Below are positions 1 through 64,000 of a stretch of DNA of 64,000 bases, one piece after another; position 1 is the stretch's first letter; every line of letters starts with the position of its first letter. The notes below the pieces were generated by a model. It was not told where the DNA came from. It made no database searches and saw only the letters and a list, made by a program, of their open reading frames with translations. The stretch covers positions 1,585,112-1,649,111 of the forward strand of contig NZ_CP101943.1 of the NCBI RefSeq assembly GCF_024508235.1, given 5' to 3'. This DNA is from Halococcus qingdaonensis. Its GTDB lineage: Archaea; Halobacteriota; Halobacteria; Halobacteriales; Halococcaceae. A program made the translations under genes and the position numbers.

Positions 1-482
1 TTGACCGCAGTGAGATAGCTCCCCCGATAGCCATCGACGCCGGTCCAGTAGAAAGCGTTGTACGCATAGCCCGTCGCGGTCAGGTTCTCCATCACCACGC
101 CGTCGGCCAGCGCGATGATCCCGTTGTACCGCGTCCCCTCGCCGTCGAGGACGACGCGGTTCCGGTCGCGCCCACGGATCGTGATGTTCGGCGTGTCGAG
201 CACCCGGACCTCCTCGGTGTAGCGTCCCGGGCCGACGAGCACGAGATCGTGAGGGTTCGCCGCCGAAACCGCCGCCTGGATCGTGTCGTGATCCTCCGGA
301 ACGCGGCGCGTCCGATAGTTCTCGTACTCGCGTGGCGGGTCGCGATCGGGAAGTGCCGCCGGAGTGGTGTGGGTATCGCCCGCGCCGACGGCCATCCGCC
401 CGAGACCGACCGTCCCCGTCGCACCCGCTGCAGCCCCGAGTTTCAGGACCTCGCGTCGGTGTCGTTTCGTGTCATCGGTCAT
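1..482 (-). CDS. Tat-exported right-handed beta-helix protein, partial
   Basis: Minus-strand gene whose C-terminal part lies beyond the window start; 160 codons are visible. The N-terminus carries a twin-arginine signal (RREVLKLGAAAG at about residues 9-20) followed by an Ala/Gly-rich core, so the protein is predicted to be exported folded by Tat. After it comes PEDHDTIQAAV and a run of short beta-strands including ITIRGRDRNRVVLDGEG, typical of NosD/pectate-lyase-like parallel beta-helix proteins. Such proteins bind or cleave polysaccharide or act as periplasmic scaffolds; the substrate cannot be told here. The ATG at 482 is chosen because it puts the RR motif near the N-terminus. Confidence 0.75.
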   Translation of the reverse strand, partial: MTDDTKRHRREVLKLGAAAGATGTVGLGRMAVGAGDTHTTPAALPDRDPPREYENYRTRRVPEDHDTIQAAVSAANPHDLVLVGPGRYTEEVRVLDTPNITIRGRDRNRVVLDGEGTRYNGIIALADGVVMENLTATGYAYNAFYWTGVDGYRGSYLTAV

Positions 483-557
483 CGCTACCACTAACCATAC
501 AGTTCACCGTCGAACGATGATAATAGTTCGCCTGATACAGCCGGCGAACGGCGACTG

Positions 558-959
558 CTAGCCGGTGGGTGAGAAGAGTTTGCACCAGCCGTCGGGATGG
601 ATACGTCCCTCGACCAGCACGCAGGCACCGAGCTCGTCGTCGCCTTTCGCCGGGATGAAATGTTGGCAGCCGGAACAGCCCTGCCCATCCTTCGGGGACG
701 ACTGGTAGGCGACGGTGTCCTTGGCGGTGAGCGACGACGGATCGCGCTGGCGATCGCTGAGACCCGTCGCCGTCTCGTAGCGTGCCGGCACGGAGCTGTT
801 CGTCGTTCCACCGGTACGAGCGGTGGTGGTCGAGGCACCGCCGTCGGCAGTGGTCGCGTCCCCATTGTCGGACTGGCCCGCGTCGGATCCCAAACAGCCG
901 GCAAGCACGGCGGTCGATCCCCCGCCGATCAGCCGGAGGAACGTCCGTCTATCGTCCAT
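558..959 (-). CDS. HiPIP-like iron-sulfur lipoprotein
   Basis: Short protein (133 aa from ATG 959; an in-frame ATG at 971 adds four residues). It starts DDRRTFLRLIGGG, a twin-arginine signal, with lipobox LAGC (Cys22), so a membrane-anchored lipoprotein outside the cell is expected. A Thr/Ser-rich linker follows. The C-terminal half has CSGCQHF (Cys95, Cys98), a third Cys at about 113 and GWC (Cys126), the four-Cys pattern of high-potential iron-sulfur proteins that carry one 4Fe-4S cluster and shuttle single electrons. Redox partner unknown. The family call rests on Cys spacing and the GWC ending. Confidence 0.75.
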   Translation of the reverse strand: MDDRRTFLRLIGGGSTAVLAGCLGSDAGQSDNGDATTADGGASTTTARTGGTTNSSVPARYETATGLSDRQRDPSSLTAKDTVAYQSSPKDGQGCSGCQHFIPAKGDDELGACVLVEGRIHPDGWCKLFSPTG

Positions 960-1242
960 GCCGGAGCTCACCCCTCGTGTACCCCATCGAATCGATCCCG
1001 TGTGGATTCGACGATGGCCGTCGACGAGTGGTCGTCGGGCACCCTCTCGCTCGTTTCGCTCGATCCCGGCACGAACGCCGGCTCGGAACAGTAGCGATGT
1101 TTTTTCCGGCCGTTCTCTCGACGGACACTGAGCGCATCTGTGGGTGTGAATGACAGCCCACCGATGAAAACGTTTCGTACAGTCGATCGAACCACAGTTC
1201 AGGCCCGGATTCGGGTCGGTTTGTCGCGTCCCATCCCAACCG

Positions 1243-1444
1243 TTATCCCACCGTGTGATCTACTGTCATGTGGAGGGACTAGTCATGCCTCTACGACAGC
1301 GCCGGGACGGCTCCGGTACGGGGAGAGCGCCGGATCTCAACGAGGTGATCGACCGCATCCTGAACGGTGGCGGCGACCCGTCGCCGACACCCGGCCCGTA
1401 AGCCACCGCGGGCGTCCCGTCCCCCATCAAGGGGACGGATTTTT
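1243..1444 (+). other. Small transcription unit, decayed mini-gene or ncRNA
   Basis: A TATA-like GTTATCC (about 1242-1248) is followed at suitable spacing by GTG 1271 and ATG 1286. A hairpin with an 8-bp stem CCGTCCCC/GGGGACGG (1417-1438, 6-nt loop) is followed by ATTTTT (1439-1444). From ATG 1286 only 20 codons are open, but the next frame reads DLNEVIDRILNGGGDP up to TAA at 1399-1401, so one missing base near the GGG at 1321-1323 would explain a broken protein of about 38 aa. The rest of the 960-1469 gap holds nothing I recognise. Confidence 0.3.
1417..1444 (+). terminator. Hairpin plus T-run
   Basis: Perfect 8-bp stem CCGTCCCC/GGGGACGG with a six-base loop, followed directly by ATTTTT. 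On the plus strand this looks like a factor-independent terminator for the small unit starting near 1270. It may also stop readthrough against the convergent membrane-protein gene ending at 1470. Confidence 0.45.
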
Positions 1445-1469
1445 CTCCCGATACAACTGCGTGCGTCGT

Positions 1470-2078
1470 TCAGCCACCGGCAGCCGGCAAGAGTCCACGA
1501 AGACCGGTCATCATGGCGATGACGACGAGCATGAGACCGGTCATCCCCATGAGCCAGCGCAGCGCACGGTTGTTCAGCTGCCCGACGCGTCCACCGTCGG
1601 GATCGGACGAGGCCAGTTCGACGAGCATCGCGGTCTGCAGCGAGTGCAGCGGGCCGAACGCGATGAGGAGCATCACGCCCGTCACGGCGAGCGCACCCCA
1701 GAGATAGATCGTCGGCGAGGCCCAGTAGTCGAGGCGGTACGCGAGCGCGATTCCCGACCCGATCGTCCCGACCGTCAGCGACTCGCCGACGACCATGATC
1801 TTCGGCGTGAGATGCGGGATGACCGCGGCGGCCGTCTCGGGACCGGCCCGGTCGAGCGCGGGAGCCATCACGTACCGGAAGAAGTAGTCGAGTCCGAACC
1901 AAAAGGCCCCGAGGCTGACGTGAACGTAGAACAGCAGCGTTTCGCTCCCGGAGAGAAAGGCAAGCACGGGAAGTCCGAGGATTGATCCCGCGGCGGCGAG
2001 CGCGTAGCGCGACCCCGCAGCCCCCACGACGAACCGGATCTCCTCGACGGACGACGTCGGTTCAGCTACTGTTGCCAT
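1470..2078 (-). CDS. Integral membrane protein, about five TM helices
   Basis: 202 aa, mostly hydrophobic. Membrane segments lie near residues 25-45 (YALAAAGSILGLPVLAFL), 48-70, 100-118, 122-145 and 172-195, with a Gly-rich C-terminal end. Segment two, FYVHVSLGAFWFGLDYFFRY, and the conserved-looking GPLHSLQ stretch recall small haloarchaeal membrane proteins of the DUF2269/CopD-like type, but I cannot name it. It is transcribed alone, away from the FNR-family gene at 2239. Function unknown. Confidence 0.7.
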   Translation of the reverse strand: MATVAEPTSSVEEIRFVVGAAGSRYALAAAGSILGLPVLAFLSGSETLLFYVHVSLGAFWFGLDYFFRYVMAPALDRAGPETAAAVIPHLTPKIMVVGESLTVGTIGSGIALAYRLDYWASPTIYLWGALAVTGVMLLIAFGPLHSLQTAMLVELASSDPDGGRVGQLNNRALRWLMGMTGLMLVVIAMMTGLRGLLPAAGG

Positions 2079-2238
2079 ACCCCTCCCGTGTCCGACATCA
2101 ACTTAATGGTACTGGCCTGAACAGTTCAGACAATGGACGTGGCGGCAGGCGGGTGATTCGACGATCGGATCCGGCGACGTGATCGTCACAAAATACTGCA
2201 AGCCGTCCGTTTAGGACGGTCGCGGCCGACCCGTGCAC

Positions 2239-2952
2239 ATGCCCTTCGAGGCGACAATCACGTCGATCCACCGGATGACACCGCGGGTGAAACAGTTCGT
2301 GGTCGAGGCCGAGGAAACGTTCGACTTCGACCCCGGCCAGCATACGACCGTCCGTTTCGAGCGCGACGAGCCGGACGACGACGAGGACGAACAGGTCGTC
2401 CGTCCGTACACGGCGACGAACACGCCGGGCAACGACCGGATCACGCTCGCGATCAAGCGCTACGACGATGGCACCGCCTCGGTCTACATGCACGAGCGCG
2501 AGGTCGGCGACACGATCACGCTCGGCGAGCTCGGCGGCAACCTCACCCTTCGCGACACCGACAGGGACGTCGTCTTCGTCTCAACGGGGACGGGTATCAC
2601 GCCGATGATAGCCATGCTGAAACAGTATCTCGAAGTCGGCACCGGCGAGGCCCACTTCTTCTACGGCGAGAAGAACCAGGAGAACGTCATGTACCGCGAG
2701 ACGCTCGACCAGCTCGCGGCCGAACACGACGAGCTGTCCGTCGTCTACTCGCTCTCCGACGAGGAGTGGGCGGGCCCGACCGGCTACGTTCAGGATCACC
2801 TCGACGACCGTCTCGACGACCTCGACAGGGATTTCTACGTCTGTGGCGTCCCGGGGATGGTCGTCGACACGAAGGACGAACTCGACGAACTGGGCGTCGA
2901 CGACGATCGGGTGTTCTCCGAGGGCTGGGAAGACGGCGAGGTCGAAGACTGA
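2239..2952 (+). CDS. FAD-dependent oxidoreductase, ferredoxin-NADP reductase family
   Basis: 237 aa, the usual size for a two-domain FNR-like flavoprotein without an iron-sulfur domain. The FAD-binding motif RPYT is at residues 55-58, the nucleotide-binding GTGITP at 117-122, and the C-terminal YVCGVPGMV at about 190-198 matches the CG-x-P region contacting NAD(P). It should move electrons between NAD(P)H and a small carrier such as ferredoxin or a flavodoxin-like partner. The ATG at 2239 is preferred over GTG 2233 because a TTTAGG box lies about 28 nt upstream (leaderless geometry). It stands alone, so its partner is not revealed by context. Confidence 0.85.
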   Translation: MPFEATITSIHRMTPRVKQFVVEAEETFDFDPGQHTTVRFERDEPDDDEDEQVVRPYTATNTPGNDRITLAIKRYDDGTASVYMHEREVGDTITLGELGGNLTLRDTDRDVVFVSTGTGITPMIAMLKQYLEVGTGEAHFFYGEKNQENVMYRETLDQLAAEHDELSVVYSLSDEEWAGPTGYVQDHLDDRLDDLDRDFYVCGVPGMVVDTKDELDELGVDDDRVFSEGWEDGEVED

Positions 2953-3071
2953 GCAAGCGCCTCACCGACCGGACGAGTCCACGATTCCCGCTCGGCATCA
3001 CGGTGCTTACCGAACCGGCGACGGGTTCTCGCAGGACCCCGGTGGTCGATCAGGACGCACCGTCGGCTCCA

Positions 3072-3995
3072 TCAGCCATCGGCAGCTGCGACGAGATCGC
3101 CGGCGAGCGCGGCAGCCTCGATCGCATCCGCGCCGAGGAGGTAGGTCACGGGTTCGATGCCGAACGCGCCTTCGTGATAGATGAGCCGCGGGACTGCCCC
3201 GCGCTCGCGAAAGCGCTCGCGGAGGTGCTCGGCGCGGTTCTCGTAGTCCGCGTCGAATCGCAGGGGATCGATATCGTGTTCCTCGGCCGCCGCGAGAAGA
3301 GCATCGGAGGTGGCGAGGTTGAGCGCACCTCGGATCGAGGGATCGATCGCCATCGCGGCGAGCAGGGTCTCGGCGACGTGCTGTGAGGCCCCGAACTCGG
3401 GCTGTGCCGGAACGAGTACCCGCCCGCCGACCGCGTGGACGCGTCCGGGAACGGCCGCGACCGCGGTCGCGTCGGTCGCCTCCGGCAGCGCCGTGGCGAC
3501 GTTCGTGCCGACTTTCGGGACGTGGGCGGCGATCTCCGGCGTGTTCGTCACCCGTCGCACGGCGGTGCGGACGGTTCTGAGGACGTCGCGTTCGGCGAGC
3601 ACGCCGTCGTCGCTCCCGCGGACGCAGAGATCGCAGCCGAGACCGTCGAGCGCCGGCATCTCCTCCTCGTGGACGGCACAGATGGGGCCGCGATCCTCGA
3701 ACGCACGGATCAGTTCGAGCAGTTCTGCGAGCGCCTCGTAACCGCTCATCGTGTCGGCGGCGAACCCGTCGGCGATCCGCGCCATCGTCGCCTGCATCCG
3801 CTCGTTCTCGCGAAACCGCTCCTCGACAGCGCCGTCGCCGCCGAGGGACTTGCTGACGGCGGCCTGAGTCACGCCCAGTCGATCGGCGATCTCCTGTTGA
3901 GTGAAATCGCGCTCGGCGAGTTCGCTCGCCAGCATCGACCGAGCGGTCGGGAGGAACCGCTCGACCACGATCTCGCTCGGGAGGCGCAGTGACAT
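3072..3995 (-). CDS. thiR: ThiR-like regulator: HTH plus ThiN domain
   Basis: 307 aa. An N-terminal helix-turn-helix (FTQQEIADRLGVTQAAVSKSL, residues 31-51) is joined to a C-terminal ThiN-type domain (about 125-305; ends in IYHEGAFGIEPVTYLLG). The middle contains a Cys cluster, ICAVHE then GCDLC, which could bind metal. ThiN domains make thiamine phosphate when fused to ThiD; the HTH-ThiN architecture is known in archaea as ThiR, a repressor of thiamine genes that senses thiamine phosphates. A thiamine link would be relevant because two ThDP enzymes and PorAB are encoded in this window, but no thiamine biosynthesis gene is adjacent. Confidence 0.8.
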   Translation of the reverse strand: MSLRLPSEIVVERFLPTARSMLASELAERDFTQQEIADRLGVTQAAVSKSLGGDGAVEERFRENERMQATMARIADGFAADTMSGYEALAELLELIRAFEDRGPICAVHEEEMPALDGLGCDLCVRGSDDGVLAERDVLRTVRTAVRRVTNTPEIAAHVPKVGTNVATALPEATDATAVAAVPGRVHAVGGRVLVPAQPEFGASQHVAETLLAAMAIDPSIRGALNLATSDALLAAAEEHDIDPLRFDADYENRAEHLRERFRERGAVPRLIYHEGAFGIEPVTYLLGADAIEAAALAGDLVAAADG

Positions 3996-4164
3996 GCGGC
4001 ATCGTCGGACGACGGCGTGTATAAATCGTGGTCATCACCGTCCGTCGATGATCGGATGCCGTCGTCGGCGGGTTCATCGATTCGCCCCAGCCGTTGTGTG
4101 CAGAAGCAATAATTTCGCTCTTCTGTCCCGTCACCGTTGATTTAGCCGGCGAGAGACCAAAGCC

Positions 4165-4172
4165 CATATACT
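4165..4172 (+). promoter_or_regulatory. TATA-like box of deacetylase gene
   Basis: CATATACT lies 23-30 nt before the GTG at 4195, the spacing expected for a leaderless haloarchaeal transcript. This supports GTG 4195 as the start. Confidence 0.5.
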
Positions 4173-4194
4173 GCGTTCGAGAGAACATCGTTGA

Positions 4195-5511
4195 GTGACT
4201 GACCCCGGCCGGCGACGACTGCTGACGATGCTCGGTGCCGCCGCGACCGCGCTGGGGTCGGGCTGTACGACCATTCTCGGTTCGACGGCCGGACCGAACG
4301 ACGACCAACCAAACGAGACCGACCGCCAGCAGCCGTCGACCACCACCGAGAACCGGAGTCGGGGGCGGACGAGCGGGACGGATCGTGACGATCCCGGCTC
4401 CAAGCTGCGGCGGACAGCGTGGGCGAGCGGCACGCCGCTGTCGGCCGATTCCGGGATCGGCGAGTGGACGGCGACCAACGGATCGGTTTCGTCAACCGAC
4501 TGGCACGGCCCGGGCGGCGACACGGGCGTCGAGCTCGTCTCGCCGGTACGCGTCGATCGTACGGCGATGCGGGCCTCGTTCGATCGGCCGATCGATCTGA
4601 CGAGTTCGGCGCTGTCGTTCGGCATCCGTCTCGATCGCGCGGCCGAGGAGACGATCGAGCTCCAGCTGCTCGCACCGGATGCGGACAACCGCCTCTCGAT
4701 GGAGCGCTATCTCAAGCGAAAGGAGGGGACCGTGCGGGTCGATTTCGCGCCGTCGTCGGTCACTGGCGCGCCCGATCTGACCGACGTCCGCGGGCTGGTG
4801 ATCAGAGCGTACACTGGCGACGAGAAATCGCTCACGCTGCGCGTGGGCGCGCCGCGCCTCCGGAAACTGTCACAGCGGCGCGGTGCGGTAATCCTCACGT
4901 TCGACGACGGTCACCACACGCAGTTCGACACGGCCAAGCCGATCATGGACGAGTTCGGCTATCCCGGTGTCGTCGGCGTGATTCCGTGGTTCGTCGGCAA
5001 CGAGATCCGCGCGACCCGCTCCCAGCTCCACACGATGGCCGACGACGGCTGGGAGATGGCTTCGCATCCCCAGTTCGAGGAAGCACCACTACCGACGCTG
5101 TCGCGGAAACGACAACGGGAGGCCATCGAACGCTCGCAACGGTGGCTCATCGACGAAGGGTTCGACAGCGGCGGTGAGACGTTGATCTGGCCGTTCGGTG
5201 ACTTCGACGAAGGCGTGCTCGACATGGTCGGCGAGTTCCACGAACTGGCGTTCGGCGGCGGCTCCTCGCCGGCCCCGTGGGCGATCACCGAACCGGCGTG
5301 GGTTCCCCGGGTCAACGGGGACAACCCGGAAGAGGTGCGACAGGCCGTGGACATGGCTGCCGGGTTCGGCGGCGTCACGACCGTCATGTTCCACACGATC
5401 GGGCAAGCCCGGCTGTCGACCGCGGCGTTTCGCGACGAACTCCACTACATCGAGCAGGCGGACGTGGATGTCGTCTTGCCGTCGGCGCTCGCGGACGCAC
5501 AGCCCTACTGA
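4195..5511 (+). CDS. Polysaccharide deacetylase family lipoprotein
   Basis: 438 aa from a GTG start. N-terminal GRRRLLTMLGAAATALGSGC is a Tat-type lipoprotein signal with a Cys at about 22, followed by a Thr/Arg-rich linker. Residues about 80-215 form a beta-rich, possibly carbohydrate-binding region. A NodB domain follows from about 225: LTFDDG supplies the metal-binding Asp pair and MASHPQF the His. WPFGDFD further on fits the substrate-loop motif. Expected role: metal-dependent removal of N- or O-acetyl groups from an extracellular glycan. Its 3' end overlaps the convergent amidohydrolase gene by 7 bp. Confidence 0.85.
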   Translation: MTDPGRRRLLTMLGAAATALGSGCTTILGSTAGPNDDQPNETDRQQPSTTTENRSRGRTSGTDRDDPGSKLRRTAWASGTPLSADSGIGEWTATNGSVSSTDWHGPGGDTGVELVSPVRVDRTAMRASFDRPIDLTSSALSFGIRLDRAAEETIELQLLAPDADNRLSMERYLKRKEGTVRVDFAPSSVTGAPDLTDVRGLVIRAYTGDEKSLTLRVGAPRLRKLSQRRGAVILTFDDGHHTQFDTAKPIMDEFGYPGVVGVIPWFVGNEIRATRSQLHTMADDGWEMASHPQFEEAPLPTLSRKRQREAIERSQRWLIDEGFDSGGETLIWPFGDFDEGVLDMVGEFHELAFGGGSSPAPWAITEPAWVPRVNGDNPEEVRQAVDMAAGFGGVTTVMFHTIGQARLSTAAFRDELHYIEQADVDVVLPSALADAQPY

Positions 5512-6734
5512 AGGGTTCCGTCACGGGCGACGACCTCGCCCGCGCTCACGACGTATCGCGGCGTCCGGTTGGACGTGATCGCCCACTCCGGCGACGGCCC
5601 GTGATGGACGACGAGGTTCGCCGGGGCTCCCTCGGCGAGCGCGTAATCGTCGAGATCCAGAATCGTCCCACCCTGTTCAGTGACGAGGTTCCAGAGAGAG
5701 CGTAATCCCCGATTCGTCGCGTAGCCATCGAGTGTGAGCGACTCGACGAGCATCGCTTCGAGCGCGTCGACGTTACCGTGAGCACCCCAGAGGTCGTGGA
5801 CCTGATCGGTGCCGTGGGCCATCGTGAGCCCCGCATCGTGGAACCGGCGGATCGGCATGCCCCGTGGCGTGCTCTGATAGCAAGTGATGAAATCGAGTTC
5901 GGCCGCCGCGAACGTCTCCATCGCGTCGCCAAGTCGTCCCTCCCAATTGGGTGCCTGATCGCTCGCAGCGTCGCCGAGCGCGTACGCGTGACTCGCCGTG
6001 ACTCGGCCCTCGTAATCGCGTTCGATCGTCGCCTCGGCGAGATGGCGGAGCGTCCGCATCCCGGTCGTGCCGCGCTCGTGGATGTGGACGTCGAGGTCGG
6101 CGTCGTGATCGGTAGCGATTTCGAACCACGTGGCGATCGTCCCCTCGCGATCGTCGTTGAACGTCGCGGGATCGAGCCCGCCGACGAGATCGGCCCCGGT
6201 GTCAAGCGCCGCACGGACGGCTTCAACCGAGCCCTCGTCGCGGCGGACGCCGTACTGCGGGAACGCGACGATCTCGATATCGAGACGGTCGCCGATCGTC
6301 TCTCGAACCGCCGAGATCGCCTCGACGACGTCCGTCCCGACCGTCCCGTCGACGTAGGCGTGCGTTCTGAGGTGGAGAATGCCGTTGGCGATCGCCTGAT
6401 CGGCCGCGCGGCGAGCGTTCGCCACGAGCTCGTCGTGGTCCGCCTCGGCGAAGTACGTCGCCGTGCGCTCGATCGTCTCCGCCCGATCGGCCCCGCCCTC
6501 ATTGTATCGCGGGCGGCGGTCGCCAGACGCCGAGAACGCCATATCGAGATGGACGTGTGCGTCGACGAACCCCGGCGAGACGAGGTTTCTCTCGGCATCG
6601 AGTTCGGTCTCTCCCTCTCCGTCGATTGCCGGGCAGATCGCCGCGATTCGGTCGTCGTCGATCGCGATGTCGACGGATGCGTCGTTTTCCGGAAGAAGGG
6701 CGTTGCGGACGACGAGTGTCGGCGAGGAATCCAT
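5505..6734 (-). CDS. Amidohydrolase, cytosine-deaminase-like
   Basis: 409 aa, the length of CodA-type deaminases. Metal-binding signatures are visible: VDAHVHLD near residue 58-65, LRTHAYVD near 120, HIHERG near 222, SHAYALG near 250 and HGTDQ near 310. These enzymes deaminate cytosine or related rings such as s-triazines, isoguanine or hydantoin-like compounds. It lies next to a VOC protein and the relic of an allantoinase-type gene, suggesting an N-heterocycle catabolic patch. Substrate cannot be fixed from sequence. Confidence 0.8.
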   Translation of the reverse strand: MDSSPTLVVRNALLPENDASVDIAIDDDRIAAICPAIDGEGETELDAERNLVSPGFVDAHVHLDMAFSASGDRRPRYNEGGADRAETIERTATYFAEADHDELVANARRAADQAIANGILHLRTHAYVDGTVGTDVVEAISAVRETIGDRLDIEIVAFPQYGVRRDEGSVEAVRAALDTGADLVGGLDPATFNDDREGTIATWFEIATDHDADLDVHIHERGTTGMRTLRHLAEATIERDYEGRVTASHAYALGDAASDQAPNWEGRLGDAMETFAAAELDFITCYQSTPRGMPIRRFHDAGLTMAHGTDQVHDLWGAHGNVDALEAMLVESLTLDGYATNRGLRSLWNLVTEQGGTILDLDDYALAEGAPANLVVHHGPSPEWAITSNRTPRYVVSAGEVVARDGTLQ

Positions 6735-6817
6735 GCTTGTGGATGGTGGAGCGCCCGCATCAATCGTGGGATCACAATCGCGGCTGCATGTGATCGAGGT
6801 TCGGTCGAATGAAGCCG

Positions 6818-7291
6818 TCAGGAATCCGTATAGAGCGACGATCGGAGTCCTTCCTCGGACTGGGAGACGGTCTCCGAGCGTTTCTCCACGGCCGCCGCGA
6901 TCTCCGAATCCAGCCCCTTCGTGTCGGGACGATCAACTTCGACCAGGTTGCCGCTCGGATCGCGGATGTACGTCTGGAGTACACCATCGGGGAGTTCGTA
7001 GATCGCCGGCACGCCGTCAGCGGCATACTCGTCGAAGAGGTCGCGTTCCAGGGCAATGCGGTAGACGCGCTCGAAGTCGTCGACGTGGACGGCGAAGTGG
7101 TGGTATTCGGGCGCTTCGACCTGCCGCTCGAACAGGTGGAGCTGTTTGTCGCCACACTGGAGCCACTCGACCGGGACGGGCAGATCGGGCGACGGGATGC
7201 GCTCCATGCCGAACACGTCGGTGTAGAACCGGACCGCTTCCGCGAGGTCGTGCGCGGAGATGCTCGCGTGAGTGAACGCTATCGAATCCAT
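6818..7291 (-). CDS. VOC-family protein (glyoxalase/dioxygenase fold)
   Basis: 157 aa. Single vicinal-oxygen-chelate unit: starts FTHASISAHDLAEAVRFYTDVFGM, middle HHFAVHVDD, end YIRDPSGNLVEVDRP. The His near residue 8, the His of HHFAVHVDD and the Glu of LVEVD are the expected metal ligands. VOC proteins cover glyoxalases, epimerases, dioxygenases and fosfomycin/bleomycin resistance; nothing here discriminates. Same strand as the amidohydrolase downstream with an 83-bp gap, so co-transcription is possible. Confidence 0.8.
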   Translation of the reverse strand: MDSIAFTHASISAHDLAEAVRFYTDVFGMERIPSPDLPVPVEWLQCGDKQLHLFERQVEAPEYHHFAVHVDDFERVYRIALERDLFDEYAADGVPAIYELPDGVLQTYIRDPSGNLVEVDRPDTKGLDSEIAAAVEKRSETVSQSEEGLRSSLYTDS

Positions 7292-7376
7292 CGTGGTATC
7301 TCTGCCAAACGGTGACTAATCGGTTGCGCTTGATGGATTCGCCCGGATCGACGATCGAGGAAGGCGAGGGCGGTTC

Positions 7377-7529
7377 CTACTCGGCATCCCAGTCGGGTCG
7401 CTCGCGGGCGACGAACTCGCCGTAGCCGGGATCGGCGACGATCTCGCCATCGTCGATGGCGATGGCGCTGTCGAGCAGTCGATCGGGTGTTACCAGGGTG
7501 CCATTCGCGATGACGAGATCGACGGTCAC
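7377..7529 (-). pseudogene. Relic of allantoinase/dihydropyrimidinase-type gene
   Basis: A 50-codon frame from GTG 7529 to TAG 7377. The first about 30 residues (VTVDLVIANGTLVTP, then AIAIDDGEIV) match the N-terminus of the intact 458-aa hydrolase at 24172-25548. The last about 20 (YGEFVARERPDWDAE) match that protein's C-terminus (GRGEFVPRERPDWSV). All metal-binding residues are missing, so no hydrolase activity is possible. The join is at DDGEIV, which occurs in similar form at both ends of the full-length protein (IDDGTIV near the start, ADDGEIV near the end), pointing to deletion between these short similar stretches. Confidence 0.75.
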
Positions 7530-7612
7530 GCGACAGTCAACGACGCACCGTCACTTGAACGCGCTGGCTTCGACGGGATCGATGGCTCCGCGGATCGATC
7601 CTTGAAACGTCA

Positions 7613-7663
7613 CATTTTATATCATATATTTGTCATTCAGTGAATACCATAGCAGATATGGTA
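7613..7663 (-). promoter_or_regulatory. AT-rich promoter and palindrome before the relic gene
   Basis: On the minus strand ATATATGATATAAAATG (about 7615-7631) is a strong TATA-type element about 90 nt ahead of the relic's GTG. Immediately upstream lies a palindrome with 7-bp arms, TACCATA-GCAGA-TATGGTA (7645-7663), of a size usual for a dimeric regulator's operator. Which regulator binds is unknown. Confidence 0.4.
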
Positions 7664-8516
7664 AGTATTCGCTCGCGACGGTGGTGACGGGATCGACGTT
7701 TCGTCCGCAGTGTGTCGAAAATCCCGCAAGTGGCATAGTAGAATCACCAATGCCCATGGCCCAAGTGGATACAGGAACTCACCAGGGCGGGCGTGTAGCA
7801 ACGGAGAGTACCATTACGTCGGGAGCACACGACGGATCGCCCCATCGCGTAGCTCCACCACTCCACTGGTCCGGATTGTAATTTATACCTCCTAAGAGTA
7901 TTTTTAGTCTGCACTAATTTATAGCTTTTGTTCTCCACCAACCACTTCTGTTCAGACAGTTGGCCGTCTTGAACGCCAAATTCAGGGGTATAAGGCGGAG
8001 CGTCACGTTCGTGAACCGGGGGTCCGCGGTGACGGCATCGACGTACATCGTTTCAAGCTCCGGACCCGGAGACGGCGGCGTTCGAGCCGCCGATCGGAGG
8101 ACGGGTCCGTTTTCCTATCCATTTCAACGATCCCCAATCAACAATCAGATATTCGATATTACCTCGATAGTGTATACAGATCGTCATAGATGGTCTCTAT
8201 ATTCCGTCGGAGATACCGTAGAAACAACGGTCTACATGTGTCCTCCAGGTTTGTTTCCGAAGGCCAGTGATCGGTTCGGGCACCACCCCGTCGTGGACCC
8301 GTGACGACACGGAAGAGCCGACGCAGTTCTTTCGTACGCGTGATCACCAGCCTGTCGTCGATGGATATCGAATACAGAGGCCGAGAGTGGAGGTGGAATC
8401 GACAGATCGTATCGATGTTCGTCGAAAGAACGGAATTCGATCTCACGGACTGTGAAAGCACCCGAGGCGAGCGACGTGCCGGCCAAGATCCTCGGGAACG
8501 GCGACCGAACCCCCAT
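7664..8516. other. Gap of about 850 bp without a recognisable gene
   Basis: No reading frame here shows haloarchaeal codon bias or family motifs. The region is more AT-rich than its surroundings between 7870 and 8300, has several TATA-like stretches (for example TTTATACC near 7884), and a hairpin CGGCGGC/GCCGCCG with a 6-nt loop at 8073-8092. It may be degraded sequence next to the relic gene at 7377-7529. Confidence 0.4.
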
Positions 8517-9521
8517 TCACCGAAGCATCGGCGCGACCTCGGTACCGAGCCGATCGATACAATCGACCATCGCATCGGTGCCGATACCGGGATGATAGGT
8601 GCGAAAGATGATATGAGTGTCGTCGCCCGTGGCCGCACGGTATCGCTCTAACTCTGTCGCGACCTGTTCGGTTGTACCGAATACCGCGTTTTCTTTCAAT
8701 TCCTGCTTTCGCTCGGCGGAGAGTTCGTCGACCGATTCGCCGGAGAAGATTTCGGCGTAGCGCCGCTGGAGGTAGAAGTAGCCGGGTTTCATCGTTTCCC
8801 ATGCCGCCTCGCGCGACTCGTCGACCCAACCGTGGACGAGCGCGTACACCGTGAACTCGCCGTCGATTCCCTCCTTCTCGCGGACCTTACGGATGTCGTC
8901 GACGCGCTTTTCGATGCCTGAAAGAGGGAGTTTCGAGGGGGCACACCACGCGTCGGCAGTCCGGGCGGCACGGCGGACAGCCGGTTTGGCCGCACCGCCG
9001 AGCAGTATCGGCACACCCCCGTCGGGTTTCGGCGTCACGCTCACGTCGGGAGTGATGTCGTGGAAGTCGGCGTCGTAGTCGAGTGGACCGGCGGACCACG
9101 CCGCTCGTAGGAGGTTCACCTGATCGGCGAGGCGTTCGGCGCGTTCCTCGCGCGGGACGCCGAACTGCTCGAACTCGTCGGGGTTCGAGCCGATGGCGAG
9201 CCCGAGCGTCAACCGACCATCGGCAAGCAGATCGACTGTCGCCGCGTCCTCGGCCAGCCGAACGCCATCGTAGAGGGGCGCGAGCGCGATGCACGTCCCG
9301 ATCTCGATCTCGTCTGTCACGGCCGCGAGCGCGCCGAGCGTCGGCATCGTTCCAGAGAGATAGCCGTCCTCGGCGAAGTGGTGTTCGGAGACCCACGCGC
9401 TGTCGAGACCCGCGTCGTCGATCGCTCGCCCGAGCGTGAGGATCTCGTCGTAGAGCTCGCTCATCGAGCGGTCGTCGTCGGGTCGCCGCTGGCCGGTGAA
9501 CAGTCCGGTCCCGAGCTTCAT
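8517..9521 (-). CDS. LLM-class flavin-dependent oxidoreductase
   Basis: 334 aa from ATG 9521 (MKLGTGLFT; an upstream ATG at 9536 would add five residues). Luciferase-like TIM-barrel monooxygenase: SAWVSEHHFAEDGYL near residues 40-55, then LLADGRLTLGLAIGSNPDEF typical of the FMN/F420 phosphate-binding region. Such enzymes use FMNH2 or coenzyme F420, the latter common in haloarchaea. It could oxidise a small organic substrate in the same patch as the EthD, M24 and epimerase genes. Substrate unknown. Confidence 0.85.
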   Translation of the reverse strand: MKLGTGLFTGQRRPDDDRSMSELYDEILTLGRAIDDAGLDSAWVSEHHFAEDGYLSGTMPTLGALAAVTDEIEIGTCIALAPLYDGVRLAEDAATVDLLADGRLTLGLAIGSNPDEFEQFGVPREERAERLADQVNLLRAAWSAGPLDYDADFHDITPDVSVTPKPDGGVPILLGGAAKPAVRRAARTADAWCAPSKLPLSGIEKRVDDIRKVREKEGIDGEFTVYALVHGWVDESREAAWETMKPGYFYLQRRYAEIFSGESVDELSAERKQELKENAVFGTTEQVATELERYRAATGDDTHIIFRTYHPGIGTDAMVDCIDRLGTEVAPMLR

Positions 9522-9621
9522 AGCGGAACTGTGCACCCGGGCCTCAAAGCACTATCCCCGGATGACTGTCCGACGAACGCGATACCGAACGGCTGATGGA
9601 CACCGCTGCTGATCTTTGGCC

Positions 9622-10308
9622 ATGACGTTCCTGACGCTACCCTACGAGAAACCGACGGCGCTCCCGTCGTCCGCCGACGGTGATCCCCGCACGCCACCGT
9701 CGTACGTGGCACATTTCCTGACCGAGCACACCGCTCCGGATGCCGTGGTGCTCGATCCGTTCGCCGGGTTCGGCACCACGCTCGCCGTCGGCGAACGGTT
9801 GGGACGGGAAGTCTACGGCATCGAGTACGAACGCGAGCGGGTCACGCACATCGAGGAACGGATCGATCATCCGGAACGTGTCGTTCACGCGAGCGCGCTC
9901 GATCTCCCATCGCACGACGTTCCGGCGATCGACTGCTGTTTCACCTCGCCGCCGTATATGGTCGAATCGATGGACGTCGATCCGCTGGCGAACTACGACG
10001 ATGAGAGCGAGACGACGTACGAGGAATATCTCGATGCGATCGAAACGGTGTTCGCCCACGTCGGCGAAATCGTCGTTCCCGATGGGACGGTGCTCGTCGA
10101 CGTCGCCAACATGAAACACGACGGGAGAGTGACCACGCTGGCGTGGGACGTGGCGGATGCCGTCGCAGCGACGTTCGAGTTCCGCGGCGAGGTCGTCGTC
10201 GGCTGGGAGAACGAGGACGAGAGATACTCTGACGACCCCGAGGGCGGCGTTTACGGGTACGGCTACGATCACAGCTACTGCCTCGTCTTCGATGCGCCGA
10301 ATCAGTAG
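9622..10308 (+). CDS. DNA methyltransferase-like protein (SPPY type)
   Basis: 228 aa from ATG 9622 (TTG 9616 in frame is less likely). SAM-binding motif I DPFAGFGTT is at residues 45-53 and catalytic motif IV TSPPY at 108-112, with motif I first. SPPY is typical of amino-methyltransferases forming N4-methylcytosine or N6-methyladenine in DNA; RNA or tRNA targets cannot be excluded because the protein is short and has no obvious target-recognition domain. No restriction enzyme gene is adjacent, so it would be an orphan modification enzyme. Its 3' end overlaps the convergent M24 gene by 7 bp. Confidence 0.75.
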   Translation: MTFLTLPYEKPTALPSSADGDPRTPPSYVAHFLTEHTAPDAVVLDPFAGFGTTLAVGERLGREVYGIEYERERVTHIEERIDHPERVVHASALDLPSHDVPAIDCCFTSPPYMVESMDVDPLANYDDESETTYEEYLDAIETVFAHVGEIVVPDGTVLVDVANMKHDGRVTTLAWDVADAVAATFEFRGEVVVGWENEDERYSDDPEGGVYGYGYDHSYCLVFDAPNQ

Positions 10309-11570
10309 TCGATGCGGGTGATCTCCTCGACTGGCCACTGGCTCAGGATCTCGACACCGTTCTCGCGGACGACGACCATCTCCTCGACGCGCACGCCCTG
10401 GCGGTCGGCCGGCTCCATCGTCTCGACGGCCATCGTCATCCCCTCCTCGATCTCGATGGGATGGTCGGGCGAGAGCCCGCGCCAGATCAGGGGCACCTCG
10501 TAGAGTTGGAGGCCCAATCCGTGCGCCCAGTGGTTCGTCGTCATCTGCCAGTGTTCGTCGGCGTCGTACCAGTCGGCGTGCTCGCCCGCCATGTCCGGAA
10601 ACCCTTGGGCGATCTCGTCGGTCGTCGCACCCGGTTCGATCCGTTCGAGCACGTCGTAGAGGTTGTCCCGGGCGGTCTCGTAGGCATCCCGCTGGGCCTG
10701 GGTGGGTTCGCCCATCGAGAAGGTGCGGTAGTAACACGAGCGATAGCCGAGGTAGCCGACGTTGTAGAAGTCGGCATATACGATGTCGCCCGGTCGAATC
10801 GCTCTGTCAGTAGTGTTGGCCTGATGTTTCGGCCACGTGTTCGGTCCGCTGGTCACGTAGCCACCTTGGGCCATCGCGCCGTGTCGCCAGAGTTCGCGCA
10901 CTGCATCGCCCCAGACCTCCGATTCGCGCTTGCCGGGTCGAGCCGATTCGGTTATTTGCTGGAACCCTGCCTCACAGATCGCCGCCACCATCCGCAGACA
11001 CTCGATCTCGTCGCTCGTCTTGGTTTTTCGGGCATCGTGCATCAAGTCGACGCATTCCTTCGTGCGGACCTCGACGCTGCCCGATTCGAAAGCGTCGATC
11101 AGTCCTGCATTGCCGACGTCGAGACCCATCGGTTCCTTCGCGACACCGTACTCTGCCATCGCTTCCTGCACGAGACTCGCCATCTTTTCGGTCAGGAACT
11201 CGCGCGCGGAGTCGCGGCCCGACGCGCGCGGGACGTTGCCCAGCCCCGGCGCGGCGTAGCGGATGTCGTCAAGCCAGGGACAGTTGAACAGCTGGTTCGA
11301 GGCGTGATCGGCGGTGTCCCAGTGGATTACGTCGCCGTTCTCGGTGAGGAGCGTGTAGTGGTCCGCCCCGCTCCCGCCGGTCATCGCGAGCCCGGTGACG
11401 TACCGGATGTTCGGGTCCGAGACCAGCAGCATCGAGCCGAGCTCCGAGTCCGCCAGTCGCTCCAGGGCCTTCTCGTAGCGTTCCTCACGCAGACGTTTGA
11501 CGTCGATGCGCTCCTCCCAGTCCACAGCTTGAGTCCCCCGCGTCCCTTCCATGAAATCGCGCTCGTACAT
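10302..11570 (-). CDS. M24-family protein (prolidase/creatinase-like)
   Basis: 422 aa: N-terminal creatinase-type domain (about 1-170) plus C-terminal pita-bread domain. In the latter, GDIVYADFYNVGYLGYR supplies the first metal Asp. The second Asp, expected in a GY-x-SD-x-TRTF context, is replaced by Cys in GYRSCYYRTF. HWAHGLG, MAVETMEP and VRVEEMVVV supply the His and two Glu. The lost ligand suggests a changed metal site or a metal-independent creatinase-like hydrolase rather than a normal Xaa-Pro peptidase. Alternative start at ATG 11552. Confidence 0.8.
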   Translation of the reverse strand: MYERDFMEGTRGTQAVDWEERIDVKRLREERYEKALERLADSELGSMLLVSDPNIRYVTGLAMTGGSGADHYTLLTENGDVIHWDTADHASNQLFNCPWLDDIRYAAPGLGNVPRASGRDSAREFLTEKMASLVQEAMAEYGVAKEPMGLDVGNAGLIDAFESGSVEVRTKECVDLMHDARKTKTSDEIECLRMVAAICEAGFQQITESARPGKRESEVWGDAVRELWRHGAMAQGGYVTSGPNTWPKHQANTTDRAIRPGDIVYADFYNVGYLGYRSCYYRTFSMGEPTQAQRDAYETARDNLYDVLERIEPGATTDEIAQGFPDMAGEHADWYDADEHWQMTTNHWAHGLGLQLYEVPLIWRGLSPDHPIEIEEGMTMAVETMEPADRQGVRVEEMVVVRENGVEILSQWPVEEITRIDY

Positions 11571-11712
11571 ACCGAAGTCCTCCGCCAGTCGACAGATAAA
11601 TCCCGTTGTTTCGGCAAGCTACGACACACCACGGCGACCCCCGTTCCTCCAGCCCCTCTTCACACCGACCGCCCCGATGATTTATCGCACAAGCCGACGA
11701 ACCACGAACGAG

Positions 11713-12444
11713 ATGTACAAACACGTCGCATTGCTCGTCCGTAAGGACGGGATGGAGTACGACGCGTTTCGCGAACACTGGGAAGAGATCCACTCGCCGC
11801 TGGCGAAGGACATTGAAGGCGTCGTTCGCTATCAAACGGTCTATCCTACCGATCCCGACACCGCCGAGTTCGACGGCCTCGCCGAACTCTACTTCGAATC
11901 GCTCGACGATCTCCACGAGGCGCTCGGCAGCGAAGGAGATCGGGATTACGACCCCACCCGAGAGATTGCAGCGGAGGCACGCGAGGACGTAAACAATTTC
12001 CTCGATATCGATCGCCGACCCAGATTCATCGGCGAGGAGAAAGTCTGGAAGGACGAGATCGACGGAGATACTGATGAACTCTACAAACACTCGGCGTTCC
12101 TCGTTCGCAAGGATGGGATGAACCACGACGAGTTTCGCGAACACTGGGAGGAGACCCACTCACCGCTGGCGAAGGACATCGAGGGCGTCGTTCGCTACCA
12201 GACCGTCTATCCCACCGATCCCGACAACGCCGAGTTCGATGGCGTCGCCGAACTCTATTTCGAATCGCTCGACGACCTCCACCAAGCGCTCGGCAGTGAG
12301 GGAAGTCGTGACTACGACCCGACGCGGGAGGTTGCGGCGGAGGCCCGAAGGGACGTGGACAACTTCTTAGACATCGATCGTCGGCCCCGCTTCATCGGCG
12401 AGGAGAAAGTCTGGAAGGACGAGATCGACGACGTCGAAGGCTAC
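11713..12444 (+). repeat. In-frame 366-bp tandem gene duplication
   Basis: Copies 11713-12078 and 12079-12444, head to tail, each 122 codons. They differ at 19 of 122 residues by my count, five of these at the last positions. The exact equal length and absence of a linker indicate a unit duplication that kept the whole domain. Confidence 0.85.
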
Positions 12445-12447
12445 TGA
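11713..12447 (+). CDS. Tandem EthD-domain protein
   Basis: 244 aa from ATG 11713; a TTTATC box at 11681-11686 is about 29 nt upstream, supporting a leaderless start. The protein is two consecutive 122-residue copies of one EthD-like ferredoxin-fold domain (each with FREHWEE then HSPLAKDIEGVVRYQTVYPT), about 84% identical by my hand count. EthD proteins are small dimeric alpha-beta-barrel proteins needed for, or catalysing steps in, degradation of ethers and polyketide-like compounds. Here the dimer appears fused into one chain. The HD gene begins 1 bp after the stop, so the two are likely one operon. Confidence 0.85.
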   Translation: MYKHVALLVRKDGMEYDAFREHWEEIHSPLAKDIEGVVRYQTVYPTDPDTAEFDGLAELYFESLDDLHEALGSEGDRDYDPTREIAAEAREDVNNFLDIDRRPRFIGEEKVWKDEIDGDTDELYKHSAFLVRKDGMNHDEFREHWEETHSPLAKDIEGVVRYQTVYPTDPDNAEFDGVAELYFESLDDLHQALGSEGSRDYDPTREVAAEARRDVDNFLDIDRRPRFIGEEKVWKDEIDDVEGY

Positions 12448-12448
12448 G

Positions 12449-13048
12449 ATGGACGAGACGGATTACGAGGAACTGGTTCAGGAGGCGTTTCCGGAACTCG
12501 ATCGGATCGCGAGCGACGATCTCCGCGAACGAGTCGTTGAAGCATGGATTCTCGGCCTCGAACGCGGTGGCTGGCGGGAGATCGGCGACATCCCGTACGC
12601 GTGGAACATCCACGAGGTCTCGAACGTCGAGCACGTCCGCGGCGTGACGAAGATCGCGCTCGAATCGGCACGGGTTCAGCGCGATTTCCACGACGCCGAG
12701 CCCAACGTCGACGTGGTCGTCGCGGCCTGCCTGCTCCACGACGTCGGGAAATGCTACGAATACGTCGATCACGTGGATAGTGAACTGCTCGCGGGAACGG
12801 ATCGCGAGCGCTACGCCTCCGGGGTGATTCCCCACTCGATCTCGGGCTACGCGCTCGCTCACGAGGTGGGCGTCCCCATCACTGTTCAGCGTGCGATCCC
12901 ACACTTCCTCGGCGAAGTGCCCGAACGTACTCTGGAAGCCGAACTCGTCAAGAGCGCCAACGCCGCCTCTTCGAACGCCATCACCCAGTCCGCAATGGGC
13001 ATCAGCCTCAAGAAATGGGTCGAGCAGTACAGCCAGACGACGGACTGA
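12449..13048 (+). CDS. HD-domain phosphohydrolase
   Basis: 199 aa. HD-domain signature: NVEHVRGVTKIAL supplies the first His, AACLLHDVGK the HD pair at about residues 97-98, and SGYALAHEVGVP and AIPHFLGE the later His. HD proteins are metal-dependent phosphohydrolases acting on nucleotides or on small phosphorylated or other metabolites. It starts one base after the stop of the tandem EthD gene, indicating operon and possibly functional linkage. No regulatory domain is fused. Confidence 0.85.
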   Translation: MDETDYEELVQEAFPELDRIASDDLRERVVEAWILGLERGGWREIGDIPYAWNIHEVSNVEHVRGVTKIALESARVQRDFHDAEPNVDVVVAACLLHDVGKCYEYVDHVDSELLAGTDRERYASGVIPHSISGYALAHEVGVPITVQRAIPHFLGEVPERTLEAELVKSANAASSNAITQSAMGISLKKWVEQYSQTTD

Positions 13049-13066
13049 GCCAGCGAAACGACCGCG

Positions 13067-14038
13067 TTACAGCGGATCGAGCCCGCTCTCCTCGCGCAGC
13101 ACGTCGATATATTGGCGAAAGCCGGCCTCGAGATCGTGTTCGACCTCGTATCCCGTGTCTTCCCGGAAGGCGCTCATATCGAGGCGCTGGGTCCACGGCA
13201 GTTCGCCATCGTCACTGACCTCGATATCCGCATCGGGGAGGATTTCCCGGACCGTATCGGCGGCATCACGGATCGAGGCGAGTTCGCCCCGGACGTTGTA
13301 GATTCGCTGTGAGAGATCCTCCTCTGGGGTGAACGCCGCCAGCCGAAAGGCCTGGGCGATGTCCTCGACGTGCTGCCAGTCGATCTCTTGGTCACCGTAG
13401 TCGACGGCGACGGCCTCGCCGACGGCGGGTTTCTCGACGATATCCGCGAGGAAGGCCGACCCACCGGTCTCGCGGAAGGGACCGTACGCGACCGTGGGTC
13501 GGATGGCGACGTGCTCGACGCCGTACGCTTCGTGATAGACGCGCGCCTGATGCTCGTTGTACTCCTTGGTCGCGCCGTAGAGCGTATCGGGGGCGACGAG
13601 ATCGTCCTCGGTGACCCACCAGTCGCCGCCGTCGTCGTAGTTCGCGGGCGGAGCGTAGATCGCCGCCGATGAGGCCCACGCGACGCGCTCGACGTGATCG
13701 AGGGCGCGCGCCGCCTCGAAGACGTTGCTCGTCCCCTGCACGTTGACGTCGAGGGCGGCGCGCGGGTTCGATTCCGCCGCGTTCGTCAGCAGTGCGGCGA
13801 GATGGACGATTCGACTCGCGCCGGTCTCGGCGACCGCGTTCACGACGTCCGTGGGGTCGCTCACGTCGCCACGGCGGATCGTGACCCGATCGGCGACGTC
13901 GAGTTTCTCGAGGATTCGCGGGTCCGTCGAGCGGTCGTAGGCGATCACTTCGTGACCGTGCTCGACGAGCGAGCGCGCGACGTACGCGCCGATGAAGCCG
14001 GTGCCACCAGTGACGAGGACGGTCTCGTTGGCTCCCAT
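13067..14038 (-). CDS. NAD-dependent epimerase/dehydratase (SDR)
   Basis: 323 aa extended short-chain dehydrogenase. NAD-binding TGGTGFIGAYV is at residues 10-20, the catalytic Ser region is SSAAIYA, and the YGATKEYNE motif gives Tyr and Lys. Overall organisation matches UDP-sugar epimerases and sugar-acid dehydrogenases. The gene is convergent with the HD gene and about 50 bp downstream of the ThDP enzyme on the same strand, so they may be co-transcribed. Substrate undetermined: nucleotide sugar, uronate or a degradation intermediate. Confidence 0.85.
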   Translation of the reverse strand: MGANETVLVTGGTGFIGAYVARSLVEHGHEVIAYDRSTDPRILEKLDVADRVTIRRGDVSDPTDVVNAVAETGASRIVHLAALLTNAAESNPRAALDVNVQGTSNVFEAARALDHVERVAWASSAAIYAPPANYDDGGDWWVTEDDLVAPDTLYGATKEYNEHQARVYHEAYGVEHVAIRPTVAYGPFRETGGSAFLADIVEKPAVGEAVAVDYGDQEIDWQHVEDIAQAFRLAAFTPEEDLSQRIYNVRGELASIRDAADTVREILPDADIEVSDDGELPWTQRLDMSAFREDTGYEVEHDLEAGFRQYIDVLREESGLDPL

Positions 14039-14087
14039 CCCCTCGACAGTCGCACGAGTTCAGCAAAAGCGTTGCGCCGCCCCAGAA

Positions 14088-15788
14088 CTACTCGTGGAGG
14101 CCGCCGACCGACTCGTAGAACGACGACTGGAGACTCTCAGCCATCTCTTCGTCGGGGTCGATACGCACGTCGACCACCGTGGGGACGTCGGCCGCCTTCG
14201 CCGCAGCAAGCGTCTCGTCGAGATTCCCGGGCGAGCGTACGCGCGTTCCCTCCGCGCCGAACCCCTCGGCGACTCGGACGAAGTCGGTATCGTGGAACTC
14301 CACGCCGGGGATCGCATCGTCCATCTGACGGACCATCCCGAGACTCGTATCGTTGAGGACGACGAACGTCGGCGCGACGCCGTACTCGACCGCAGTCTCG
14401 ACGCAGGTCATCGTCATCGCGAAGCCACCATCGCCTGCGACCGCGACGACATCCCTGTCGGTGGTGATGGCCGCGGAAACGGCCGCTGGACCGGCCCAGC
14501 CCATCCCGCCGACGCCGCCGCTGCCGAAATACGTTCGCCGTGCGGGCGTCTGGAGGTGATTCAGCAACCAGAACCGGTTGTTGCCCGAATCGGCAGTGAC
14601 GAGCGTGCTCCCGTCGACGATTTCGTCGATCGCGGCGACCGCTCGCTGTGGTTTGATCGGTTCGGCGTCGGAGTCGCATTCGGCTACCCGGAACGACTCG
14701 CGAGCATCGCGGGCGCGTTCGCGTGCCCAGTCGTTGTCCGGTGAGTACGCCTCAGCGGCACGATCGAGCGCGCGCAGACTCTCCTTCGCATCCCCAATCA
14801 AGCCGACATCGGCGGGGTAAACCCAGCCCGCGTTGCGGCTATCGATGTCGGCGTGAATGATCGTCTGTTCGTCAGGGCGAACGAACGATTCGGCCCCCCA
14901 GTTGGTGTCCATCGGATTCAGCCGACAACCGACCACCAGCAGCGTGTCGGCTTCGCTCACGGCCTGATTTGCGCCCTCGTGACCGAACGAACCGATGACG
15001 CCCGCAGCGAGCGGGTGGATCTCGGCGATGGTCGATTTCCCGAGATAGGAGGTCGTCACCACCGCCTCGTAACGCTCGGCGACGGTTTCGAGTTCGTCGT
15101 AGGCTCCCGCCGCGTGGACGCCGTTGCCCGCGATGACCACCGGTCGCTCGGCCGTGGCGAGGTGTTCGGCCGCGCGCTCGACGTCGGTCGTCGTGGGGCG
15201 TGACTCCCAGTTTCTGACCTGTACTTCGGGCGACCAGAGCGCCGGTGGCTCGTCGGTATCGGGAACCTCGGCGGTGACAGCGTCGCCGTCGAGGATCACG
15301 GCCGTCGGTCCGGGCCGGCCCGCGGTCGTATGTTTGAACGCGAGTTGCGTCGTTCTGAGGGTTTCTTTCGGCGTTCGGGGGAACCACCACTCCTTGGTGA
15401 TCCCGTCCAGGATCTTCGGCAGTGCGAACCCGCCGTAGTCGCCGCGGGCCTGCTGGTAGGGCGCGAGCGTCGAATACTCGCCGCGTTCGGAGGCTTCGGT
15501 GAGTACAACCATCGGCGAGGAGCCGAGCCGTGCTTCTAACTGTCCGATCGCGCCGATCGAGCCGATCCAGGGCCCTTGACCGGTGAGAACGCCCGGTTTG
15601 CGGTGGAGGCGGCCGTACATCTCGGCCATCACGCTCGCCTCGCGCTCGTCGCGCGGGCGCACGACTTCGATCTCCGACTCGGCGACCGCTTCGAGGAGTT
15701 CGATGGCTCGCCCCCCGGGATAGCCGAAGAGATACTCGACGTCAAGGCGTTCCAGCGTCCGGACGAGTTCCGTACTGACAGTTGTCAT
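14088..15788 (-). CDS. ThDP-dependent enzyme, acetolactate-synthase-like
   Basis: 566 aa with the three-domain fold of acetolactate synthase/pyruvate oxidase relatives. The N-terminal pyrimidine domain has FGYPGG and the catalytic Glu48 in RDERE. The central domain includes PVVIAGNGV. The C-terminal diphosphate-binding domain shows GDGGFAMTM followed by VVLND. The conserved Glu argues for normal ThDP activation chemistry. No regulatory subunit is encoded nearby, so this is probably a catabolic decarboxylase or carboligase rather than branched-chain biosynthesis. It is divergent from the IclR regulator at 16085, which may control it. Confidence 0.8.
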   Translation of the reverse strand: MTTVSTELVRTLERLDVEYLFGYPGGRAIELLEAVAESEIEVVRPRDEREASVMAEMYGRLHRKPGVLTGQGPWIGSIGAIGQLEARLGSSPMVVLTEASERGEYSTLAPYQQARGDYGGFALPKILDGITKEWWFPRTPKETLRTTQLAFKHTTAGRPGPTAVILDGDAVTAEVPDTDEPPALWSPEVQVRNWESRPTTTDVERAAEHLATAERPVVIAGNGVHAAGAYDELETVAERYEAVVTTSYLGKSTIAEIHPLAAGVIGSFGHEGANQAVSEADTLLVVGCRLNPMDTNWGAESFVRPDEQTIIHADIDSRNAGWVYPADVGLIGDAKESLRALDRAAEAYSPDNDWARERARDARESFRVAECDSDAEPIKPQRAVAAIDEIVDGSTLVTADSGNNRFWLLNHLQTPARRTYFGSGGVGGMGWAGPAAVSAAITTDRDVVAVAGDGGFAMTMTCVETAVEYGVAPTFVVLNDTSLGMVRQMDDAIPGVEFHDTDFVRVAEGFGAEGTRVRSPGNLDETLAAAKAADVPTVVDVRIDPDEEMAESLQSSFYESVGGLHE

Positions 15789-16084
15789 AGCTGGGAATGA
15801 CTGTCCACAGCGGGCACCGAGTCGGTGAGTGTGTCGCGCTCGCGAAACCGGATCGACACCGGTGCGTGTGGCAGTACGCCAAACTCTGCACGGAACGACT
15901 TCGTTCTATCGGTCGGAATGGTAATCCGTATTGTCCTCGGGTTGAACAGCTCCAGCGGTGAATCGTCGGGCGTGGAAAACTGTCGGGAACAGCCACAATG
16001 ATGGACGAAGGCGATCACCGATCATCCGAATGCCTGTTTCGCTCACGGGAACAGAACTAACTCGAATGAGATACAGTAGCAAGC
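15789..16084. promoter_or_regulatory. Divergent promoter region, ThDP enzyme / IclR
   Basis: Intergenic 296 bp between two divergent starts. No clear TATA box stands out for either side; a GAATGAGATACAG stretch lies just upstream of the IclR ATG. IclR regulators often bind such shared regions, so an operator is likely here, but I see no convincing long palindrome. Confidence 0.35.
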
Positions 16085-16843
16085 ATGCACGAGGTGGCCA
16101 ACCCGGTGACGACGGTCGAGACGGCGTTCGAGATAGTCGAATACGTCGCTGAGTACGACGATGCCGGCGTGAGCGAGATCGCCGCCGATCTCGATCGGGC
16201 GAAAAGCACCGTCCATCGCCATCTCGGAACGCTGGTGCAGCGTGGCTATCTCGTCGAGGACGGAGGCTACTCGCTCGGACTCCGATTCCTCGATCTCGGT
16301 CTCGACGCGCGAGACGGGCGGCCGCTGTATCACGAGGCGCACGCGAAAGTCGACGAACTGGCGGAGCGGACCGGCGAGAAGGTATGGTGTATGACCGCCG
16401 AGAACGGGCGCAGTATCCACCTCTACGGCGCGAGCGGGGCGCGATCCGTCCGCACCGACAGCCGCGAGGGCGATATCGGCTATCTCCACCAGCACGCGGC
16501 CGGCAAGGCGATCCTCGCCCACCGTCCGCCCGAACACGTCGGCGACATCGTCGAACGCTACGGATTGCCCACTCGCACCGACGACACGATCACCGACGGC
16601 GACGAACTGTTCGAGCATCTCGAACGAATCCGGGAGCGGGGCTACGCGTTCAACCGAGAAGAGTCCATTCCGGGCCTATATGCGGTCGGTGCGCCGATCA
16701 CCGACGACCACGGCGTTGCCATCGGCGCGCTCAGCATCTCCGGACCGGCCAACCGTCTAGCGGGCGAGACGCTGACGGAGGAATTTCCGGAACTGCTCCT
16801 CGGTGCAGTCAACGAAATCGAGATAAACCTCTCGTACGGATAG
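16085..16843 (+). CDS. IclR-family transcriptional regulator
   Basis: 252 aa. Winged HTH at residues 15-70 (GVSEIAADLDRAKSTVHRHL), followed by an IclR effector-binding domain (about 80-250) with LHQHAAGKAILAH and the C-terminal GALSISGPANRL signature. IclR proteins sense small acids and control catabolic operons, including glyoxylate and allantoin genes in bacteria (IclR, AllR). It is divergent from the ThDP enzyme and about 850 bp upstream of the urate pathway, either of which could be its target. Confidence 0.9.
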   Translation: MHEVANPVTTVETAFEIVEYVAEYDDAGVSEIAADLDRAKSTVHRHLGTLVQRGYLVEDGGYSLGLRFLDLGLDARDGRPLYHEAHAKVDELAERTGEKVWCMTAENGRSIHLYGASGARSVRTDSREGDIGYLHQHAAGKAILAHRPPEHVGDIVERYGLPTRTDDTITDGDELFEHLERIRERGYAFNREESIPGLYAVGAPITDDHGVAIGALSISGPANRLAGETLTEEFPELLLGAVNEIEINLSYG

Positions 16844-16956
16844 CCAAGCCGGTGCAGACATCCGATGTCCCGCAGACGTCGATGACGGCTGTGACGTCGC
16901 CGCGAAACGCCGAGCGATGGAACGATTTCTCTCCCCACCCGGTGGCGTTCGATCTT

Positions 16957-16982
16957 CTATGACGATAGTCATGCTGTCATAG
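16957..16982. promoter_or_regulatory. Palindromic motif, copy 1
   Basis: CTATGAC and GTCATAG form 7-bp inverted arms separated by 12 nt, with an internal AGTCAT. A 24-nt core (16959-16982) matches a second copy at 46303-46326 at 20 positions. It lies 115 bp after the IclR stop. Could be a regulator operator or a small dispersed palindrome. Confidence 0.4.
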
Positions 16983-17692
16983 TAGGTGTGGGATATGAAA
17001 AGGCCATCCCGTGTCTTCCACGGTTGTACCTCCACGTTCTCGGAGTACGACCCGGCTTCGAACAGTGGAAACAGCGTCGAGGGAGTCATCCCAACCGAAA
17101 ACGGTCGATGGCGGGGATCGATCCGCGATAGTATAGTCCACGATCGTTGTCGAACAGGCGTGAACAGCCGTGATACGTGTTGGTTCATGGGGACGAACAG
17201 CATCCGAAACTGAGCGGGACGTGGCTCGGCTGGCACAGCCGGTGTTTCGATTTCCGAAAAGAAGGTTATCTGAACTGATAGTTGGTTCCCCAGCCACGTC
17301 GTCGTGCAGAAAGCGATCCGTATCGGCGTCGCCATCACTCACGAGGCGGTATGTTCGAACGATCGAAAAATCAGGTTCGAGAGCTTCGTCGGCGTGATTC
17401 GCTTTTTTCGACTCGCCACGACACGTCCAAAGAGATCGTGGGAAAGAGATAGCACGCGAAAGGGGATCTCGACACGCCGAATCGGATGTACGATAGCGAC
17501 GGTTCTGGACGATAGTTCGGTATGAAAACGCGTGTTTCGAAATGAGACATCATCATGGTTACAAACCGAAGGTGAATGTCGGAAGCGGAAACGCCAGTGC
17601 CCATACGCGTGCGAGGACTGTAGTATGTCGCTCCCGTCGTTCGCTGGTGAAGGGAGAGTTTTAACTGGCCGGCGAGCCGACGGGCAGCAGTC
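16983..17692. other. Gap of about 700 bp without a recognisable gene
   Basis: No frame with family motifs or haloarchaeal codon bias. Short open frames on both strands have Arg/Ser-rich, shadow-like composition. T-rich stretches (CTTTTTTCG near 17402) and the promoter of uraD at the right end are the only features I can point to. Confidence 0.4.
17659..17665 (+). promoter_or_regulatory. TATA-like box of uraD
   Basis: TTTTAAC, 28-34 nt ahead of ATG 17693. Fits a leaderless transcript for the first gene of the urate group. Confidence 0.5.
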
Positions 17693-18196
17693 ATGGCCGA
17701 ACTCACTCTGGAGGAAGCGAATCAGCTCGACGAGGACGCGTTCGTGGACCGTTTCGGCAGCGTCTACGAGACGTCGCCATGGGTGGCCGAGCGGAGCCGG
17801 TCGGCACAGCCGTTCTCGTCGGTCAGTGATCTGCAGGAGACCTTCGAGGCGACCGTCGAGGAGGCCTCGGAGGAGCGCACCCGGGAACTGCTCAAAGCCC
17901 ATCCCGATCTCGGTGAGCAGACCGAGATGACCGACGCCTCCGAGCAGGAGCAGGCGTCCGCCGGGCTCGACCAACTCACGCCGGAACAGTACGAGGCGTT
18001 TCAGCGACTGAACGATCGGTATCAGGAGAAATTCGGCTTCCCGTTCATCATGTCGGTGAACGACGAGTCGCCCGAGACGATCCGCAGCGCGATGGAGGAA
18101 CGCGTCGAACACACCACCGACGAGGAGTTCCGAACCGCCCTCGACGAGGTCCACGAGATCGCACGGCTCCGCCTCGACGACATGGTGGAAGACTAG
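17693..18196 (+). CDS. uraD: OHCU decarboxylase
   Basis: 167 aa, the normal size. Catalyses the last step of urate breakdown to S-allantoin: decarboxylation of 2-oxo-4-hydroxy-4-carboxy-5-ureidoimidazoline. Signatures: LLKAHPDLG with catalytic His at about 67, SAGLDQL at about 89-95, FQRLNDRYQEKFGFPFI at about 103-119 with the diagnostic GFPFI, and a C-terminal helical ARLRL. Next come uricase and HIU hydrolase on the same strand, completing the urate-to-allantoin set. Confidence 0.93.
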   Translation: MAELTLEEANQLDEDAFVDRFGSVYETSPWVAERSRSAQPFSSVSDLQETFEATVEEASEERTRELLKAHPDLGEQTEMTDASEQEQASAGLDQLTPEQYEAFQRLNDRYQEKFGFPFIMSVNDESPETIRSAMEERVEHTTDEEFRTALDEVHEIARLRLDDMVED

Positions 18197-18415
18197 GAAA
18201 CCGTTCGCGCACGGGTCGCGAGGGCCCGAGCAAGTTACGGGGAGGGGAACGCGCTCGTTTTACTCGCCGATGCGTCCATCGGGCCGCCCGTTACGTTCGA
18301 TTCCCGACAGTGCCGATCGAGAAGCGCGTGACAGGCCGTCGAGATGGGCGATTCGGATCGCCTCACACTGGTTCGGATCGGTCAGCGAAACGCCTAAACC
18401 TCATGATGAATCGAG

Positions 18416-18422
18416 TATAAAA
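18416..18422 (+). promoter_or_regulatory. TATA box of uricase
   Basis: TATAAAA, part of the palindrome-containing TATAAAAGCTTTT, lies 37-43 nt before ATG 18459, giving a short 5' leader. The clear box and the 262-bp gap from uraD suggest uricase-uraH has its own promoter. Confidence 0.6.
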
Positions 18423-18458
18423 GCTTTTGTAGTGGGTGGCATAACCACACAACTGCGT

Positions 18459-19439
18459 ATGACGACCAACAAACACCGTGAGCCCGAACCCGAGGAGGGC
18501 GAACGGCTGATGAACTACGGGAAGGAAAAGATCGGTATCTACCGAACCTACGCGTCGCCGCTCGAAAACGTCCGGACGATCCCGGAATCGTCGTTCGACG
18601 GTCGCGACAACACGCTGCTCGGTCTGGATGTTCGCGTCCGACTCGAGGGCGACAAGTTCTTCAAGAACTTCAAGGAAGCCGACAACACCGACCTGGTCGC
18701 GACGGACACGATGAAGAACTTCGTCCAGTACCAGCTGGGCGAGTACGACGGCGCGACGGTCGAGGGGTTCCTCGACTTCACGGGCCGTGAGTTCCTCGAC
18801 CAGTACCCCCAGATCGAGGCGATCCAGCTGTCGGCCGACCAGATCCCCTTCGACGAGCTCGACGTCCCCACCGACGACGGCGACTTCGAGCCGAGCGATC
18901 TCGTCTTCCGCGTCTCGCAGAACGAGTCCGGCTTCGGCGAGGTCTACCTCACCCGCGGCGACGACGGCCCGCAGATCGAAGAGCAGAACAGCGGCATCAC
19001 CGACCTGCAGCTGGTCAAGGTGAAGGGCAGCTCGTTCACGGACTACGTCCAGGACGAGCACACGACCCTGCCCGAGCGCGAGGATCGCACACTGTACGTC
19101 TCGATGGACATCTTCTGGAACTACGAGGATCCGGAAGACTGTCTCGGCGAGGAGCCCCAGCGCTACGTCGCCCCCGAGCAGGTCCGCGATATCGCCCACG
19201 TCATGTTCGACGAGATCTACTCGCAGTCGATCCAGGACCTCATCTACCAGGTCGGCCTGCGCGTTCTCGAACGGTTCCCGCAGCTCGAATCGGTCAACTT
19301 CGAGGCCAACAACCAGACCTGGATCGCCGTTCGCGAGGAGATCGACGGCGACGAGGACGTCAGAGTGCTGCGCGAGCCGGCCCGACCGACCGGCTACCAG
19401 CAGTTCTCGATGGATCGCGACGACCTCGAAGAACAGTAA
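18459..19439 (+). CDS. Urate oxidase (uricase)
   Basis: 326 aa from ATG 18459. Oxidises urate with O2 to 5-hydroxyisourate and H2O2, without cofactor. Tandem T-fold motifs visible: YGKEKIG (Lys22), NTDLVATDTMKN (Thr82, the catalytic-dyad region), FTDYVQDEHTTLPEREDRTL (about 193-212) and the C-terminal PRPTGYQQF-like end (ARPTGYQQF). At the late catalytic position the sequence reads NNQTW (284-288), where bacterial homologues as I remember them have NHTW, so the usual His is Gln. Forms a unit with uraH 4 bp downstream. The peroxide product fits the peroxiredoxin gene at 28866. Confidence 0.92.
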   Translation: MTTNKHREPEPEEGERLMNYGKEKIGIYRTYASPLENVRTIPESSFDGRDNTLLGLDVRVRLEGDKFFKNFKEADNTDLVATDTMKNFVQYQLGEYDGATVEGFLDFTGREFLDQYPQIEAIQLSADQIPFDELDVPTDDGDFEPSDLVFRVSQNESGFGEVYLTRGDDGPQIEEQNSGITDLQLVKVKGSSFTDYVQDEHTTLPEREDRTLYVSMDIFWNYEDPEDCLGEEPQRYVAPEQVRDIAHVMFDEIYSQSIQDLIYQVGLRVLERFPQLESVNFEANNQTWIAVREEIDGDEDVRVLREPARPTGYQQFSMDRDDLEEQ

Positions 19440-19443
19440 ACAG

Positions 19444-19794
19444 ATGGCCGCAGAGCTCACGACGCACGTACTCGACACGAGCCGGGAGGGACCCGCCGAG
19501 GGCGTCACGGTGACGCTCCAGCGGCTGGATTCCGACGGCGACGCCGAAACGATCGCCGACGGGACGACCAACGACGACGGTCGCCTCGACGAGCCACTCC
19601 TGACACCCGACGAGATGGAAGCTGGAACGTACCAGCTCCAGTTCGACGTCGGTGACTACTACCGCCGCAGCGAAACGGGATCGACGTTCCTGGAGACGGT
19701 TCCGGTCCGGTTCGTCATCGAGGAGCCCGACGAGCACTACCACGTGCCACTACTGCTCTCGCCCGGCGGCTACACGACGTATCGCGGCAGCTAA
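19444..19794 (+). CDS. uraH: 5-hydroxyisourate hydrolase
   Basis: 116 aa, transthyretin-related protein. Hydrolyses 5-hydroxyisourate to OHCU, between uricase and UraD. Diagnostic features: N-terminal LTTHVLDT (His8), EHYHVPLLLSPGGYTTYRGS with His and the C-terminal YRGS tetrapeptide that distinguishes the enzyme from vertebrate transthyretin. Starts 4 bp after the uricase stop, so co-transcribed and probably translationally coupled. Confidence 0.95.
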   Translation: MAAELTTHVLDTSREGPAEGVTVTLQRLDSDGDAETIADGTTNDDGRLDEPLLTPDEMEAGTYQLQFDVGDYYRRSETGSTFLETVPVRFVIEEPDEHYHVPLLLSPGGYTTYRGS

Positions 19795-19991
19795 CGACGC
19801 GGTCGCGACCTGCCGACCGGTCGCGTTTTCGATGACACAGTCCGATAGTACCGGCGTTACCCCATGCTCGCCGATGGTGACAGACGGAGGTCAGTGGCCA
19901 TCTATCCGTTGGGTACGTTCCATATAGATAACGGTCGATCGAACGCGTATCCGTGAAAATCATCATTGTTAAGTGGTCGTAAGCGGGACTC

Positions 19992-21377
19992 ATGGTCAGG
20001 GAATGTATGACACAGTCAGATGAAACCAGCGCGTCGAACGTCGTTTACGACATAGAGGAAAAGCCACCACTCGGGGAAGCGATCCCGTTGGCGTTCCAGC
20101 ACGTGCTCGCGATGGTGCTCGGGAACATCGCGGTGCCACTCATCATGGCATCGGCGATCGGGCTCGCGACCGGGGAGACGACGTTCCTCGTCCAGATGGC
20201 ACTCATCGTCGCGGGTGTCGCGAGCGTGATCCAGGCCTATCCCGCCGGCCCCGTCGGCGCGAAACTCCCGATCATGATGGGGACGAGCTTCGCGTTCCTC
20301 GGCACGCTGCAGCTCATCGCCGACAACGCCGGACTGGCGACGATATTCGGCGCGGCGCTCGTCGGCTCGCTCCTTCAGACCTTCATCGGAGCGAACTACG
20401 AACGGTTCAAGCCACTGTTTCCACCGCTGGTCAACGGTATCGTCGTGATGCTCATCGGCCTGACGCTCATCCCCACGGGGATCGACTACGCCGCCGGCGC
20501 GTCCTCCGGCCCGGGTGCGGCGGGCTACGCCTCGCTGATGAATCTCGGTGTCGCCGCGCTCGTCTTCCTGGTGATTCTGGCGCTGAACCAGTTTTTCCGT
20601 GGGATCCTCCGCATCGCGAGCGTGTTCTTCGGTATCCTCTTGGGCTACGTCGTCGCGGTGTTCCTCGGCATGGTCGATTTCGCACCGGTTGCGGATGCGG
20701 GCTGGTTCGCGGTCCCGATCCCATTGAAATTCGGCATCGCGTTCGATCCGGGGGCGATCATCGCCATCTCAGCCGTGTACGTCATCGTCGCGATGGAAAC
20801 CATCGGCAACATTTCGGCAATCGTCTCCGAGACGGGGCGGAACGCTTCGAACAAACAGATCCGCGGTGGGCTGCTCGGCGACGGCGTCATGAGTGGCATC
20901 GCAGCGATCTTCGGCGCGTTCCCGAACACTTCCTTTGCACAGAACGTCGGCCTGATCAGTTTCACCGGCGTCGCCAGCCGATTCATCGTCGGTATCGGCG
21001 GTGTGATCCTCCTCGTCGGTGGGTTCATCCCGAAGATCGGTGCGATCATCACGACGGTGCCCGATCCCGTCCTCGGTGGCGGGACGCTCATCCTCTTCGC
21101 ACAGATCTTCACCAGCGGCCTCAACATCATCCACCGCGAAGTCTCGCTCACCCAGCGCAACACGACCATCATCGCCGCCGCAGCCTCGCTCGGACTGGGC
21201 GTCACCTTCCGCCCCGAACTCGTCCAGAACCTCCCCGAAGTGGTCCAGCCGCTGATGGGTTCGGGCGTCGTCATGGGCGGGTTCGCCGCACTCATCCTCA
21301 ATGCCCTCCTCCCACAGTCGAACCCCGTCGACAGTTCGCCCGAAAAGGACGTCGCCGCCACGGACGTCAACGACTGA
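19992..21377 (+). CDS. NCS2 urate/xanthine/uracil permease
   Basis: 461 aa, about 12-14 membrane segments. Nucleobase-cation symporter-2 family: PLGEAIPLAFQHVLAMVLGN at the N-terminus matches the first-helix QH motif, PIMMGTSFAF follows, and SAVYVIVAMETIGNISAI contains the ET-type substrate motif. NTSFAQNVGLI is the family signature. Its position immediately after uricase and uraH suggests urate or xanthine uptake. ATG 20007 (MTQSDETS) is an alternative start; a GTTAAG box at about 19966-19971 favours 19992 for a leaderless message. Confidence 0.9.
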   Translation: MVRECMTQSDETSASNVVYDIEEKPPLGEAIPLAFQHVLAMVLGNIAVPLIMASAIGLATGETTFLVQMALIVAGVASVIQAYPAGPVGAKLPIMMGTSFAFLGTLQLIADNAGLATIFGAALVGSLLQTFIGANYERFKPLFPPLVNGIVVMLIGLTLIPTGIDYAAGASSGPGAAGYASLMNLGVAALVFLVILALNQFFRGILRIASVFFGILLGYVVAVFLGMVDFAPVADAGWFAVPIPLKFGIAFDPGAIIAISAVYVIVAMETIGNISAIVSETGRNASNKQIRGGLLGDGVMSGIAAIFGAFPNTSFAQNVGLISFTGVASRFIVGIGGVILLVGGFIPKIGAIITTVPDPVLGGGTLILFAQIFTSGLNIIHREVSLTQRNTTIIAAAASLGLGVTFRPELVQNLPEVVQPLMGSGVVMGGFAALILNALLPQSNPVDSSPEKDVAATDVND

Positions 21378-21412
21378 TCGACGACGATCGCGATATCGGT
21401 CCAAAGCAATCA

Positions 21413-21427
21413 GTTATTTTAAATAAC
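21413..21427. promoter_or_regulatory. AT-rich palindrome before usp gene
   Basis: GTTATTT-T-AAATAAC, perfect 7-bp arms, 36 bp after the permease stop and 45 bp ahead of the universal stress gene. It could serve as the TATA region or operator of the usp gene, or as a bidirectional termination signal. Confidence 0.4.
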
Positions 21428-21472
21428 GACACCACCGGTAGATTTACCATCCCATCTCCCGGATCACGTAGC

Positions 21473-21919
21473 ATGCAACGAGCGCTCGTGGTCGTCGAAG
21501 GAACCGAATCGACGAAGGAACTCGTGCGAGAAGCCGGCGAGCTCGCCGAAGGCGTCGGGGCCGAGCTGTTCTTGCTCCACGTCACGACCGAGGAGCAGTT
21601 CAGCGAGTACGCCACCTCGATGGCCGACATCCCCGAACGAAACGTCGGCTACGGCGGCAAACGAGCGCGCGAGGGTGCACGACGGTTCGCCGAGGATATC
21701 GGCACCGAGATGTTCGAGGGCCTCGACGTCGAGTACGAGGCCGTCGGCATGCTCGGCGACAAGGAAGAACAGATCCTCGAGCTCGCCCACGAGCGCGACT
21801 GCGACCACATCTTCATCAGCGGCCGAAAACGCTCACCGACGGGGAAAGCACTCTTCGGCGATCTCGCCCAGTCGGTCCTGCTCAAGTTCGACGGCACCGT
21901 GACGATCCGTACGGACTGA
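21473..21919 (+). CDS. Universal stress protein, UspA family
   Basis: 148 aa single Usp domain. N-terminal ALVVVEGTESTKELV and C-terminal ISGRKRSPTGKALFGDLAQSVL, which contains the ATP-binding pattern G-x-x-G-x9-G-S/T in variant form. Cytoplasmic nucleotide-binding dimer. Located just after the NCS2 permease; Usp domains often accompany haloarchaeal transporters and may regulate them. Specific role unknown. Confidence 0.88.
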   Translation: MQRALVVVEGTESTKELVREAGELAEGVGAELFLLHVTTEEQFSEYATSMADIPERNVGYGGKRAREGARRFAEDIGTEMFEGLDVEYEAVGMLGDKEEQILELAHERDCDHIFISGRKRSPTGKALFGDLAQSVLLKFDGTVTIRTD

Positions 21920-22058
21920 ATCGAACCGCGCGGCCTACGTCTCATCGAGACGAATCGAACAGATAGTCACCCAGTCATCCGTAGTACGAAGATTCTCTGA
22001 GACCATATCGGCCGACCGTGTGAAGAAAAATCGCGAACGAAGAAGAAAGCCGGGCCGA

Positions 22059-23393
22059 TCAGTTACCGACGTTGGTGGCCCGCTCGACGACGTCGGGGCT
22101 GTAGAGCTCCTCGAGGTCGTCGTGCTGGTCCGGACGGTGTTCGTAGACGTCCTGGAAGAGGCTCACGGGCGTCATCGACGCCTGATAGGTCGCCTCGTCC
22201 CACATCCGGTCGTTGGCGACGTCGACCGAGATACCGTCGATCTCGATGGTTGCGGCACGCTCCATCGCGATCGCACCCGTTCCCGCATCACGAGCTTCCT
22301 CGAACTGCTCCATGGAGTCGACGATGTCGTCCATGCTCGGCACGTACTCGACCATGCCGAGCAGTTCCTCGCTGAGTTCCTCCTCGTCGAGATGGCGCTC
22401 GTCGCTGCCGACCGTCAGCACGTAGCCGTCGCCGTCTTCGGAGAGCGAGAGTCGGTCGCCCGTGTAGACCTCTTTGCCGTCCTCGTTTTTGAGGGCGACC
22501 TGCTGGCTACCGTCGTCGAGCAGCCACGACCCCGTCGCCGGCGGCAGGCCCGACGTGTTCGCTTCGACGACCTGGCCGGGAGTCAGCGACCAGATGCCGA
22601 GCATCCCCTTGGCCTGGTTGGCGGTCATGCGCTCGCGGTAGCCCTCGACGTCGCGGATGTCGTCGTAGGGACCGTCGACCGAGATCAGACCCGCCGCACT
22701 CGCACCGCGCGAGGTGTTGTGGCGCAGCTCCGGCCACGCCGGCAGATTGCCTGTCGGCGTGATCGCGCGCATGTCCTTCGTGTAGTCGACCTCGCCGTCG
22801 ACGAGCATGAACAGCCGTTCGAGGTTGTTTGTGGGTTTGCCCATCTCTTCGCGCAGCTCGCCCATCGCGAGTTCGGCGGCACCCGACTCGACGATCACCG
22901 ACATCGCCAGTGAGCCTTCTTCGAGGCCGTGCTCGTGCTCGACGATCGTGACGAACTCGTCGGCCTTCTTCCAGTCGTCGATCCCACCCACTTCCGGGAT
23001 CACGAACCCGTCGAGGTGCTCGACGGCTCCTTTCTCGGGGTCGGCGATCGACAGCATGCGCTTGAGCCCCTGATGGCGCGTCTCGGGGCTGTCGCGATGC
23101 CAGACCACCCGCGGGTGGATCTCGCCGGGGAACTCCGCCCCGTTCTCCGAGAGCACTTCGACGATGTTCGCCGCTCCCTCGTCGCGCATCGACGGTGCCG
23201 TCGCGTCCTCGTTGTCCGGCACCCACACGTCCGGTGCCTGCATTCCACGGAGTTGGCTCGCGCTGCGGATCATCTTCGCCGAATCCTCCTCGCCTTCGAC
23301 CGCCGTCGGCGAGGTGAAAAACGTCCGCACGAACTGCCGCTCGTGGAGTCGCTTGTCGTGAGTGTTCCCTGTCATCTGTGTATCAGTGGTCAT
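22059..23393 (-). CDS. aceB: Malate synthase, halobacterial type
   Basis: 444 aa (ATG 23375, seven codons in, is an alternative giving the usual length). Condenses glyoxylate with acetyl-CoA to malate. Halobacteria use a short malate synthase built on the CitE-like TIM barrel; features seen are FFTSPTAVEGE, VWVPDNEDAT, EIHPRVVWHRDSP and DGFVIPEVGGIDDWKKADEF with acidic metal ligands. No isocitrate lyase gene is nearby. Instead it sits inside the urate/allantoin island, suggesting its glyoxylate here comes from ureide breakdown. Confidence 0.9.
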   Translation of the reverse strand: MTTDTQMTGNTHDKRLHERQFVRTFFTSPTAVEGEEDSAKMIRSASQLRGMQAPDVWVPDNEDATAPSMRDEGAANIVEVLSENGAEFPGEIHPRVVWHRDSPETRHQGLKRMLSIADPEKGAVEHLDGFVIPEVGGIDDWKKADEFVTIVEHEHGLEEGSLAMSVIVESGAAELAMGELREEMGKPTNNLERLFMLVDGEVDYTKDMRAITPTGNLPAWPELRHNTSRGASAAGLISVDGPYDDIRDVEGYRERMTANQAKGMLGIWSLTPGQVVEANTSGLPPATGSWLLDDGSQQVALKNEDGKEVYTGDRLSLSEDGDGYVLTVGSDERHLDEEELSEELLGMVEYVPSMDDIVDSMEQFEEARDAGTGAIAMERAATIEIDGISVDVANDRMWDEATYQASMTPVSLFQDVYEHRPDQHDDLEELYSPDVVERATNVGN

Positions 23394-23612
23394 CTCTGTA
23401 ACCAGTGGCTCGAAAACTGTCCAGCATCGGACGGCCCGTGACAGTCATCTTGCAATTATCATGTGGTTCGAGCAGTACCTGTAAGTTTCGATATCGTCGA
23501 ACGAACCGTCGTCGTGGAATATCGTCCGTGATCGACGTCCGTCTCCCGATCCGTCGGAAGTCAGTCACAGCGATTCACAATCCTTATCAGAGGGGCGGTT
23601 GGTTCCAGAGAT

Positions 23613-24029
23613 ATGGGAGAACTGGAATTCGACATCGATGGCGACGTCTACACGGCCGAGCTGCTCGAAGACGAGGCACCGGAATCGGTCAAGGCCATGC
23701 GCGACTTCCTGCCGCTCGAATCGGATCTGATGCACGTCCGCTGGAGCGGGCACGCGACGTGGGTCAACATCGACGAGATCGAGCTGCCGGAGGTTCCCCG
23801 CGAGAATCATACTGTGTACCCCTCGCGCGGCGACATCCTGCTCTACCCGGGCTACCGCAACGAGAAGGAGATCCTCGTCCCGTGTGGCTCGACGTGCTTC
23901 AAGAGCCCGGCCGGCGAACTCGCTGGCAACCACGTCGCGAACCTCGACGCGACCCAGCAGGAGCTCTACGAGCTCGAACAGGACACGCTCAAGAACGGTC
24001 AGAAAGACATCACCATCCGCGAAGTCTAA
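23613..24029 (+). CDS. DUF3830 family protein
   Basis: 138 aa, cyclophilin-like beta-barrel family DUF3830. Motifs: HVRWSGHATWVNID, then RGDILLYPGYRNEKEILVPCGSTCF with two Cys and GNHVANLD. A TTATC box about 29 nt upstream supports the ATG. No activity is established for the family as far as I know. It lies between malate synthase and the allantoinase-like gene, so participation in ureide or hydantoin metabolism is a reasonable guess. Confidence 0.85.
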   Translation: MGELEFDIDGDVYTAELLEDEAPESVKAMRDFLPLESDLMHVRWSGHATWVNIDEIELPEVPRENHTVYPSRGDILLYPGYRNEKEILVPCGSTCFKSPAGELAGNHVANLDATQQELYELEQDTLKNGQKDITIREV

Positions 24030-24048
24030 CCGGGCCGAAGTCCCGATC

Positions 24049-24056
24049 ACTTTTTC
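24049..24056 (+). terminator. T-tract after DUF3830 gene
   Basis: ACTTTTTC about 20 nt after the stop at 24029. T-runs of this kind act as archaeal terminators. No strong hairpin is attached. Confidence 0.3.
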
Positions 24057-24171
24057 GACCGACAGCACTCAGCCGTCGGTCCGTCTCTCGGTACGATTCG
24101 ATAACTACGGCCGACGCTCGTGATCGATAGCAAGATCGAATCGGCGACACACGTCAGCAACGCTGTTCGAC

Positions 24172-25548
24172 TTAGACGCTCCAGTCTGGTCGTTCGCGCG
24201 GGACGAACTCGCCACGACCGGTCTCGACGATCTCGCCGTCGTCGGCGACGACCTCGCCGCGGACGAGCGTCGTTTTTGCGCGCCCGGTCACGTCGCGACC
24301 CTCGTAGATCGAGTAGTCGGCGACCGAAGCGTTGTCTTCGGCAGTGATCGTGTAGCTCTCGTTCGGGTCGAACAGGACGATGTCGGCGTCGGTGCCGGGA
24401 TCGAGCGTGCCCTTCTCGGCGAAGCCAAACGTCCGTGCCGGGTTCGTACACATCGTCCGGACGAGGAACGGGTACGAGAAGCCGCGTCGGTTCACCGCCT
24501 CGTCGTGGAACACCGCGAGACTCGCCTGCAGTCCGTTGGCCCCGAACGGGTCCTCCCACCACTCGGTGGTCTCCTTTCGCTCGCGCGTCTGTGCGACGTG
24601 ATCGGTCGAGACGACACTCAGCGCACCCTCGCGGAGATGCTCAAACAGGGCGTCGTTGTCGTCGCTGGTCCGCAACGGCGGCGTCAGCTCCGGCAGGTTG
24701 CCCATCTCGTCGAAGAGCTCCTTCGTCAGCGTAGTGTGGTGGACGCAGGCCTCACCACGGATGTTGCTTCCGTCGCGCTGGTAGCGTGCGAGCGCATCCG
24801 CCGCCTTTCGGGAGGACGTGTGGAAGCCGTAGTACTGTGCGCCGGTCTCGCTGGCGAGTCTGGCGACATCGTCGGCGGCCATCGCCTCGGCGTAATCCGG
24901 TCGCGCCTCGGCGAGCCAGCGGGGATCGTCCCGTCCGGCTTCCCGGAACTCCTTGGTGAGCGACTCACAGACGCTGTGGTCCTCGGTGTGGACGACCCCA
25001 ACGGCGTCGAGATCCGCCAGCTCGTCGAACACTCGGCGGATATAGCCGTGCGAGAGACCGAACTCGTAGGTGCTGTACATCTTGAACGAAGTGATACCGT
25101 CCTCGATCAGCCCCTCGAGCTCGTCGAAGGCATCCTCGCCCTCGCGTAGGAAGCCGCCGTGGAGGCTGAAGTCGATCACCGGATTCTCGGCCTTTTCGCG
25201 CTTGCGCTCGACACCCTCCCGGATCGTACTCTCCTCGTCCCAGGCGCTGTCCTCGCTGACGTACGCCTGCCAGCCGAAGTCGATGAGCGACGTCACGCCG
25301 CCGAGCGCGGCGGCGCTGGTCGCCGATTCGTAGCTGTCGAGCGAGACGTGGTCGTCGATGTGAGTGTGCGGGTCGACGACGCCAGGCATCACGAGGCGGT
25401 CCGACGCGTCGATCGTGGTCGAGGCCTCTGGCAGCGTCTCCTCGTCGCCAACGCCGACGATGGTTCCGTCGTCGATCGCGATGGCACCATCGAAAACGCT
25501 CTCGCTCGTCACGATGGTCCCGTTCGAAATTACTGTATCAACCGGCAT
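24172..25548 (-). CDS. Allantoinase/dihydropyrimidinase-type cyclic amidohydrolase
   Basis: 458 aa. Binuclear metal amidohydrolase with His61 and His63 (VDPHTHID), the bridging Lys156 in SFKMYST, His187 (VVHTED), a later His in YGFHTSS and the catalytic Asp in STDHVA. It opens cyclic ureides: allantoin to allantoate, or hydantoins and dihydropyrimidines. The uricase set upstream and the AllC-like amidase downstream favour allantoinase. The NCS1 permease is divergent 190 bp away. A two-end relic of a close homologue is at 7377-7529. Confidence 0.87.
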   Translation of the reverse strand: MPVDTVISNGTIVTSESVFDGAIAIDDGTIVGVGDEETLPEASTTIDASDRLVMPGVVDPHTHIDDHVSLDSYESATSAAALGGVTSLIDFGWQAYVSEDSAWDEESTIREGVERKREKAENPVIDFSLHGGFLREGEDAFDELEGLIEDGITSFKMYSTYEFGLSHGYIRRVFDELADLDAVGVVHTEDHSVCESLTKEFREAGRDDPRWLAEARPDYAEAMAADDVARLASETGAQYYGFHTSSRKAADALARYQRDGSNIRGEACVHHTTLTKELFDEMGNLPELTPPLRTSDDNDALFEHLREGALSVVSTDHVAQTRERKETTEWWEDPFGANGLQASLAVFHDEAVNRRGFSYPFLVRTMCTNPARTFGFAEKGTLDPGTDADIVLFDPNESYTITAEDNASVADYSIYEGRDVTGRAKTTLVRGEVVADDGEIVETGRGEFVPRERPDWSV

Positions 25549-25739
25549 CGACCACCGATTCTACCCAGCAACGTAAAACCGTTTGGCTGTTCGATTCCGC
25601 TAGAGGGTCGAATCGAGTGCAGAAGTTCGAACTGAATAGTGCTTCAAAATTTTTCTTGAGAGTTTCTCTTGAAATCCAGCGGAGAATATGTCACTTGTCT
25701 TCTCGATATACGGTACGCAATGGCATACGAGGAGCGACC

Positions 25740-27104
25740 ATGACAGAATCGAGTTCGGAAGGATTGGAACCGATCCCGGACGACGAGCGCTCGATGAGCC
25801 TCTCGCACTACATCCCGGTCTGGTGGGCGTCGTTCATCATCGTCCAGGGGTTCGCGACGGCGTTTTTCGCCGTCTACCCGCAGGGACCGCTGAACGTGGT
25901 GCAGGCCGCGGTCGCGATGGCCATCGGTGCGGTGACGTCGGCGGTCTTCTTCGTGCTCAACGGTCGCTGGGGCTACGACAAGGGGATCCCGTTCGTCGCC
26001 CAGGCCCGAGCTGCGTTCGGCACCCGTGGGGCGATCATCCCGAACGTCGTTCGCATGTTGCCGGCGGTCATCTGGCTCGGCATCGGCAACTGGATCGGTG
26101 CGCTGGCGATCCAGAGCATCACGCAGACGCTGTGGGGTGTCGGCAACCTCCGGCTCTACTTCGTGCTGTTCTTGCTGTTGAACATCGCCCTCGCGTGGGG
26201 CGGCATCAGTTCGATCAAGTGGTTCGACTCGATCGCCGCCGGCGTCATCATCGTGCTGCTCGCGTACACGCTGTTCACGGTCGTCTCGAAGCAGGGCATC
26301 TCGACGCAGTCGATCGAGTACGGCGGGACGTGGGGACTGCCCTTCCTCACGATCGTCGCGGCCCACGTCGGGACGGCGATGACGGGCGCGCTCAACGCGG
26401 CCGATCTCAGTCGCCATCTGGAGAAGAAACGTGGCTCCTGGAACCATATCTTGGGCCACCTGCTCGGGGTCGCCCCGGCGATGCTCTACATGGCGCTCGT
26501 GGGCGTCATCTTCGGCACGTCGATCACGACGAACACCCAGAACCCGGTGTTCGCCATCATGGACGTGGCTCCGAACCCGACCGTCGGCGTCGCGGTGATG
26601 GTGTTCGTCCTCGCCGCACAAACCTCCTCGAACCTGACGCTCAACCTCATCCCGACCGTCCACGTGCTTCAGGACGCCATCGGGACCACGTGGGAGCGCG
26701 GGCTCATCATCACGAGCGTGCTCTCGGTCGTGACCTTCCCGTGGGTGCTGTTCTCCTCGGAGGGCGGCATCTACTTCCTGATGATCAACGCCTACGCCGT
26801 CCCGCTGGGGCCGGTGCTCGGCGTGTTGCTGGCCGACTACTGGGTCTTCCGTTCGGGTAACGCCTCGATCCCGTCGCTCTACGACAAGAGCCGCGACTCG
26901 AAGTTCTGGTTCATCAGGGGGTTCTCGGTCACGGCGCTGGCGAGCGTGCTCGTCGGCTCGCTCGCGAGCATCGCGCTGCTCGATTTCTCCTGGATGGTCG
27001 GGCTCCCGGTCGGCTTCGCCACCTACGTCGTCCTCCGGAAGTTCGATCTCGACGAGCGCACCACCGAATATCTCTCGGAATCGCCAGCACCGACGGCCGA
27101 CTGA
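25740..27104 (+). CDS. NCS1-family nucleobase/allantoin permease
   Basis: 454 aa from ATG 25740; an earlier GTG at 25617 in frame would add a Phe/Ser-rich stretch without family character. About 12 membrane segments. Motifs: PVWWASFIIVQGFATAFF, FVAQARAAFGTRGA (helix 3 substrate region), MLPAVIWLGIGNWIG and AADLSRH, typical of cytosine/allantoin/hydantoin:cation symporters. Divergent from the allantoinase-like gene and followed by the AllC-like gene, so allantoin or a related ureide is the most likely cargo. Confidence 0.88.
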   Translation: MTESSSEGLEPIPDDERSMSLSHYIPVWWASFIIVQGFATAFFAVYPQGPLNVVQAAVAMAIGAVTSAVFFVLNGRWGYDKGIPFVAQARAAFGTRGAIIPNVVRMLPAVIWLGIGNWIGALAIQSITQTLWGVGNLRLYFVLFLLLNIALAWGGISSIKWFDSIAAGVIIVLLAYTLFTVVSKQGISTQSIEYGGTWGLPFLTIVAAHVGTAMTGALNAADLSRHLEKKRGSWNHILGHLLGVAPAMLYMALVGVIFGTSITTNTQNPVFAIMDVAPNPTVGVAVMVFVLAAQTSSNLTLNLIPTVHVLQDAIGTTWERGLIITSVLSVVTFPWVLFSSEGGIYFLMINAYAVPLGPVLGVLLADYWVFRSGNASIPSLYDKSRDSKFWFIRGFSVTALASVLVGSLASIALLDFSWMVGLPVGFATYVVLRKFDLDERTTEYLSESPAPTAD

Positions 27105-27223
27105 CCCACCGACAGCCCCGCTGATTCCCCCGTTTCCGACGCCGGCTTCGGCACGTTGCTCCGGCGAATCAGCGCGACAATCCACACATTCAAGCCGGAT
27201 CACGGTTTAGCGACACGCGAACC

Positions 27224-28501
27224 ATGAACGCAACAGCAGAGTCGTCCCGCTACGTCGACGAGGATCGACTGCGCGACGACATCGAGACGAACGGCGAGTA
27301 CGGCGCGATCTCGATCGGCGAAGGTCACGGACGGACGGTGCTGCCGGGAACGAAGGCGAACAAACAGGTACGCGAGTACTTCATCGAGCGACTGGAGGAC
27401 GCCGGCCTCGACGTCCGGACCGACTCGGTCGGCAACATCGCCGGTCGCTGGGTGCCCGACGGTGCCGACCCGGACGCGGCCGCGGTCGCCGCGGGGAGCC
27501 ATCTCGACTCGGTGCCCGAAGGCGGCATCTTCGACGGCGTGCTGGGCGTCTACAGCGCCCTCGAAGCCGTCCGTGCGCTCCAGGAGTCCGATGCCGATCT
27601 CGAACGGCCGGTCGAGGTCGTCTGCTTCACCGAAGAGGAGGGGACGCGCTTCTCGAACGGCGTTCTCGGCTCGGCGGTGGCGACCGGACAGCGATCGGTC
27701 GATGACGCGCTCGCGCTCGAAGATCACGACGGCATCTCGCTCGATGAGGCTCTAAACGAGATCGGTGCGAAGGGCTCCGGCCGGCTCGACGCGAGCGCGT
27801 GGGATTCCTGGCTCGAAGTCCACGTCGAGCAGAGCAAGCGGCTCGAAAACGCGAACGTTCCCGTGGGGATCGTCACCTCGATCACCGGGACGATCCGATG
27901 TTCGGTCGAGATCGATGGCGAGGCGAACCACGCAGGCTGTGCGGCGATGAAGGATCGGACGGACGCGCTCGCGGCGGCGAGCGAACTGGTTCTCGACGTC
28001 GAGCAGGCAACCGAGGACGTCGTCGCCGAGAAAGGCGACAGCGTCGTCGGCACGGTCGGCCAGCTCGATATCAGCCCGAACGCGGTCAACGTCGTTCCCG
28101 GACGCGCCGAACTGGGGATCGACATCCGTGACGTCGACTACGAATCGATGGAGACGATCGTCGGTGAGGTCGAGGCGAGCCTCGCACGCCTCGAAGCCGA
28201 ACGCGGTGTCGACACCACGTTCGAGCGTCCCTACGACATCGCGCCGATCGACATGAGCGATCGCTGTACGTCCGCACTCGACGAGGCAGCCGCCGAGAGC
28301 GGTGTTTCGACGATGGAACTCCACTCGGGTGCCGGCCACGACACGATGCACGTCGCGAAAGTCACCGACTCGGGGATGATCTTCGCTCCCTCGCGCGACG
28401 GCATCTCGCACAACCCGCTCGAATGGACCGACTGGGAGAGCTGTGCGACCGCGACCCGCGTGCTGACCGGCGGTATCGCCCGGCTCGCGCGGTCGGCCTG
28501 A
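27224..28501 (+). CDS. M20-family amidase, allantoate amidohydrolase-like
   Basis: 425 aa. Zn-dependent hydrolase of the allantoate amidohydrolase / N-carbamoyl-L-amino-acid hydrolase / beta-ureidopropionase group. Metal ligands: His93 (GSHLDSVPEGG), Asp104 (IFDGVLG), Glu138-139 (CFTEEEGTRF), the His of LEVHVEQ and the His in HSGAGHDTMH. GCAAMKDRTDALAAA is the lid/dimerisation region. In this context it probably splits allantoate, releasing CO2 and ammonia and leading to ureidoglycine/ureidoglycolate. The hydantoin/N-carbamoyl alternative is open. Confidence 0.88.
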   Translation: MNATAESSRYVDEDRLRDDIETNGEYGAISIGEGHGRTVLPGTKANKQVREYFIERLEDAGLDVRTDSVGNIAGRWVPDGADPDAAAVAAGSHLDSVPEGGIFDGVLGVYSALEAVRALQESDADLERPVEVVCFTEEEGTRFSNGVLGSAVATGQRSVDDALALEDHDGISLDEALNEIGAKGSGRLDASAWDSWLEVHVEQSKRLENANVPVGIVTSITGTIRCSVEIDGEANHAGCAAMKDRTDALAAASELVLDVEQATEDVVAEKGDSVVGTVGQLDISPNAVNVVPGRAELGIDIRDVDYESMETIVGEVEASLARLEAERGVDTTFERPYDIAPIDMSDRCTSALDEAAAESGVSTMELHSGAGHDTMHVAKVTDSGMIFAPSRDGISHNPLEWTDWESCATATRVLTGGIARLARSA

Positions 28502-28865
28502 CAGTTCGTCTCGACTTCTCCGTCCGAAACCACCAGCAAACAGCGGCGCGAGAACGGCTTACCGATCACTGACTCTCGGCGCTATCGGCCGCAACATCTG
28601 CTCGATGAGCGCCGTCACCGACGCCCCGTCGCCGCCGACGGCAAGGCCGATCTCGGACAGCCCGGTGCCGAGAACGGTCGGTCACCAGCGGGAAGCGACG
28701 ATCGTCCCCCCATCAGTTCGTAAGTCAGTGCCACACTGCGGTCCGAACGGTCGCCTCGTCGACGACCGGTGCCAATACGTATCCGTTATGCTACATGAGG
28801 TCGGACAGGATGCTACCGATCTTGCTCGTCGAAAAACACGAGTGTCGATGGATCGTCTCGCGGCT
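28502..28865. other. Gap with possible gene relic (28559-28681, minus)
   Basis: On the minus strand 28681-28559 reads TVLGTGLSEIGLAVGGDGAS and continues IEQMLRPIAPRVSDR to a TAA. It looks protein-like but is closed by TGA at 28684-28682 with no start codon, so it would be the tail of a lost gene. I cannot name the family. The rest of the gap holds nothing recognised. Confidence 0.25.
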
Positions 28866-29312
28866 CTACGCCACTTCGTGCTCGGCGACGTCGTCAAGCA
28901 CCTGCTCGGCGTGCTCGCCCGGCGAGACGTCCTCGTAGACAGCCTCGATATCGCCGTTCGGGCCGATGACGAAGGTGTTGCGGAGCGCGGTGCCGTCGCC
29001 GGCGGAGTCGTATTTCTCGGCGACGGTACCGTCCTCGTCGCTCAGCAGCGTGAACGGGAGCTCCTCGTCGTCGCGGAACGCCGCGAGATCCGCGACCGAA
29101 TCCATCGAGACGCCGAGCACCGGCACGTCGTGGCGCTCGAACTCGTCGAATGCGTCGCCGAAGTTGTTCGCCTCGATAGTGCAGCCCTCCGTCCCCGCCT
29201 TCGGGTAGAAGTAGAGGACGACGCGCTGGCCCTCGAACTCCGAGAGCGAAACCGACTCGCCGTCCTGATTCTGCAGACTGAACGCCGGTGCCGTCTGGCC
29301 TACCTGTGGCAT
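28866..29312 (-). CDS. Peroxiredoxin, Bcp/PrxQ type
   Basis: 148 aa thioredoxin-fold peroxidase. Typical opening GQTAPAFSLQNQDG; the peroxidatic Cys is in GTEGCTIEANNF at about residue 47 with YFYPKAGT before it; ALRNTFVIGPNGDI near 110 is the conserved Arg region. No second Cys is visible in the usual helix position, so it may work as a 1-Cys or partner-resolved enzyme. It reduces H2O2 and organic peroxides; uricase nearby is one source of H2O2. Confidence 0.9.
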   Translation of the reverse strand: MPQVGQTAPAFSLQNQDGESVSLSEFEGQRVVLYFYPKAGTEGCTIEANNFGDAFDEFERHDVPVLGVSMDSVADLAAFRDDEELPFTLLSDEDGTVAEKYDSAGDGTALRNTFVIGPNGDIEAVYEDVSPGEHAEQVLDDVAEHEVA

Positions 29313-29344
29313 GGCTCCGAATATCGGCGAGACGCTGATAATGC

Positions 29345-30562
29345 TTACGACGCGTCCTCGCTGCGTCCGGCGGCCGGCGTCGGCGACGAGTCGGCACGGT
29401 CAGTCGAGGACGAATCGGTGGCCTTCTCGGTCACGTGGAAATCGTCCGGCGGCGCGACCAGCCCGGCGGTGGCCCCGACCGAGTGGACGAGCGCGGCCAG
29501 GGGAACGAGCGCGACCAACGGGAGCGAGCGCAGCGTGAGTTGCTCGTAATGACGAAGACCGAGGACGAATCGGACGACCATCAGCAGGCCGAGCGTAAAC
29601 GAGACGATTTGGAGGAGCAGCCCATAGACGATTTGGAGGAGCAGCCCATAGACGAGATGGAGACCGCCCATGGCAGCGAACAGCGCGATGAACGGGACGA
29701 TCGGCGAGACCGCCCACGCGTATGATCGGTGCTTCGCCAGCAGTCGGTATCGCAGCGGGAGATTATTGGCTTCCTGGTGGTTGCCGGCGGCCCAGCGCCG
29801 GCGCTGCTGGAAGATCTCGCCGAGGCTCGGCGGTGCCTGATTGGCGAAACTGTCCGGGCTGAGCGCGTACGAGACGGCCGTGTTCCGGGCGGCCTGCCAG
29901 AGGAAGGCAGTGTCCTCGACGAGCGTCGGACGATCCCACGTGATCTCCTGTTCGAGCGAGTGTCGGACGGCGATCCCGCCGCCCCACGCGAACAGGGGAA
30001 TGCGGAGGCGGTGGAACGCCCGCTGTTCGATCTGTGCGCCCATCCGATAGACGTCCGCGAGGTAGGCGAGCCACGAGTTCGTCCGGCGAGGTCGTTCGGT
30101 GAACTGGACGACGTCCGCGTCGGGAAGCCCTCTGAACTCGCCGACGAGGCTGTCCTCGTCGAGATAGAGGACGTACTCCCGATCACACGACAGCGCCTGG
30201 CGGGCCCACTCGGTCGCACGGCTCTTCCGGACCGCCTCGCAGGAGAACGATTCGGGGACGACGTGGACCTCCGCGCCGTCGATCGCGATCGGCTCCTCGG
30301 CGATCACGTGTCGATCGGTGAGTGTGGACGGCAGCGAATCGACCGTTCGCTGGACGACGTCCTCGGCGTCGATCGTGAGGATGCGCACCTGCACGTCGTC
30401 CGGGCCGTGTTCAAGCGGCTGGTCGTCCGGCGGGCGCGTGAGGACGAGCACTTCGTACAGCCAGAACAGTCCCACGCCACAGAACAGCAGCGTGACTGTC
30501 CAGAGGACGGTCGAGACGGCGAACGCGAACCAGGGACTCATCGTGGCGGCCGATGGCGTCAC
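29345..30562 (-). CDS. Membrane glycosyltransferase, GT2-like
   Basis: 405 aa. One N-terminal membrane helix (about 10-40), a cytoplasmic GT-A domain with DED (LYLDEDS) as the DxD metal site, VEDTAFLW supplying the ED base and QQRRRW the acceptor-site motif of processive GT2 enzymes, then three or four C-terminal helices and a Ser/Thr/Asp-rich tail. The egghead-like architecture suggests transfer of a sugar to a lipid or extending a polymer. Helix two of the C-terminal group contains a recent in-frame duplication. Start could also be ATG 30541. Confidence 0.85.
   Translation of the reverse strand: MTPSAATMSPWFAFAVSTVLWTVTLLFCGVGLFWLYEVLVLTRPPDDQPLEHGPDDVQVRILTIDAEDVVQRTVDSLPSTLTDRHVIAEEPIAIDGAEVHVVPESFSCEAVRKSRATEWARQALSCDREYVLYLDEDSLVGEFRGLPDADVVQFTERPRRTNSWLAYLADVYRMGAQIEQRAFHRLRIPLFAWGGGIAVRHSLEQEITWDRPTLVEDTAFLWQAARNTAVSYALSPDSFANQAPPSLGEIFQQRRRWAAGNHQEANNLPLRYRLLAKHRSYAWAVSPIVPFIALFAAMGGLHLVYGLLLQIVYGLLLQIVSFTLGLLMVVRFVLGLRHYEQLTLRSLPLVALVPLAALVHSVGATAGLVAPPDDFHVTEKATDSSSTDRADSSPTPAAGRSEDAS
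29604..29651. repeat. 24-bp perfect tandem duplication in the glycosyltransferase gene
   Basis: Two identical 24-bp units, 29604-29627 and 29628-29651, encoding YGLLLQIV twice within a membrane helix. The frame is kept and the helix is lengthened by eight residues, about two turns. Confidence 0.9.
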
Positions 30563-30712
30563 GCGTCATGAAGCCCGTGATCGACCGGCTCACCGCTACT
30601 GATGATCACTCATGCCGAGTGAGAACAGTGTTGTCGATCCGATCGCCGAACCGCTATCCGCGCGACGCGCGGACCGATGGATTTTACTGACTGGCTGCGA
30701 GCGTGCAACGTA

Positions 30713-31606
30713 ATGGCCGAAACAATCGGTTTCGTCGGTCTGGGTATCATGGGGCTCCCGATGTCGAAGAACCTCGTCGACGCGGACTACGACGTCGTGG
30801 GCCACAACCGCTCGCAGGAGCCGGTCGACGAACTCGTCGACTACGGCGGCGAGGCTGCCGACTCCCCCCAAGCGGTCGCCGAGCAGGTCGACATCGTGAT
30901 CACCTGCCTTCCGGACTCGCCGGTCGTCGAGTCGATCGTCCGCGACGACGACGGCATCCTCGCCGGGCTGAGCGAAGGGATGACCGTGATCGACATGTCG
31001 ACGATCTCGCCGACCGTCACCGAGGAGCTCGCCGCGGCAATCGAGGACGCTGGCGCGGAGATGCTCGACGCGCCGATCAGCGGCGGCGAGGAGGGTGCCA
31101 TCGACGGCACGCTCTCGATCATGGTCGGCGGCGACGAGGACGTCTTCGACGCCAACGAGGAACTGCTCGCGGCGATGGGCGAGACCGTCACCCACTGCGG
31201 GCCGAGCGGGGCCGGACAGACGACGAAGGCCTGCAACCAGATCGTCGTCGCCGCCCAGATGGTCGGCGTGAGCGAGGCGCTCGTTTTCGCCCAGAAAGCC
31301 GGTGCGGATCTCGACGCGGTCGTCGAGGCGATCAGCGGCGGTGCGGCGGGCTGCTGGACGCTCGACAACCGCGCACCGTCGATGATCGAGGGGGACTTCG
31401 ATCCGGGCTTCTTCGCCTCCTATCAGTACAAGGATCTCCGCATCGCGACCGACGCCGGCGAGGCCTTCGGCGCGCCGATGCCCCAGACCGAGATCGCCCA
31501 CGAACTCTACAAATCGATGGAGACGACCGGTCGGGGCGACGACGACAACTCCGGCGTGATGCAGATCATCGAGGACCTGGCGGGCGAAGAAGCGCGCGTC
31601 GACTGA
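30713..31606 (+). CDS. 3-hydroxyacid dehydrogenase, tartronate-semialdehyde-reductase-like
   Basis: 297 aa from ATG 30713, with TTTTAC about 28 nt upstream (leaderless). Beta-hydroxyacid dehydrogenase family: NAD(P)-binding GFVGLGIMGLPMSKNL at residues 6-21, substrate motif DAPISGGEEGA near 120, and GPSGAGQTTKACNQI with catalytic Lys near 170. Family members include 2-hydroxy-3-oxopropionate reductase (GarR/GlxR) and 3-hydroxyisobutyrate dehydrogenase. The glycerate kinase and glyoxylate-producing genes in the window favour tartronate semialdehyde to glycerate. Confidence 0.83.
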   Translation: MAETIGFVGLGIMGLPMSKNLVDADYDVVGHNRSQEPVDELVDYGGEAADSPQAVAEQVDIVITCLPDSPVVESIVRDDDGILAGLSEGMTVIDMSTISPTVTEELAAAIEDAGAEMLDAPISGGEEGAIDGTLSIMVGGDEDVFDANEELLAAMGETVTHCGPSGAGQTTKACNQIVVAAQMVGVSEALVFAQKAGADLDAVVEAISGGAAGCWTLDNRAPSMIEGDFDPGFFASYQYKDLRIATDAGEAFGAPMPQTEIAHELYKSMETTGRGDDDNSGVMQIIEDLAGEEARVD

Positions 31607-31711
31607 GCGACGAGAGGAAAGATAGCTCGTTTTTGATTTGGCAGTGATTCGACCGAAAGTCGATGCGACGACCAGTGGAGTCGCCGGTCGGTTTTGAAGG
31701 CCGAAAGCGGT

Positions 31712-33466
31712 CTATCGCGTACTGGTGATGTCCCCTTCGTAGACGACGCCGCGCTCGGCATCGAGCGTCACCGTCACGTCCTCCGAGAGATCGCCGAGAT
31801 CGACCCCGCCGATCATCGGGATGCCGAGCTCGCGGGCGACGATCGCCGGATAGCCCGTGACGCCCTTGTGCCCGCTGATGATACCGGCGAGCGACGAGGG
31901 ATCGCCGGTGAACTCGTCATCGAAGTCGGTCGGTAGCGTCAGCACGCTGCCGTCGGGGACCGACGTGAGATCTCCGTGCTCCGCGTGGTGGAGCGGTCCG
32001 GTGGCGACGCCCTCGACGATCGAGCGTCCGGAGGCGACGATGTCGGCGGCGACGTGGATCTTGAGCATGTTCGTCGTGTTCGCCTCCTCGAGATCGGTCA
32101 TCAGCCCGGCGAGAACGACCACGCTGTCGCCGCTGGCGACGACACCGGCGTCGACCGCCGTCTGGACGGCGTTCTGCACCACGACGTCCGTGCTCTTCTC
32201 GCGCTCGGTGAGCGGCGCGAACTGGGGAACGACCCCCGCCGAGAGCGCGAGATGGCGACAGACCTGCCGCGACGGGGTCACGGCGATCACCGGCACGTCG
32301 GGGCGGTATTTGGCTGCTTTGAGCGCCGTGTATCCCGATTCGGTCGCCGCGACGATCGCCGCCGCGTCGATATCGCGGGCGAGATAGCGCGCGGAGCGGG
32401 CGAGCACGTCCGTTCTGGCGCTGCCGGGTTTCGGCACGGTCTGTTCGTTGCGCTCGGCGTACTCCTCGCTGGCTTCGACCTCGCCGACGATCGTCGACAT
32501 CGCGTCGACGACGCGTGCCGGATGGTCGCCGACGGCCGTCTCGCCCGAGAGCATGACCGCGTCGGTACCGTCGAGCACCGCGTTCGCCACGTCGGTGGCC
32601 TCGGCGCGCGTCGGTCTGCGTGCATGGGTCATCGAATCCAACATCTCGGTCGCCGTGATCACCGGGACGCCCGCCGCACGACATTTCTGGATGATCCGCT
32701 TCTGGATCAGGGGTACCTCCTCCATCGGACACTCGACGCCGAGATCGCCCCGGGCAACCATCACGCCGTAGGTCGATTCGATGATGCCGTCGAGATGCTC
32801 GACCGCGCCGGCGCGCTCGATCTTGGCGACGACGGGCACGTCCGCACCCTGATTCTCCAGAGCCTCGTTGACCGCGTAGATGTCCTCGGCGTCACGGACG
32901 AAACTCGCCGCGACGAAATCCACGTCGTAGTCGGCCGCCAGCGTCAGTTCCTGGCGATCCTGCTCGGTGACGGATTCGAGATCGAGATCGACGCCCGGCA
33001 CGTTGACCCCCTTCTGTCCGCCGAGAGTTCCGCCGCTCTCGACGTCGACGACGACGGTCTCGCCCTCGACGCGGCTGACGACCGTCTCGATGCGGCCGTC
33101 GTCGAGCAGTACGCGATCGCCGGGGCTCACGGCACCGATGCTGGTCGAGACGCCGACCGCCTCGGGAGTCGCGGTCTCGCCCTCCGAGAGGCGGACCTCG
33201 GTGCCGGTTTCGAGTTCGATCGGTTCGTCGAGCGGCGCGGTGCGGATCTCCGGGCCGGGCAGGTCGAGCATGACCGCAACCGACCGGCCGACGGCAGAGC
33301 TCGCTGCGCGCACCGTCTCGATGAGGTCGGCGCGGTTCTCGGTGGTGCCGTGGCTCGCGTTGAGCCGCGCGACCGACATCCCGTTCTCGATGAGTCGTTC
33401 GATCGTCGGCTGCTCGGCGGTCGCCGGCCCGAGCGTACAGACGATCTTCGTGTTTCTCGTTGGCAT
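31712..33466 (-). CDS. pyk: Pyruvate kinase with C-terminal swivelling domain
   Basis: 584 aa. Converts phosphoenolpyruvate and ADP to pyruvate and ATP. Motifs: IVCTLGPAT at the N-terminus, LNASHG, catalytic Lys in VVAKIERAGAVEHLDGI, metal/phosphate MVARGDLGVE and ITATEMLDSM. After the C domain (to about 480) there is an extra PEP-utiliser-type mobile domain (about 490-584) as in Bacillus enzymes, but the usual SHAA phospho-His motif reads TGYPAIVARELGIP, so the His is absent. Convergent with the reductase gene at 30713. Confidence 0.95.
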   Translation of the reverse strand: MPTRNTKIVCTLGPATAEQPTIERLIENGMSVARLNASHGTTENRADLIETVRAASSAVGRSVAVMLDLPGPEIRTAPLDEPIELETGTEVRLSEGETATPEAVGVSTSIGAVSPGDRVLLDDGRIETVVSRVEGETVVVDVESGGTLGGQKGVNVPGVDLDLESVTEQDRQELTLAADYDVDFVAASFVRDAEDIYAVNEALENQGADVPVVAKIERAGAVEHLDGIIESTYGVMVARGDLGVECPMEEVPLIQKRIIQKCRAAGVPVITATEMLDSMTHARRPTRAEATDVANAVLDGTDAVMLSGETAVGDHPARVVDAMSTIVGEVEASEEYAERNEQTVPKPGSARTDVLARSARYLARDIDAAAIVAATESGYTALKAAKYRPDVPVIAVTPSRQVCRHLALSAGVVPQFAPLTEREKSTDVVVQNAVQTAVDAGVVASGDSVVVLAGLMTDLEEANTTNMLKIHVAADIVASGRSIVEGVATGPLHHAEHGDLTSVPDGSVLTLPTDFDDEFTGDPSSLAGIISGHKGVTGYPAIVARELGIPMIGGVDLGDLSEDVTVTLDAERGVVYEGDITSTR

Positions 33467-33518
33467 ACTCTACCGGCAGCTATCGGCGCGGACATAAAAG
33501 AACTGTCGACGGCGGGCG

Positions 33519-34466
33519 CTACTTGTGGGCGTCGAGGAGGTCGTAACTGCGCTCCCAGTCTGCCTCCGCGTCGAAGTAGCGCTCGGCCAGCGGCTCCTCG
33601 GACATCTCACCCGTCGAGCGCTTCTCCTCACCGTACGACCGGCGCTCCTCGTCGATGTAGAACCGACCGGTGAGCACCTCGCCCTCGTAGAGTTTGTCCT
33701 CGGTCTCGTGCATCATCTCGGCTGCTTCCTGACGGTCGTGCACGTCGAAGTCGAACTCCTCGGAGTCCTGAACGTCCGTGTAGGGGACGTACTGTTTGGC
33801 GTCCTTGTTCCAGGTCGGACACTGCGTCAGGAAGTCCACGTGGGCGAACCCGTCGTGTTCGATCGCTTCGGTCAGGATCTCCGTCGCCTGCCGCGGGTTC
33901 ACCGCCGCCGTCCGGGCGATGTAGGAGGCCCCCGACGTCAGCGCCAGCGATAGTGGTCGAATAGGATCTTTCGCCGAGCCGTGGGGCTGGGTCTTCGACT
34001 CGTGACCCTTCGGGCTCGTCGGGGAGGTCTGGCCCTTCGTCAGCCCGAAGATCTCGTTGTTGAACACGATGTAGGTCATGTCGTGGTTCTCGCGGGCGGT
34101 GTGCATGAAGTGGTTGCCGCCGATGCCGTACCCATCGCCGTCGCCACCCGCCGCGATTACCTCTAATCCTGGGTTCGCGAGTTTCGCCGCGCGGGCGATC
34201 GGCAGCGACCGCCCGTGGATCGAGTGCATCCCGTACGACTCGAAGTAGCTGTTCAGTTTGCCCGAACAGCCGATGCCGGTGACGAGAAGCGTCTCGTCGG
34301 GCGTGCGCCCGACTTCGGGCATCGCACCTTTGAGCGCCTTCAGGACACTGAAGTCTCCACAGCCCGGACACCACGTCGCCTGCGGTTCGATCCCCGGCGT
34401 GAACGCCTCCCGATCGATCTCCTCGCCCTGTGCCGCCTGTCCGATCGCACTGAATGATTTGCTCAT
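33519..34466 (-). CDS. porB: Pyruvate:ferredoxin oxidoreductase, beta subunit
   Basis: 315 aa. ThDP and 4Fe-4S binding subunit: CPGCGD (Cys33, Cys36), TGIGCSGKLNSYF, and the ThDP diphosphate motif GGDGDGYGIGGNH followed by FNNEIFGLTKGQ. Together with the alpha subunit it decarboxylates pyruvate to acetyl-CoA and reduces ferredoxin. The lengths (315/631) match the two-subunit halobacterial pyruvate enzyme as I recall it; the 2-oxoglutarate enzyme is somewhat shorter. Starts 3 bp after the porA stop, an operon pair. Confidence 0.88.
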   Translation of the reverse strand: MSKSFSAIGQAAQGEEIDREAFTPGIEPQATWCPGCGDFSVLKALKGAMPEVGRTPDETLLVTGIGCSGKLNSYFESYGMHSIHGRSLPIARAAKLANPGLEVIAAGGDGDGYGIGGNHFMHTARENHDMTYIVFNNEIFGLTKGQTSPTSPKGHESKTQPHGSAKDPIRPLSLALTSGASYIARTAAVNPRQATEILTEAIEHDGFAHVDFLTQCPTWNKDAKQYVPYTDVQDSEEFDFDVHDRQEAAEMMHETEDKLYEGEVLTGRFYIDEERRSYGEEKRSTGEMSEEPLAERYFDAEADWERSYDLLDAHK

Positions 34467-34469
34467 GTC

Positions 34470-36365
34470 TTAATCACCTGCCGCGGGTTCGATCCGCGTC
34501 TGTGCCGTCGGCGGTTCGTCGCCACCGTTCACCTGGATGTCGAACCCCTCGACGACCTCCGCCGGCTCGAACGGGTTGCCGTTGTACTTCAGCAGACTCG
34601 ACATCTTCTCGCCGAACCTCCCCAGCTCCTTCTGGGTCAATCCCCGGAACTGGGCGGTGATGTTCATCTCGACGACCAGGCATTCGTCGACCGACTCGAG
34701 GAATGCCGTCACGTCCTCCTTGGGGTAGGGCATCAGGTCGCTCACGCCCAGCATCTTGACCGACTCGCCCTGTTCGTTGAGGCGGTCGACGGCCTCCTCG
34801 ACGCTACCCTGCTGGCTGCCCCAGACCAGGATGCCGTGCTCGGCGTCTTCTGGCCCGTAATACGTCTGGTTCGAATGCTCTTTGTCATCCAAGTCGCTGC
34901 GGATGGATTCGAGTTTGCGCGTGCGCCGGTCGACCTGCGCGACGCGATTGTCCGGACTTTCCTCGATGTGGCCCTGCGGGGTGTGTTCGTTGCCCGTCGC
35001 CAGGAACCGACCGTCCTTCTGGCCGGGAATGCTCCGCGGGCTCACGCCGTCTTCGGGGTCGTGCCGGAACCGGTTGAACGTCCCCGACGCGTGGTGGGGT
35101 GCCTCGGCGATCTCCTCTTCCGAAAGCACGCTTCCCAAGTCGGGATTGGGCTCGCGATCGAAGTGGCTCGCCGGCACGCTCGCGAGTTCACCCGACAGCT
35201 TCTGGTCGATCACGATCACGACCGGAATCTGATACTCGTAGGCCACCCGGAACGCTTCCCGGGACTGCTCGTAGGCCTCCGCGACCGTCCCAGGGGCGAA
35301 GACGACACGATTGGAGTCGCCCTGGCTCGTGTAGAGGATGTGCTCGAGGTCGCCCTGCTCGGGTTTGGTCGGCATCCCCGTCGAGGGGCCCGCGCGCATC
35401 GCTTCCACGAGGACGAGCGGTGTCTCGGTCATCTCCGCCAGTCCGAGCGGTTCGGACATCAGTGCGAACCCGCCGCCCGAGGAACCGGACATCGCCTTGA
35501 CACCCGCGTGGGAGGCACCGATCGCCAGCGATGCCGCCGCGATCTCGTCTTCGACCTGCTCGGAGATCCCTCCAATGGAGGGCAAGTGCTGGGTCATGAT
35601 CGTGAACACGTCCGTCCACGGTGTCATCGGATAACCCGCGATGAACCGGCAGCCCTCGTCGATCGCACCGTACGCGACCGAGTGACTCCCGTTCAACAGC
35701 ACCTGCTCTTCGTTGTGGCTCCCGGTAGGCACTTCGAGATCGTGCGTGAACTCCATCTCGCTGACTTCGGCGTGAGCCTCCTCGAGCACTTCCACGTTGG
35801 TTTCGAGCATCTCGCCGCTCATCGTGTCGGCCATCAGCTCCTCGAAGATCTCCGTGTCCATGTCGATCAGCGCCGCGGTGGCGGCCACGCCGGCCGTGTT
35901 ACGCATGATCTCGCGGCCGTGCTCGCGTGCGAGGCTTCGGAGGTCGAGCGGGTAGACGTGCCAGTCGTTTTCCTCGACGCGCTCGTCGAAGTCCTCGACC
36001 TCGTCGGTGTCGAGCAGCCCCTCGTCGTAGACGATTACCCCGCCCTCGCGCAACTCGTCGAGGTTCTCCGTCAGCGGTTTGACTTCTTCATTTCCATAGT
36101 AGGCCTCGCCGTCCTGCGGGTTCCGGGCGAAACTGTCACCGAGTGCCAGCAGGAAATCGTAGCCGTCGCCGCGCGATTTCACTGCGTGGTCAGCCGCTCG
36201 CACCTCCACGTAGGTGTGGCCACCGCGGATCCGCGATGGGTAATGTCTGTGTGTGAATACGTCCAGCCCCGTGCGCATCAGCGCCTTCGTGAAGTTCTGG
36301 CTCGTCGAGTCGATCCCGTCACCGGAACCGCCCGCGATCCGCCAGATGAGTTCTTCTCCTGTCAT
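34470..36365 (-). CDS. porA: Pyruvate:ferredoxin oxidoreductase, alpha subunit (gamma-alpha fusion)
   Basis: 631 aa. Residues 1-190 are the gamma domain ([18 protein letters not shown], then [11 protein letters not shown]), fused to the alpha domain (about 215-600) with [29 protein letters not shown] and the substrate Thr/Glu region. This fusion is the normal halobacterial form. No delta ferredoxin-like subunit is encoded; halobacterial enzymes reduce a 2Fe-2S ferredoxin directly. Divergent from malic enzyme, whose product is its substrate. Confidence 0.88.
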
Positions 36366-36546
36366 ATGGTTCCACCAGAGTGGTTCAACTGCTGCTACCT
36401 CCCGAGCAACGAAACTAAAGCGTTGTCATCTGTTGTCATATGTTGATGATGACAATCGCCGATTCGGGACCTCGGTCGGGAAGCCGATTCGGGCGAATTG
36501 CCGCCGCAATGAGTATCCTTTTACTGTTCAGACGTGTTCGATGGAC
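36366..36546. promoter_or_regulatory. Divergent porA / malic enzyme control region
   Basis: Contains three similar half-sites, TTGTCATC (36423-36430), TTGTCATA (36433-36440) and inverted GATGACAA (36448-36455). The first two are in direct repeat at 10-bp spacing, about one helical turn. A CTTTTACT box (36518-36525) lies 22-29 nt before ATG 36547 of malic enzyme. This is the layout of a regulator binding several turns between two divergent promoters. Confidence 0.5.
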
Positions 36547-38811
36547 ATGGGACTGGACGAGGACGCACTCGACTACCACCGCGAGGACCCACCCGGCAAG
36601 ATCGAGATCTCGACGACCAAACCCACGAGCACCCAGCGCGACCTCTCGCTGGCCTACTCGCCTGGCGTCGCCACTCCGTGTAACCACATTCACGACGACC
36701 CCGACGATGCCTACACCTACACCGCCAAAGGCAACATGGTCGGCGTCGTCTCCAACGGCTCCGCCGTTCTCGGATTGGGCGACATCGGCGCGCAGGCCTC
36801 GAAACCAGTCATGGAGGGGAAGGGCGTCCTGTTCAAACGGTTCGCCGACATCGACGTCTTCGACATCGAACTTGACGAGGACGATCCCCAGGAGATCATC
36901 CGGACTGTCGAGGCGATGGAGCCCACCTTCGGCGGCATCAATCTCGAAGATATCAAAGCCCCCGAATGCTTCGAGATCGAGGAGCAACTCCGCGAGTCGA
37001 TGTCGATTCCCGTCTTCCACGACGATCAGCACGGGACCGCCATCATCAGCGGTGCTGCCCTGCTCAATGCCAGCGACATCGCTGAGAAAGAGCTTGAAGA
37101 CCTGGAGATCGTTTTCTCAGGGGCTGGTGCGAGCGCGATCGCCACCGCACGGTTCTATCTCTCGCTCGGCGCACAGAAAGAGAACATCACCATGTGCGAT
37201 TCCTCGGGCATCATCACCGAGGAACGTGCTTCTCACGGCGACGTCAACGAGTTCAAAACCGAATTTGCCCGTGACGTTCCTGAGGGGAATCTCGAAGACG
37301 CCATCGAGGACGCCGATGTCTTCGTCGGGTTGTCGGTCGGTGGCATCGTCTCCCAGGAGATGGTCCGCTCGATGGCCGACGACCCGATCATCTTCGCGAT
37401 GGCTAACCCCGATCCCGAGATCAATTACGAGGATGCCAAGGCCGCTCGCGACGACACCGTGATCATGGCCACCGGGCGCTCCGACTACCCAAACATGGTC
37501 AACAACGTTCTCGGATTCCCCTTCATCTTCCGTGGCGCGCTCGACGTCCGCGCCAGCGAGATCAACGAACAGATGAAAGTCGCCGCCGCCCGTGCGATCG
37601 CCGAGCTCGCTCGCAAGGACGTTCCCGATGCCGTCGTGAAGGCCTACGGCGATCAGCCCCTCCAGTACGGCCCCGAATACATCATCCCCAAACCCGTCGA
37701 CCCCAGGGTTCTGTTCGAGATCACGCCCGCCGTCGCGCAGGCCGCCATCGACAGTGGCGCTGCTCGTGCCGACATCGATATCGACGACTACACCGAGGAA
37801 CTCGAAGCCCGTCTCGGCAAATCCCGCGAGATGATGCGCGTTGTGTTGAACAAGGCCAAATCCGAGCCCAAACGGTTGGTGCTCGCCGAGGGCGACGACG
37901 AGAAGATGATCCGCGCCGCCCACCAAATCGACGATCAGGGCATCGCCCACCCCGTTCTCATTGGCGATCAGGGAGTCATCACCGACACGATGAATTCGCT
38001 CGGGCTGGCGTTCGATCCCGAGATCGTCGATCCCGACGAGATCAATCTCGATCCCTACGCCGAGCGACTGGTCGAGCTGCGCCAGCGCAAGGGCGTTACC
38101 CGACGTGAGGCCGAAGACCTCCTACGCGACGAGAACCATCTCGGCAGCGTGATGGTCGAGATGGGCGACGCCGACGCCATGCTAACCGGGCTGACGCACG
38201 ACTACCCATCCGCGCTCCGACCCCCATTGCAGATCGTCGGCACCGCCGACGACGCGAACTACGCGGCCGGCGTCTACCTGCTCGCGTTCAAGAATCGCGT
38301 CGTCTTCTGCGCCGACGCGACCGTCAATCAGGAGCCCGATGCGGACGTGCTCGCCGAAGTCACCGAGCACACCGCGGAGCTGGCTCGGCGGTTCAACGTC
38401 GAACCGCGGGCGGCGCTGCTGTCGTACTCGGACTTCGGCAGCGTCGACAACGAAGGAACACGCGAACCACGCGACGCCGCACGGAAGCTTCGAGAAGACT
38501 CGTCCGTGGAGTTCCCCGTCGACGGCGAGATGCAGGCCGACACCGCCGTCGTCGAGGAGATGCTGGAGGGAACCTACGACTTCTCGGAGTTGGACGAACC
38601 CGCGAACGTCCTCGTCTTCCCGAACTTGGAGGCGGGCAACATCGGCTACAAACTCCTCCAGCGCCTCGGCGGTGCCGAGGCCATCGGCCCCATGTTGGTG
38701 GGTATGGACAAACCCGTTCACGTCCTCCAGCGCGGTGACGAGGTCAAGGATATCGTCAATCTCGCCAGCGTTGCCGTCGTCGATGCGCAAGAGAACAGCA
38801 TCGGCGAGTGA
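36547..38811 (+). CDS. maeB: NAD(P)-malic enzyme with phosphotransacetylase-like domain
   Basis: 754 aa from ATG 36547, preferred over ATG 36541 from the TATA spacing. Oxidatively decarboxylates malate to pyruvate. Malic domain (about 1-170): [11 protein letters not shown] with catalytic Tyr, [20 protein letters not shown] with Lys, and FHDDQHGTA metal Asp. NAD-binding domain (about 170-420): [10 protein letters not shown]. Residues about 430-750 resemble phosphotransacetylase ([13 protein letters not shown]), which in bacterial MaeB acts as an acetyl-CoA-sensing regulatory domain. Divergently coupled to porAB. Confidence 0.93.
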
Positions 38812-38906
38812 ACTGATACGGGCTGATTTGGGACCGTCTGACTGTGCGTCGGTGACGACTGAATACCCGCCGTCGGTGCTATCGCGGTGGTCGTCGACAT
38901 CGCCAG

Positions 38907-38914
38907 TTATTTAC
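38907..38914 (+). promoter_or_regulatory. TATA-like box before tartrate/malate dehydrogenase gene
   Basis: TTATTTAC, 24-31 nt ahead of ATG 38938. Leaderless geometry; fixes the start against the upstream in-frame alternatives. Confidence 0.5.
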
Positions 38915-38937
38915 AATCGAGCGCGATACGGGCGTGC

Positions 38938-40002
38938 ATGGAGACGTACGACATCGCCGTCATTCCGGGCGACGGTATCGGCACCGAAGTCACGAGCGCC
39001 GCGATGGAAGTGCTCGACACCGTCGCGGAGAAACACGACTTCCAGCTCGAACGATCGACCTACGACTGGGGCACCGAGCGCTATCTGGACGAGGGTGCGA
39101 TGATGCCCGACGACGGACTTGATCGGATCGAGTCGGCCGATTCGATCTTCCTCGGTGCCGTCGGCCACCCCGAGGTCCCCGACCACGTGACGCTCAACGG
39201 ACTTCTCCTTCCGATCCGGAAGGGCTTCGACCAGTACATCTGCAAGCGCCCGAACAAACTGTTCGAGGGCATCGAGAGCCCGCTTCGGGGCTACGGGGCC
39301 GGCGACATCGATCTCGTCGTCTACCGCGAGAACACCGAGGGCGAGTACGCGAACGTCGGCGGTCGCGAACACCGCGGCTTCAGCAACGAGGTCGCCGTCC
39401 AGTCCGGTCTGTTCACCCGGAAGGGCACCGAGCGCATCGTCCGCAGCGCCTTCGAAGCGGCGACCGAGCGCGAGGGCCATCTCACCTCGATCACTAAATC
39501 GAACGCACAGGCCCACTCGATGGTCTTCTGGGACGATATCGTCAAGGAGGTCTCGGAGGACTTCCCCGAGGTCGAGGTCGACAGCCTGCTCGTCGACCGC
39601 GCCTCGATGGATCTGGTTCGCCGGCCCGAGGAATTCGACGTCGTCGTCGCCTCGAATCTATTCGGGGATATCTCCACGGACATCGCGGCGATCATCACCG
39701 GCAGTCTCGGACTCGCACCCTCGGGCAACATCAACGAGGAGAACGACTACCCCGACATGTTCGAGCCGGTCCACGGCAGCGCGCCCGACATCGTCGGCCA
39801 GGGGATCGCCAACCCGCTCGCATCGGTTCTCACCGGCGCGATGATGTTCGAGTATCTCGGCGACGGCAAGGAAGCCGCCGCCGACGACCTCTGGAACGCC
39901 GTCGAGGCACAGCTCGCCGACGAGTCCGCACCGCGCACGCCCGACCTCGGCGGCGACGCGAAGACCGTCGACGTCGTCTCCGACCTCAGCGACCGACTGT
40001 AG
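38938..40002 (+). CDS. Tartrate/D-malate dehydrogenase-like (isopropylmalate dehydrogenase family)
   Basis: 354 aa. NAD-dependent decarboxylating beta-hydroxyacid dehydrogenase: AVIPGDGIGTEVT at the N-terminus, PDHVTLNGLLLPIRKGFDQY with the substrate Arg, YRENTEGEYANVGGR, ITKSNAQAHSMVFWD with Lys, SNLFGDISTDIAA metal Asp and FEPVHGSAPDI. The HVTLNGLLLPIRK and ENTEGEY features agree with TtuC/DmlA (tartrate, D-malate) rather than LeuB or Icd. It could yield pyruvate from D-malate or D-glycerate from tartrate. No leucine genes are nearby. Confidence 0.8.
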   Translation: METYDIAVIPGDGIGTEVTSAAMEVLDTVAEKHDFQLERSTYDWGTERYLDEGAMMPDDGLDRIESADSIFLGAVGHPEVPDHVTLNGLLLPIRKGFDQYICKRPNKLFEGIESPLRGYGAGDIDLVVYRENTEGEYANVGGREHRGFSNEVAVQSGLFTRKGTERIVRSAFEAATEREGHLTSITKSNAQAHSMVFWDDIVKEVSEDFPEVEVDSLLVDRASMDLVRRPEEFDVVVASNLFGDISTDIAAIITGSLGLAPSGNINEENDYPDMFEPVHGSAPDIVGQGIANPLASVLTGAMMFEYLGDGKEAAADDLWNAVEAQLADESAPRTPDLGGDAKTVDVVSDLSDRL

Positions 40003-40015
40003 AGCTTCCAATCAC

Positions 40016-40024
40016 ACTTTTTCG
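40016..40024 (+). terminator. T-tract after dehydrogenase gene
   Basis: ACTTTTTCG about 14 nt after the stop at 40002. Candidate archaeal T-rich terminator; no long stem visible. Confidence 0.3.
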
Positions 40025-40137
40025 ACGATCGGTCTTCGACGAGTCGCGGCTATCGTCGGCTCTTGCGGATTTCACGCGGCTGTCGGTGTGACGCTTCTCG
40101 AAAAAAGTGCAGCGTGTGCCGATAGAGCGCCGTCGGA

Positions 40138-41127
<990 letters not shown>

Positions 41128-41222
41128 TCACTGACAGGACGGGTGAATAACCTCACTATGCGACAAACTTATGAGCACCCCGGGTTGTGTCGTAGATGTC
41201 CATCGACCGATGGAGTACTAGC

Positions 41223-42821
41223 ATGAACGTTAACGAATCTATTGCGGAAGTGCTGAAAGCGGAGGGCGTAGAGTATCTGTTCGGATTCCCGAGCAACCCA
41301 CTGTTCGACACCGGTTCGGCGGAGGACGCGGGCGTCCGCACGATCATCACACGGCAGGAGCGCACCGCGCTGCACATGGCCGACGGCATCGGGCGCGTCT
41401 CCTCGGGCGATAACATCGCGGCCTTCGCCTGCCAGCACGGCCCCGGCACGGAGAACTCCGTCGGGGGCGTCGCGCAGTCGTACACGGAATCGGCACCACT
41501 CGTCGCAATCCCGGCGGGCTACGACTTGGCCGACACCGACGTCGATCCCCGGTTCAACTCGTTCCTCACCTACCAACCTGTCAGCAAGACCTGCGAACAG
41601 CTCACCGACCCCGACGCCGTCGACGACACGATGCGGCGCGCGTTCAACGCGGCCCGGAACGGTCGTCAACGGCCGTCGGTCGTCGAGGTCCCGAAGGACG
41701 TCTTCGGCATGGACGTCGAGGAGTTCGATTACACGCCGACGAGTACGGACCGTTCCGGACCCGACCCCGACGGCGTCGAGGAGGTCGCCGACGTCCTGCT
41801 CGAAGCCGAGAACCCGATCCTCTACGCCGGCCAGGGCGTTCACTACGCGAAGGCCTGGGAGCCGCTCAAGGAGCTCGCGGAGACGCTCGAAGTCCCGGTT
41901 GCAACGAGCCTCAACGGCAAGAGCGCCTTCCCGGAGGACCACCCGCTCTCGATCGGTGCCGGCAGCAAGAGCGAGCCCGGTCAGCTCCACCACTTCCTGC
42001 AGGAGTGTGACGTCGTCTTCGGCGTCGGCTGTAGTTTCACCGACACCGCCTACGGCATCACCGTCCCCGACGACAAGACGGTCATCCACTCGACGCTCGA
42101 CGCGGGCGACATCGATAAAGATGTGTCCTCGGAGTACTCGCTCGTCGGCGACGCGAAGCTGACGCTCGAAGCGCTCAACGACGTCGTCGAGGGTCGCGTC
42201 GACGGCTCGCGCGGTCGTCGCGACGACATCGTCCAGGAGATCGAATCGGTTCGTGAGGAGTGGCTCGAGGAGTGGCGGCCGAAACTCACCTCCGACGAGA
42301 CGCCGATCAACCCCTACCGCGTCGTCCACGAGTTCGACAAGGCGCTCGACAAAGAGGAGTCGATCGTCACTCACGACGCCGGTAACGCACGCGACTTCAT
42401 GGCCCCGTTCTTCGAGGTCACGGAGCCGCTCTCGTACGTCGGCTGGGGGAAGACGACCCAGCTCGGCTACGGGCTCGGCCTCATGATGGGCGCGAAGCTC
42501 ATCCGTCCGGAGAAGACCTGTGTCCACATCATGGGCGACGGCGCGATCGGCATGACCGGCATGGACTTCGAGACCGCCGCCCGCGAGGAGATCCCGATCA
42601 TCGAGGTCGTGCTCAACAACTTCGAGATGGCCTCCTACGACACCGAGTTCTCGGGTCACTACGCCGACTTCGCCGAGTCGCTCGGCGGCTACGGCGAGCG
42701 CATCGAGGACCCCGACGAGATCAGCGACGCGATCGAGCGCGGTGTCCAGAAGACCGAGGAAGGCACGCCCGTCCTCCTCGAGTTCCTCACCGCCAAAGAG
42801 ACCGACAAGTCGATCTTCTGA
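41223..42821 (+). CDS. ThDP-dependent enzyme, carboligase/decarboxylase-like
   Basis: 532 aa from ATG 41223; ATG 41196 (nine codons earlier) lies about 27 nt after a weak ACTTATGA box and is an alternative. Acetolactate-synthase-like fold: GFPSNP, catalytic Glu46 in TRQERTAL, ACQHGPGTEN, YAGQGVHYAKAW in the central domain and MGDGAIGMTGMDFETA followed by VVLNNFEM for ThDP diphosphate. It keeps the Glu that glyoxylate carboligase replaces with Val, so Gcl activity is doubtful although the glycerate kinase next door would suit it. Confidence 0.8.
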   Translation: MNVNESIAEVLKAEGVEYLFGFPSNPLFDTGSAEDAGVRTIITRQERTALHMADGIGRVSSGDNIAAFACQHGPGTENSVGGVAQSYTESAPLVAIPAGYDLADTDVDPRFNSFLTYQPVSKTCEQLTDPDAVDDTMRRAFNAARNGRQRPSVVEVPKDVFGMDVEEFDYTPTSTDRSGPDPDGVEEVADVLLEAENPILYAGQGVHYAKAWEPLKELAETLEVPVATSLNGKSAFPEDHPLSIGAGSKSEPGQLHHFLQECDVVFGVGCSFTDTAYGITVPDDKTVIHSTLDAGDIDKDVSSEYSLVGDAKLTLEALNDVVEGRVDGSRGRRDDIVQEIESVREEWLEEWRPKLTSDETPINPYRVVHEFDKALDKEESIVTHDAGNARDFMAPFFEVTEPLSYVGWGKTTQLGYGLGLMMGAKLIRPEKTCVHIMGDGAIGMTGMDFETAAREEIPIIEVVLNNFEMASYDTEFSGHYADFAESLGGYGERIEDPDEISDAIERGVQKTEEGTPVLLEFLTAKETDKSIF

Positions 42822-42922
42822 GCGGGTCGAACAGCGATTCGAGCGGTTTTCGATTATTCACAGCGCTCACGATAAGGAGAGCGACACCCGCGATGGCTGT
42901 ATCGCGTCGGCTACCGACGATT

Positions 42923-42930
42923 TTTATACA
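42923..42930 (+). promoter_or_regulatory. TATA box upstream of leader ORF and glycerate kinase
   Basis: TTTATACA, 21-28 nt before ATG 42951 and 106-113 nt before ATG 43036. The strong box implies transcription starting near 42951, leaving about 85 nt ahead of the kinase start. Confidence 0.55.
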
Positions 42931-42950
42931 CGGGGGCGAAACGCCATCGC

Positions 42951-43010
42951 ATGGCAGTCAGTCGCCGAGACAGCACTCCGGGCGAGCAGGAGGGAGCATG
43001 GATCGCATAG
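42951..43010 (+). other. Short leader ORF before glycerate kinase (19 codons)
   Basis: ATG 42951 opens MAVSRRDSTPGEQEGAWIA and stops at TAG 43008-43010. The ATG sits where a leaderless transcript from the TATA at 42923 would begin. The kinase follows 25 nt later with GGGGAG about 9 nt before its ATG. It might be a real leader peptide ORF with reinitiation downstream, or chance. Confidence 0.35.
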
Positions 43011-43035
43011 GCCATTGGAACGGGGAGAAACACCG

Positions 43036-44373
43036 ATGATACGAAACCGGGAGGAGCTCGCGGAAACGCCCGCCCACGAGACCGCCCTCGACTGCATCGC
43101 GGCGGGTATCGAGGCGACGCAGCCGACACGCGTGATGAGCGAGGCGCTCGACCGCGACGGATCGACACGGACGATCGGCGACGCGACCGTCGATCTCGAC
43201 GACTATCGAGAGGTCGTGGTCGTCGGTGGCGGGAAGGCCGCCGCACAGATGGCGAACGTCATCGAAGACGTGCTCGGCGACCGGCTCACCGACGGCGTCG
43301 TCGTCACGAACGATCCCCAGGAGACCGATCGGATCGCGGTCGTCGAGGGGTCGCATCCGACGCCGAACGAGGCCGGCGAGGAGGGCGCACGGCGCGTGCT
43401 CTCGCTCGCCGACGACGCGACCGCTGAGACGCTCGTCCTCTGTCTGATCTCGGGAGGCGGCAGCGCGCTCCTGCCGGCACCCGTCGATGGCGTCTCGCTC
43501 GCCGAACTGCAGTCGCTGACCGACGACCTGCTGTCGAGCGGCGCGACGATCCACGAGATCAACGCCGTGCGGAAACACCTCTCGGCGATCAAGGGCGGAC
43601 GGCTCGCCGCGGCGGCGGCACCAGCGACCGTCCACAGTCTCGTGCTCAGCGACGTCGTCGGCGACGATCCGAGCATCATCGCCAGCGGGCCGACCGTTCC
43701 GGATGAATCGACGTACGCCGACGCACGCGACGTACTCGATCGGTACGACATTCGACCCTCGGCGGCGATCGTAGAACGGCTCGAAAACGGCGACGGCGAG
43801 CGATCGGAGACCCCGACCGCCGACGATCCGGCGTTCGAGCGGACCGAGCTCCACATGCTCGCCAACGGGTTCACCGCGCTGGCGGCAGCACGGTCGGTTG
43901 CCGAGGAGCACGGCTACACGCCGGTGATCCTCTCCTCACAGGTCGAAGGCGAGGCACGCGAGGCGGCGAAGACGCACGCCGCGATCGCTGACGAAGCGCT
44001 CGCGACTGGAAACCCCGTCTCACCGCCGGCAGTGCTGCTCTCGGGCGGCGAGACGACGGTGACGCTGGACGGCGACGGCTCGGGCGGCCCCAACCAGGAG
44101 TTCGTCCTCAGCGGCGCACTCACCAGCACGTCGGCGGACGTGGTGGTTGCCAGCGTCGACACCGACGGCAAGGACGGCGCGAGCGACGTCGCCGGCGCGA
44201 TCGCCGATCGTGACGCACTCGACGACGAACGGCGGGCGCGGGCAGCGCTGGCGGCCAACGACGTCTACCCGTATCTCGCCGAACGCGGACTGGTCGTCGA
44301 CACCGGCAAGACGGGCACCAACGTCAACGATCTCCGTGTGCTGGTGGTCGGCGAGAGCAGCGACACGCGCTGA
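43036..44373 (+). CDS. Glycerate 2-kinase (GckA/MOFRL family)
   Basis: 445 aa. Phosphorylates D-glycerate to 2-phosphoglycerate, the form used in archaeal non-phosphorylative or semiphosphorylative pathways. Motifs: VVVVGGGKAAAQMA near residue 56, VVEGSHPTPNEAG, CLISGGGSALLPAP near 137, NAVRKHLSAIKGGRLA near 178, and the C-terminal MOFRL domain with LSGGETTVT, GGPNQEFVL, SVDTDGKDGASDVAGA and TGTNVNDL. Likely paired with the tartronate-semialdehyde-reductase-like enzyme. A Shine-Dalgarno-like GGGGAG marks the start. Confidence 0.92.
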   Translation: MIRNREELAETPAHETALDCIAAGIEATQPTRVMSEALDRDGSTRTIGDATVDLDDYREVVVVGGGKAAAQMANVIEDVLGDRLTDGVVVTNDPQETDRIAVVEGSHPTPNEAGEEGARRVLSLADDATAETLVLCLISGGGSALLPAPVDGVSLAELQSLTDDLLSSGATIHEINAVRKHLSAIKGGRLAAAAAPATVHSLVLSDVVGDDPSIIASGPTVPDESTYADARDVLDRYDIRPSAAIVERLENGDGERSETPTADDPAFERTELHMLANGFTALAAARSVAEEHGYTPVILSSQVEGEAREAAKTHAAIADEALATGNPVSPPAVLLSGGETTVTLDGDGSGGPNQEFVLSGALTSTSADVVVASVDTDGKDGASDVAGAIADRDALDDERRARAALAANDVYPYLAERGLVVDTGKTGTNVNDLRVLVVGESSDTR

Positions 44374-44544
44374 GAAACCGGGGTTCCCTTTTGTCGTTCT
44401 CACCCGTCTCTGTTTTCGAGACGTATCCGATTCGTCGGAATGGCGTTGCGCTATGCTCAACGATTGTTTCGTTCAAGCGAACGACTGCTGTGCTCGGATG
44501 CTAACTCATTGAGAAATCAGGGCTGGGATGACGGAGGAGAAGAG

Positions 44545-45312
44545 TCACTCGTAGGCGACGTTGAGTTCGATGACGTTCTTGATGTTGAGGATCAGCTCCG
44601 GCAGTTCGTCGACGAGCTTGCCGTCCTTCAGCCGGCTGCGCGGGCCGGAGACACTGATCGCGCCGAGCGGCGTGTCGTCGGGGTCGGTGATCGCCGTGGC
44701 GACACAGCAGAGCCCCTTCAACCGCTCCTCGCGATCGACCGCCCAACCCTGCTCGGCGATCGTATCGAGATCCTCGAACAGGAGTTCGCGGTCGGTGATC
44801 GTGTGTTCGGTCATCTCCGGGAGCCCGTGTCGGTCGATGATCTCGTTCACGCGGCGTTCGGGGAGACAGGCGAGGATCGCCTTGCCCATCGCCGTCGTGT
44901 GGAGATAGACCTCGCGGCCGGCGTGCGTATCGAGGTTTACCGCGCGGCTGCTGTCGGCCCGATAGAGGAAGATGCCGCGGCCGTGCTCCTCGACCAGGAG
45001 GTTCGCCATCTCGCCGGACTCCTCGGCGAGGCGCTGGATCTCCGGTTTGGCCGTCTCGTAGATCCGTCGCCGTCGGCGCGCGCCCACCCCGAGACTCAGG
45101 AATCGCAGTCCGACGTAGTAGACGTCGCCGTCGCCCTTGTAGACGTAGCGCTCCTGTTCGAGCGTTCTGAGGTGTTTGTACACCGTGCTCTTCGAGAGTT
45201 CCAACTGGTCGGCGATCTCGGTGATCCCCGCCCCGTTGTGCTCGTGGACGAACTCGACGATCCGGAGCGATTTCGTCGTCGTCTTCACGGTCGTTTCGTC
45301 CTCCAGCTTCAT
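44545..45312 (-). CDS. IclR-family transcriptional regulator
   Basis: 255 aa from ATG 45312 (an earlier in-frame ATG 45342 adds ten residues). HTH near residues 8-65 (GAGITEIADQLELSKSTVYKHLRTL), then an effector domain with LHTTAMGKAILACLPE and the C-terminal LGAISVSGPRSRL signature. It is convergent with glycerate kinase. Along with the regulator at 16085 it brackets the C2/C3 catabolic region, so glyoxylate, glycerate or a related acid is a plausible effector. Confidence 0.9.
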   Translation of the reverse strand: MKLEDETTVKTTTKSLRIVEFVHEHNGAGITEIADQLELSKSTVYKHLRTLEQERYVYKGDGDVYYVGLRFLSLGVGARRRRRIYETAKPEIQRLAEESGEMANLLVEEHGRGIFLYRADSSRAVNLDTHAGREVYLHTTAMGKAILACLPERRVNEIIDRHGLPEMTEHTITDRELLFEDLDTIAEQGWAVDREERLKGLCCVATAITDPDDTPLGAISVSGPRSRLKDGKLVDELPELILNIKNVIELNVAYE

Positions 45313-45619
45313 GCGTTCATCACATGAGAACGCATCGATCACAACGTAAAACGATTGTTCTTTCGCTGAGCGTGTAGCGGTGGCCGAATCGAGACGGTCG
45401 TGAGAACGGATCGTCAGATGATGGGCGACGAGAGCGTTGTTTCCTTCGATATCGGTGCAGCGCGATCGGTGTCAGCGGTTCGTCCGACTCGTCGTTTGAC
45501 GAATCCCGTTTCGAAATGTGGAATCGAGCGCCGATCGCTGACCGAGCAATCGGGATGGTTTCGGATGCTGGATAACACCACGGCTAAACCGAGACGATAT
45601 GCGGCGGACGAGCAAGGAG

Positions 45620-45627
45620 TTTTTATC
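45620..45627 (+). promoter_or_regulatory. TATA-like box of rdfA
   Basis: TTTTTATC, 23-30 nt ahead of ATG 45650. Supports a leaderless transcript and this ATG. Confidence 0.55.
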
Positions 45628-45649
45628 GGTCGCCGTTGTAGCGACATCG

Positions 45650-46306
45650 ATGACCGACGCGAACGACCCGGACAGTAGCGACGATGCGGGTAGCGATTCG
45701 AACAGCAAGGTCGTACGGGTGCTGCAACGGTACGAACTCGTGGGGCTGGGCGACGAACTCGTCGAATATTGGACGGGCGAGGCGACCGAGCGCAAGAGCC
45801 TGCGCGAGCTGGCGGACTACTTCAACCGGGAGCTGCTCGCCCGTGTCCTGCGGGACGCCTCGGTAGATACGCTCGACGGCGAGCAGGCGAACCTCTATCG
45901 ACTGTTGACCGACGAGGACGTGAGCAGCGGGGCCGCCGTCCAGGCCATCAATCGACTCGAACAGCACGGGGTCGACGTCGATCAACTGACGGCGGATTTC
46001 GTCTCGCGGCAAGCCATCCACACCTATCTGACGAGCTATCGCGACGTGAGCTACTCGTCGAGCCACGACGACCCGGTCGAGACCGAAACCACGAACGTCC
46101 GGCGACTCAGACGGCGCATGACGACGATCGTCGAGAGCAAAATCGAACGACTGCGCAACACCGGCCGCATCACGCTCGGTGCGTTCAACGTGCTCATCGA
46201 CGTGCGCGTCCTCTGTGAGGACTGCGGCGCGCAGTATCAGGTGACGGAGCTGTTCGATCGTGGCGGCTGCGAATGCACGATCGACTCGTCCGACAGTCAG
46301 CCATGA
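45650..46306 (+). CDS. rdfA: Rod-determining factor RdfA
   Basis: 218 aa. RdfA is a haloarchaeal cytoplasmic cell-shape factor required for rod formation. Family signatures: SKVVRVLQRYELVGLGDELV, then RKSLRELADYFNRELL (HTH-like), LYRLLTDEDVSSG and a C-terminal zinc-binding-like part with CEDCG and a later Cys pair. The start follows the TATA at 45620. The SMC-like gene downstream is the partner commonly found beside rdfA in haloarchaea. Confidence 0.85.
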   Translation: MTDANDPDSSDDAGSDSNSKVVRVLQRYELVGLGDELVEYWTGEATERKSLRELADYFNRELLARVLRDASVDTLDGEQANLYRLLTDEDVSSGAAVQAINRLEQHGVDVDQLTADFVSRQAIHTYLTSYRDVSYSSSHDDPVETETTNVRRLRRRMTTIVESKIERLRNTGRITLGAFNVLIDVRVLCEDCGAQYQVTELFDRGGCECTIDSSDSQP

Positions 46307-46326
46307 CAGCAGTCATTCTGTCATAG
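46303..46326. promoter_or_regulatory. Palindromic motif, copy 2
   Basis: ATGAC-N3-AGTCAT-N-CT-GTCATAG, overlapping the rdfA stop codon. Same design as 16959-16982. ATGACAG and CTGTCAT form 7-bp inverted arms. Might be a terminator-like fold at the rdfA 3' end or an operator for the SMC-like gene 150 bp downstream. Confidence 0.4.
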
Positions 46327-46450
46327 CTTGCTGACCTGTCGTCCACCAATCCCTTTCTCAGCGTTTCGAATCGTCGGATGGGCAGAACGCCGGCACGGCG
46401 CGTGTTGCTCCGACCACGATCCCACGGTTGCAGCCGTCGGCAGTCACTTT

Positions 46451-46457
46451 TTTATAC
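46451..46457 (+). promoter_or_regulatory. TATA box of the SMC-like gene
   Basis: TTTATAC, 22-28 nt before ATG 46479, so the SMC-like gene has its own promoter despite following rdfA. Confidence 0.6.
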
Positions 46458-46478
46458 ATGGCGTTACGAACTCGACCA

Positions 46479-48431
46479 ATGAGTGCCGAAGAACTCGCTG
46501 AACGGGACATTCATATCCACGTCGAGAACGTCGGCGGTATCGACCGTACCGACGTCGAAACCGCCGCGGGCGTGACCGTTCTCACCGGCCGCAACGCCAC
46601 CAATCGCACGTCGCTGCTTCAGGCCGTGATGGCCGGGCTCGGTAGTGACAGCGTCTCGCTCAAAGGTGACGCCGACGAAGGGACCGTCGAGCTCTCGATT
46701 GGCGACGACACGTACACGCGCACGCTCACGCGCGAGAACGGCGTCGTTGCCACCGGCGGCGAGCCCTACCTCGACGATCCGACCGTCGCCGACCTGTTCG
46801 CCTTCCTCCTCGAATCGAACGAAGCCCGCCGCGCGGTCGCCCGCAGCGATGACCTCCGCGATCTCATCATGCGCCCGATCGACACCGACGTCATCCGCAC
46901 CGAGATCAGCGAACTGGAGGACCGCCGCCGCGAACTCGACGATCAACTGGACGAACTCGACACACTCCAAGACGATCTCCCAGACCTCGAAGCGAAGCGT
47001 CGCCGCCTCGACGAACAGATCGCGGAGAAGCGTGACGCACTCGAAGCGAAGGAGGCCGAACTCGACGACGCCGATCGCGACGTCGACGAAACCCGCGAGG
47101 AGAAAGCCGAGCTCGAAGACACGCTCGACGAACTACGCCGGACACGTTCGGAGCTCGAAGACGTCCGCTACGACATCGACACCCACGAGGAGAGCGTCGA
47201 CGCCCTCCACGACGAACGCGCCGAGCTCGAAGCCGACTACGACGAACTCCCCGACGCGCCCGCCGGCGAGCGAAGCGAACTCGACGCCGAGATCGAACGG
47301 TTGCGCGAGCGCGAGAGCAGCCTTGAAAGCGAACTCTCCGAACTCCAGAGCATCGTCCAGTTCAACGAGGACATGCTCGATGGCGACGACGTTGGCCGCC
47401 TCGATTCCCTCAACGAGGGGTCACCTGGCGGGGACGATTCGGTCACCGATCAGCTGGTCGCCGACGAGGCCGTCACCTGCTGGACCTGCGGCAGCGACGT
47501 CGAGACCAACGAGATCGAGGCCACACTCGATCGCCTGCGCAGCCTCCGCCAGGAGACCCTCGACGACGTCAACGACGTCCGTGAGCAACTCGACGAGCTC
47601 GTCGCCGACCGGAACGCGCTCGACGAGAAACAACAGCAGCGCGATCGGCTCGAACGACGCCTCGACCGGATCGAGGGCGAACTCGACGACCACGAGACCA
47701 CCCTCGACGATCTCGCCGCCGAGCGCGACGCGCTGACCGACGAGATCGAAACCCTCGAAGCCGAGGTCGAGCAGCTCGAAAACGAGGAGTACACCGAACT
47801 GCTCGATCTGCACAAGGAGGCCAACCAACTCGAATTCGAGGTCGGCCGCCTCGAAGGCGATCGTGAGGAGGTCGTCGCGGAGATCGCCGACGTCGAGGAG
47901 CGCCTCGACGAGCGCGATCAGCTCGAAGATCGGCGCGCCGACGCCCAAGAAGAGCTCGAAGAGCTACGCACGCGCATCGAACGCATCGAGACCGAGGCCG
48001 TGGAGGGGTTCAACGACCACATGGCGACCGTGCTCGATCTGCTCGACTACGAGAACATCGAGCGGATCTGGATCGAGCGCGTCGAGCAGACCGTCCGCGA
48101 GGGCCGTCGGAAGGTCGACAAAAGCGTCTTCGAGCTCCACGTCGTGCGCACCACGCAGTCGGGGACCGCCTACGAGGACACGATCGACCACCTCTCTGAG
48201 AGCGAGCGCGAGGTCACGGGACTGGTGTTCGCGCTCGCGGGCTATCTCGTCCACGACCTCCACGAGACCGTGCCGGTGATGCTGCTCGACTCGCTCGAAG
48301 CAGTGGATTCGGACCGCATCGCCCGGCTCGTCGACTACTTCGCCGAATATCCCGACTATCTCGTTGTCGCGCTCCTCCCCGACGACGCCGCCGCCCTCGA
48401 CGACGACTACGAGCGCGTGACCGAGATCTGA
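46479..48431 (+). CDS. Archaea-specific SMC-related protein (Sph-like)
   Basis: 650 aa. Globular N-terminus, long acidic coiled coil (about 140-530) broken by a CWTCG zinc-hook-like CxxC at about 333-336, and a C-terminal ATPase half. The nucleotide site is degenerate: Walker A reads GRNATNRTS (37-45) with no Lys, the signature motif is LSESEREVT instead of LSGGE, and Walker B reads VMLLDSLEAVD with Ser where Glu is expected. In Haloferax volcanii an Sph protein lies between rdfA and another shape gene, so a role in cell shape or envelope organisation is inferred. Confidence 0.83.
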   Translation: MSAEELAERDIHIHVENVGGIDRTDVETAAGVTVLTGRNATNRTSLLQAVMAGLGSDSVSLKGDADEGTVELSIGDDTYTRTLTRENGVVATGGEPYLDDPTVADLFAFLLESNEARRAVARSDDLRDLIMRPIDTDVIRTEISELEDRRRELDDQLDELDTLQDDLPDLEAKRRRLDEQIAEKRDALEAKEAELDDADRDVDETREEKAELEDTLDELRRTRSELEDVRYDIDTHEESVDALHDERAELEADYDELPDAPAGERSELDAEIERLRERESSLESELSELQSIVQFNEDMLDGDDVGRLDSLNEGSPGGDDSVTDQLVADEAVTCWTCGSDVETNEIEATLDRLRSLRQETLDDVNDVREQLDELVADRNALDEKQQQRDRLERRLDRIEGELDDHETTLDDLAAERDALTDEIETLEAEVEQLENEEYTELLDLHKEANQLEFEVGRLEGDREEVVAEIADVEERLDERDQLEDRRADAQEELEELRTRIERIETEAVEGFNDHMATVLDLLDYENIERIWIERVEQTVREGRRKVDKSVFELHVVRTTQSGTAYEDTIDHLSESEREVTGLVFALAGYLVHDLHETVPVMLLDSLEAVDSDRIARLVDYFAEYPDYLVVALLPDDAAALDDDYERVTEI

Positions 48432-48661
48432 CGTCGATCATCGAGTCTCGAATCGGGAAAACGCTCCTACGATCGTGCACACTATCGGCGACTGTGATGA
48501 ATCGCTGCTGACGATCGACGATGATGAAGCGAACAGCACCGAACACCTGTGAAAACACGAACGATCGTATCGCGCTCTAAATAGAAGTAACTATAATATT
48601 GACCGTTCTGACTCCACAAACAAGAAAGGAGAAGTAGAACGGCACCGAGACGACTGGCCGT
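48432..48661. other. Intergenic, no gene seen
   Basis: 230 bp between the SMC-like gene and the orphan HTH gene. Contains an AT-rich patch (TAACTATAATATTG near 48589). No DDE transposase remains follow the HTH gene. Confidence 0.4.
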
Positions 48662-49087
48662 TCATGTTCCAGCCGAGGATTCCTGCAACAATCGACGGAC
48701 GTGGCCCAGCGAGTAGCTGATGTCGTACTTCTGTTCGATGTGATTCCGTACCCGTTCGGGCGTCCATTCGGCCGAATCGTAGCCCAGTTCGGCGGGTGAT
48801 CGGGCCAGATCGGCCGCCAGCTGCCGTCGTTGCGAGCGATCGAGTTTCGCCGGGCGTCCCGGTCGGGAGTCGTCCGTGATCGCCTCGGCGATCGACTGCT
48901 GTTCGAACCGGTCGAGCCAGGAGTAGACGGTCGCACGCGGGATATCGTAGCGCGCGCTCACGGTTTCGACGCTGACGCCGTCGGCGTACGCGAGCGCGAC
49001 CATCAACCGTTTCACGGCCTTCGTCCCCGAAGCGTCCGCGAGAGCGGCCTGCAACGCCTCGATATCGACGTCGGCGAGCTTGTCCAT
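48662..49087 (-). CDS. Orphan IS630-type helix-turn-helix protein
   Basis: 141 aa. Matches only the DNA-binding half of IS630/Tc1-type transposases: HTH YADGVSVETVSARYDIPRATVYSWLDRF (about 35-62), GRPAKLDRSQRRQL, and the winged second helix WTPERVRNHIEQKYDISYSLGHVRRLL. The DDE catalytic half is absent downstream. Either a transposase fragment or a stand-alone regulator, as often seen in haloarchaea. The complete N-terminus and clean stop argue mildly for a maintained protein. Confidence 0.75.
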   Translation of the reverse strand: MDKLADVDIEALQAALADASGTKAVKRLMVALAYADGVSVETVSARYDIPRATVYSWLDRFEQQSIAEAITDDSRPGRPAKLDRSQRRQLAADLARSPAELGYDSAEWTPERVRNHIEQKYDISYSLGHVRRLLQESSAGT

Positions 49088-49316
49088 GTGGGCGATGACG
49101 CCGCGGACGACAAAAATCCATGTACTTTTGTTCGTTTCTGATATCGAGTGGAAAGTTTCTTGTTCCTATCACACTCTCTGGTGCGAGTCGGCAGTGAGCG
49201 GTCGGATGGAATCGTGGGTATTTGCCACTATCCTGGCGACGGAGCGAGCAGCGATCGAGGGAACGAGGTCATGTCGAATGAACGGCCTCTTGAGCGTTCG
49301 TCCGCTGGTGTCGACA

Positions 49317-51227
49317 ATGTCGTCGGAGGAGGAACTCGGGGGGTTCGAGGAGATCCGTGACGAGGTCACGGGCAATCCAATGGTCGGTCTCCTTCGGTAT
49401 GCGATCCCCTACTGGAAGCGCCTGAGCGTCGGCGTGGGTGCCTCGCTGCTGACACGGTTCGCACGGCTCGTCCCGCCGCTGATCGTCGCCGCGGCGATCA
49501 ACCTCATCGACAGTTCGGCCGGCGGATCGGGACTGCTGGTACAGGCTGGGCTACTGCCGGGCGGGACCATCACCGGGCAGGCGGCACGGCTCGCGCTCCT
49601 CGAACGGCTGGTCGCCATCGCGGCGCTCGCTTATCTGATTCGGTCGGTGACGCGGTTCGTCTCGCGCTACCTGCTCCAGTCGATGGCCCAGAAGATCCAG
49701 CGCGACCTCCGCAACGACGCCTACGACCACATGCAACACCTCTCGATGGGCTTTTTCGCCAACCATCAGACGGGCGGGATGCTGTCGATCCTCAACAGCG
49801 ACATCAACAGGTTGGAACGGTTTCTCAACACCGAGCTCCGCCAGATCATCCGCGTGATCGCCGTCGTCGGCGGGATCGGGACCATCCTCTTCATCCAGTC
49901 GCCGACGCTGGCACTCATCGCGCTCGCGCCCGTCCCCCTCATCGGGATCGCGAGCGGTGCCTTCCTCCGCTGGGTCGAACCGCGCTACCGCGCGATCCGC
50001 GAGACGGTCGCGCGGCTCAACACCCGCCTGGAGAACAACCTGGGCGGTGCGCCGGTGATCAAATCGTTCAACCGTTACGAGTTCGAGCGCGGGCGCGTCG
50101 CCGCACAGAGCGAGCGCTACCACGACGAGCAGGTGGGTGCGATCAAGATCCGTCGTGCGTTCTTCTCCGCGCTCCGCGTGCTCACCGGCGTCGTGTTCGT
50201 CGCCGTGCTCTACGTCGGCGGGCGCGACGTCATCGTGGGCGCTCCCGGTGCGATCTCCGTCGGCGCGTTCGCCGGCGTCTTCCTCTACATCAGACGGCTC
50301 TACTCGCCGATGCGCCGGATCGGCAAGACGGCCAACAAGTACCAGCTCGCCAAATCGAGCGCCGAGCGCGTCTTCGGCGTGCTGAGTCACGAACCCGCGA
50401 TCACCTCGCCCGCGGACGGTCACGTCCCCGAGCACGTCGACGGCGCGGTGAACTTCGACGACGTCACTTTCGGCTACGACGACGGCGAGCCGGTCATCGA
50501 CGGGCTCTCGCTCGACGTTGACCCCGGTGAGACGATCGGGCTCGTCGGTGCCACCGGCGCGGGCAAATCGACGCTGCTGAAACTCATCCCCCGGTTCTAC
50601 GACGTCGACGGGGGCGCGGTGCGCGTCGATAACACCGACGTCCGCGAGTACGATCTGGAAGCGCTGCGCGAGGCGGTCGGGATCGTCGAGCAGAACCCGT
50701 ACCTGTTCTCGGGAACGGTGGCCGAGAACATCGCGTACGGCACCGACGGGGCGCTCGAACGGACGATGGACGGTGCGGGGCTCGACGAGCGCGTGCGTGC
50801 GGCCGCGAGGGCCGCCGAGGCCCACGAGTTCGTCAGCGATCTGCCAGAGGGCTACGACACACAGATCGGCGAGCGGGGCGTGAAGCTCTCGGGCGGCCAG
50901 CGCCAGCGCCTCGCCATCGCTCGTGCGTTGCTCAACGATCCCGCGATCATCGTCCTCGACGAGGCCACCTCCGACGTCGACACCGAGACCGAAGAGCGGA
51001 TCCAGGAGAGTCTCGCACGGCTCACCGCCGACCGGACGGCGTTCGTCATCGCCCACCGGCTCTCGACGATCCGGGACGCCGACCGCATCGTCGTGATCGA
51101 GGACGGGGCCATCACCGAACGCGGAAGCCACGAGGAGCTGCTCGCGGCCGACAGCGCCTACACCGAGCTCTGGCAGGCACAGTCCGAGCGGACGCCCGAG
51201 CGGGTCGTCGAAGCGGACGACGACTGA
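49317..51227 (+). CDS. ABC exporter, fused permease-ATPase
   Basis: 636 aa from ATG 49317; earlier in-frame ATGs exist but lack family character. Six-helix type IV ABC membrane domain (about 35-340; YLLQSMAQKIQRDLRNDAYDHMQ coupling-helix region), then nucleotide-binding domain: VGATGAGKSTLLKL (Walker A, about 408), Q-loop EQNPYLFSGTV, LSGGQRQRLAIARALL signature, IIVLDEATSDVD Walker B and the His of IAHRLST. Works as a homodimer or heterodimer exporting lipids, drugs or peptides. Substrate unknown. Confidence 0.92.
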   Translation: MSSEEELGGFEEIRDEVTGNPMVGLLRYAIPYWKRLSVGVGASLLTRFARLVPPLIVAAAINLIDSSAGGSGLLVQAGLLPGGTITGQAARLALLERLVAIAALAYLIRSVTRFVSRYLLQSMAQKIQRDLRNDAYDHMQHLSMGFFANHQTGGMLSILNSDINRLERFLNTELRQIIRVIAVVGGIGTILFIQSPTLALIALAPVPLIGIASGAFLRWVEPRYRAIRETVARLNTRLENNLGGAPVIKSFNRYEFERGRVAAQSERYHDEQVGAIKIRRAFFSALRVLTGVVFVAVLYVGGRDVIVGAPGAISVGAFAGVFLYIRRLYSPMRRIGKTANKYQLAKSSAERVFGVLSHEPAITSPADGHVPEHVDGAVNFDDVTFGYDDGEPVIDGLSLDVDPGETIGLVGATGAGKSTLLKLIPRFYDVDGGAVRVDNTDVREYDLEALREAVGIVEQNPYLFSGTVAENIAYGTDGALERTMDGAGLDERVRAAARAAEAHEFVSDLPEGYDTQIGERGVKLSGGQRQRLAIARALLNDPAIIVLDEATSDVDTETEERIQESLARLTADRTAFVIAHRLSTIRDADRIVVIEDGAITERGSHEELLAADSAYTELWQAQSERTPERVVEADDD

Positions 51228-51304
51228 GAGCGGAAAGAGGAGGGGTACAACGGCAGCCCACCGCCTCGTTCGAGACGGCGGGAAGAAAGTGTCGTTCGGT
51301 CGGT

Positions 51305-52075
51305 TCAGACGGTCTCGACGCGCTCGAACAGATACGCACCGACCGAGACCATCACGATCGAGGAGACGACGAGCGCGCCGAAATCGAGCAGCGGCGAGTA
51401 CGTCGAGGCACCGACCAGCGCGGCCCGAAGCCCGTCGACGCCGTAGGTCAGAGGGTTGATCAGCGCGAGATACTGCACCGGGCCGGGAAGCCCCTCGATG
51501 GGGTAGATCGCGCCCGAGAGGAAAAAGAGCGGAAAGACGATGAACTGGACGATCAGGCTGAATCCCTCGCTGTCGGAGAACTGCGAGGCCAGCGCGATGC
51601 CGAAGCCGACGAAGGTGATCGCGATGAGAAGCAGGAAGACCGCCGCCAGCGGGATCGACAGCCAGCCCGCGAGCTCGAAGCCGAGCGGGATCGAGAGCAC
51701 GAGGATCAGGACGGCCTGGACGATGGCCGTCGTCGAGCCGCCGGCGATCCGACCGAGCACGATCGAGGTGCGACTCACCGGCGCGACGAGGATCTCCTTG
51801 AGGAAACCGACGTCCTGGTCCGAGAGGATCGCCAGCCCCGCGAACGAGGCACCGAGCAGCATGGTGAACCCCATGATGCCGGGGACGAGATACTGGAGAT
51901 AGTCGACGCCTTCGGGGAGACCGGGAATGGCCGCGCCGCTGAAGCCGAAGCCGAGAAAGAGCAGGAACATCAGCGGGAACGTCAGCGAGCCGATGATCTG
52001 TGAGGGTGTCCGCAGGAATCGCTTGACGTCGCGGAGCCAGAGCCCGTAGATACCGAGCGGGTCGACGAGGCTCAT
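51305..52075 (-). CDS. ABC-2 type transporter permease
   Basis: 256 aa, six membrane segments. ABC-2 family: LRDVKRFLRTPSQIIGSLTFPLMFLLFLG opening and GAIYPIEGLPGPVQYLALINPLTYGVDGLRAAL ending, typical of DrrB-like drug/lipid exporters. Overlaps the upstream ATPase gene by 4 bp (ATGA-type), indicating translational coupling of the pair. Confidence 0.92.
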   Translation of the reverse strand: MSLVDPLGIYGLWLRDVKRFLRTPSQIIGSLTFPLMFLLFLGFGFSGAAIPGLPEGVDYLQYLVPGIMGFTMLLGASFAGLAILSDQDVGFLKEILVAPVSRTSIVLGRIAGGSTTAIVQAVLILVLSIPLGFELAGWLSIPLAAVFLLLIAITFVGFGIALASQFSDSEGFSLIVQFIVFPLFFLSGAIYPIEGLPGPVQYLALINPLTYGVDGLRAALVGASTYSPLLDFGALVVSSIVMVSVGAYLFERVETV

Positions 52076-53085
52076 TCGGCGACCTCCGCGGCCTCGGCCG
52101 TCGTACGGTCCTCGCTGTCGTCCTCACGCCGGTCGGTGGCGCTCGCCTCGCGCTCGCTGATGGTGCTGCCGGTCAGCGAGAGGAAGACGTTTTCGAGGGT
52201 TGGCTTCCGGAGGTCGACCGAGGCGATGGCCGCGCCTGCCTCATCGGCGAGGCGGACGAGGTCGGCGACCCGCGTATCGCCGTGAGCCATCGTGACCGAG
52301 ACGCCCTCCTCGGTCTCGGTGTGCTCGCGCACCCAGGACTGCTCGTCGAGGCGGGCGAACAGTTCCCGGGAGGAGTTCGCCAGGCCGAGCGTGACGACGT
52401 CGCCGCCGAGCGAGTCCTTGAGGCTCTCGGGGCTGTCGACCGCGACGATCTCGCCGTGATCCATGATCGCGACGCGCTCGCAAAGGAAATCCGCCTCGTC
52501 CATATAGTGGGTCGTGATGATGATCGTCACGTCGGATTGCTCGTTGAGCCGCTGGATGTATTCCCACGTATCCCGGCGGGTGCGCGCGTCCAGCCCGGTC
52601 GTCGGTTCGTCGAGGAAGAGCACCGCGGGCTCGTGCATCAGCCCGCGGCCGATCTCGAGGCGGCGCTGCATCCCGCCCGAGTAGCTCTCGACGGGTTGAT
52701 CCGCCTCGTCGGCGAGATCGACGAGTTCGAGCACCTCGGGGATGCGTTGCTCGCGCTCGGTCTTTCGCTTGCCGTACATCCGTGCGTGAAAGGCGAGGTT
52801 CTCGGCTCCGGTCAGCTCCTCGTCGACCGCCGGTTCCTGGAAGACGATGCCGAGACTGTCGCGCACGTCGCCGGTCTCGTCGTCGATATCGTAGCCGTTG
52901 ACGCGCGCGGTGCCCGACGTCGAATCGAGCAGCGTCACGAGCATGTTGATCAGTGTCGACTTGCCCGCGCCGTTCGGACCGAGCAGCCCGAATATCTCGC
53001 CCTGTTCGACCGCGAACGACAGGTCGTCGACCGCCGTCACCGCGTCGAACTCCTTCGTCAACCCCTCGACTCGGATTGCATCCAT
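52072..53085 (-). CDS. ABC transporter ATPase, DrrA-like
   Basis: 337 aa. Nucleotide-binding protein partner of the ABC-2 permease: LLGPNGAGKSTLINML Walker A near residue 34, Q-loop IVFQEPAVDEELTG, YSGGMQRRLEIGRGLMHEP signature, VLFLDEPTTGLD Walker B and ITTHYMDEA switch His. DrrA-type proteins energise export of drugs or lipids. The C-terminal about 100 residues form the extra regulatory domain of this group and end in a Glu/Ala-rich acidic tail. Confidence 0.92.
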   Translation of the reverse strand: MDAIRVEGLTKEFDAVTAVDDLSFAVEQGEIFGLLGPNGAGKSTLINMLVTLLDSTSGTARVNGYDIDDETGDVRDSLGIVFQEPAVDEELTGAENLAFHARMYGKRKTEREQRIPEVLELVDLADEADQPVESYSGGMQRRLEIGRGLMHEPAVLFLDEPTTGLDARTRRDTWEYIQRLNEQSDVTIIITTHYMDEADFLCERVAIMDHGEIVAVDSPESLKDSLGGDVVTLGLANSSRELFARLDEQSWVREHTETEEGVSVTMAHGDTRVADLVRLADEAGAAIASVDLRKPTLENVFLSLTGSTISEREASATDRREDDSEDRTTAEAAEVAE

Positions 53086-53282
53086 CGATCGTCGTTAACT
53101 GACTGTTCAGTTCTCATAAGACCGTTGTCTCGATCCGCTGCGGCGTCGAGACGCAGTCGATGGCCGTCGTCTCGCCGATCCCTCGCCTCCTTCATCGGCC
53201 GAGAGCGACTCGGGGTGCGAACGGATGACCACCGCTGGCTGGACGATTTCGACGATCGAGAGATGGGTGGTAGCGACCCACA

Positions 53283-53290
53283 TATTTAAC
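53283..53290 (+). promoter_or_regulatory. TATA-like box before Bat-type regulator
   Basis: TATTTAAC, 30-37 nt before ATG 53320 (leader ORF) and 71-78 nt before ATG 53361 (regulator). Implies a short leader before ATG 53320. Confidence 0.5.
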
Positions 53291-53319
53291 TACCGTGTGA
53301 CCGCTATCCACGCACACGA

Positions 53320-53364
53320 ATGGTACGCCGAGGCCGACCCGACCCACCGGGTGCGAACCGATGA
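53320..53364 (+). other. 14-codon leader ORF overlapping regulator start
   Basis: Reads MVRRGRPDPPGANR and stops at TGA 53362-53364, sharing ATGA with the regulator's ATG 53361. It is the first ATG after the TATA at 53283. The overlap would couple translation of the regulator to the leader peptide. Confidence 0.4.
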
Positions 53365-54005
53365 GTCTCATCGCTATCGTCCACATCGCCCACGAGGATC
53401 TCGCACTGTCGCCGACGATCCGTGAGTGTCCCGACGTACGGATCCGCGTCATGTCGCAGTCGGTGACGGATCCGGACACGGGACTGTTCTTCTTCTACGT
53501 CGAGAACGGCGGGCAAGCGTTCGAAGCGGCCATCGAGCGTGACCACACCGTCGTCGAGTGGATGCAGGTGAACGACGCCGATTCGGGGACCGTCTATCGG
53601 CTGGAACACACTCCGGAGACGCTACTGCTATCGCCGAAGACGATCGAACTCGGCGGGCTGATGCGCGATGCGACCAGCGACGGCACCGGCTGGACCGTCC
53701 GTCTCCAGTTCGAGGATCGCGAGGCGCTCTCGCAGCTCTGGGAGTACTGTCAGGAAACAGGGATCACGTTCGAGCTCCAGCGGCTGTTTCGCGACCAGTC
53801 CTGGGTCGACGCGGAGCTAACGGCGCTGACCGACCCGCAGCTCGACGCGCTGGTGACGGCCTACGAGGAGGGCTACTTCGAGGAGCCGCGCACGAGCTCG
53901 CTCGAAGAGCTGGCCGAGCAGCTCGACATCTCGCCGACGGCCGTCGGCGGCCGCATCCGCCGTGGGACGGCTGCACTCATCGAAACCACACTCACCGAGG
54001 AGTGA
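53361..54005 (+). CDS. Bat-type HTH transcriptional regulator
   Basis: 214 aa. N-terminal about 150 residues form the haloarchaeal Bat-associated sensory region (FYVENGGQAFEAAIERDHTV; RLQFEDREALSQLWEYCQETGI). C-terminal HTH_10: LTDPQLDALVTAYEEGYFEEPR then SSLEELAEQLDISPTAVGGRIRRG. The family regulates diverse genes in haloarchaea, often neighbours. The BCCT transporter 440 bp downstream is a candidate target. Confidence 0.9.
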   Translation: MSLIAIVHIAHEDLALSPTIRECPDVRIRVMSQSVTDPDTGLFFFYVENGGQAFEAAIERDHTVVEWMQVNDADSGTVYRLEHTPETLLLSPKTIELGGLMRDATSDGTGWTVRLQFEDREALSQLWEYCQETGITFELQRLFRDQSWVDAELTALTDPQLDALVTAYEEGYFEEPRTSSLEELAEQLDISPTAVGGRIRRGTAALIETTLTEE

Positions 54006-54448
54006 CTGAACCGACCCACGACCGGGGAGAGGGCGAACCCGATCGTCACCGATCGATGCAGCTACCAGGACGAACCGAAATCACCACGGTCCACGGTAAC
54101 ATAAATATTGGGGTGGTTCGAAGAGAGCGCGCAACGGACGCATTCGCCGTCGGCCGCCCCGGCTTCGATGCAGGCGGCAGGCTCTGATACGAACGTTCAT
54201 TATAATAGTGGCCGGCTATGGGAGGAAAGGTTTATACGGTAGCTTGCGAAGAACAGCTATGCGATCCGATAGCACAGTGTAGTCGGCAGTCACGGAAGTG
54301 GGCCGCGTCGGCGGACCGCTCGACTGCCGGCGAGACACGCTGGATCGAACCGAACACAGCCACCGACGAGCGGATCACAACAACATGATGACAGTACACG
54401 GATGCGAATCGAATCGAACCGACCACGAGCATCGTCCGGAGACCGAAG
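54006..54448 (+). promoter_or_regulatory. Long leader region of BCCT transporter gene
   Basis: Two AT-rich promoter candidates: ACATAAATATTG near 54099 and TTTATAC at 54231-54237. The latter places a start near 54259, where a seven-codon ORF (ATG 54259 to TAG 54282) begins; the transporter ATG is 190 nt later. The long, GC-rich untranslated stretch is unusual among the mostly leaderless genes here and could hold a control element. Confidence 0.45.
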
Positions 54449-56233
54449 ATGGCTGACGCCGAACACGACGAAGCGACGGGCGAGATGTCGGAGGGGCTGC
54501 AGGTCGAACTGTTCCACCCCGACTCCGAACGGGAGCCGGGGGATACCAACAAGCAGTTACTGGGGGGTCGATTCGACGTCCATCCGATCGTCTTCCCCGG
54601 TGCGCTGCTGCTCATCGGACTGTTCATCGCGATCACGCTCCTCATGGGGCAAGAACAGGCCAGCACCGTCTTCGTGGGCCTCAGGACGTTTCTGGAGTCG
54701 ACGTTCGGCTGGTTCTACATCATCGCGGTGAACGTCTTCCTGTTCACGATCCTCTATTTCACGTTCAGCAAGTACGGATCGATCAGGATCGGCGGCGTCG
54801 AGGCCGAAAAGGAGTTCAGCACCTTCTCCTGGATGGCAATGCTGTTCAGCGCCGGCATGGGTATCGGGCTCATGTTTTACAGCGTCGCCGAACCGATGCT
54901 CTACTTCGGTAGCCCACCGGTCTTCTTCGGTGCCGAAGCCGAGACGGGGGCGGCGGGGGCGGCGGCGATGGCACAGACCATCTTCCATTGGGGGCTCTCG
55001 CCGTGGGCCATCTACGGACTGGTCGGTCTCGGGTTGGCCTTCTTCTCGTTCAATCGCGGGCTCCCGCTGACGTTCCGGTCGATCTTCTGGCCGCTGCTGG
55101 GCGAGCGCATCTACGGCTGGCCGGGTCACGTCATCGACCTCGTGTCGGTGTTCGCCACGCTCTTCGGTCTGTGTACCTCGCTCGGTCTCGGCGTTGCACA
55201 GGTGAACACCGGGCTCTCGTACGTGTTCGGGAGCAACATGCTCGGAGTCATGGACGTCCCCACCGGCACACTGCCACAGATCGCCCTCATCGTGGGCATC
55301 ACCGCCATCGCGGTGCTGTCGGTCGCGGCCGGGCTCGACGGTGGCGTCAAGCGCCTGAGTACGGTCAACCTCTACCTGATGTTCGCGCTGCTTGGGTTCC
55401 TGCTCATCGTCGGACCGACGCTCTACATCGCGGGGACGTTCTCGCAGGGGCTCGGAGCGTACATCGGCAACTTCCTCTCGCTGACGTTCTTCACCGGTGC
55501 CATCGGTGCGGGGGGAGCCTCTTCGCTCGCCACAACCGTTGGCGACTGGACCGTCTTCTACTGGGGCTGGTGGATCGCGTGGTCGCCGTTCGTCGGGATG
55601 TTCATCGCCCGCATCTCGAAGGGCCGCACGGTCCGGGAGTTCGTAGTGGGCGTGCTCGTCCTGCCGACGCTGTTCTCTGCCGTCTGGCTCTCGGCGTTCG
55701 GCGGGAGCGCGCTGTTCAACTCGCTGTACGGCAACGGACAGGCGCTCGCGGCCTACAACGAACTCGGCCAGACCGTCGCCATGTTCTCGCTACTGGAGCA
55801 GTTCCCGCTCGGAGCCGTGAGCGGCTTGCTCGCCACGTTGCTCGTGATCACGTTCTTCGTCACGTCGTCGGACTCGGGTTCGCTAGTGATCGACCACCTG
55901 ACCTCGGGCGGCAAACACGACGTGCCCCGAACCCAGCGCGTGTTCTGGGCGAGCCTCGAAGGCGTCGTCGCGGCAGTGTTGCTCTGGGGTGGCGGTCTGA
56001 CGGCGTTGCAGGCGGCAGCCATCTCGACCGCCCTCCCCTTCACGGTCATCCTGCTGTTGATGTGCTACACGGTTTATCTCGGGCTCAGAAACGAGTACGA
56101 GATCCTGGAATCGGAGGAGTTCAGGGGCCATATCGAGGAGATCAGCGATCGCGAGGACGTCGCGGTGGACTCCTCCGGTGGCGACGTCGTGACGGATATC
56201 TCGGACAGCAGTGACACGACGACGGACGACTGA
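54449..56233 (+). CDS. BCCT-family transporter (betaine/choline/carnitine type)
   Basis: 594 aa with about 12 helices. Sodium-coupled osmolyte transporter family: AMLFSAGMGIGLMFYSVAEPML (helix 3), AMAQTIFHWGLSPWAIYGLVGL (helix 4), and the signature WGWWIAWSPFVGMFIARISKGRTVREF (helix 8). The acidic Ser/Asp-rich C-terminal tail is cytoplasmic and may sense osmotic conditions, as in BetP-like proteins. Likely imports glycine betaine or a related compatible solute. Confidence 0.92.
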   Translation: MADAEHDEATGEMSEGLQVELFHPDSEREPGDTNKQLLGGRFDVHPIVFPGALLLIGLFIAITLLMGQEQASTVFVGLRTFLESTFGWFYIIAVNVFLFTILYFTFSKYGSIRIGGVEAEKEFSTFSWMAMLFSAGMGIGLMFYSVAEPMLYFGSPPVFFGAEAETGAAGAAAMAQTIFHWGLSPWAIYGLVGLGLAFFSFNRGLPLTFRSIFWPLLGERIYGWPGHVIDLVSVFATLFGLCTSLGLGVAQVNTGLSYVFGSNMLGVMDVPTGTLPQIALIVGITAIAVLSVAAGLDGGVKRLSTVNLYLMFALLGFLLIVGPTLYIAGTFSQGLGAYIGNFLSLTFFTGAIGAGGASSLATTVGDWTVFYWGWWIAWSPFVGMFIARISKGRTVREFVVGVLVLPTLFSAVWLSAFGGSALFNSLYGNGQALAAYNELGQTVAMFSLLEQFPLGAVSGLLATLLVITFFVTSSDSGSLVIDHLTSGGKHDVPRTQRVFWASLEGVVAAVLLWGGGLTALQAAAISTALPFTVILLLMCYTVYLGLRNEYEILESEEFRGHIEEISDREDVAVDSSGGDVVTDISDSSDTTTDD

Positions 56234-56246
56234 ACACCACCGATTC

Positions 56247-56750
56247 ATGCCATTTCGCGGAGCCAACCCACTCACACGATTCGCCTCGAACGTCAACCTA
56301 TTGGTTCATGCTACCGTACGTCTAGCAGCGACAATGGCCAGGGACATCGCACGAACCGCCGTCGATACGGTCAGATGGATCGGCCATCAGCTGATCGAGC
56401 CGCTTCGAGCCGACGACGAGCTGAAGAACTTCACGCTGTCGATCCCCGAAGCCCAGACCACGACGGTCGACGGCGACATCGGCTGGGCGAACCGACCGCC
56501 CGCCGTGGTGAACTGCCCACGATGTGATAGCGAGATCCGCCAGTCACGCTCGATCGAGACGATCGACTGCCCACGGTGTGTCGGCGAGTTCGACGCCGAG
56601 GAGTTCGCCGCCCTGGAACTACTCTATCTCCAGTGTCCCGTCTGTCGCACGCGAATGGAACACGGCAACCGCCATCCGAACGCGGTCGACGTGCCCGAAT
56701 GGGCGACGTGTGAGCGCTGTCGCTACCACTGGGAGTACGAACATTTCTGA
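56247..56750 (+). CDS. Double zinc-ribbon-like protein, unknown function
   Basis: 167 aa from ATG 56247, 14 bp after the transporter stop. Residues 1-70 are basic/helical. Then four CxxC pairs: NCPRCDSE, DCPRCVGEF, QCPVCRTRM and TCERCRYHW, enough for two zinc ribbons. Not recognised as a named family. The spacing suggests co-transcription with BCCT, though functional linkage is uncertain. Zinc ribbons usually mediate nucleic-acid or protein contacts. Confidence 0.75.
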   Translation: MPFRGANPLTRFASNVNLLVHATVRLAATMARDIARTAVDTVRWIGHQLIEPLRADDELKNFTLSIPEAQTTTVDGDIGWANRPPAVVNCPRCDSEIRQSRSIETIDCPRCVGEFDAEEFAALELLYLQCPVCRTRMEHGNRHPNAVDVPEWATCERCRYHWEYEHF

Positions 56751-56785
56751 TGGCCCGCGGAACGATCCGGACGGATCGAGGAAGG

Positions 56786-56791
56786 TTTACC
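56786..56791 (+). promoter_or_regulatory. TATA-like box of 49-aa membrane protein
   Basis: TTTACC, 27-32 nt upstream of ATG 56818. Supports the small gene as real and leaderless. Confidence 0.45.
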
Positions 56792-56817
56792 CGGCCGGCC
56801 ACCGACGATCAGCGACG

Positions 56818-56967
56818 ATGAACGTACTCGCGGCGGTGTTGGCGATCGCGGCGGTCGCGGCGATGGTGGGTGCAATGGTCCTCATGACCGCCGGGAAGTT
56901 CGGACTGGCCGGTGGACTGTTTCTGAGCGCGAGCATCATCATCTACTTCAGGGAACGGTGGGTGTAG
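56818..56967 (+). CDS. Small membrane protein, 49 aa
   Basis: Two hydrophobic helices: VLAAVLAIAAVAAMVGAMVL (about 3-22) and FGLAGGLFLSASIIIYF (about 28-44), ending RERWV. Such two-helix proteins are widespread but uncharacterised in haloarchaea. Promoter-like box at the expected distance. Function unknown. Confidence 0.65.
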   Translation: MNVLAAVLAIAAVAAMVGAMVLMTAGKFGLAGGLFLSASIIIYFRERWV

Positions 56968-57032
56968 CTGTCACCGGACGATGGCGAGCGCGATCGTGCC
57001 ATTCATACTACCCTTGTTCGTAGCTTCGGACG

Positions 57033-57275
57033 ATGTCCGCCATACGTCACACACCGGGCCCCGCCGCGGCGGAGGCGTTCACCTTCGGTATCGCGATCAC
57101 GACAGTCACGACGCTCGCCGGGATCGGCGTTCTCGTCTGGACCGGCGTGCTGACGGTGATCGGCGCGGTCGCCACGCTCCTGTTGGGGCTGCCGGCACTG
57201 CTCCTGATCGTCTCGTGTCTCCTCAGCGTGTGGCTCGGCTACGACAGGGACGCGGTCGACGTGGCGCTTTCCTGA
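57033..57275 (+). CDS. Small membrane protein, 80 aa
   Basis: Two membrane segments: TFGIAITTVTTLAGIGVLVW (about 17-36) and a Leu/Gly-rich segment about 40-65 (VIGAVATLLLGLPALLLIVS), with a short acidic tail. Not recognised. Neighbours are another tiny membrane protein and a Usp, giving no functional hint. Confidence 0.65.
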   Translation: MSAIRHTPGPAAAEAFTFGIAITTVTTLAGIGVLVWTGVLTVIGAVATLLLGLPALLLIVSCLLSVWLGYDRDAVDVALS

Positions 57276-57318
57276 GACGACCGGTTCGGAACGACCAGGG
57301 CTGACGGCCTGGCGGATG

Positions 57319-57768
57319 CTACGGCCGTGATTCGATCTCGGTCATCTTCGTCGAGATCACCGGCACGGTCGCCGTCCGGACGACCTTCTCGACGATGGTG
57401 CCGAGCAGCGCGCCGAGCCGACCCTGATAGCCCGTGCCCATCACGATGGCATCGATCCCCTCGACGTCGGCGTATTTGACGATCTCCTCGTGTGGCGTGC
57501 CGCTTCTGAGTTCGGCGACGCACTCGACGCCGGCCTCGCTCGCCATGTCACTGACCTCGCTCGTAACGCGCTCGCCGTACCGTTCGTACTCCTCACGGAT
57601 CTCCTCCTCGTCGTCCCTGAGCGAAAGGGTCCGTGGCACACCCGGGAGATCCATGACGTACAGCGTATGGACCGTCGCCCCGAGCGCGGTCGCGAGTTCG
57701 ATACCGTGTTCGGCAGCCTTCCTGGCCTCGTCGCTTCCGTCCGTCGGGACGAGGATCCGGTCGTACAT
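57319..57768 (-). CDS. Universal stress protein, UspA family
   Basis: 149 aa from ATG 57768 (MYDRILVPTDGS, the canonical start; upstream in-frame ATGs add an Arg-rich extension). The ATP-binding loop is GTGYQGRLGALLGTIVEKVV near residues 115-134, matching G-x2-G-x9-G-T. Located downstream of the K+ channel gene on the same strand, and Usp proteins often partner ion channels and transporters. Confidence 0.9.
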   Translation of the reverse strand: MYDRILVPTDGSDEARKAAEHGIELATALGATVHTLYVMDLPGVPRTLSLRDDEEEIREEYERYGERVTSEVSDMASEAGVECVAELRSGTPHEEIVKYADVEGIDAIVMGTGYQGRLGALLGTIVEKVVRTATVPVISTKMTEIESRP

Positions 57769-57879
57769 CCCTTGGTCACCTCTCCGCGGACGTTCAGCGG
57801 CGGAACACATAGCGTTTTGCATGAAATAGCTGCCGATACGACACGACAGAGCTCGATCCGTCGCCGGTTGTCTCGACGG

Positions 57880-59118
57880 TTACGTCGACCCAGCCTCGTC
57901 GTCCGTGGCGATCGCCGCGTCGTCATCCACGCTCTCGCCACGGACCGAACGCCCGAGTCGGCGGCCAACGATGACTGAGGGACTGATCACGTCGTCAGCA
58001 CCGACGCGTTCGAGTTTGTCGGCGTGGCGATGGTCGCTTGCGACCGCGACGACCCGGATCTCGGGATTGGCCTGGCGGGCGGCGAGTACCGCGAGCGTGT
58101 CCTGTGCGTCGTCGTTCGTCGCAGCGACGACGCCGCTGGCCGTCTCGATACCGGCGTCGAGCAGCGACTGCTCGTCGGTCGGGTCTGCCGTCAGTACGTT
58201 GACATCCATCTCGTCGAGTTCGGCGGCCGTTTCCGTCTCCGGGGTCACCACGACGACATCGCTCGTCGCCACCAGCTCGTCGAGCAGCGATTCGGTGAGG
58301 TCGCCGTAGCCGAGCACCAGCACGTGATCGTCGAGCAGCGAGAGCTCCGTTGCGGTCATGGTTCCGAACGCGGCACTCAGCCGTGATTCGAGCGCCGGGA
58401 CGACGAGCGAGCCCGACGCGACGGCGAACGTGCCCGCCCCGATGATGATCGCCGAGACCGTAAACAGTTTCGCCCCCTGCGTCGCCGGCGTCGCATCGCC
58501 GTAGCCGACCGTCGTCCCTGTGACGACGACGTAGTAGAGGGCGTCGATCAACGTCTCGATGCCATCGAACTGCCGGCGAAGCGCGTACGCACCGAGCGTG
58601 CCGTACAGCTGGCCCGCGACGAACGCGACAATGGCGGCGGTCTGAAACGCCGAGAGCTCGATCCGTCGATCGAACGCGTAGCGGTTGCGAACGACGATCG
58701 GCAACGTGAGGAGCGGCAGCACGAACAGGAGTGCATCAGTCGGCTCCGCCGTCACCAGCGCCACCAGCGACGACAGCGGGAGCACGACCAGTGCGCCATA
58801 CCACGCGAGCCGCTTGCGACGCTGCAATCCGACCGCGACGCCGCCGAGGACGAACGCGAGGAGCAGCCCCGAGAGCAACACCACCTCGGCCACCCCGGCG
58901 GGAAACAGCGGCGCGAGCGGCCCGTCGAACGCCGCCGCCCCCTTGCTGAGATGGGAGAGGCCAGTGACGAACGCGAGAACGGCGACGGTGCCGACCAACA
59001 GAACTGCGGTTTTCGCCCCCGAGAATCGCCGCCAGTGGATGAACGGCACCCGATCGCTCCGATAGAACAGCTCGCGGAGCGCCGAGTCGAGCTCCGTTTC
59101 GGGGGAATCGCTCGCCAT
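57880..59118 (-). CDS. Potassium channel with RCK/TrkA-N domain
   Basis: 412 aa from ATG 59118. N-terminal membrane part of about six helices (residues 35-235), the last pair enclosing the selectivity filter TGTTVGYGD (about 198-206). It is followed by a cytoplasmic Rossmann RCK domain (HVLVLGYGDLTESLLDEL, about 275-292), with NDDAQDTLAVLAARQANP later. Resembles MthK/Kch-type ligand-gated K+ channels. Relevant to cells that keep molar K+ inside. The C-terminal tail is acidic. Confidence 0.92.
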   Translation of the reverse strand: MASDSPETELDSALRELFYRSDRVPFIHWRRFSGAKTAVLLVGTVAVLAFVTGLSHLSKGAAAFDGPLAPLFPAGVAEVVLLSGLLLAFVLGGVAVGLQRRKRLAWYGALVVLPLSSLVALVTAEPTDALLFVLPLLTLPIVVRNRYAFDRRIELSAFQTAAIVAFVAGQLYGTLGAYALRRQFDGIETLIDALYYVVVTGTTVGYGDATPATQGAKLFTVSAIIIGAGTFAVASGSLVVPALESRLSAAFGTMTATELSLLDDHVLVLGYGDLTESLLDELVATSDVVVVTPETETAAELDEMDVNVLTADPTDEQSLLDAGIETASGVVAATNDDAQDTLAVLAARQANPEIRVVAVASDHRHADKLERVGADDVISPSVIVGRRLGRSVRGESVDDDAAIATDDEAGST

Positions 59119-59263
59119 CCCACAGACGAGTGGTCGGCGATACATAAAAACTCCCGCGCTGTCAGCATCGATCCACGGAACAGCGATCTACCGGAAACGC
59201 GTCGCTCGCGTCCTACCCGATACGGCGACAGGATTATGCGTGCTTGTCGCCACCATGTGAGGT

Positions 59264-61165
59264 ATGAGCATTCATGATGGCGGTGCGGTGGAGGCGGCCG
59301 TCCGGCGGCTGCTGGTCCCGCTGTGTGTGCTCTCGGGCGCGATCGTTGCTGCGGGCTTTTTCTTCCCGTCGTTCGTCGGCTCGGTCGTCGCCGGCGAGAG
59401 CTGGCTCGTCGTCTCGCTGCTGTTTTTCGGCTCCGGACTGGCCTACCTCGCCTTGCTCCCGCTCGACGACGGGAGCGACGGCGACGCGGGCTCGCGAACG
59501 CCGTACCTGCTCCGGGTCCGTCGGTCCGGCTGGGGCGACACGGCGAGAGGACTGTTCACACGGGTCCAGGGATTTCTCTCCCAACAGGATCCGATCACGT
59601 TCGGCGTGCCGGTGACGGCGTTCGTGCTCTTCTTCGTGGCCTGGTTCGCCGTCCCGACGGAGATGCAGGCCGTCGTCGGTGCCGTCGAGGGCATCCTGCT
59701 CCACGAGTTCGGCGCGCTGTTCCTCGGAGCGATGTTCCTCGCGGTCTGCTACTGTCTCTACCTGCTCGTCGGCCCTTGGGGCGAGGTCAGACTCGGCGGC
59801 CCGGACGCGAACCCGACGTACACCTACCCGACGTACTTCGCCATGTTCTTCACCGCGGGTATCGCCGCGGGCATCGTCTTCTGGGGACCCGCCGAGGCAC
59901 TCTTTCACTACCGGGCACCGCCGCCGTTCGTCGACGTACCGGCGCGATCCGGCGGCGCTGCGGTCGGTGGACTCGCCTACGCGCTCTTTCACTACGGCTT
60001 CTCGGCCTGGAGCGCCTACCTCGTCATTGGCGTACCGATCGCGTACTTCGCCTACCAGCGGGGCGCACCGCTGCGTGTCTCGACGATCCTGACGCCGTTT
60101 CTCGGGGTCGATGGGCTCGACGGCTACTGGGCCAAACTCGTGGACGTCCTCGCGGTGTTCGCGACGATCGGCGGCGTCGCCACCTCCGTCGCGCTCGTCG
60201 GCCAGCAGTTCCTCGCGGGCAGCAACTACCAGTGGGGCGTTACCTATGGTGCGCTCGGCCCCGTCCTGTTTGTCGCCGGACTGACGATCATCACCGTCGT
60301 CTCGGCCGAAAGCGGCGTCGAACGTGGCATTCGGCGGCTCGCGGGCGTCACCGTTGTGCTCTTCGTGGTCTTCGCGGCGCTGCTGGTCGGCGTCGGTCCA
60401 CGATCGGCGATGGTCGATACCGGGCTCGCCGCCGTCGGAACGTACGTCGCCGAGTTCGTCCCGATGAGTCTCTATCTCGGTAACGGGTTTATCGCCGCCG
60501 ACTGGGTCGCCGAGTGGACGGTCTGGAACTGGTCGTGGTGGTTCTCGTGGGCACCCTTTGCCGGACTGTTCCTCGCAGCGCTCTCGAAGGGGCGGCGAGT
60601 CCGAACGGTAGTCCTCACGGGCGGCGTCGCCACCTCGCTCGCGACGGTCGTCTGGTTCGTCCTGCTCGGCAGCACGTCGCTGTCGCTCCAGCGATCGGGC
60701 ACCGTCGACATCCTCGCCACCATCGAGCGCGCGGGCGGCTCCGAGGCCGTCGCCGGCTTCCCGCTGCTCGCGGCGCTCCCGCTCGGCCAACTGCTGCTGT
60801 TCGTCTTTCTCGCGCTCATCATCGTCTTCATCGTCACCTCCGCGGACACCTCGACGCTCGTCGTCTCGATTCTCGCGACCAAGCCCGACGTCGCACCCAC
60901 GACCGGCTCGATCGTCTTCTGGGGCGTTCTCCAAGGGATCGTCGCCGTGGCCGTACTGCTCGTCGGTGGCGGCAACGCTCTCAAAACCGTCGCGGTGCTG
61001 ACCGGCGGTCCGTTCGCCGTGCTGTCGGTGGTCGCACTGATCGGTCTGACCGTCGCCTTCCGCCGCGACGAGAGCGGCCATCCGTCGCTGCTCGACAAGG
61101 CCCGCTCGCCCGTCGGCGATCACGGGATCGGTGGACCGAGCGAAGTGCTCCGGCGCGAGAAGTGA
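59264..61165 (+). CDS. Diverged BCCT-family transporter
   Basis: 633 aa, about 12 helices, start supported by a GATTATG box about 29 nt upstream. BCCT fold: FAMFFTAGIAAGIVFWGPAEAL (helix 3), YALFHYGFSAWSAYLVIG (helix 4) and WSWWFSWAPFAGLFLAALSKGRRVR (helix 8). Compared with the BCCT at 54449, helix 4 FHWG is FHYG and the spacing between the first helices is longer, suggesting a different substrate. It ends just 26 bp before the first CRISPR repeat. Confidence 0.9.
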   Translation: MSIHDGGAVEAAVRRLLVPLCVLSGAIVAAGFFFPSFVGSVVAGESWLVVSLLFFGSGLAYLALLPLDDGSDGDAGSRTPYLLRVRRSGWGDTARGLFTRVQGFLSQQDPITFGVPVTAFVLFFVAWFAVPTEMQAVVGAVEGILLHEFGALFLGAMFLAVCYCLYLLVGPWGEVRLGGPDANPTYTYPTYFAMFFTAGIAAGIVFWGPAEALFHYRAPPPFVDVPARSGGAAVGGLAYALFHYGFSAWSAYLVIGVPIAYFAYQRGAPLRVSTILTPFLGVDGLDGYWAKLVDVLAVFATIGGVATSVALVGQQFLAGSNYQWGVTYGALGPVLFVAGLTIITVVSAESGVERGIRRLAGVTVVLFVVFAALLVGVGPRSAMVDTGLAAVGTYVAEFVPMSLYLGNGFIAADWVAEWTVWNWSWWFSWAPFAGLFLAALSKGRRVRTVVLTGGVATSLATVVWFVLLGSTSLSLQRSGTVDILATIERAGGSEAVAGFPLLAALPLGQLLLFVFLALIIVFIVTSADTSTLVVSILATKPDVAPTTGSIVFWGVLQGIVAVAVLLVGGGNALKTVAVLTGGPFAVLSVVALIGLTVAFRRDESGHPSLLDKARSPVGDHGIGGPSEVLRREK

Positions 61166-61258
61166 CGTCCATTGTATCGCATGTCAGTCGGGTTCAACCC
61201 CACGAGGGTTCGTCTGAAACCGAGTGAGTTGCCGCCGACCGTGATTTGGAGCTTGTCG

Positions 61259-61266
61259 CTTCAACC
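61259..61266. repeat. Target-site duplication, left copy
   Basis: CTTCAACC, identical to 62210-62217 on the other side of the IS. It belongs to the CRISPR repeat (positions 2-9). Removing the element and one copy restores a perfect repeat. Confidence 0.92.
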
Positions 61267-62209
61267 GGCCGTGTTTAATCGCATGACGGAAGTGGAATTT
61301 CCTGTTTTGCGGCCTGCTTGATGTTGTACACCGCACACATCAACGCGATCTCACGAAATTCTCGATACCATGTCCGCGCTCGCAGGGCGACGCCCAGCGA
61401 GCGCTTGACCGAGGAGAAGACGGTTTCTGACATGGAGCGCTGGTGGTAGAGATCGTCGTCAATTCGGGCGTTGTGGGCGTGATCGTAGGGCTTGTTGATG
61501 CAGTGCTTGATCAACGGTCGGAGGTCAAGATCCTCACGGAGGTACTCACGCAGCCACGTGCAGTCGTAGCCTTTGTCAGCAGTGAGGATCTGCAACTCGT
61601 CCGCCTGCCGGCGGGCGAGTTGCATGCAGATGTCGGCGTCACTTCCTTCTCTGGTGGTCGTACAGTGCAAATCGAGGATGACGTTTGTTTCTGCATCGAC
61701 AAGTTTCGTGGCTTTGAGGCCCTGTACCTCGTATTTCGTCTTGTTGCAGTACGAGCGGCTCGCAGGCGAGCGCTCGAAGAACGTAGCGTCGATCGCTCCG
61801 ATCGGCCCAGTGTTATGAAACTGCGCAGACTGCTGGAGAAGTGTTCGACAGACCGCCATCTCAATTCTATCGAAAGCGAGACATAACGTCGATGGATGCG
61901 GGAGATCGGCCGGCTCAAGGCCGATCTCCCGCGATATTCGTGGCATTTCCGTCAACACATCGATCGTCATCCGGTAGGTTGTATCGAGATAAATCCGGAG
62001 ACAGTGGATGGATATCATCGCTGCATCGGTGAACCCGCCGCCACCTTCCGGGGCGGCGGGTTCGTCCCAATCATCGGCAACCCTTTTGACGGCGAAGACA
62101 ACACGTTCGGTGAAGCGGAAGATTTGCGTTGACATACTTCGCCGTCTTCCGCTTCAACTCCGTCACTCTGGCGACCTGATCCGACGTTGTCTAGCGATTA
62201 AACACGGCC
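61267..62209 (-). mobile_element. IS5-family (ISH1-like) insertion sequence, complete
   Basis: 943 bp bounded by perfect 16-bp terminal inverted repeats: GGCCGTGTTTAATCGC at 61267-61282 and its complement at 62194-62209. It is flanked by 8-bp direct repeats CTTCAACC. One intact transposase gene fills it. Perfect ends, intact gene and perfect duplication indicate a recent insertion, into a CRISPR repeat. Confidence 0.95.
61275..62135 (-). CDS. IS5-family DDE transposase
   Basis: 286 aa, apparently intact. Catalytic triad: Asp116 in GAIDATFF, Asp187 in TADKGYD and Glu237 in SMSETVFSSVKRSLG, the last with the Y/R-type IS4/IS5 context. DNA-binding N-terminus about 1-100. The TAA stop lies within the left terminal inverted repeat. 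Transcribed in the same direction as the CRISPR array. An 8-bp target duplication agrees with the ISH1 group. Confidence 0.93.
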   Translation of the reverse strand: MSTQIFRFTERVVFAVKRVADDWDEPAAPEGGGGFTDAAMISIHCLRIYLDTTYRMTIDVLTEMPRISREIGLEPADLPHPSTLCLAFDRIEMAVCRTLLQQSAQFHNTGPIGAIDATFFERSPASRSYCNKTKYEVQGLKATKLVDAETNVILDLHCTTTREGSDADICMQLARRQADELQILTADKGYDCTWLREYLREDLDLRPLIKHCINKPYDHAHNARIDDDLYHQRSMSETVFSSVKRSLGVALRARTWYREFREIALMCAVYNIKQAAKQEIPLPSCD

Positions 62210-62217
62210 CTTCAACC
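62210..62217. repeat. Target-site duplication, right copy
   Basis: CTTCAACC directly after the right inverted repeat, continuing into CCACAAGGG of the interrupted CRISPR repeat. Confidence 0.92.
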
Positions 62218-63229
62218 CCACAAGGGTTCGTCTGAAACCTCGCGATACCACGGCACGCCCGTCGTGGAGGAGCCGCTTCAACCCCACAAGGGTTCGTCTG
62301 AAACCTCGGTCTTGATAAACTTGAAACTCCGTTCAAAGAGGCTTCAACCCCACAAGGAGTCGTCTGAAACACGGGCCACCTCAAGGCTTCGTACACCACG
62401 GAGCCGCGCTTCAACCCCACAAGGGTTCGTCTGAAACTCGCCGGCGACGTCGGTCTCGCCGGCCGCGAACGTGCTTCAACCCCACAAGGGTTCGTCTGAA
62501 ACCGTGGTCGCCGGTGAGCGGCGCGACAGTCAGACCGTTCGCTTCAACCCCACAAGGGTTCGTCTGAAACTTTGCCCTTCCGGTTGACAACGATCTGCCC
62601 CTGGTCGCTTCAACCCCACAAGGGTTCGTCTGAAACGCGACCGTCGAGAGCATCGACCCGGTGGAGTTTGCCTGCTTCAACCCCACAAGGGTTCGTCTGA
62701 AACGATACGCATCGTATGGCCGCGAACCGCTCACATCGCTTCAACCCCACAAGGGTTCGTCTGAAACGACACAGCTCATCCGCGAGGCCAGCGGCGAGCA
62801 GATGGCTTCAACCCCACAAGGGTTCGTCTGAAACCGGCCACGAGGAGCGCAAGCACACGCTCATCGACACGCTTCAACCCCACAAGGGTTCGTCTGAAAC
62901 CAGGCCATGATCGGCACGCGCAAACATCTCGACGATCTGCTTCAACCCCACAAGGGTTCGTCTGAAACCGGTGCCGTCCGACACGAACGTCGCGCGACGG
63001 TCGCTTCAACCCCACAAGGGTTCGTCTGAAACTCAGGACGATGTGAAGTTTGACAGCGGGCTGCGGGGGCTTCAACCCCACAAGGGTTCGTCTGAAACAC
63101 CGACGACCACACTTCGGCGGGCTGGCTGACGCCGCTTCAACCCCACAAGGGTTCGTCTGAAACGCGAAAATCGCATCCCAGCGTCGTCGTGGAGTTTTTG
63201 CTTCAACCCCACAAGGGTTCGTCTGAAAC

Positions 63230-63330
63230 ATGTGCCGAAATACGGGACACAGAGCCGCTATTGACCGCTGTTGACTTAGTGTTTCCGTCGACTATCGATT
63301 TCGGTAAACGATCGGGGGGTCGATGGATAA
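63230..63330 (-). promoter_or_regulatory. CRISPR leader
   Basis: About 100 bp between the last repeat and the cas2 stop, on the side where the array's minus-strand transcription would begin. It is less GC-rich than the flanks and lacks repeats or genes. New spacers should be added next to position 63229. Part of the leader may overlap the cas2 3' end. Confidence 0.7.
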
Positions 63331-63591
63331 TCAGGTAAATCGGCTGCCCGGCTCGTCGCTATCACCCAGAACCGTACACTCGACGGCGGCTGAGACATCA
63401 GCTTCAAAGATGTACACGGAGTCCTCGGGAATGAGAACGGCATCGATCTCCTGTTTGATCCCGACGAGTTGTCCTTCGGTGATGTCACCGTGAAACACTG
63501 ACTGCTGGAGATGTTCGAGTCGTTTTCGGAGGAGCTTTCGATAGACGTGCGTCCGTTCTGCTGGCACGTCGTAGGTCACGAGGACGAACAC
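63331..63591 (-). CDS. cas2: CRISPR-associated endonuclease Cas2
   Basis: 86 aa from a GTG start. Partner of Cas1 in the spacer-integration complex. Typical opening FVLVTYDVPAERTHVYRKLL with the conserved Asp8, then LQQSVFHGDIT and a short beta-rich C-terminus (EDSVYIFEADV). Starts 1 bp after the cas1 stop and ends about 100 bp from the array. Confidence 0.95.
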   Translation of the reverse strand: MFVLVTYDVPAERTHVYRKLLRKRLEHLQQSVFHGDITEGQLVGIKQEIDAVLIPEDSVYIFEADVSAAVECTVLGDSDEPGSRFT

Positions 63592-63592
63592 G

Positions 63593-64000
63593 CTACCACC
63601 ACCGCTCGGTCGGACGATACGGCTCGCCCGTCAGGATGTGCTTTTTCAGGCTGTACACGTCGGTCTGGACGAGCGTCTTGTAGCTGACCTTCCGCTTGAG
63701 TCGAGGGTGCTCGACCGTGCGATCAAGCGTGTCCTCGTATTCCCCAAGCACGGTCAATCGTCCGTCCTCGGTGAGGAGACAGCCGTCGAGATCGGTCTCG
63801 AAGTCGTCCAGCCCCAGTTGCTGGCGGTTCACCAGCCGGAACAACACCCGATCGGCGAGGATAGGCTTGTAGATATCCGCGATATCGAGCGAGAGGGTGA
63901 ACCGGCGCTCGCCGGGTTCGTGCATGAACCCGACGGTGGGATCGAGTGCGGTCTTCCTGATCGCGGAAACCGAGGTGGTATAGACCATCGAGTTGAGAAA
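63593..64000 (-). CDS. cas1: CRISPR-associated integrase Cas1, partial
   Basis: C-terminal part of Cas1 (about 135 codons); the N-terminus lies beyond the window end. Metal-binding residues are visible: His in GFMHEPGERR and Asp in SLDIADIYKP, the usual late catalytic residues of the Cas1 fold. Sequence LNSMVYTTSVSAIRKTALDP precedes them. Operon with cas2. The rest of a type I-B cas operon would be expected to the right, but that is inference. Confidence 0.93.
   Translation of the reverse strand, partial: FLNSMVYTTSVSAIRKTALDPTVGFMHEPGERRFTLSLDIADIYKPILADRVLFRLVNRQQLGLDDFETDLDGCLLTEDGRLTVLGEYEDTLDRTVEHPRLKRKVSYKTLVQTDVYSLKKHILTGEPYRPTERWW

Follow-up and report, generated by a model that had tools for sequence, protein, structure and literature searches.

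Gene loss through recombination of short direct repeats has precedents among haloarchaea. In Haloquadratum walsbyi, the cases set out in PMC3119063 consist of a sequence flanked in one strain by a direct repeat, usually shorter than 20 bp, of which the other strain keeps one copy; 16 of them have repeats of 10-19 bp, and slight variation between the repeat copies of the intact strain is among the observations given there. For Haloferax volcanii, the account in PMC2700283 describes microhomology-mediated end joining with microhomologies of 3-5 bp and deletions of 6-977 bp. The locus considered here, within a 64,000-nucleotide stretch of Halococcus qingdaonensis DNA (the window), is not named in the titles or opening abstract lines of the papers listed for Halococcus allantoinase, Halococcus pseudogenes and comparative genomics, or haloarchaeal hydantoinase.

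A short frame made of the two ends of an amidohydrolase

The open frame at window positions 7377-7529 (minus strand) has 50 codons, runs from a GTG start to a TAG stop and encodes the peptide MTVDLVIANGTLVTPDRLLDSAIAIDDGEIVADPGYGEFVARERPDWDAE (first codon GTG). As judged by alignment, it consists of both ends of a hydantoinase-like amidohydrolase, joined to each other. With the gene at 24172-25548 (minus strand) identity is 63% over residues 1-32 and 58% over residues 17-48; with a copy elsewhere in the same genome (G000:C1:102136-103512) it is 91% over residues 1-32 and 81% over residues 24-49; and with the gene of H. thailandensis (G009) it is 91% over residues 1-32 and 85% over residues 24-50. 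The six matching pieces have E values from 4.1e-6 to 4.1e-13 at the scale of one genome, so that they are not chance matches. The N- and C-terminal matches overlap at DDGEIV, in agreement with the original prediction, which had read the frame from the 24172-25548 alignments as an N- and a C-terminus meeting at that point. The frame lacks 410 of 461 codons, including the segment with VDPHVHID, presumably the metal-binding HxH motif, and the relic peptide itself finds nothing in Pfam or NCBIfam at E <= 0.001, PF01979 (Amidohydro_1) included.

A complete counterpart in H. thailandensis

H. thailandensis JCM 13552 (contig_165) carries, at the matching site (L042:8370-9752), an uninterrupted gene for 460 amino acids, flanked by orthologues of the same neighbours as the relic. 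In that genome the aligned counterparts of window positions 1-7455 and of 7435-7935 are separated by about 1.2 kb, with the intact gene between them, and this gene is, by alignment and position, the full-length form of the relic. A full-length orthologue at the site in a related genome, looked for on the strength of the original prediction, thus exists. The downstream neighbour, a glyoxalase-like protein (PF00903) at 6818-7291 (minus strand), stands in the same place in H. thailandensis with 445/474 bases identical; used as a query on 60 related genomes at E <= 1e-20, it was found in three, its own included, with 94% identity in H. thailandensis and 45% in the third. The upstream neighbour, a luciferase-like (LLM class) oxidoreductase (PF00296) at 8517-9536 (minus strand), occupies the same place in both H. 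thailandensis (927/1020 bases identical) and H. morrhuae. A cytosine-deaminase-like amidohydrolase (PF07969) lies at 5505-6734, also on the minus strand; the relic had been placed beside it, but the glyoxalase-like gene stands between the two.

Upstream of the relic, a block of about 200 bp (7700-7910, minus-strand sense) has 86% identity to its counterparts in H. thailandensis and H. morrhuae. Its core is nearly invariant, a TATA-like element can be recognized by eye, and part of the block is kept (77% over about 75 bp) at a different location in G002 (C13), a fourth member of the genus. Its fold z-score is -2.1, with two-sided changes in only one of 56 predicted pairs (four sequences), and an Rfam scan of 7000-8700 returned a single match at E 0.98, far below the gathering score. 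The block is possibly a small RNA or a leader. Elsewhere in the window, at 11716-12430, a duplicated domain is indicated by two stretches of about 349 bp whose alignments with the H. thailandensis and H. morrhuae counterparts run crosswise; inspected by eye, the corresponding frame of H. thailandensis has two halves that resemble each other.

The deletion and the direct repeat

Removal of exactly 1230 bp (410 codons) from the H. thailandensis gene gives the best match to the relic, with 142 of 153 bases identical. An equally good fit is obtained with 18 adjacent breakpoints (gene positions 74-91), which is the expectation from a repeat of 17 bp. Such a repeat, CGACGACGGCGAGATCG, is present as an exact direct repeat in the H. 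thailandensis gene at nt 75 and 1305; no other direct repeat there is as long, the only further one of at least 11 bp having 11, and it is on the 17-bp repeat that the deletion junction falls. The relic can accordingly be divided (all on the minus strand) into an N-terminal part, 7456-7529, corresponding to nt 1-74 of the intact orthologue; the junction, 7439-7455, with the sole remaining repeat copy, CGACGATGGCGAGATCG; and the C-terminal part with the stop codon, 7377-7438, corresponding to nt 1322-1383. The single copy at the joint matches what defines a repeat-mediated deletion. It differs from the H. thailandensis repeat by one base (GAT for GAC), so that the repeat was perhaps slightly imperfect at the time of recombination. 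The fusion stays in frame, since the two copies share one reading frame and 1230 bp corresponds to 410 whole codons.

When the codons of the H. thailandensis gene were shuffled synonymously 300 times, a longest repeat of 17 bp was reached in six shuffles, and its existence alone is therefore not extraordinary; the evidence is the position of the junction on the repeat, rather than the presence of the latter. The original prediction, in which short similar sequences recombined and about 1.2 kb was lost in a single in-frame step, is thereby made precise, and comparison of the genes shows where the deletion lies, how large it is and which way the change went. We are strongly confident that the 50-codon frame is a deletion pseudogene.

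That the junction lies on a direct repeat, a place where assembly errors can arise, might also suggest that the real gene is intact and that the assembler merged the two copies. However, the genome is a single contig of 2,703,393 bases, 17 bp is short for such an error, and the same gene is broken in H. morrhuae too, so that an artefact of this kind appears exceedingly improbable.

The relic differs from the joined ends of the H. thailandensis gene by eight synonymous and three non-synonymous changes, and no further decay is seen, as expected of a young relic and equally of a constrained frame; either the relic is young or its differences are mostly older than the deletion. The intact start, stop and frame, together with the prevalence of synonymous over non-synonymous changes, would also suit a frame that was kept and whose translation gives a small protein with a new role, composed of the enzyme's first and last strands. 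If so, a gene would have been born by excision of the catalytic barrel with retention of the start and end of the chain. We regard this as very unlikely. Among 243 genomes of the order, 24 (its own included) match the relic peptide at E <= 1e-6, but residues 1-50 are matched in one piece at that threshold only in its own genome, so that the peptide is not conserved as such across species and conservation lends the proposal no support; the other matches listed sit in frames of 431-513 codons, except for a 78-codon remnant in H. morrhuae. Pfam and NCBIfam offer nothing for it either at the threshold given above. Furthermore, the sequence before the start (7530-7690) is strongly diverged from that of H. 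thailandensis (83 of 151 aligned bases identical, with 47 gap columns), whereas the 85 bp behind the stop are not (83/85 identical), and the divergence of the frame may mostly predate the deletion, when the gene would still have been constrained.

Direction of the change and loss in H. morrhuae

Reading the frame as a deletion pseudogene implies that the longer form came first. H. morrhuae DSM 1307 (G001, contig_148) keeps about 66 codons of the gene, reaching past the junction point, so that the ancestral gene was longer than the relic, and full-length homologues are found in many haloarchaea. The genome collection yielded 27 loci when scanned, among which L095 and L098 come from bacteria and a further two, L079 and L097 (the H. 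morrhuae remnant), are incomplete. By these comparisons, the direction of change is deletion, not insertion. Across the 10 genomes of the genus, the relic subfamily was seen only as the intact gene of H. thailandensis, as the second copy and the relic in the present genome, and as the H. morrhuae remnant, the other matches being at most 62% identical; H. thailandensis has the only known intact orthologue at the relic site.

In H. morrhuae, the point where the gene is left is followed by about 90 gapless bases up to a run of eight N (L044:8091-8098), and a frame across this run matches an IS1595-type transposase domain. The remainder of the gene was not found in the assembly at E <= 1e-8, the glyoxalase gene was not found at E <= 1e-20, and window positions 3550-6800 were not found at E <= 1e-10 (40 of 397 first-look candidates scored); an assembly gap is possible for these missing parts, since the other flank stops at a contig end (C96:116859). 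The same gene has been lost separately in H. morrhuae, by other means. Transposase-like frames (PF01609, PF12762) lie beside the truncated orthologue, across the N run, at L044:5843-8170 of contig_148.

Enzyme family and paralogues

The intact orthologue scores 86.6 bits against Amidohydro_1 (PF01979; gathering cut-off 25) over most of the model. In NCBIfam, D-hydantoinase/dihydropyrimidinase ranks first and allantoinase third, with 315.6 bits for TIGR02033 (D-hydantoinase/dihydropyrimidinase; cut-off 393.25) and 280.2 bits for TIGR03178 (allantoinase AllB; cut-off 357.85). The protein matches both models over nearly full length but scores under both cut-offs, and for this reason the name is kept at hydantoinase-like, with no specific substrate. 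The allantoinase label of the original prediction is not borne out by the curated model.

In a protein tree of 26 rows, including the bacterial L095, the H. thailandensis gene and the second copy of the present genome form a clade with 100/100 support, to which a Halobacteriales MAG and Haloplanus ruber attach (91/92), and the Halococcus clade that contains the intact gene at 24172-25548 stands apart from it. The relic subfamily and the 24172 gene are outparalogues, with about 61% identity between the proteins. A full-length gene did once stand at the relic site, as had been proposed, but it belonged to this separate subfamily rather than being a second copy of the 24172 gene. That both relic ends align to the window's own gene (63% and 58%) could suggest a remnant of a copy of it; given the 91% and 85% identity to the syntenic gene of H. 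thailandensis, and with the 100/100 clade lying outside that of the 24172 gene, such an origin is ruled out for practical purposes, and we assign it a negligible probability.

Whether similar ends make this enzyme family generally prone to such losses was addressed with 25 haloarchaeal genes: the 102-kb copy, the 24172 gene and 23 of the 27 loci (leaving out the partial L079 and L097 and the bacterial L095 and L098). On average their longest terminal repeat measured 8.9 bp, versus 8.1 bp in synonymous and 7.5 bp in codon shuffles (60 of each kind per gene). A length of at least 15 bp was reached in only two of the 25, namely the 102-kb copy and the gene of H. thailandensis. A general weakness of the family is mostly rejected by this comparison.

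The second copy in the same genome

Between the H. thailandensis gene and the intact member of the relic subfamily kept at C1:102136-103512, DNA identity is 91.5% over 1374 bases. The copy at C1 is accompanied by two PF02133 genes (cytosine/purine/uracil/allantoin permease family) and a gene for an IclR-type regulator, in a block of about 8.6 kb (L046:6266-14875; G000:C1, about 98.3-106.9 kb) next to an Orc1/Cdc6-like gene. The matches to the gene before the block (CBS-type by eye) and to the Orc1/Cdc6-like gene lie within 24 bases of each other in H. thailandensis and within 72 in H. morrhuae, and the stretch of about 8.6 kb is therefore absent from the matching place in both; since identity in the Orc1-like matches is only about 75%, more than this stretch may have been replaced.

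Of 147 joined bases, the relic shares 136 with H. thailandensis and 131 with the 102-kb copy, and the latter two have 128 in common. Among the first 31 codons, those numbered 2, 3, 4, 5, 9, 18 and 30 are the same in the relic as in both H. thailandensis and H. morrhuae and different in the 102-kb copy, and codon 14 alone is common to just the relic and the 102-kb copy. With seven codons against one, albeit in a small sample, it is unlikely that the 102-kb copy is the relic's parent simply moved. A point on the other side comes from the C-terminal part, where the adjacent relic codons 42-45 (R-E-R-P) match the 102-kb copy but differ from H. thailandensis, perhaps through an exchange or through changes private to H. 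thailandensis.

Proposed course of events

On this reading, an intact hydantoinase/dihydropyrimidinase-like gene of about 460 codons was already at this site in the ancestor that the present Halococcus shares with H. thailandensis and H. morrhuae. In the present lineage, two copies of about 17 bp encoding D-D-G-E-I, one near each end of the gene, then recombined, removing in a single in-frame step 1230 bp, that is, one repeat copy and everything between the copies. The molecular route may have been microhomology-mediated end joining, single-strand annealing or replication slippage. Start, stop and frame survived, but with the catalytic barrel gone no such enzyme can be made from the locus. The loss was probably tolerable, because the genome holds an intact member of the same subfamily as well as the 24172 paralogue, and the arrival of the 102-kb block may have made the old gene dispensable.

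Comparison with known systems

The relic is an ordinary, well-documented kind of gene decay, for which a new mechanism is unneeded, and our general understanding is unchanged by it. Its value is that of a clean Halococcus example of a gene erased through recombination of short repeats, which owe their existence to the similar peptides encoded at its two ends. The site also records turnover of a catabolic enzyme, since a sister species lost the same gene otherwise and the genome holds a close relative in a gene block.

Among the described systems, the event is of the kind presented as repeat-mediated deletion in Haloquadratum walsbyi (PMC3119063), with which it shares a direct repeat shorter than 20 bp and one copy left at the joint; the cases given there, however, come from two strains of one species and are many, whereas here there is one event, between species, within a gene and in frame. 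The event is also compatible with the microhomology-mediated end joining of Haloferax volcanii, which likewise produces haloarchaeal deletions with short homology at the joint and offers candidate machinery, although the figures in that account (PMC2700283), 3-5 bp and 6-977 bp, compare with a 17-bp repeat and a 1230-bp deletion in the relic.

Follow-up and report, generated by a model that had tools for sequence, protein, structure and literature searches.

The locus examined here raises two questions, namely why a complete insertion sequence (IS) lies inside a repeat of a haloarchaeal CRISPR array, and what this means for the CRISPR-Cas system to which the array belongs. We analysed a window of 64 kb (the whole stretch of DNA, 64,000 nucleotides), together with the adjoining chromosome and other haloarchaeal genomes. 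The explanation that we consider very probable is that an ISH28-like IS chose a good target octamer in the leader-distal repeat, as one of three related insertions in a locus whose type I-B effector is probably inactive.

The insertion sequence and the repeat that it splits

The CRISPR array (61191-63229, minus strand, as are all array features given below) comprises 17 repeats of 30 nt (GTTTCAGACGAACCCTTGTGGGGTTGAAGC) and 16 spacers. A preliminary description of this DNA had placed the leader on the right, and the gene arrangement agrees with this: cas2 (63331-63591, profile match) and cas1 (type I-B, 63593-64000, continuing past the window edge; 331 aa and intact in the genome) lie to the right of the array on the minus strand, a degenerate terminal repeat (61191-61220) lies at its left end, and the array is read on the minus strand. 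The stretch that separates cas2 from the first repeat (63230-63330) was taken as the leader region by position only. One internal repeat (62341-62370) carries a two-base change, CACAAGGAGTCGTC instead of CACAAGGGTTCGTC; all other internal repeats lack this change.

The repeat starting at 61258 is interrupted by an IS of 943 bp (61267-62209, minus strand), which was assigned to the ISH28-like group of the IS5 family from its sequence and nucleotide matches. Its ends, GGCCGTGTTTAATCGC and GCGATTAAACACGGCC, form perfect 16-bp terminal inverted repeats (61267-61282 on the plus strand and 62194-62209 on the minus strand; 16/16 bp). The single long ORF of the element (61275-62135, minus strand) encodes a transposase of 286 aa that matched the IS5-family profile NF033579 with 204.7 bits (cut-off 140) and PF01609 with 65.5 bits (cut-off 23), and its orientation matches array transcription. 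The octamer CTTCAACC is duplicated on the two sides of the IS (61259-61266 and 62210-62217). The element thus combines the DDE transposase, terminal inverted repeats and 8-bp target duplication of the IS5 family; a duplication of 8 bp, the length of the haloarchaeal subgroup, was present at all three of its own copies and at 16 further related copies. When the flanks were joined without the IS and one duplication, the sequence obtained was GCTTCAACCCCACAAGGGTTCGTCTGAAAC, identical to the consensus of the remaining repeats. The preliminary description had read the insertion in the same way, and all of its positions were recovered here, as was its observation that only the oldest, leader-distal spacer (61221-61257, 37 nt) is separated from the rest of the array. 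Owing to the target-site duplication, the split repeat is almost complete on the leader side (62210-62238, 29/30 nt), while the spacer-side copy is only a 9-nt stub (61258-61266), in which the 8-nt crRNA handle GTTGAAGC is kept and the remainder is gone.

Two other sites on the 2.70-Mb chromosome carry the same 943 bp at 100% identity, and there too the element is flanked by an 8-bp duplication specific to the site. The octamers duplicated at the three identical copies are alike (CTTCCAGC, CTTCAACC and CCTCCAAC; chance of such likeness 0.001). The array IS is real and, since its three identical copies are flanked by different duplications, appears to be mobile. Its nearest copies were found in Halococcus morrhuae and H. 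dombrowskii (98% identical); for the 98% identical copy on an H. dombrowskii plasmid (NZ_CP095006.1; L194 1501-2443), the gene table lists no annotated gene. The element resembles the ISH28-type IS5 elements of Halobacterium and other haloarchaea in its IS5-family transposase and in a nucleotide match to an annotated ISH28-family element, although the latter is only about 67% identical to it over the matched part.

Target preference and recurrence at one repeat base

We built a target matrix from 28 target octamers located outside CRISPR arrays, pooled from several related elements of the IS group, with base composition taken from the 64-kb window. These sites showed a weak palindromic preference, GTTNNAAC-like, of 3.4 bits, and all of the 2000 shuffled controls were lower (maximum 2.1). 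The site used in the array, GGTTGAAG at repeat positions 22-29, ranked first among the 23 octamers of the repeat and scored among the best 0.6% of octamers in the window, and only 0.9% of the shuffled controls ranked it first. It remained first when the matrix was made either from the sites of a second genome (G202, described below) alone or from the non-G202 sites alone. The preliminary description had suggested that the repeats supply many copies of the target, and indeed GGTTGAAG occurs 16 times in the pre-insertion array versus 3 times elsewhere in the window.

The pattern of a repeat joined to an IS end was run against 392 haloarchaeal genomes, following a suggestion in the preliminary description, and the junction was found in two species only, this Halococcus and G202, which belongs to another family. 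G202 contains two insertions, one in each of two arrays, in opposite orientations and at the identical repeat base, as shown by two leader-side junctions, which bear opposite IS ends, and their two spacer-side counterparts; its assembly breaks at the IS, and the pairing of contigs across each IS was deduced from the end types. A copy of the G202 IS is 69% identical to the array IS over 901 bp. The same base has been struck independently in two families. In the assembled contigs the G202 arrays reach about 110 and 43 repeats, and in one of them some 90 spacers are located past the IS. The two arrays have one identical spacer, TCGCGGTGGTCCGCGAGTACGTCCGCGCTCAAGTC, in common (L160, L161). The cas genes located between the arrays have their full length, and decay of the locus is therefore no precondition for insertion into a repeat. 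With its two independent array insertions and intact cas genes, G202 also offers a test of array transcription across an IS. A second class-wide genome sample, centred on G202 and consisting of essentially the same genomes, yielded no further case, and a search for repeats with an altered last base returned variant repeats and no other IS junction.

As judged from these comparisons, the landing site is not accidental and appears to be set by the ordinary target preference of the IS group, which would likewise account for the recurrence at one repeat base. The ISH28-like IS5-family element of Halococcus would have transposed into the leader-distal repeat of the type I-B array because the last nine bases of that repeat hold a good copy, GGTTGAAG, of its weakly palindromic, GTTNNAAC-like target octamer. 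The conserved repeat end is present many times over in an array, which turns the array into a recurring target for an element whose weak preference matches it.

The neighbouring cas operon and alternative explanations

The operon extends past the right edge of the window in the order cas6, cas8b, cas7, cas5, cas3, cas4, cas1 and cas2, and NCBIfam matches were obtained for all eight type I-B genes (cas8b, cas7 (Csh2), cas5b, cas6, cas3, cas4, cas1b and cas2). Two of the effector genes are split. In cas7, an IS5-type element of 932 bp follows codon 248 of 340 (chromosome 1654350-1655281; L015 10351-11282), and in cas8b one of 940 bp follows codon 47 of 715 (chromosome 1658063-1659002; L015 14064-15003). 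Both lie beyond the window and are flanked by their own 8-bp duplications, GTAGTTCT and GTTCCATA, respectively, and their transposases are 38% (cas7) and 69% (cas8b) identical to that of the array IS. Joining the flanks restored frames of 340 aa (Cas7) and 715 aa (Cas8b), which over nearly their full length are 83% and 76% identical to the intact Cas7 (340 aa) and Cas8b (717 aa) of Halorubrum lacusprofundi pHLAC01. A whole-chromosome search found a single cas7, the one in two pieces. The locus is thus classed as a broken type I-B locus and not as a working one.

The operon (L015 4705-15976) is close to that of the H. lacusprofundi plasmid pHLAC01 and has the same gene order, while the other Halococcus genomes carry a distant Cas8b at most. 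This pattern suggests that the operon was acquired by horizontal transfer. An empty site for the array insertion was not found among the other Halococcus genomes, in which no operon of this version is present (Cas8b identity 30% or less).

Since cas8b and the only chromosomal cas7 are both split, the type I-B effector is probably dead, and we infer a loss of interference from these gene structures; an intact system on a plasmid, beyond the one chromosome examined, could supply Cas7 and Cas8b in trans. The insertion into the array may then have been tolerated as further decay, with relaxed selection as the likely reason why the insertions persist. The preliminary description had also spoken of an attack on the immune locus; this holds as a record of damage, while nothing shows either targeting or adaptation.

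Mis-joins are common at repeats and IS elements, and the insertions might accordingly be suspected to be artefacts of assembly. That is barely credible here, as every copy has an exact and distinct 8-bp duplication and the joined flanks restore a consensus repeat and reading frames. Chance insertion without any sequence preference has in its favour that the array covers about 2 kb, that IS elements insert widely and that the consensus is weak; but three independent insertions in two families struck the same repeat base, the best-scoring of 23 octamers, and we regard chance as very unlikely. Selection for inactivation would be a further reason for the insertions, with IS hits favoured by relief from autoimmunity or by the entry of a beneficial plasmid or virus, as in IS-trapping in E. 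coli. The chromosome has ten IS5-type transposases of this size, three of them inside the 13 kb of this locus (chance of any 13-kb stretch with three of the ten, 0.008), and cases in which IS elements inactivated cas genes under selection are on record (PMC10359306). However, neither the window nor the examined loci showed a self-targeting spacer, one insertion would have been enough, and the array insertion alone disables almost nothing, while relaxed selection following a first hit accounts for the remaining insertions. We therefore think it unlikely that the locus was inactivated under selection, and retain target preference followed by relaxed selection as the preferred explanation.

The preliminary description had dwelt on the crRNA of the oldest spacer; on this reading, the functional point would be the loss of one guide from an otherwise working system. 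In the I-B system of Haloferax, the 8-nt 5' handle of the crRNA comes from the Cas6 cut in the repeat (PMC3945376, PMC4326828). Here the repeat upstream of spacer 61221-61257 is cut to 9 nt, the junction gives no fold, and an orphan crRNA would need transcription through the 943-bp IS. The failure of Cas6 processing that it expected would follow from the loss of the upstream repeat needed by Cas6, but the last 8 nt, which form the 5' handle, survive beside the orphan spacer, and crRNAs made without Cas6 can function given a 5' handle made in another way (PMC4326828). Against this emphasis, IS elements also interrupt cas7 and cas8b in this operon, so that no effector is expected and the loss of one crRNA becomes minor; we hold it improbable that this loss is the functional point of the insertion. 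Normal crRNA levels in Haloferax depend on Cas5, Cas6 and Cas7 together (PMC3945376), and with Cas7 broken the present strain would be expected to have little crRNA altogether.

Guides from the split repeat and comparison with known insertions

At the split repeat, the neighbouring leader-side crRNA should still form its 3' end, with 29 of the 30 repeat nucleotides kept. Beside the orphan spacer the handle bases are still present, but no upstream repeat is left for Cas6, a normal 5' end is not expected, and we infer that its crRNA is lost. The leader-side repeat copy would give a hybrid guide, with GUUGAAGG as the handle and the IS end as the spacer. This guide is expected to be inert because handle position -1 is taken by the first base of the IS, a G, and G at this position abolished interference in Haloferax. 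With cas7 and cas8b broken, such effects of the array insertion on crRNAs are probably of no consequence in this strain. An attack of the hybrid guide on the IS itself was considered and dropped, given the G at -1 and the bases adjacent to the IS ends (AAG, AGG, ACC, TAC etc.), which are not Haloferax PAMs. A broader idea, to which we give little credence, is that common haloarchaeal repeats are a recurrent preferred landing site of this IS group, with a target octamer that nearly coincides with the handle, a leader-side repeat that Cas6 could still cut to yield the hybrid guide, and a -1 G that spares the IS; if true, the IS would escape targeting by a guide that its own insertion creates.

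When the orphan spacer and the array were compared with phage records, the only hits were weak ones, to unrelated bacterial phages, and viral contigs contained no exact match to the orphan spacer. The spacers had only short chance matches to IS elements and to the examined host loci (the orphan spacer being taken here as 61222-61257, one base short, without effect on the result).

Natural transposition of IS elements into CRISPR-cas loci is well documented, with 163 cases in cas genes from 57 genera described in PMC10359306. The present locus likewise has effector genes, cas7 and cas8b, that are broken by complete IS elements flanked by target duplications; the survey, in its accessible text, counted cas-gene insertions, whereas one of the three insertions reported here is in an array repeat, at a base that was hit again in another family. 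In Haloquadratum walsbyi HBSQ001 a mobile element is likewise found within a haloarchaeal CRISPR array, but it is a MITE, HqIRS37, inside a spacer of a residual array without cas genes (PMC3119063), in contrast to the complete IS in a repeat described here. In Sulfolobus solfataricus, as reported in PMC3839810, an IS entered an array at the matching spacer under plasmid challenge; there the spacer itself was struck under selection, whereas here it was a repeat, without evidence of selection. No report of recurrent insertion at one repeat base was found in the literature searched, the coverage of which was partial. IS inactivation of CRISPR loci is already known, and what appears to be new here is the recurrence at one repeat base. 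The Halococcus locus is also a clean natural example of one IS group taking a CRISPR-Cas locus apart, array and genes at once.
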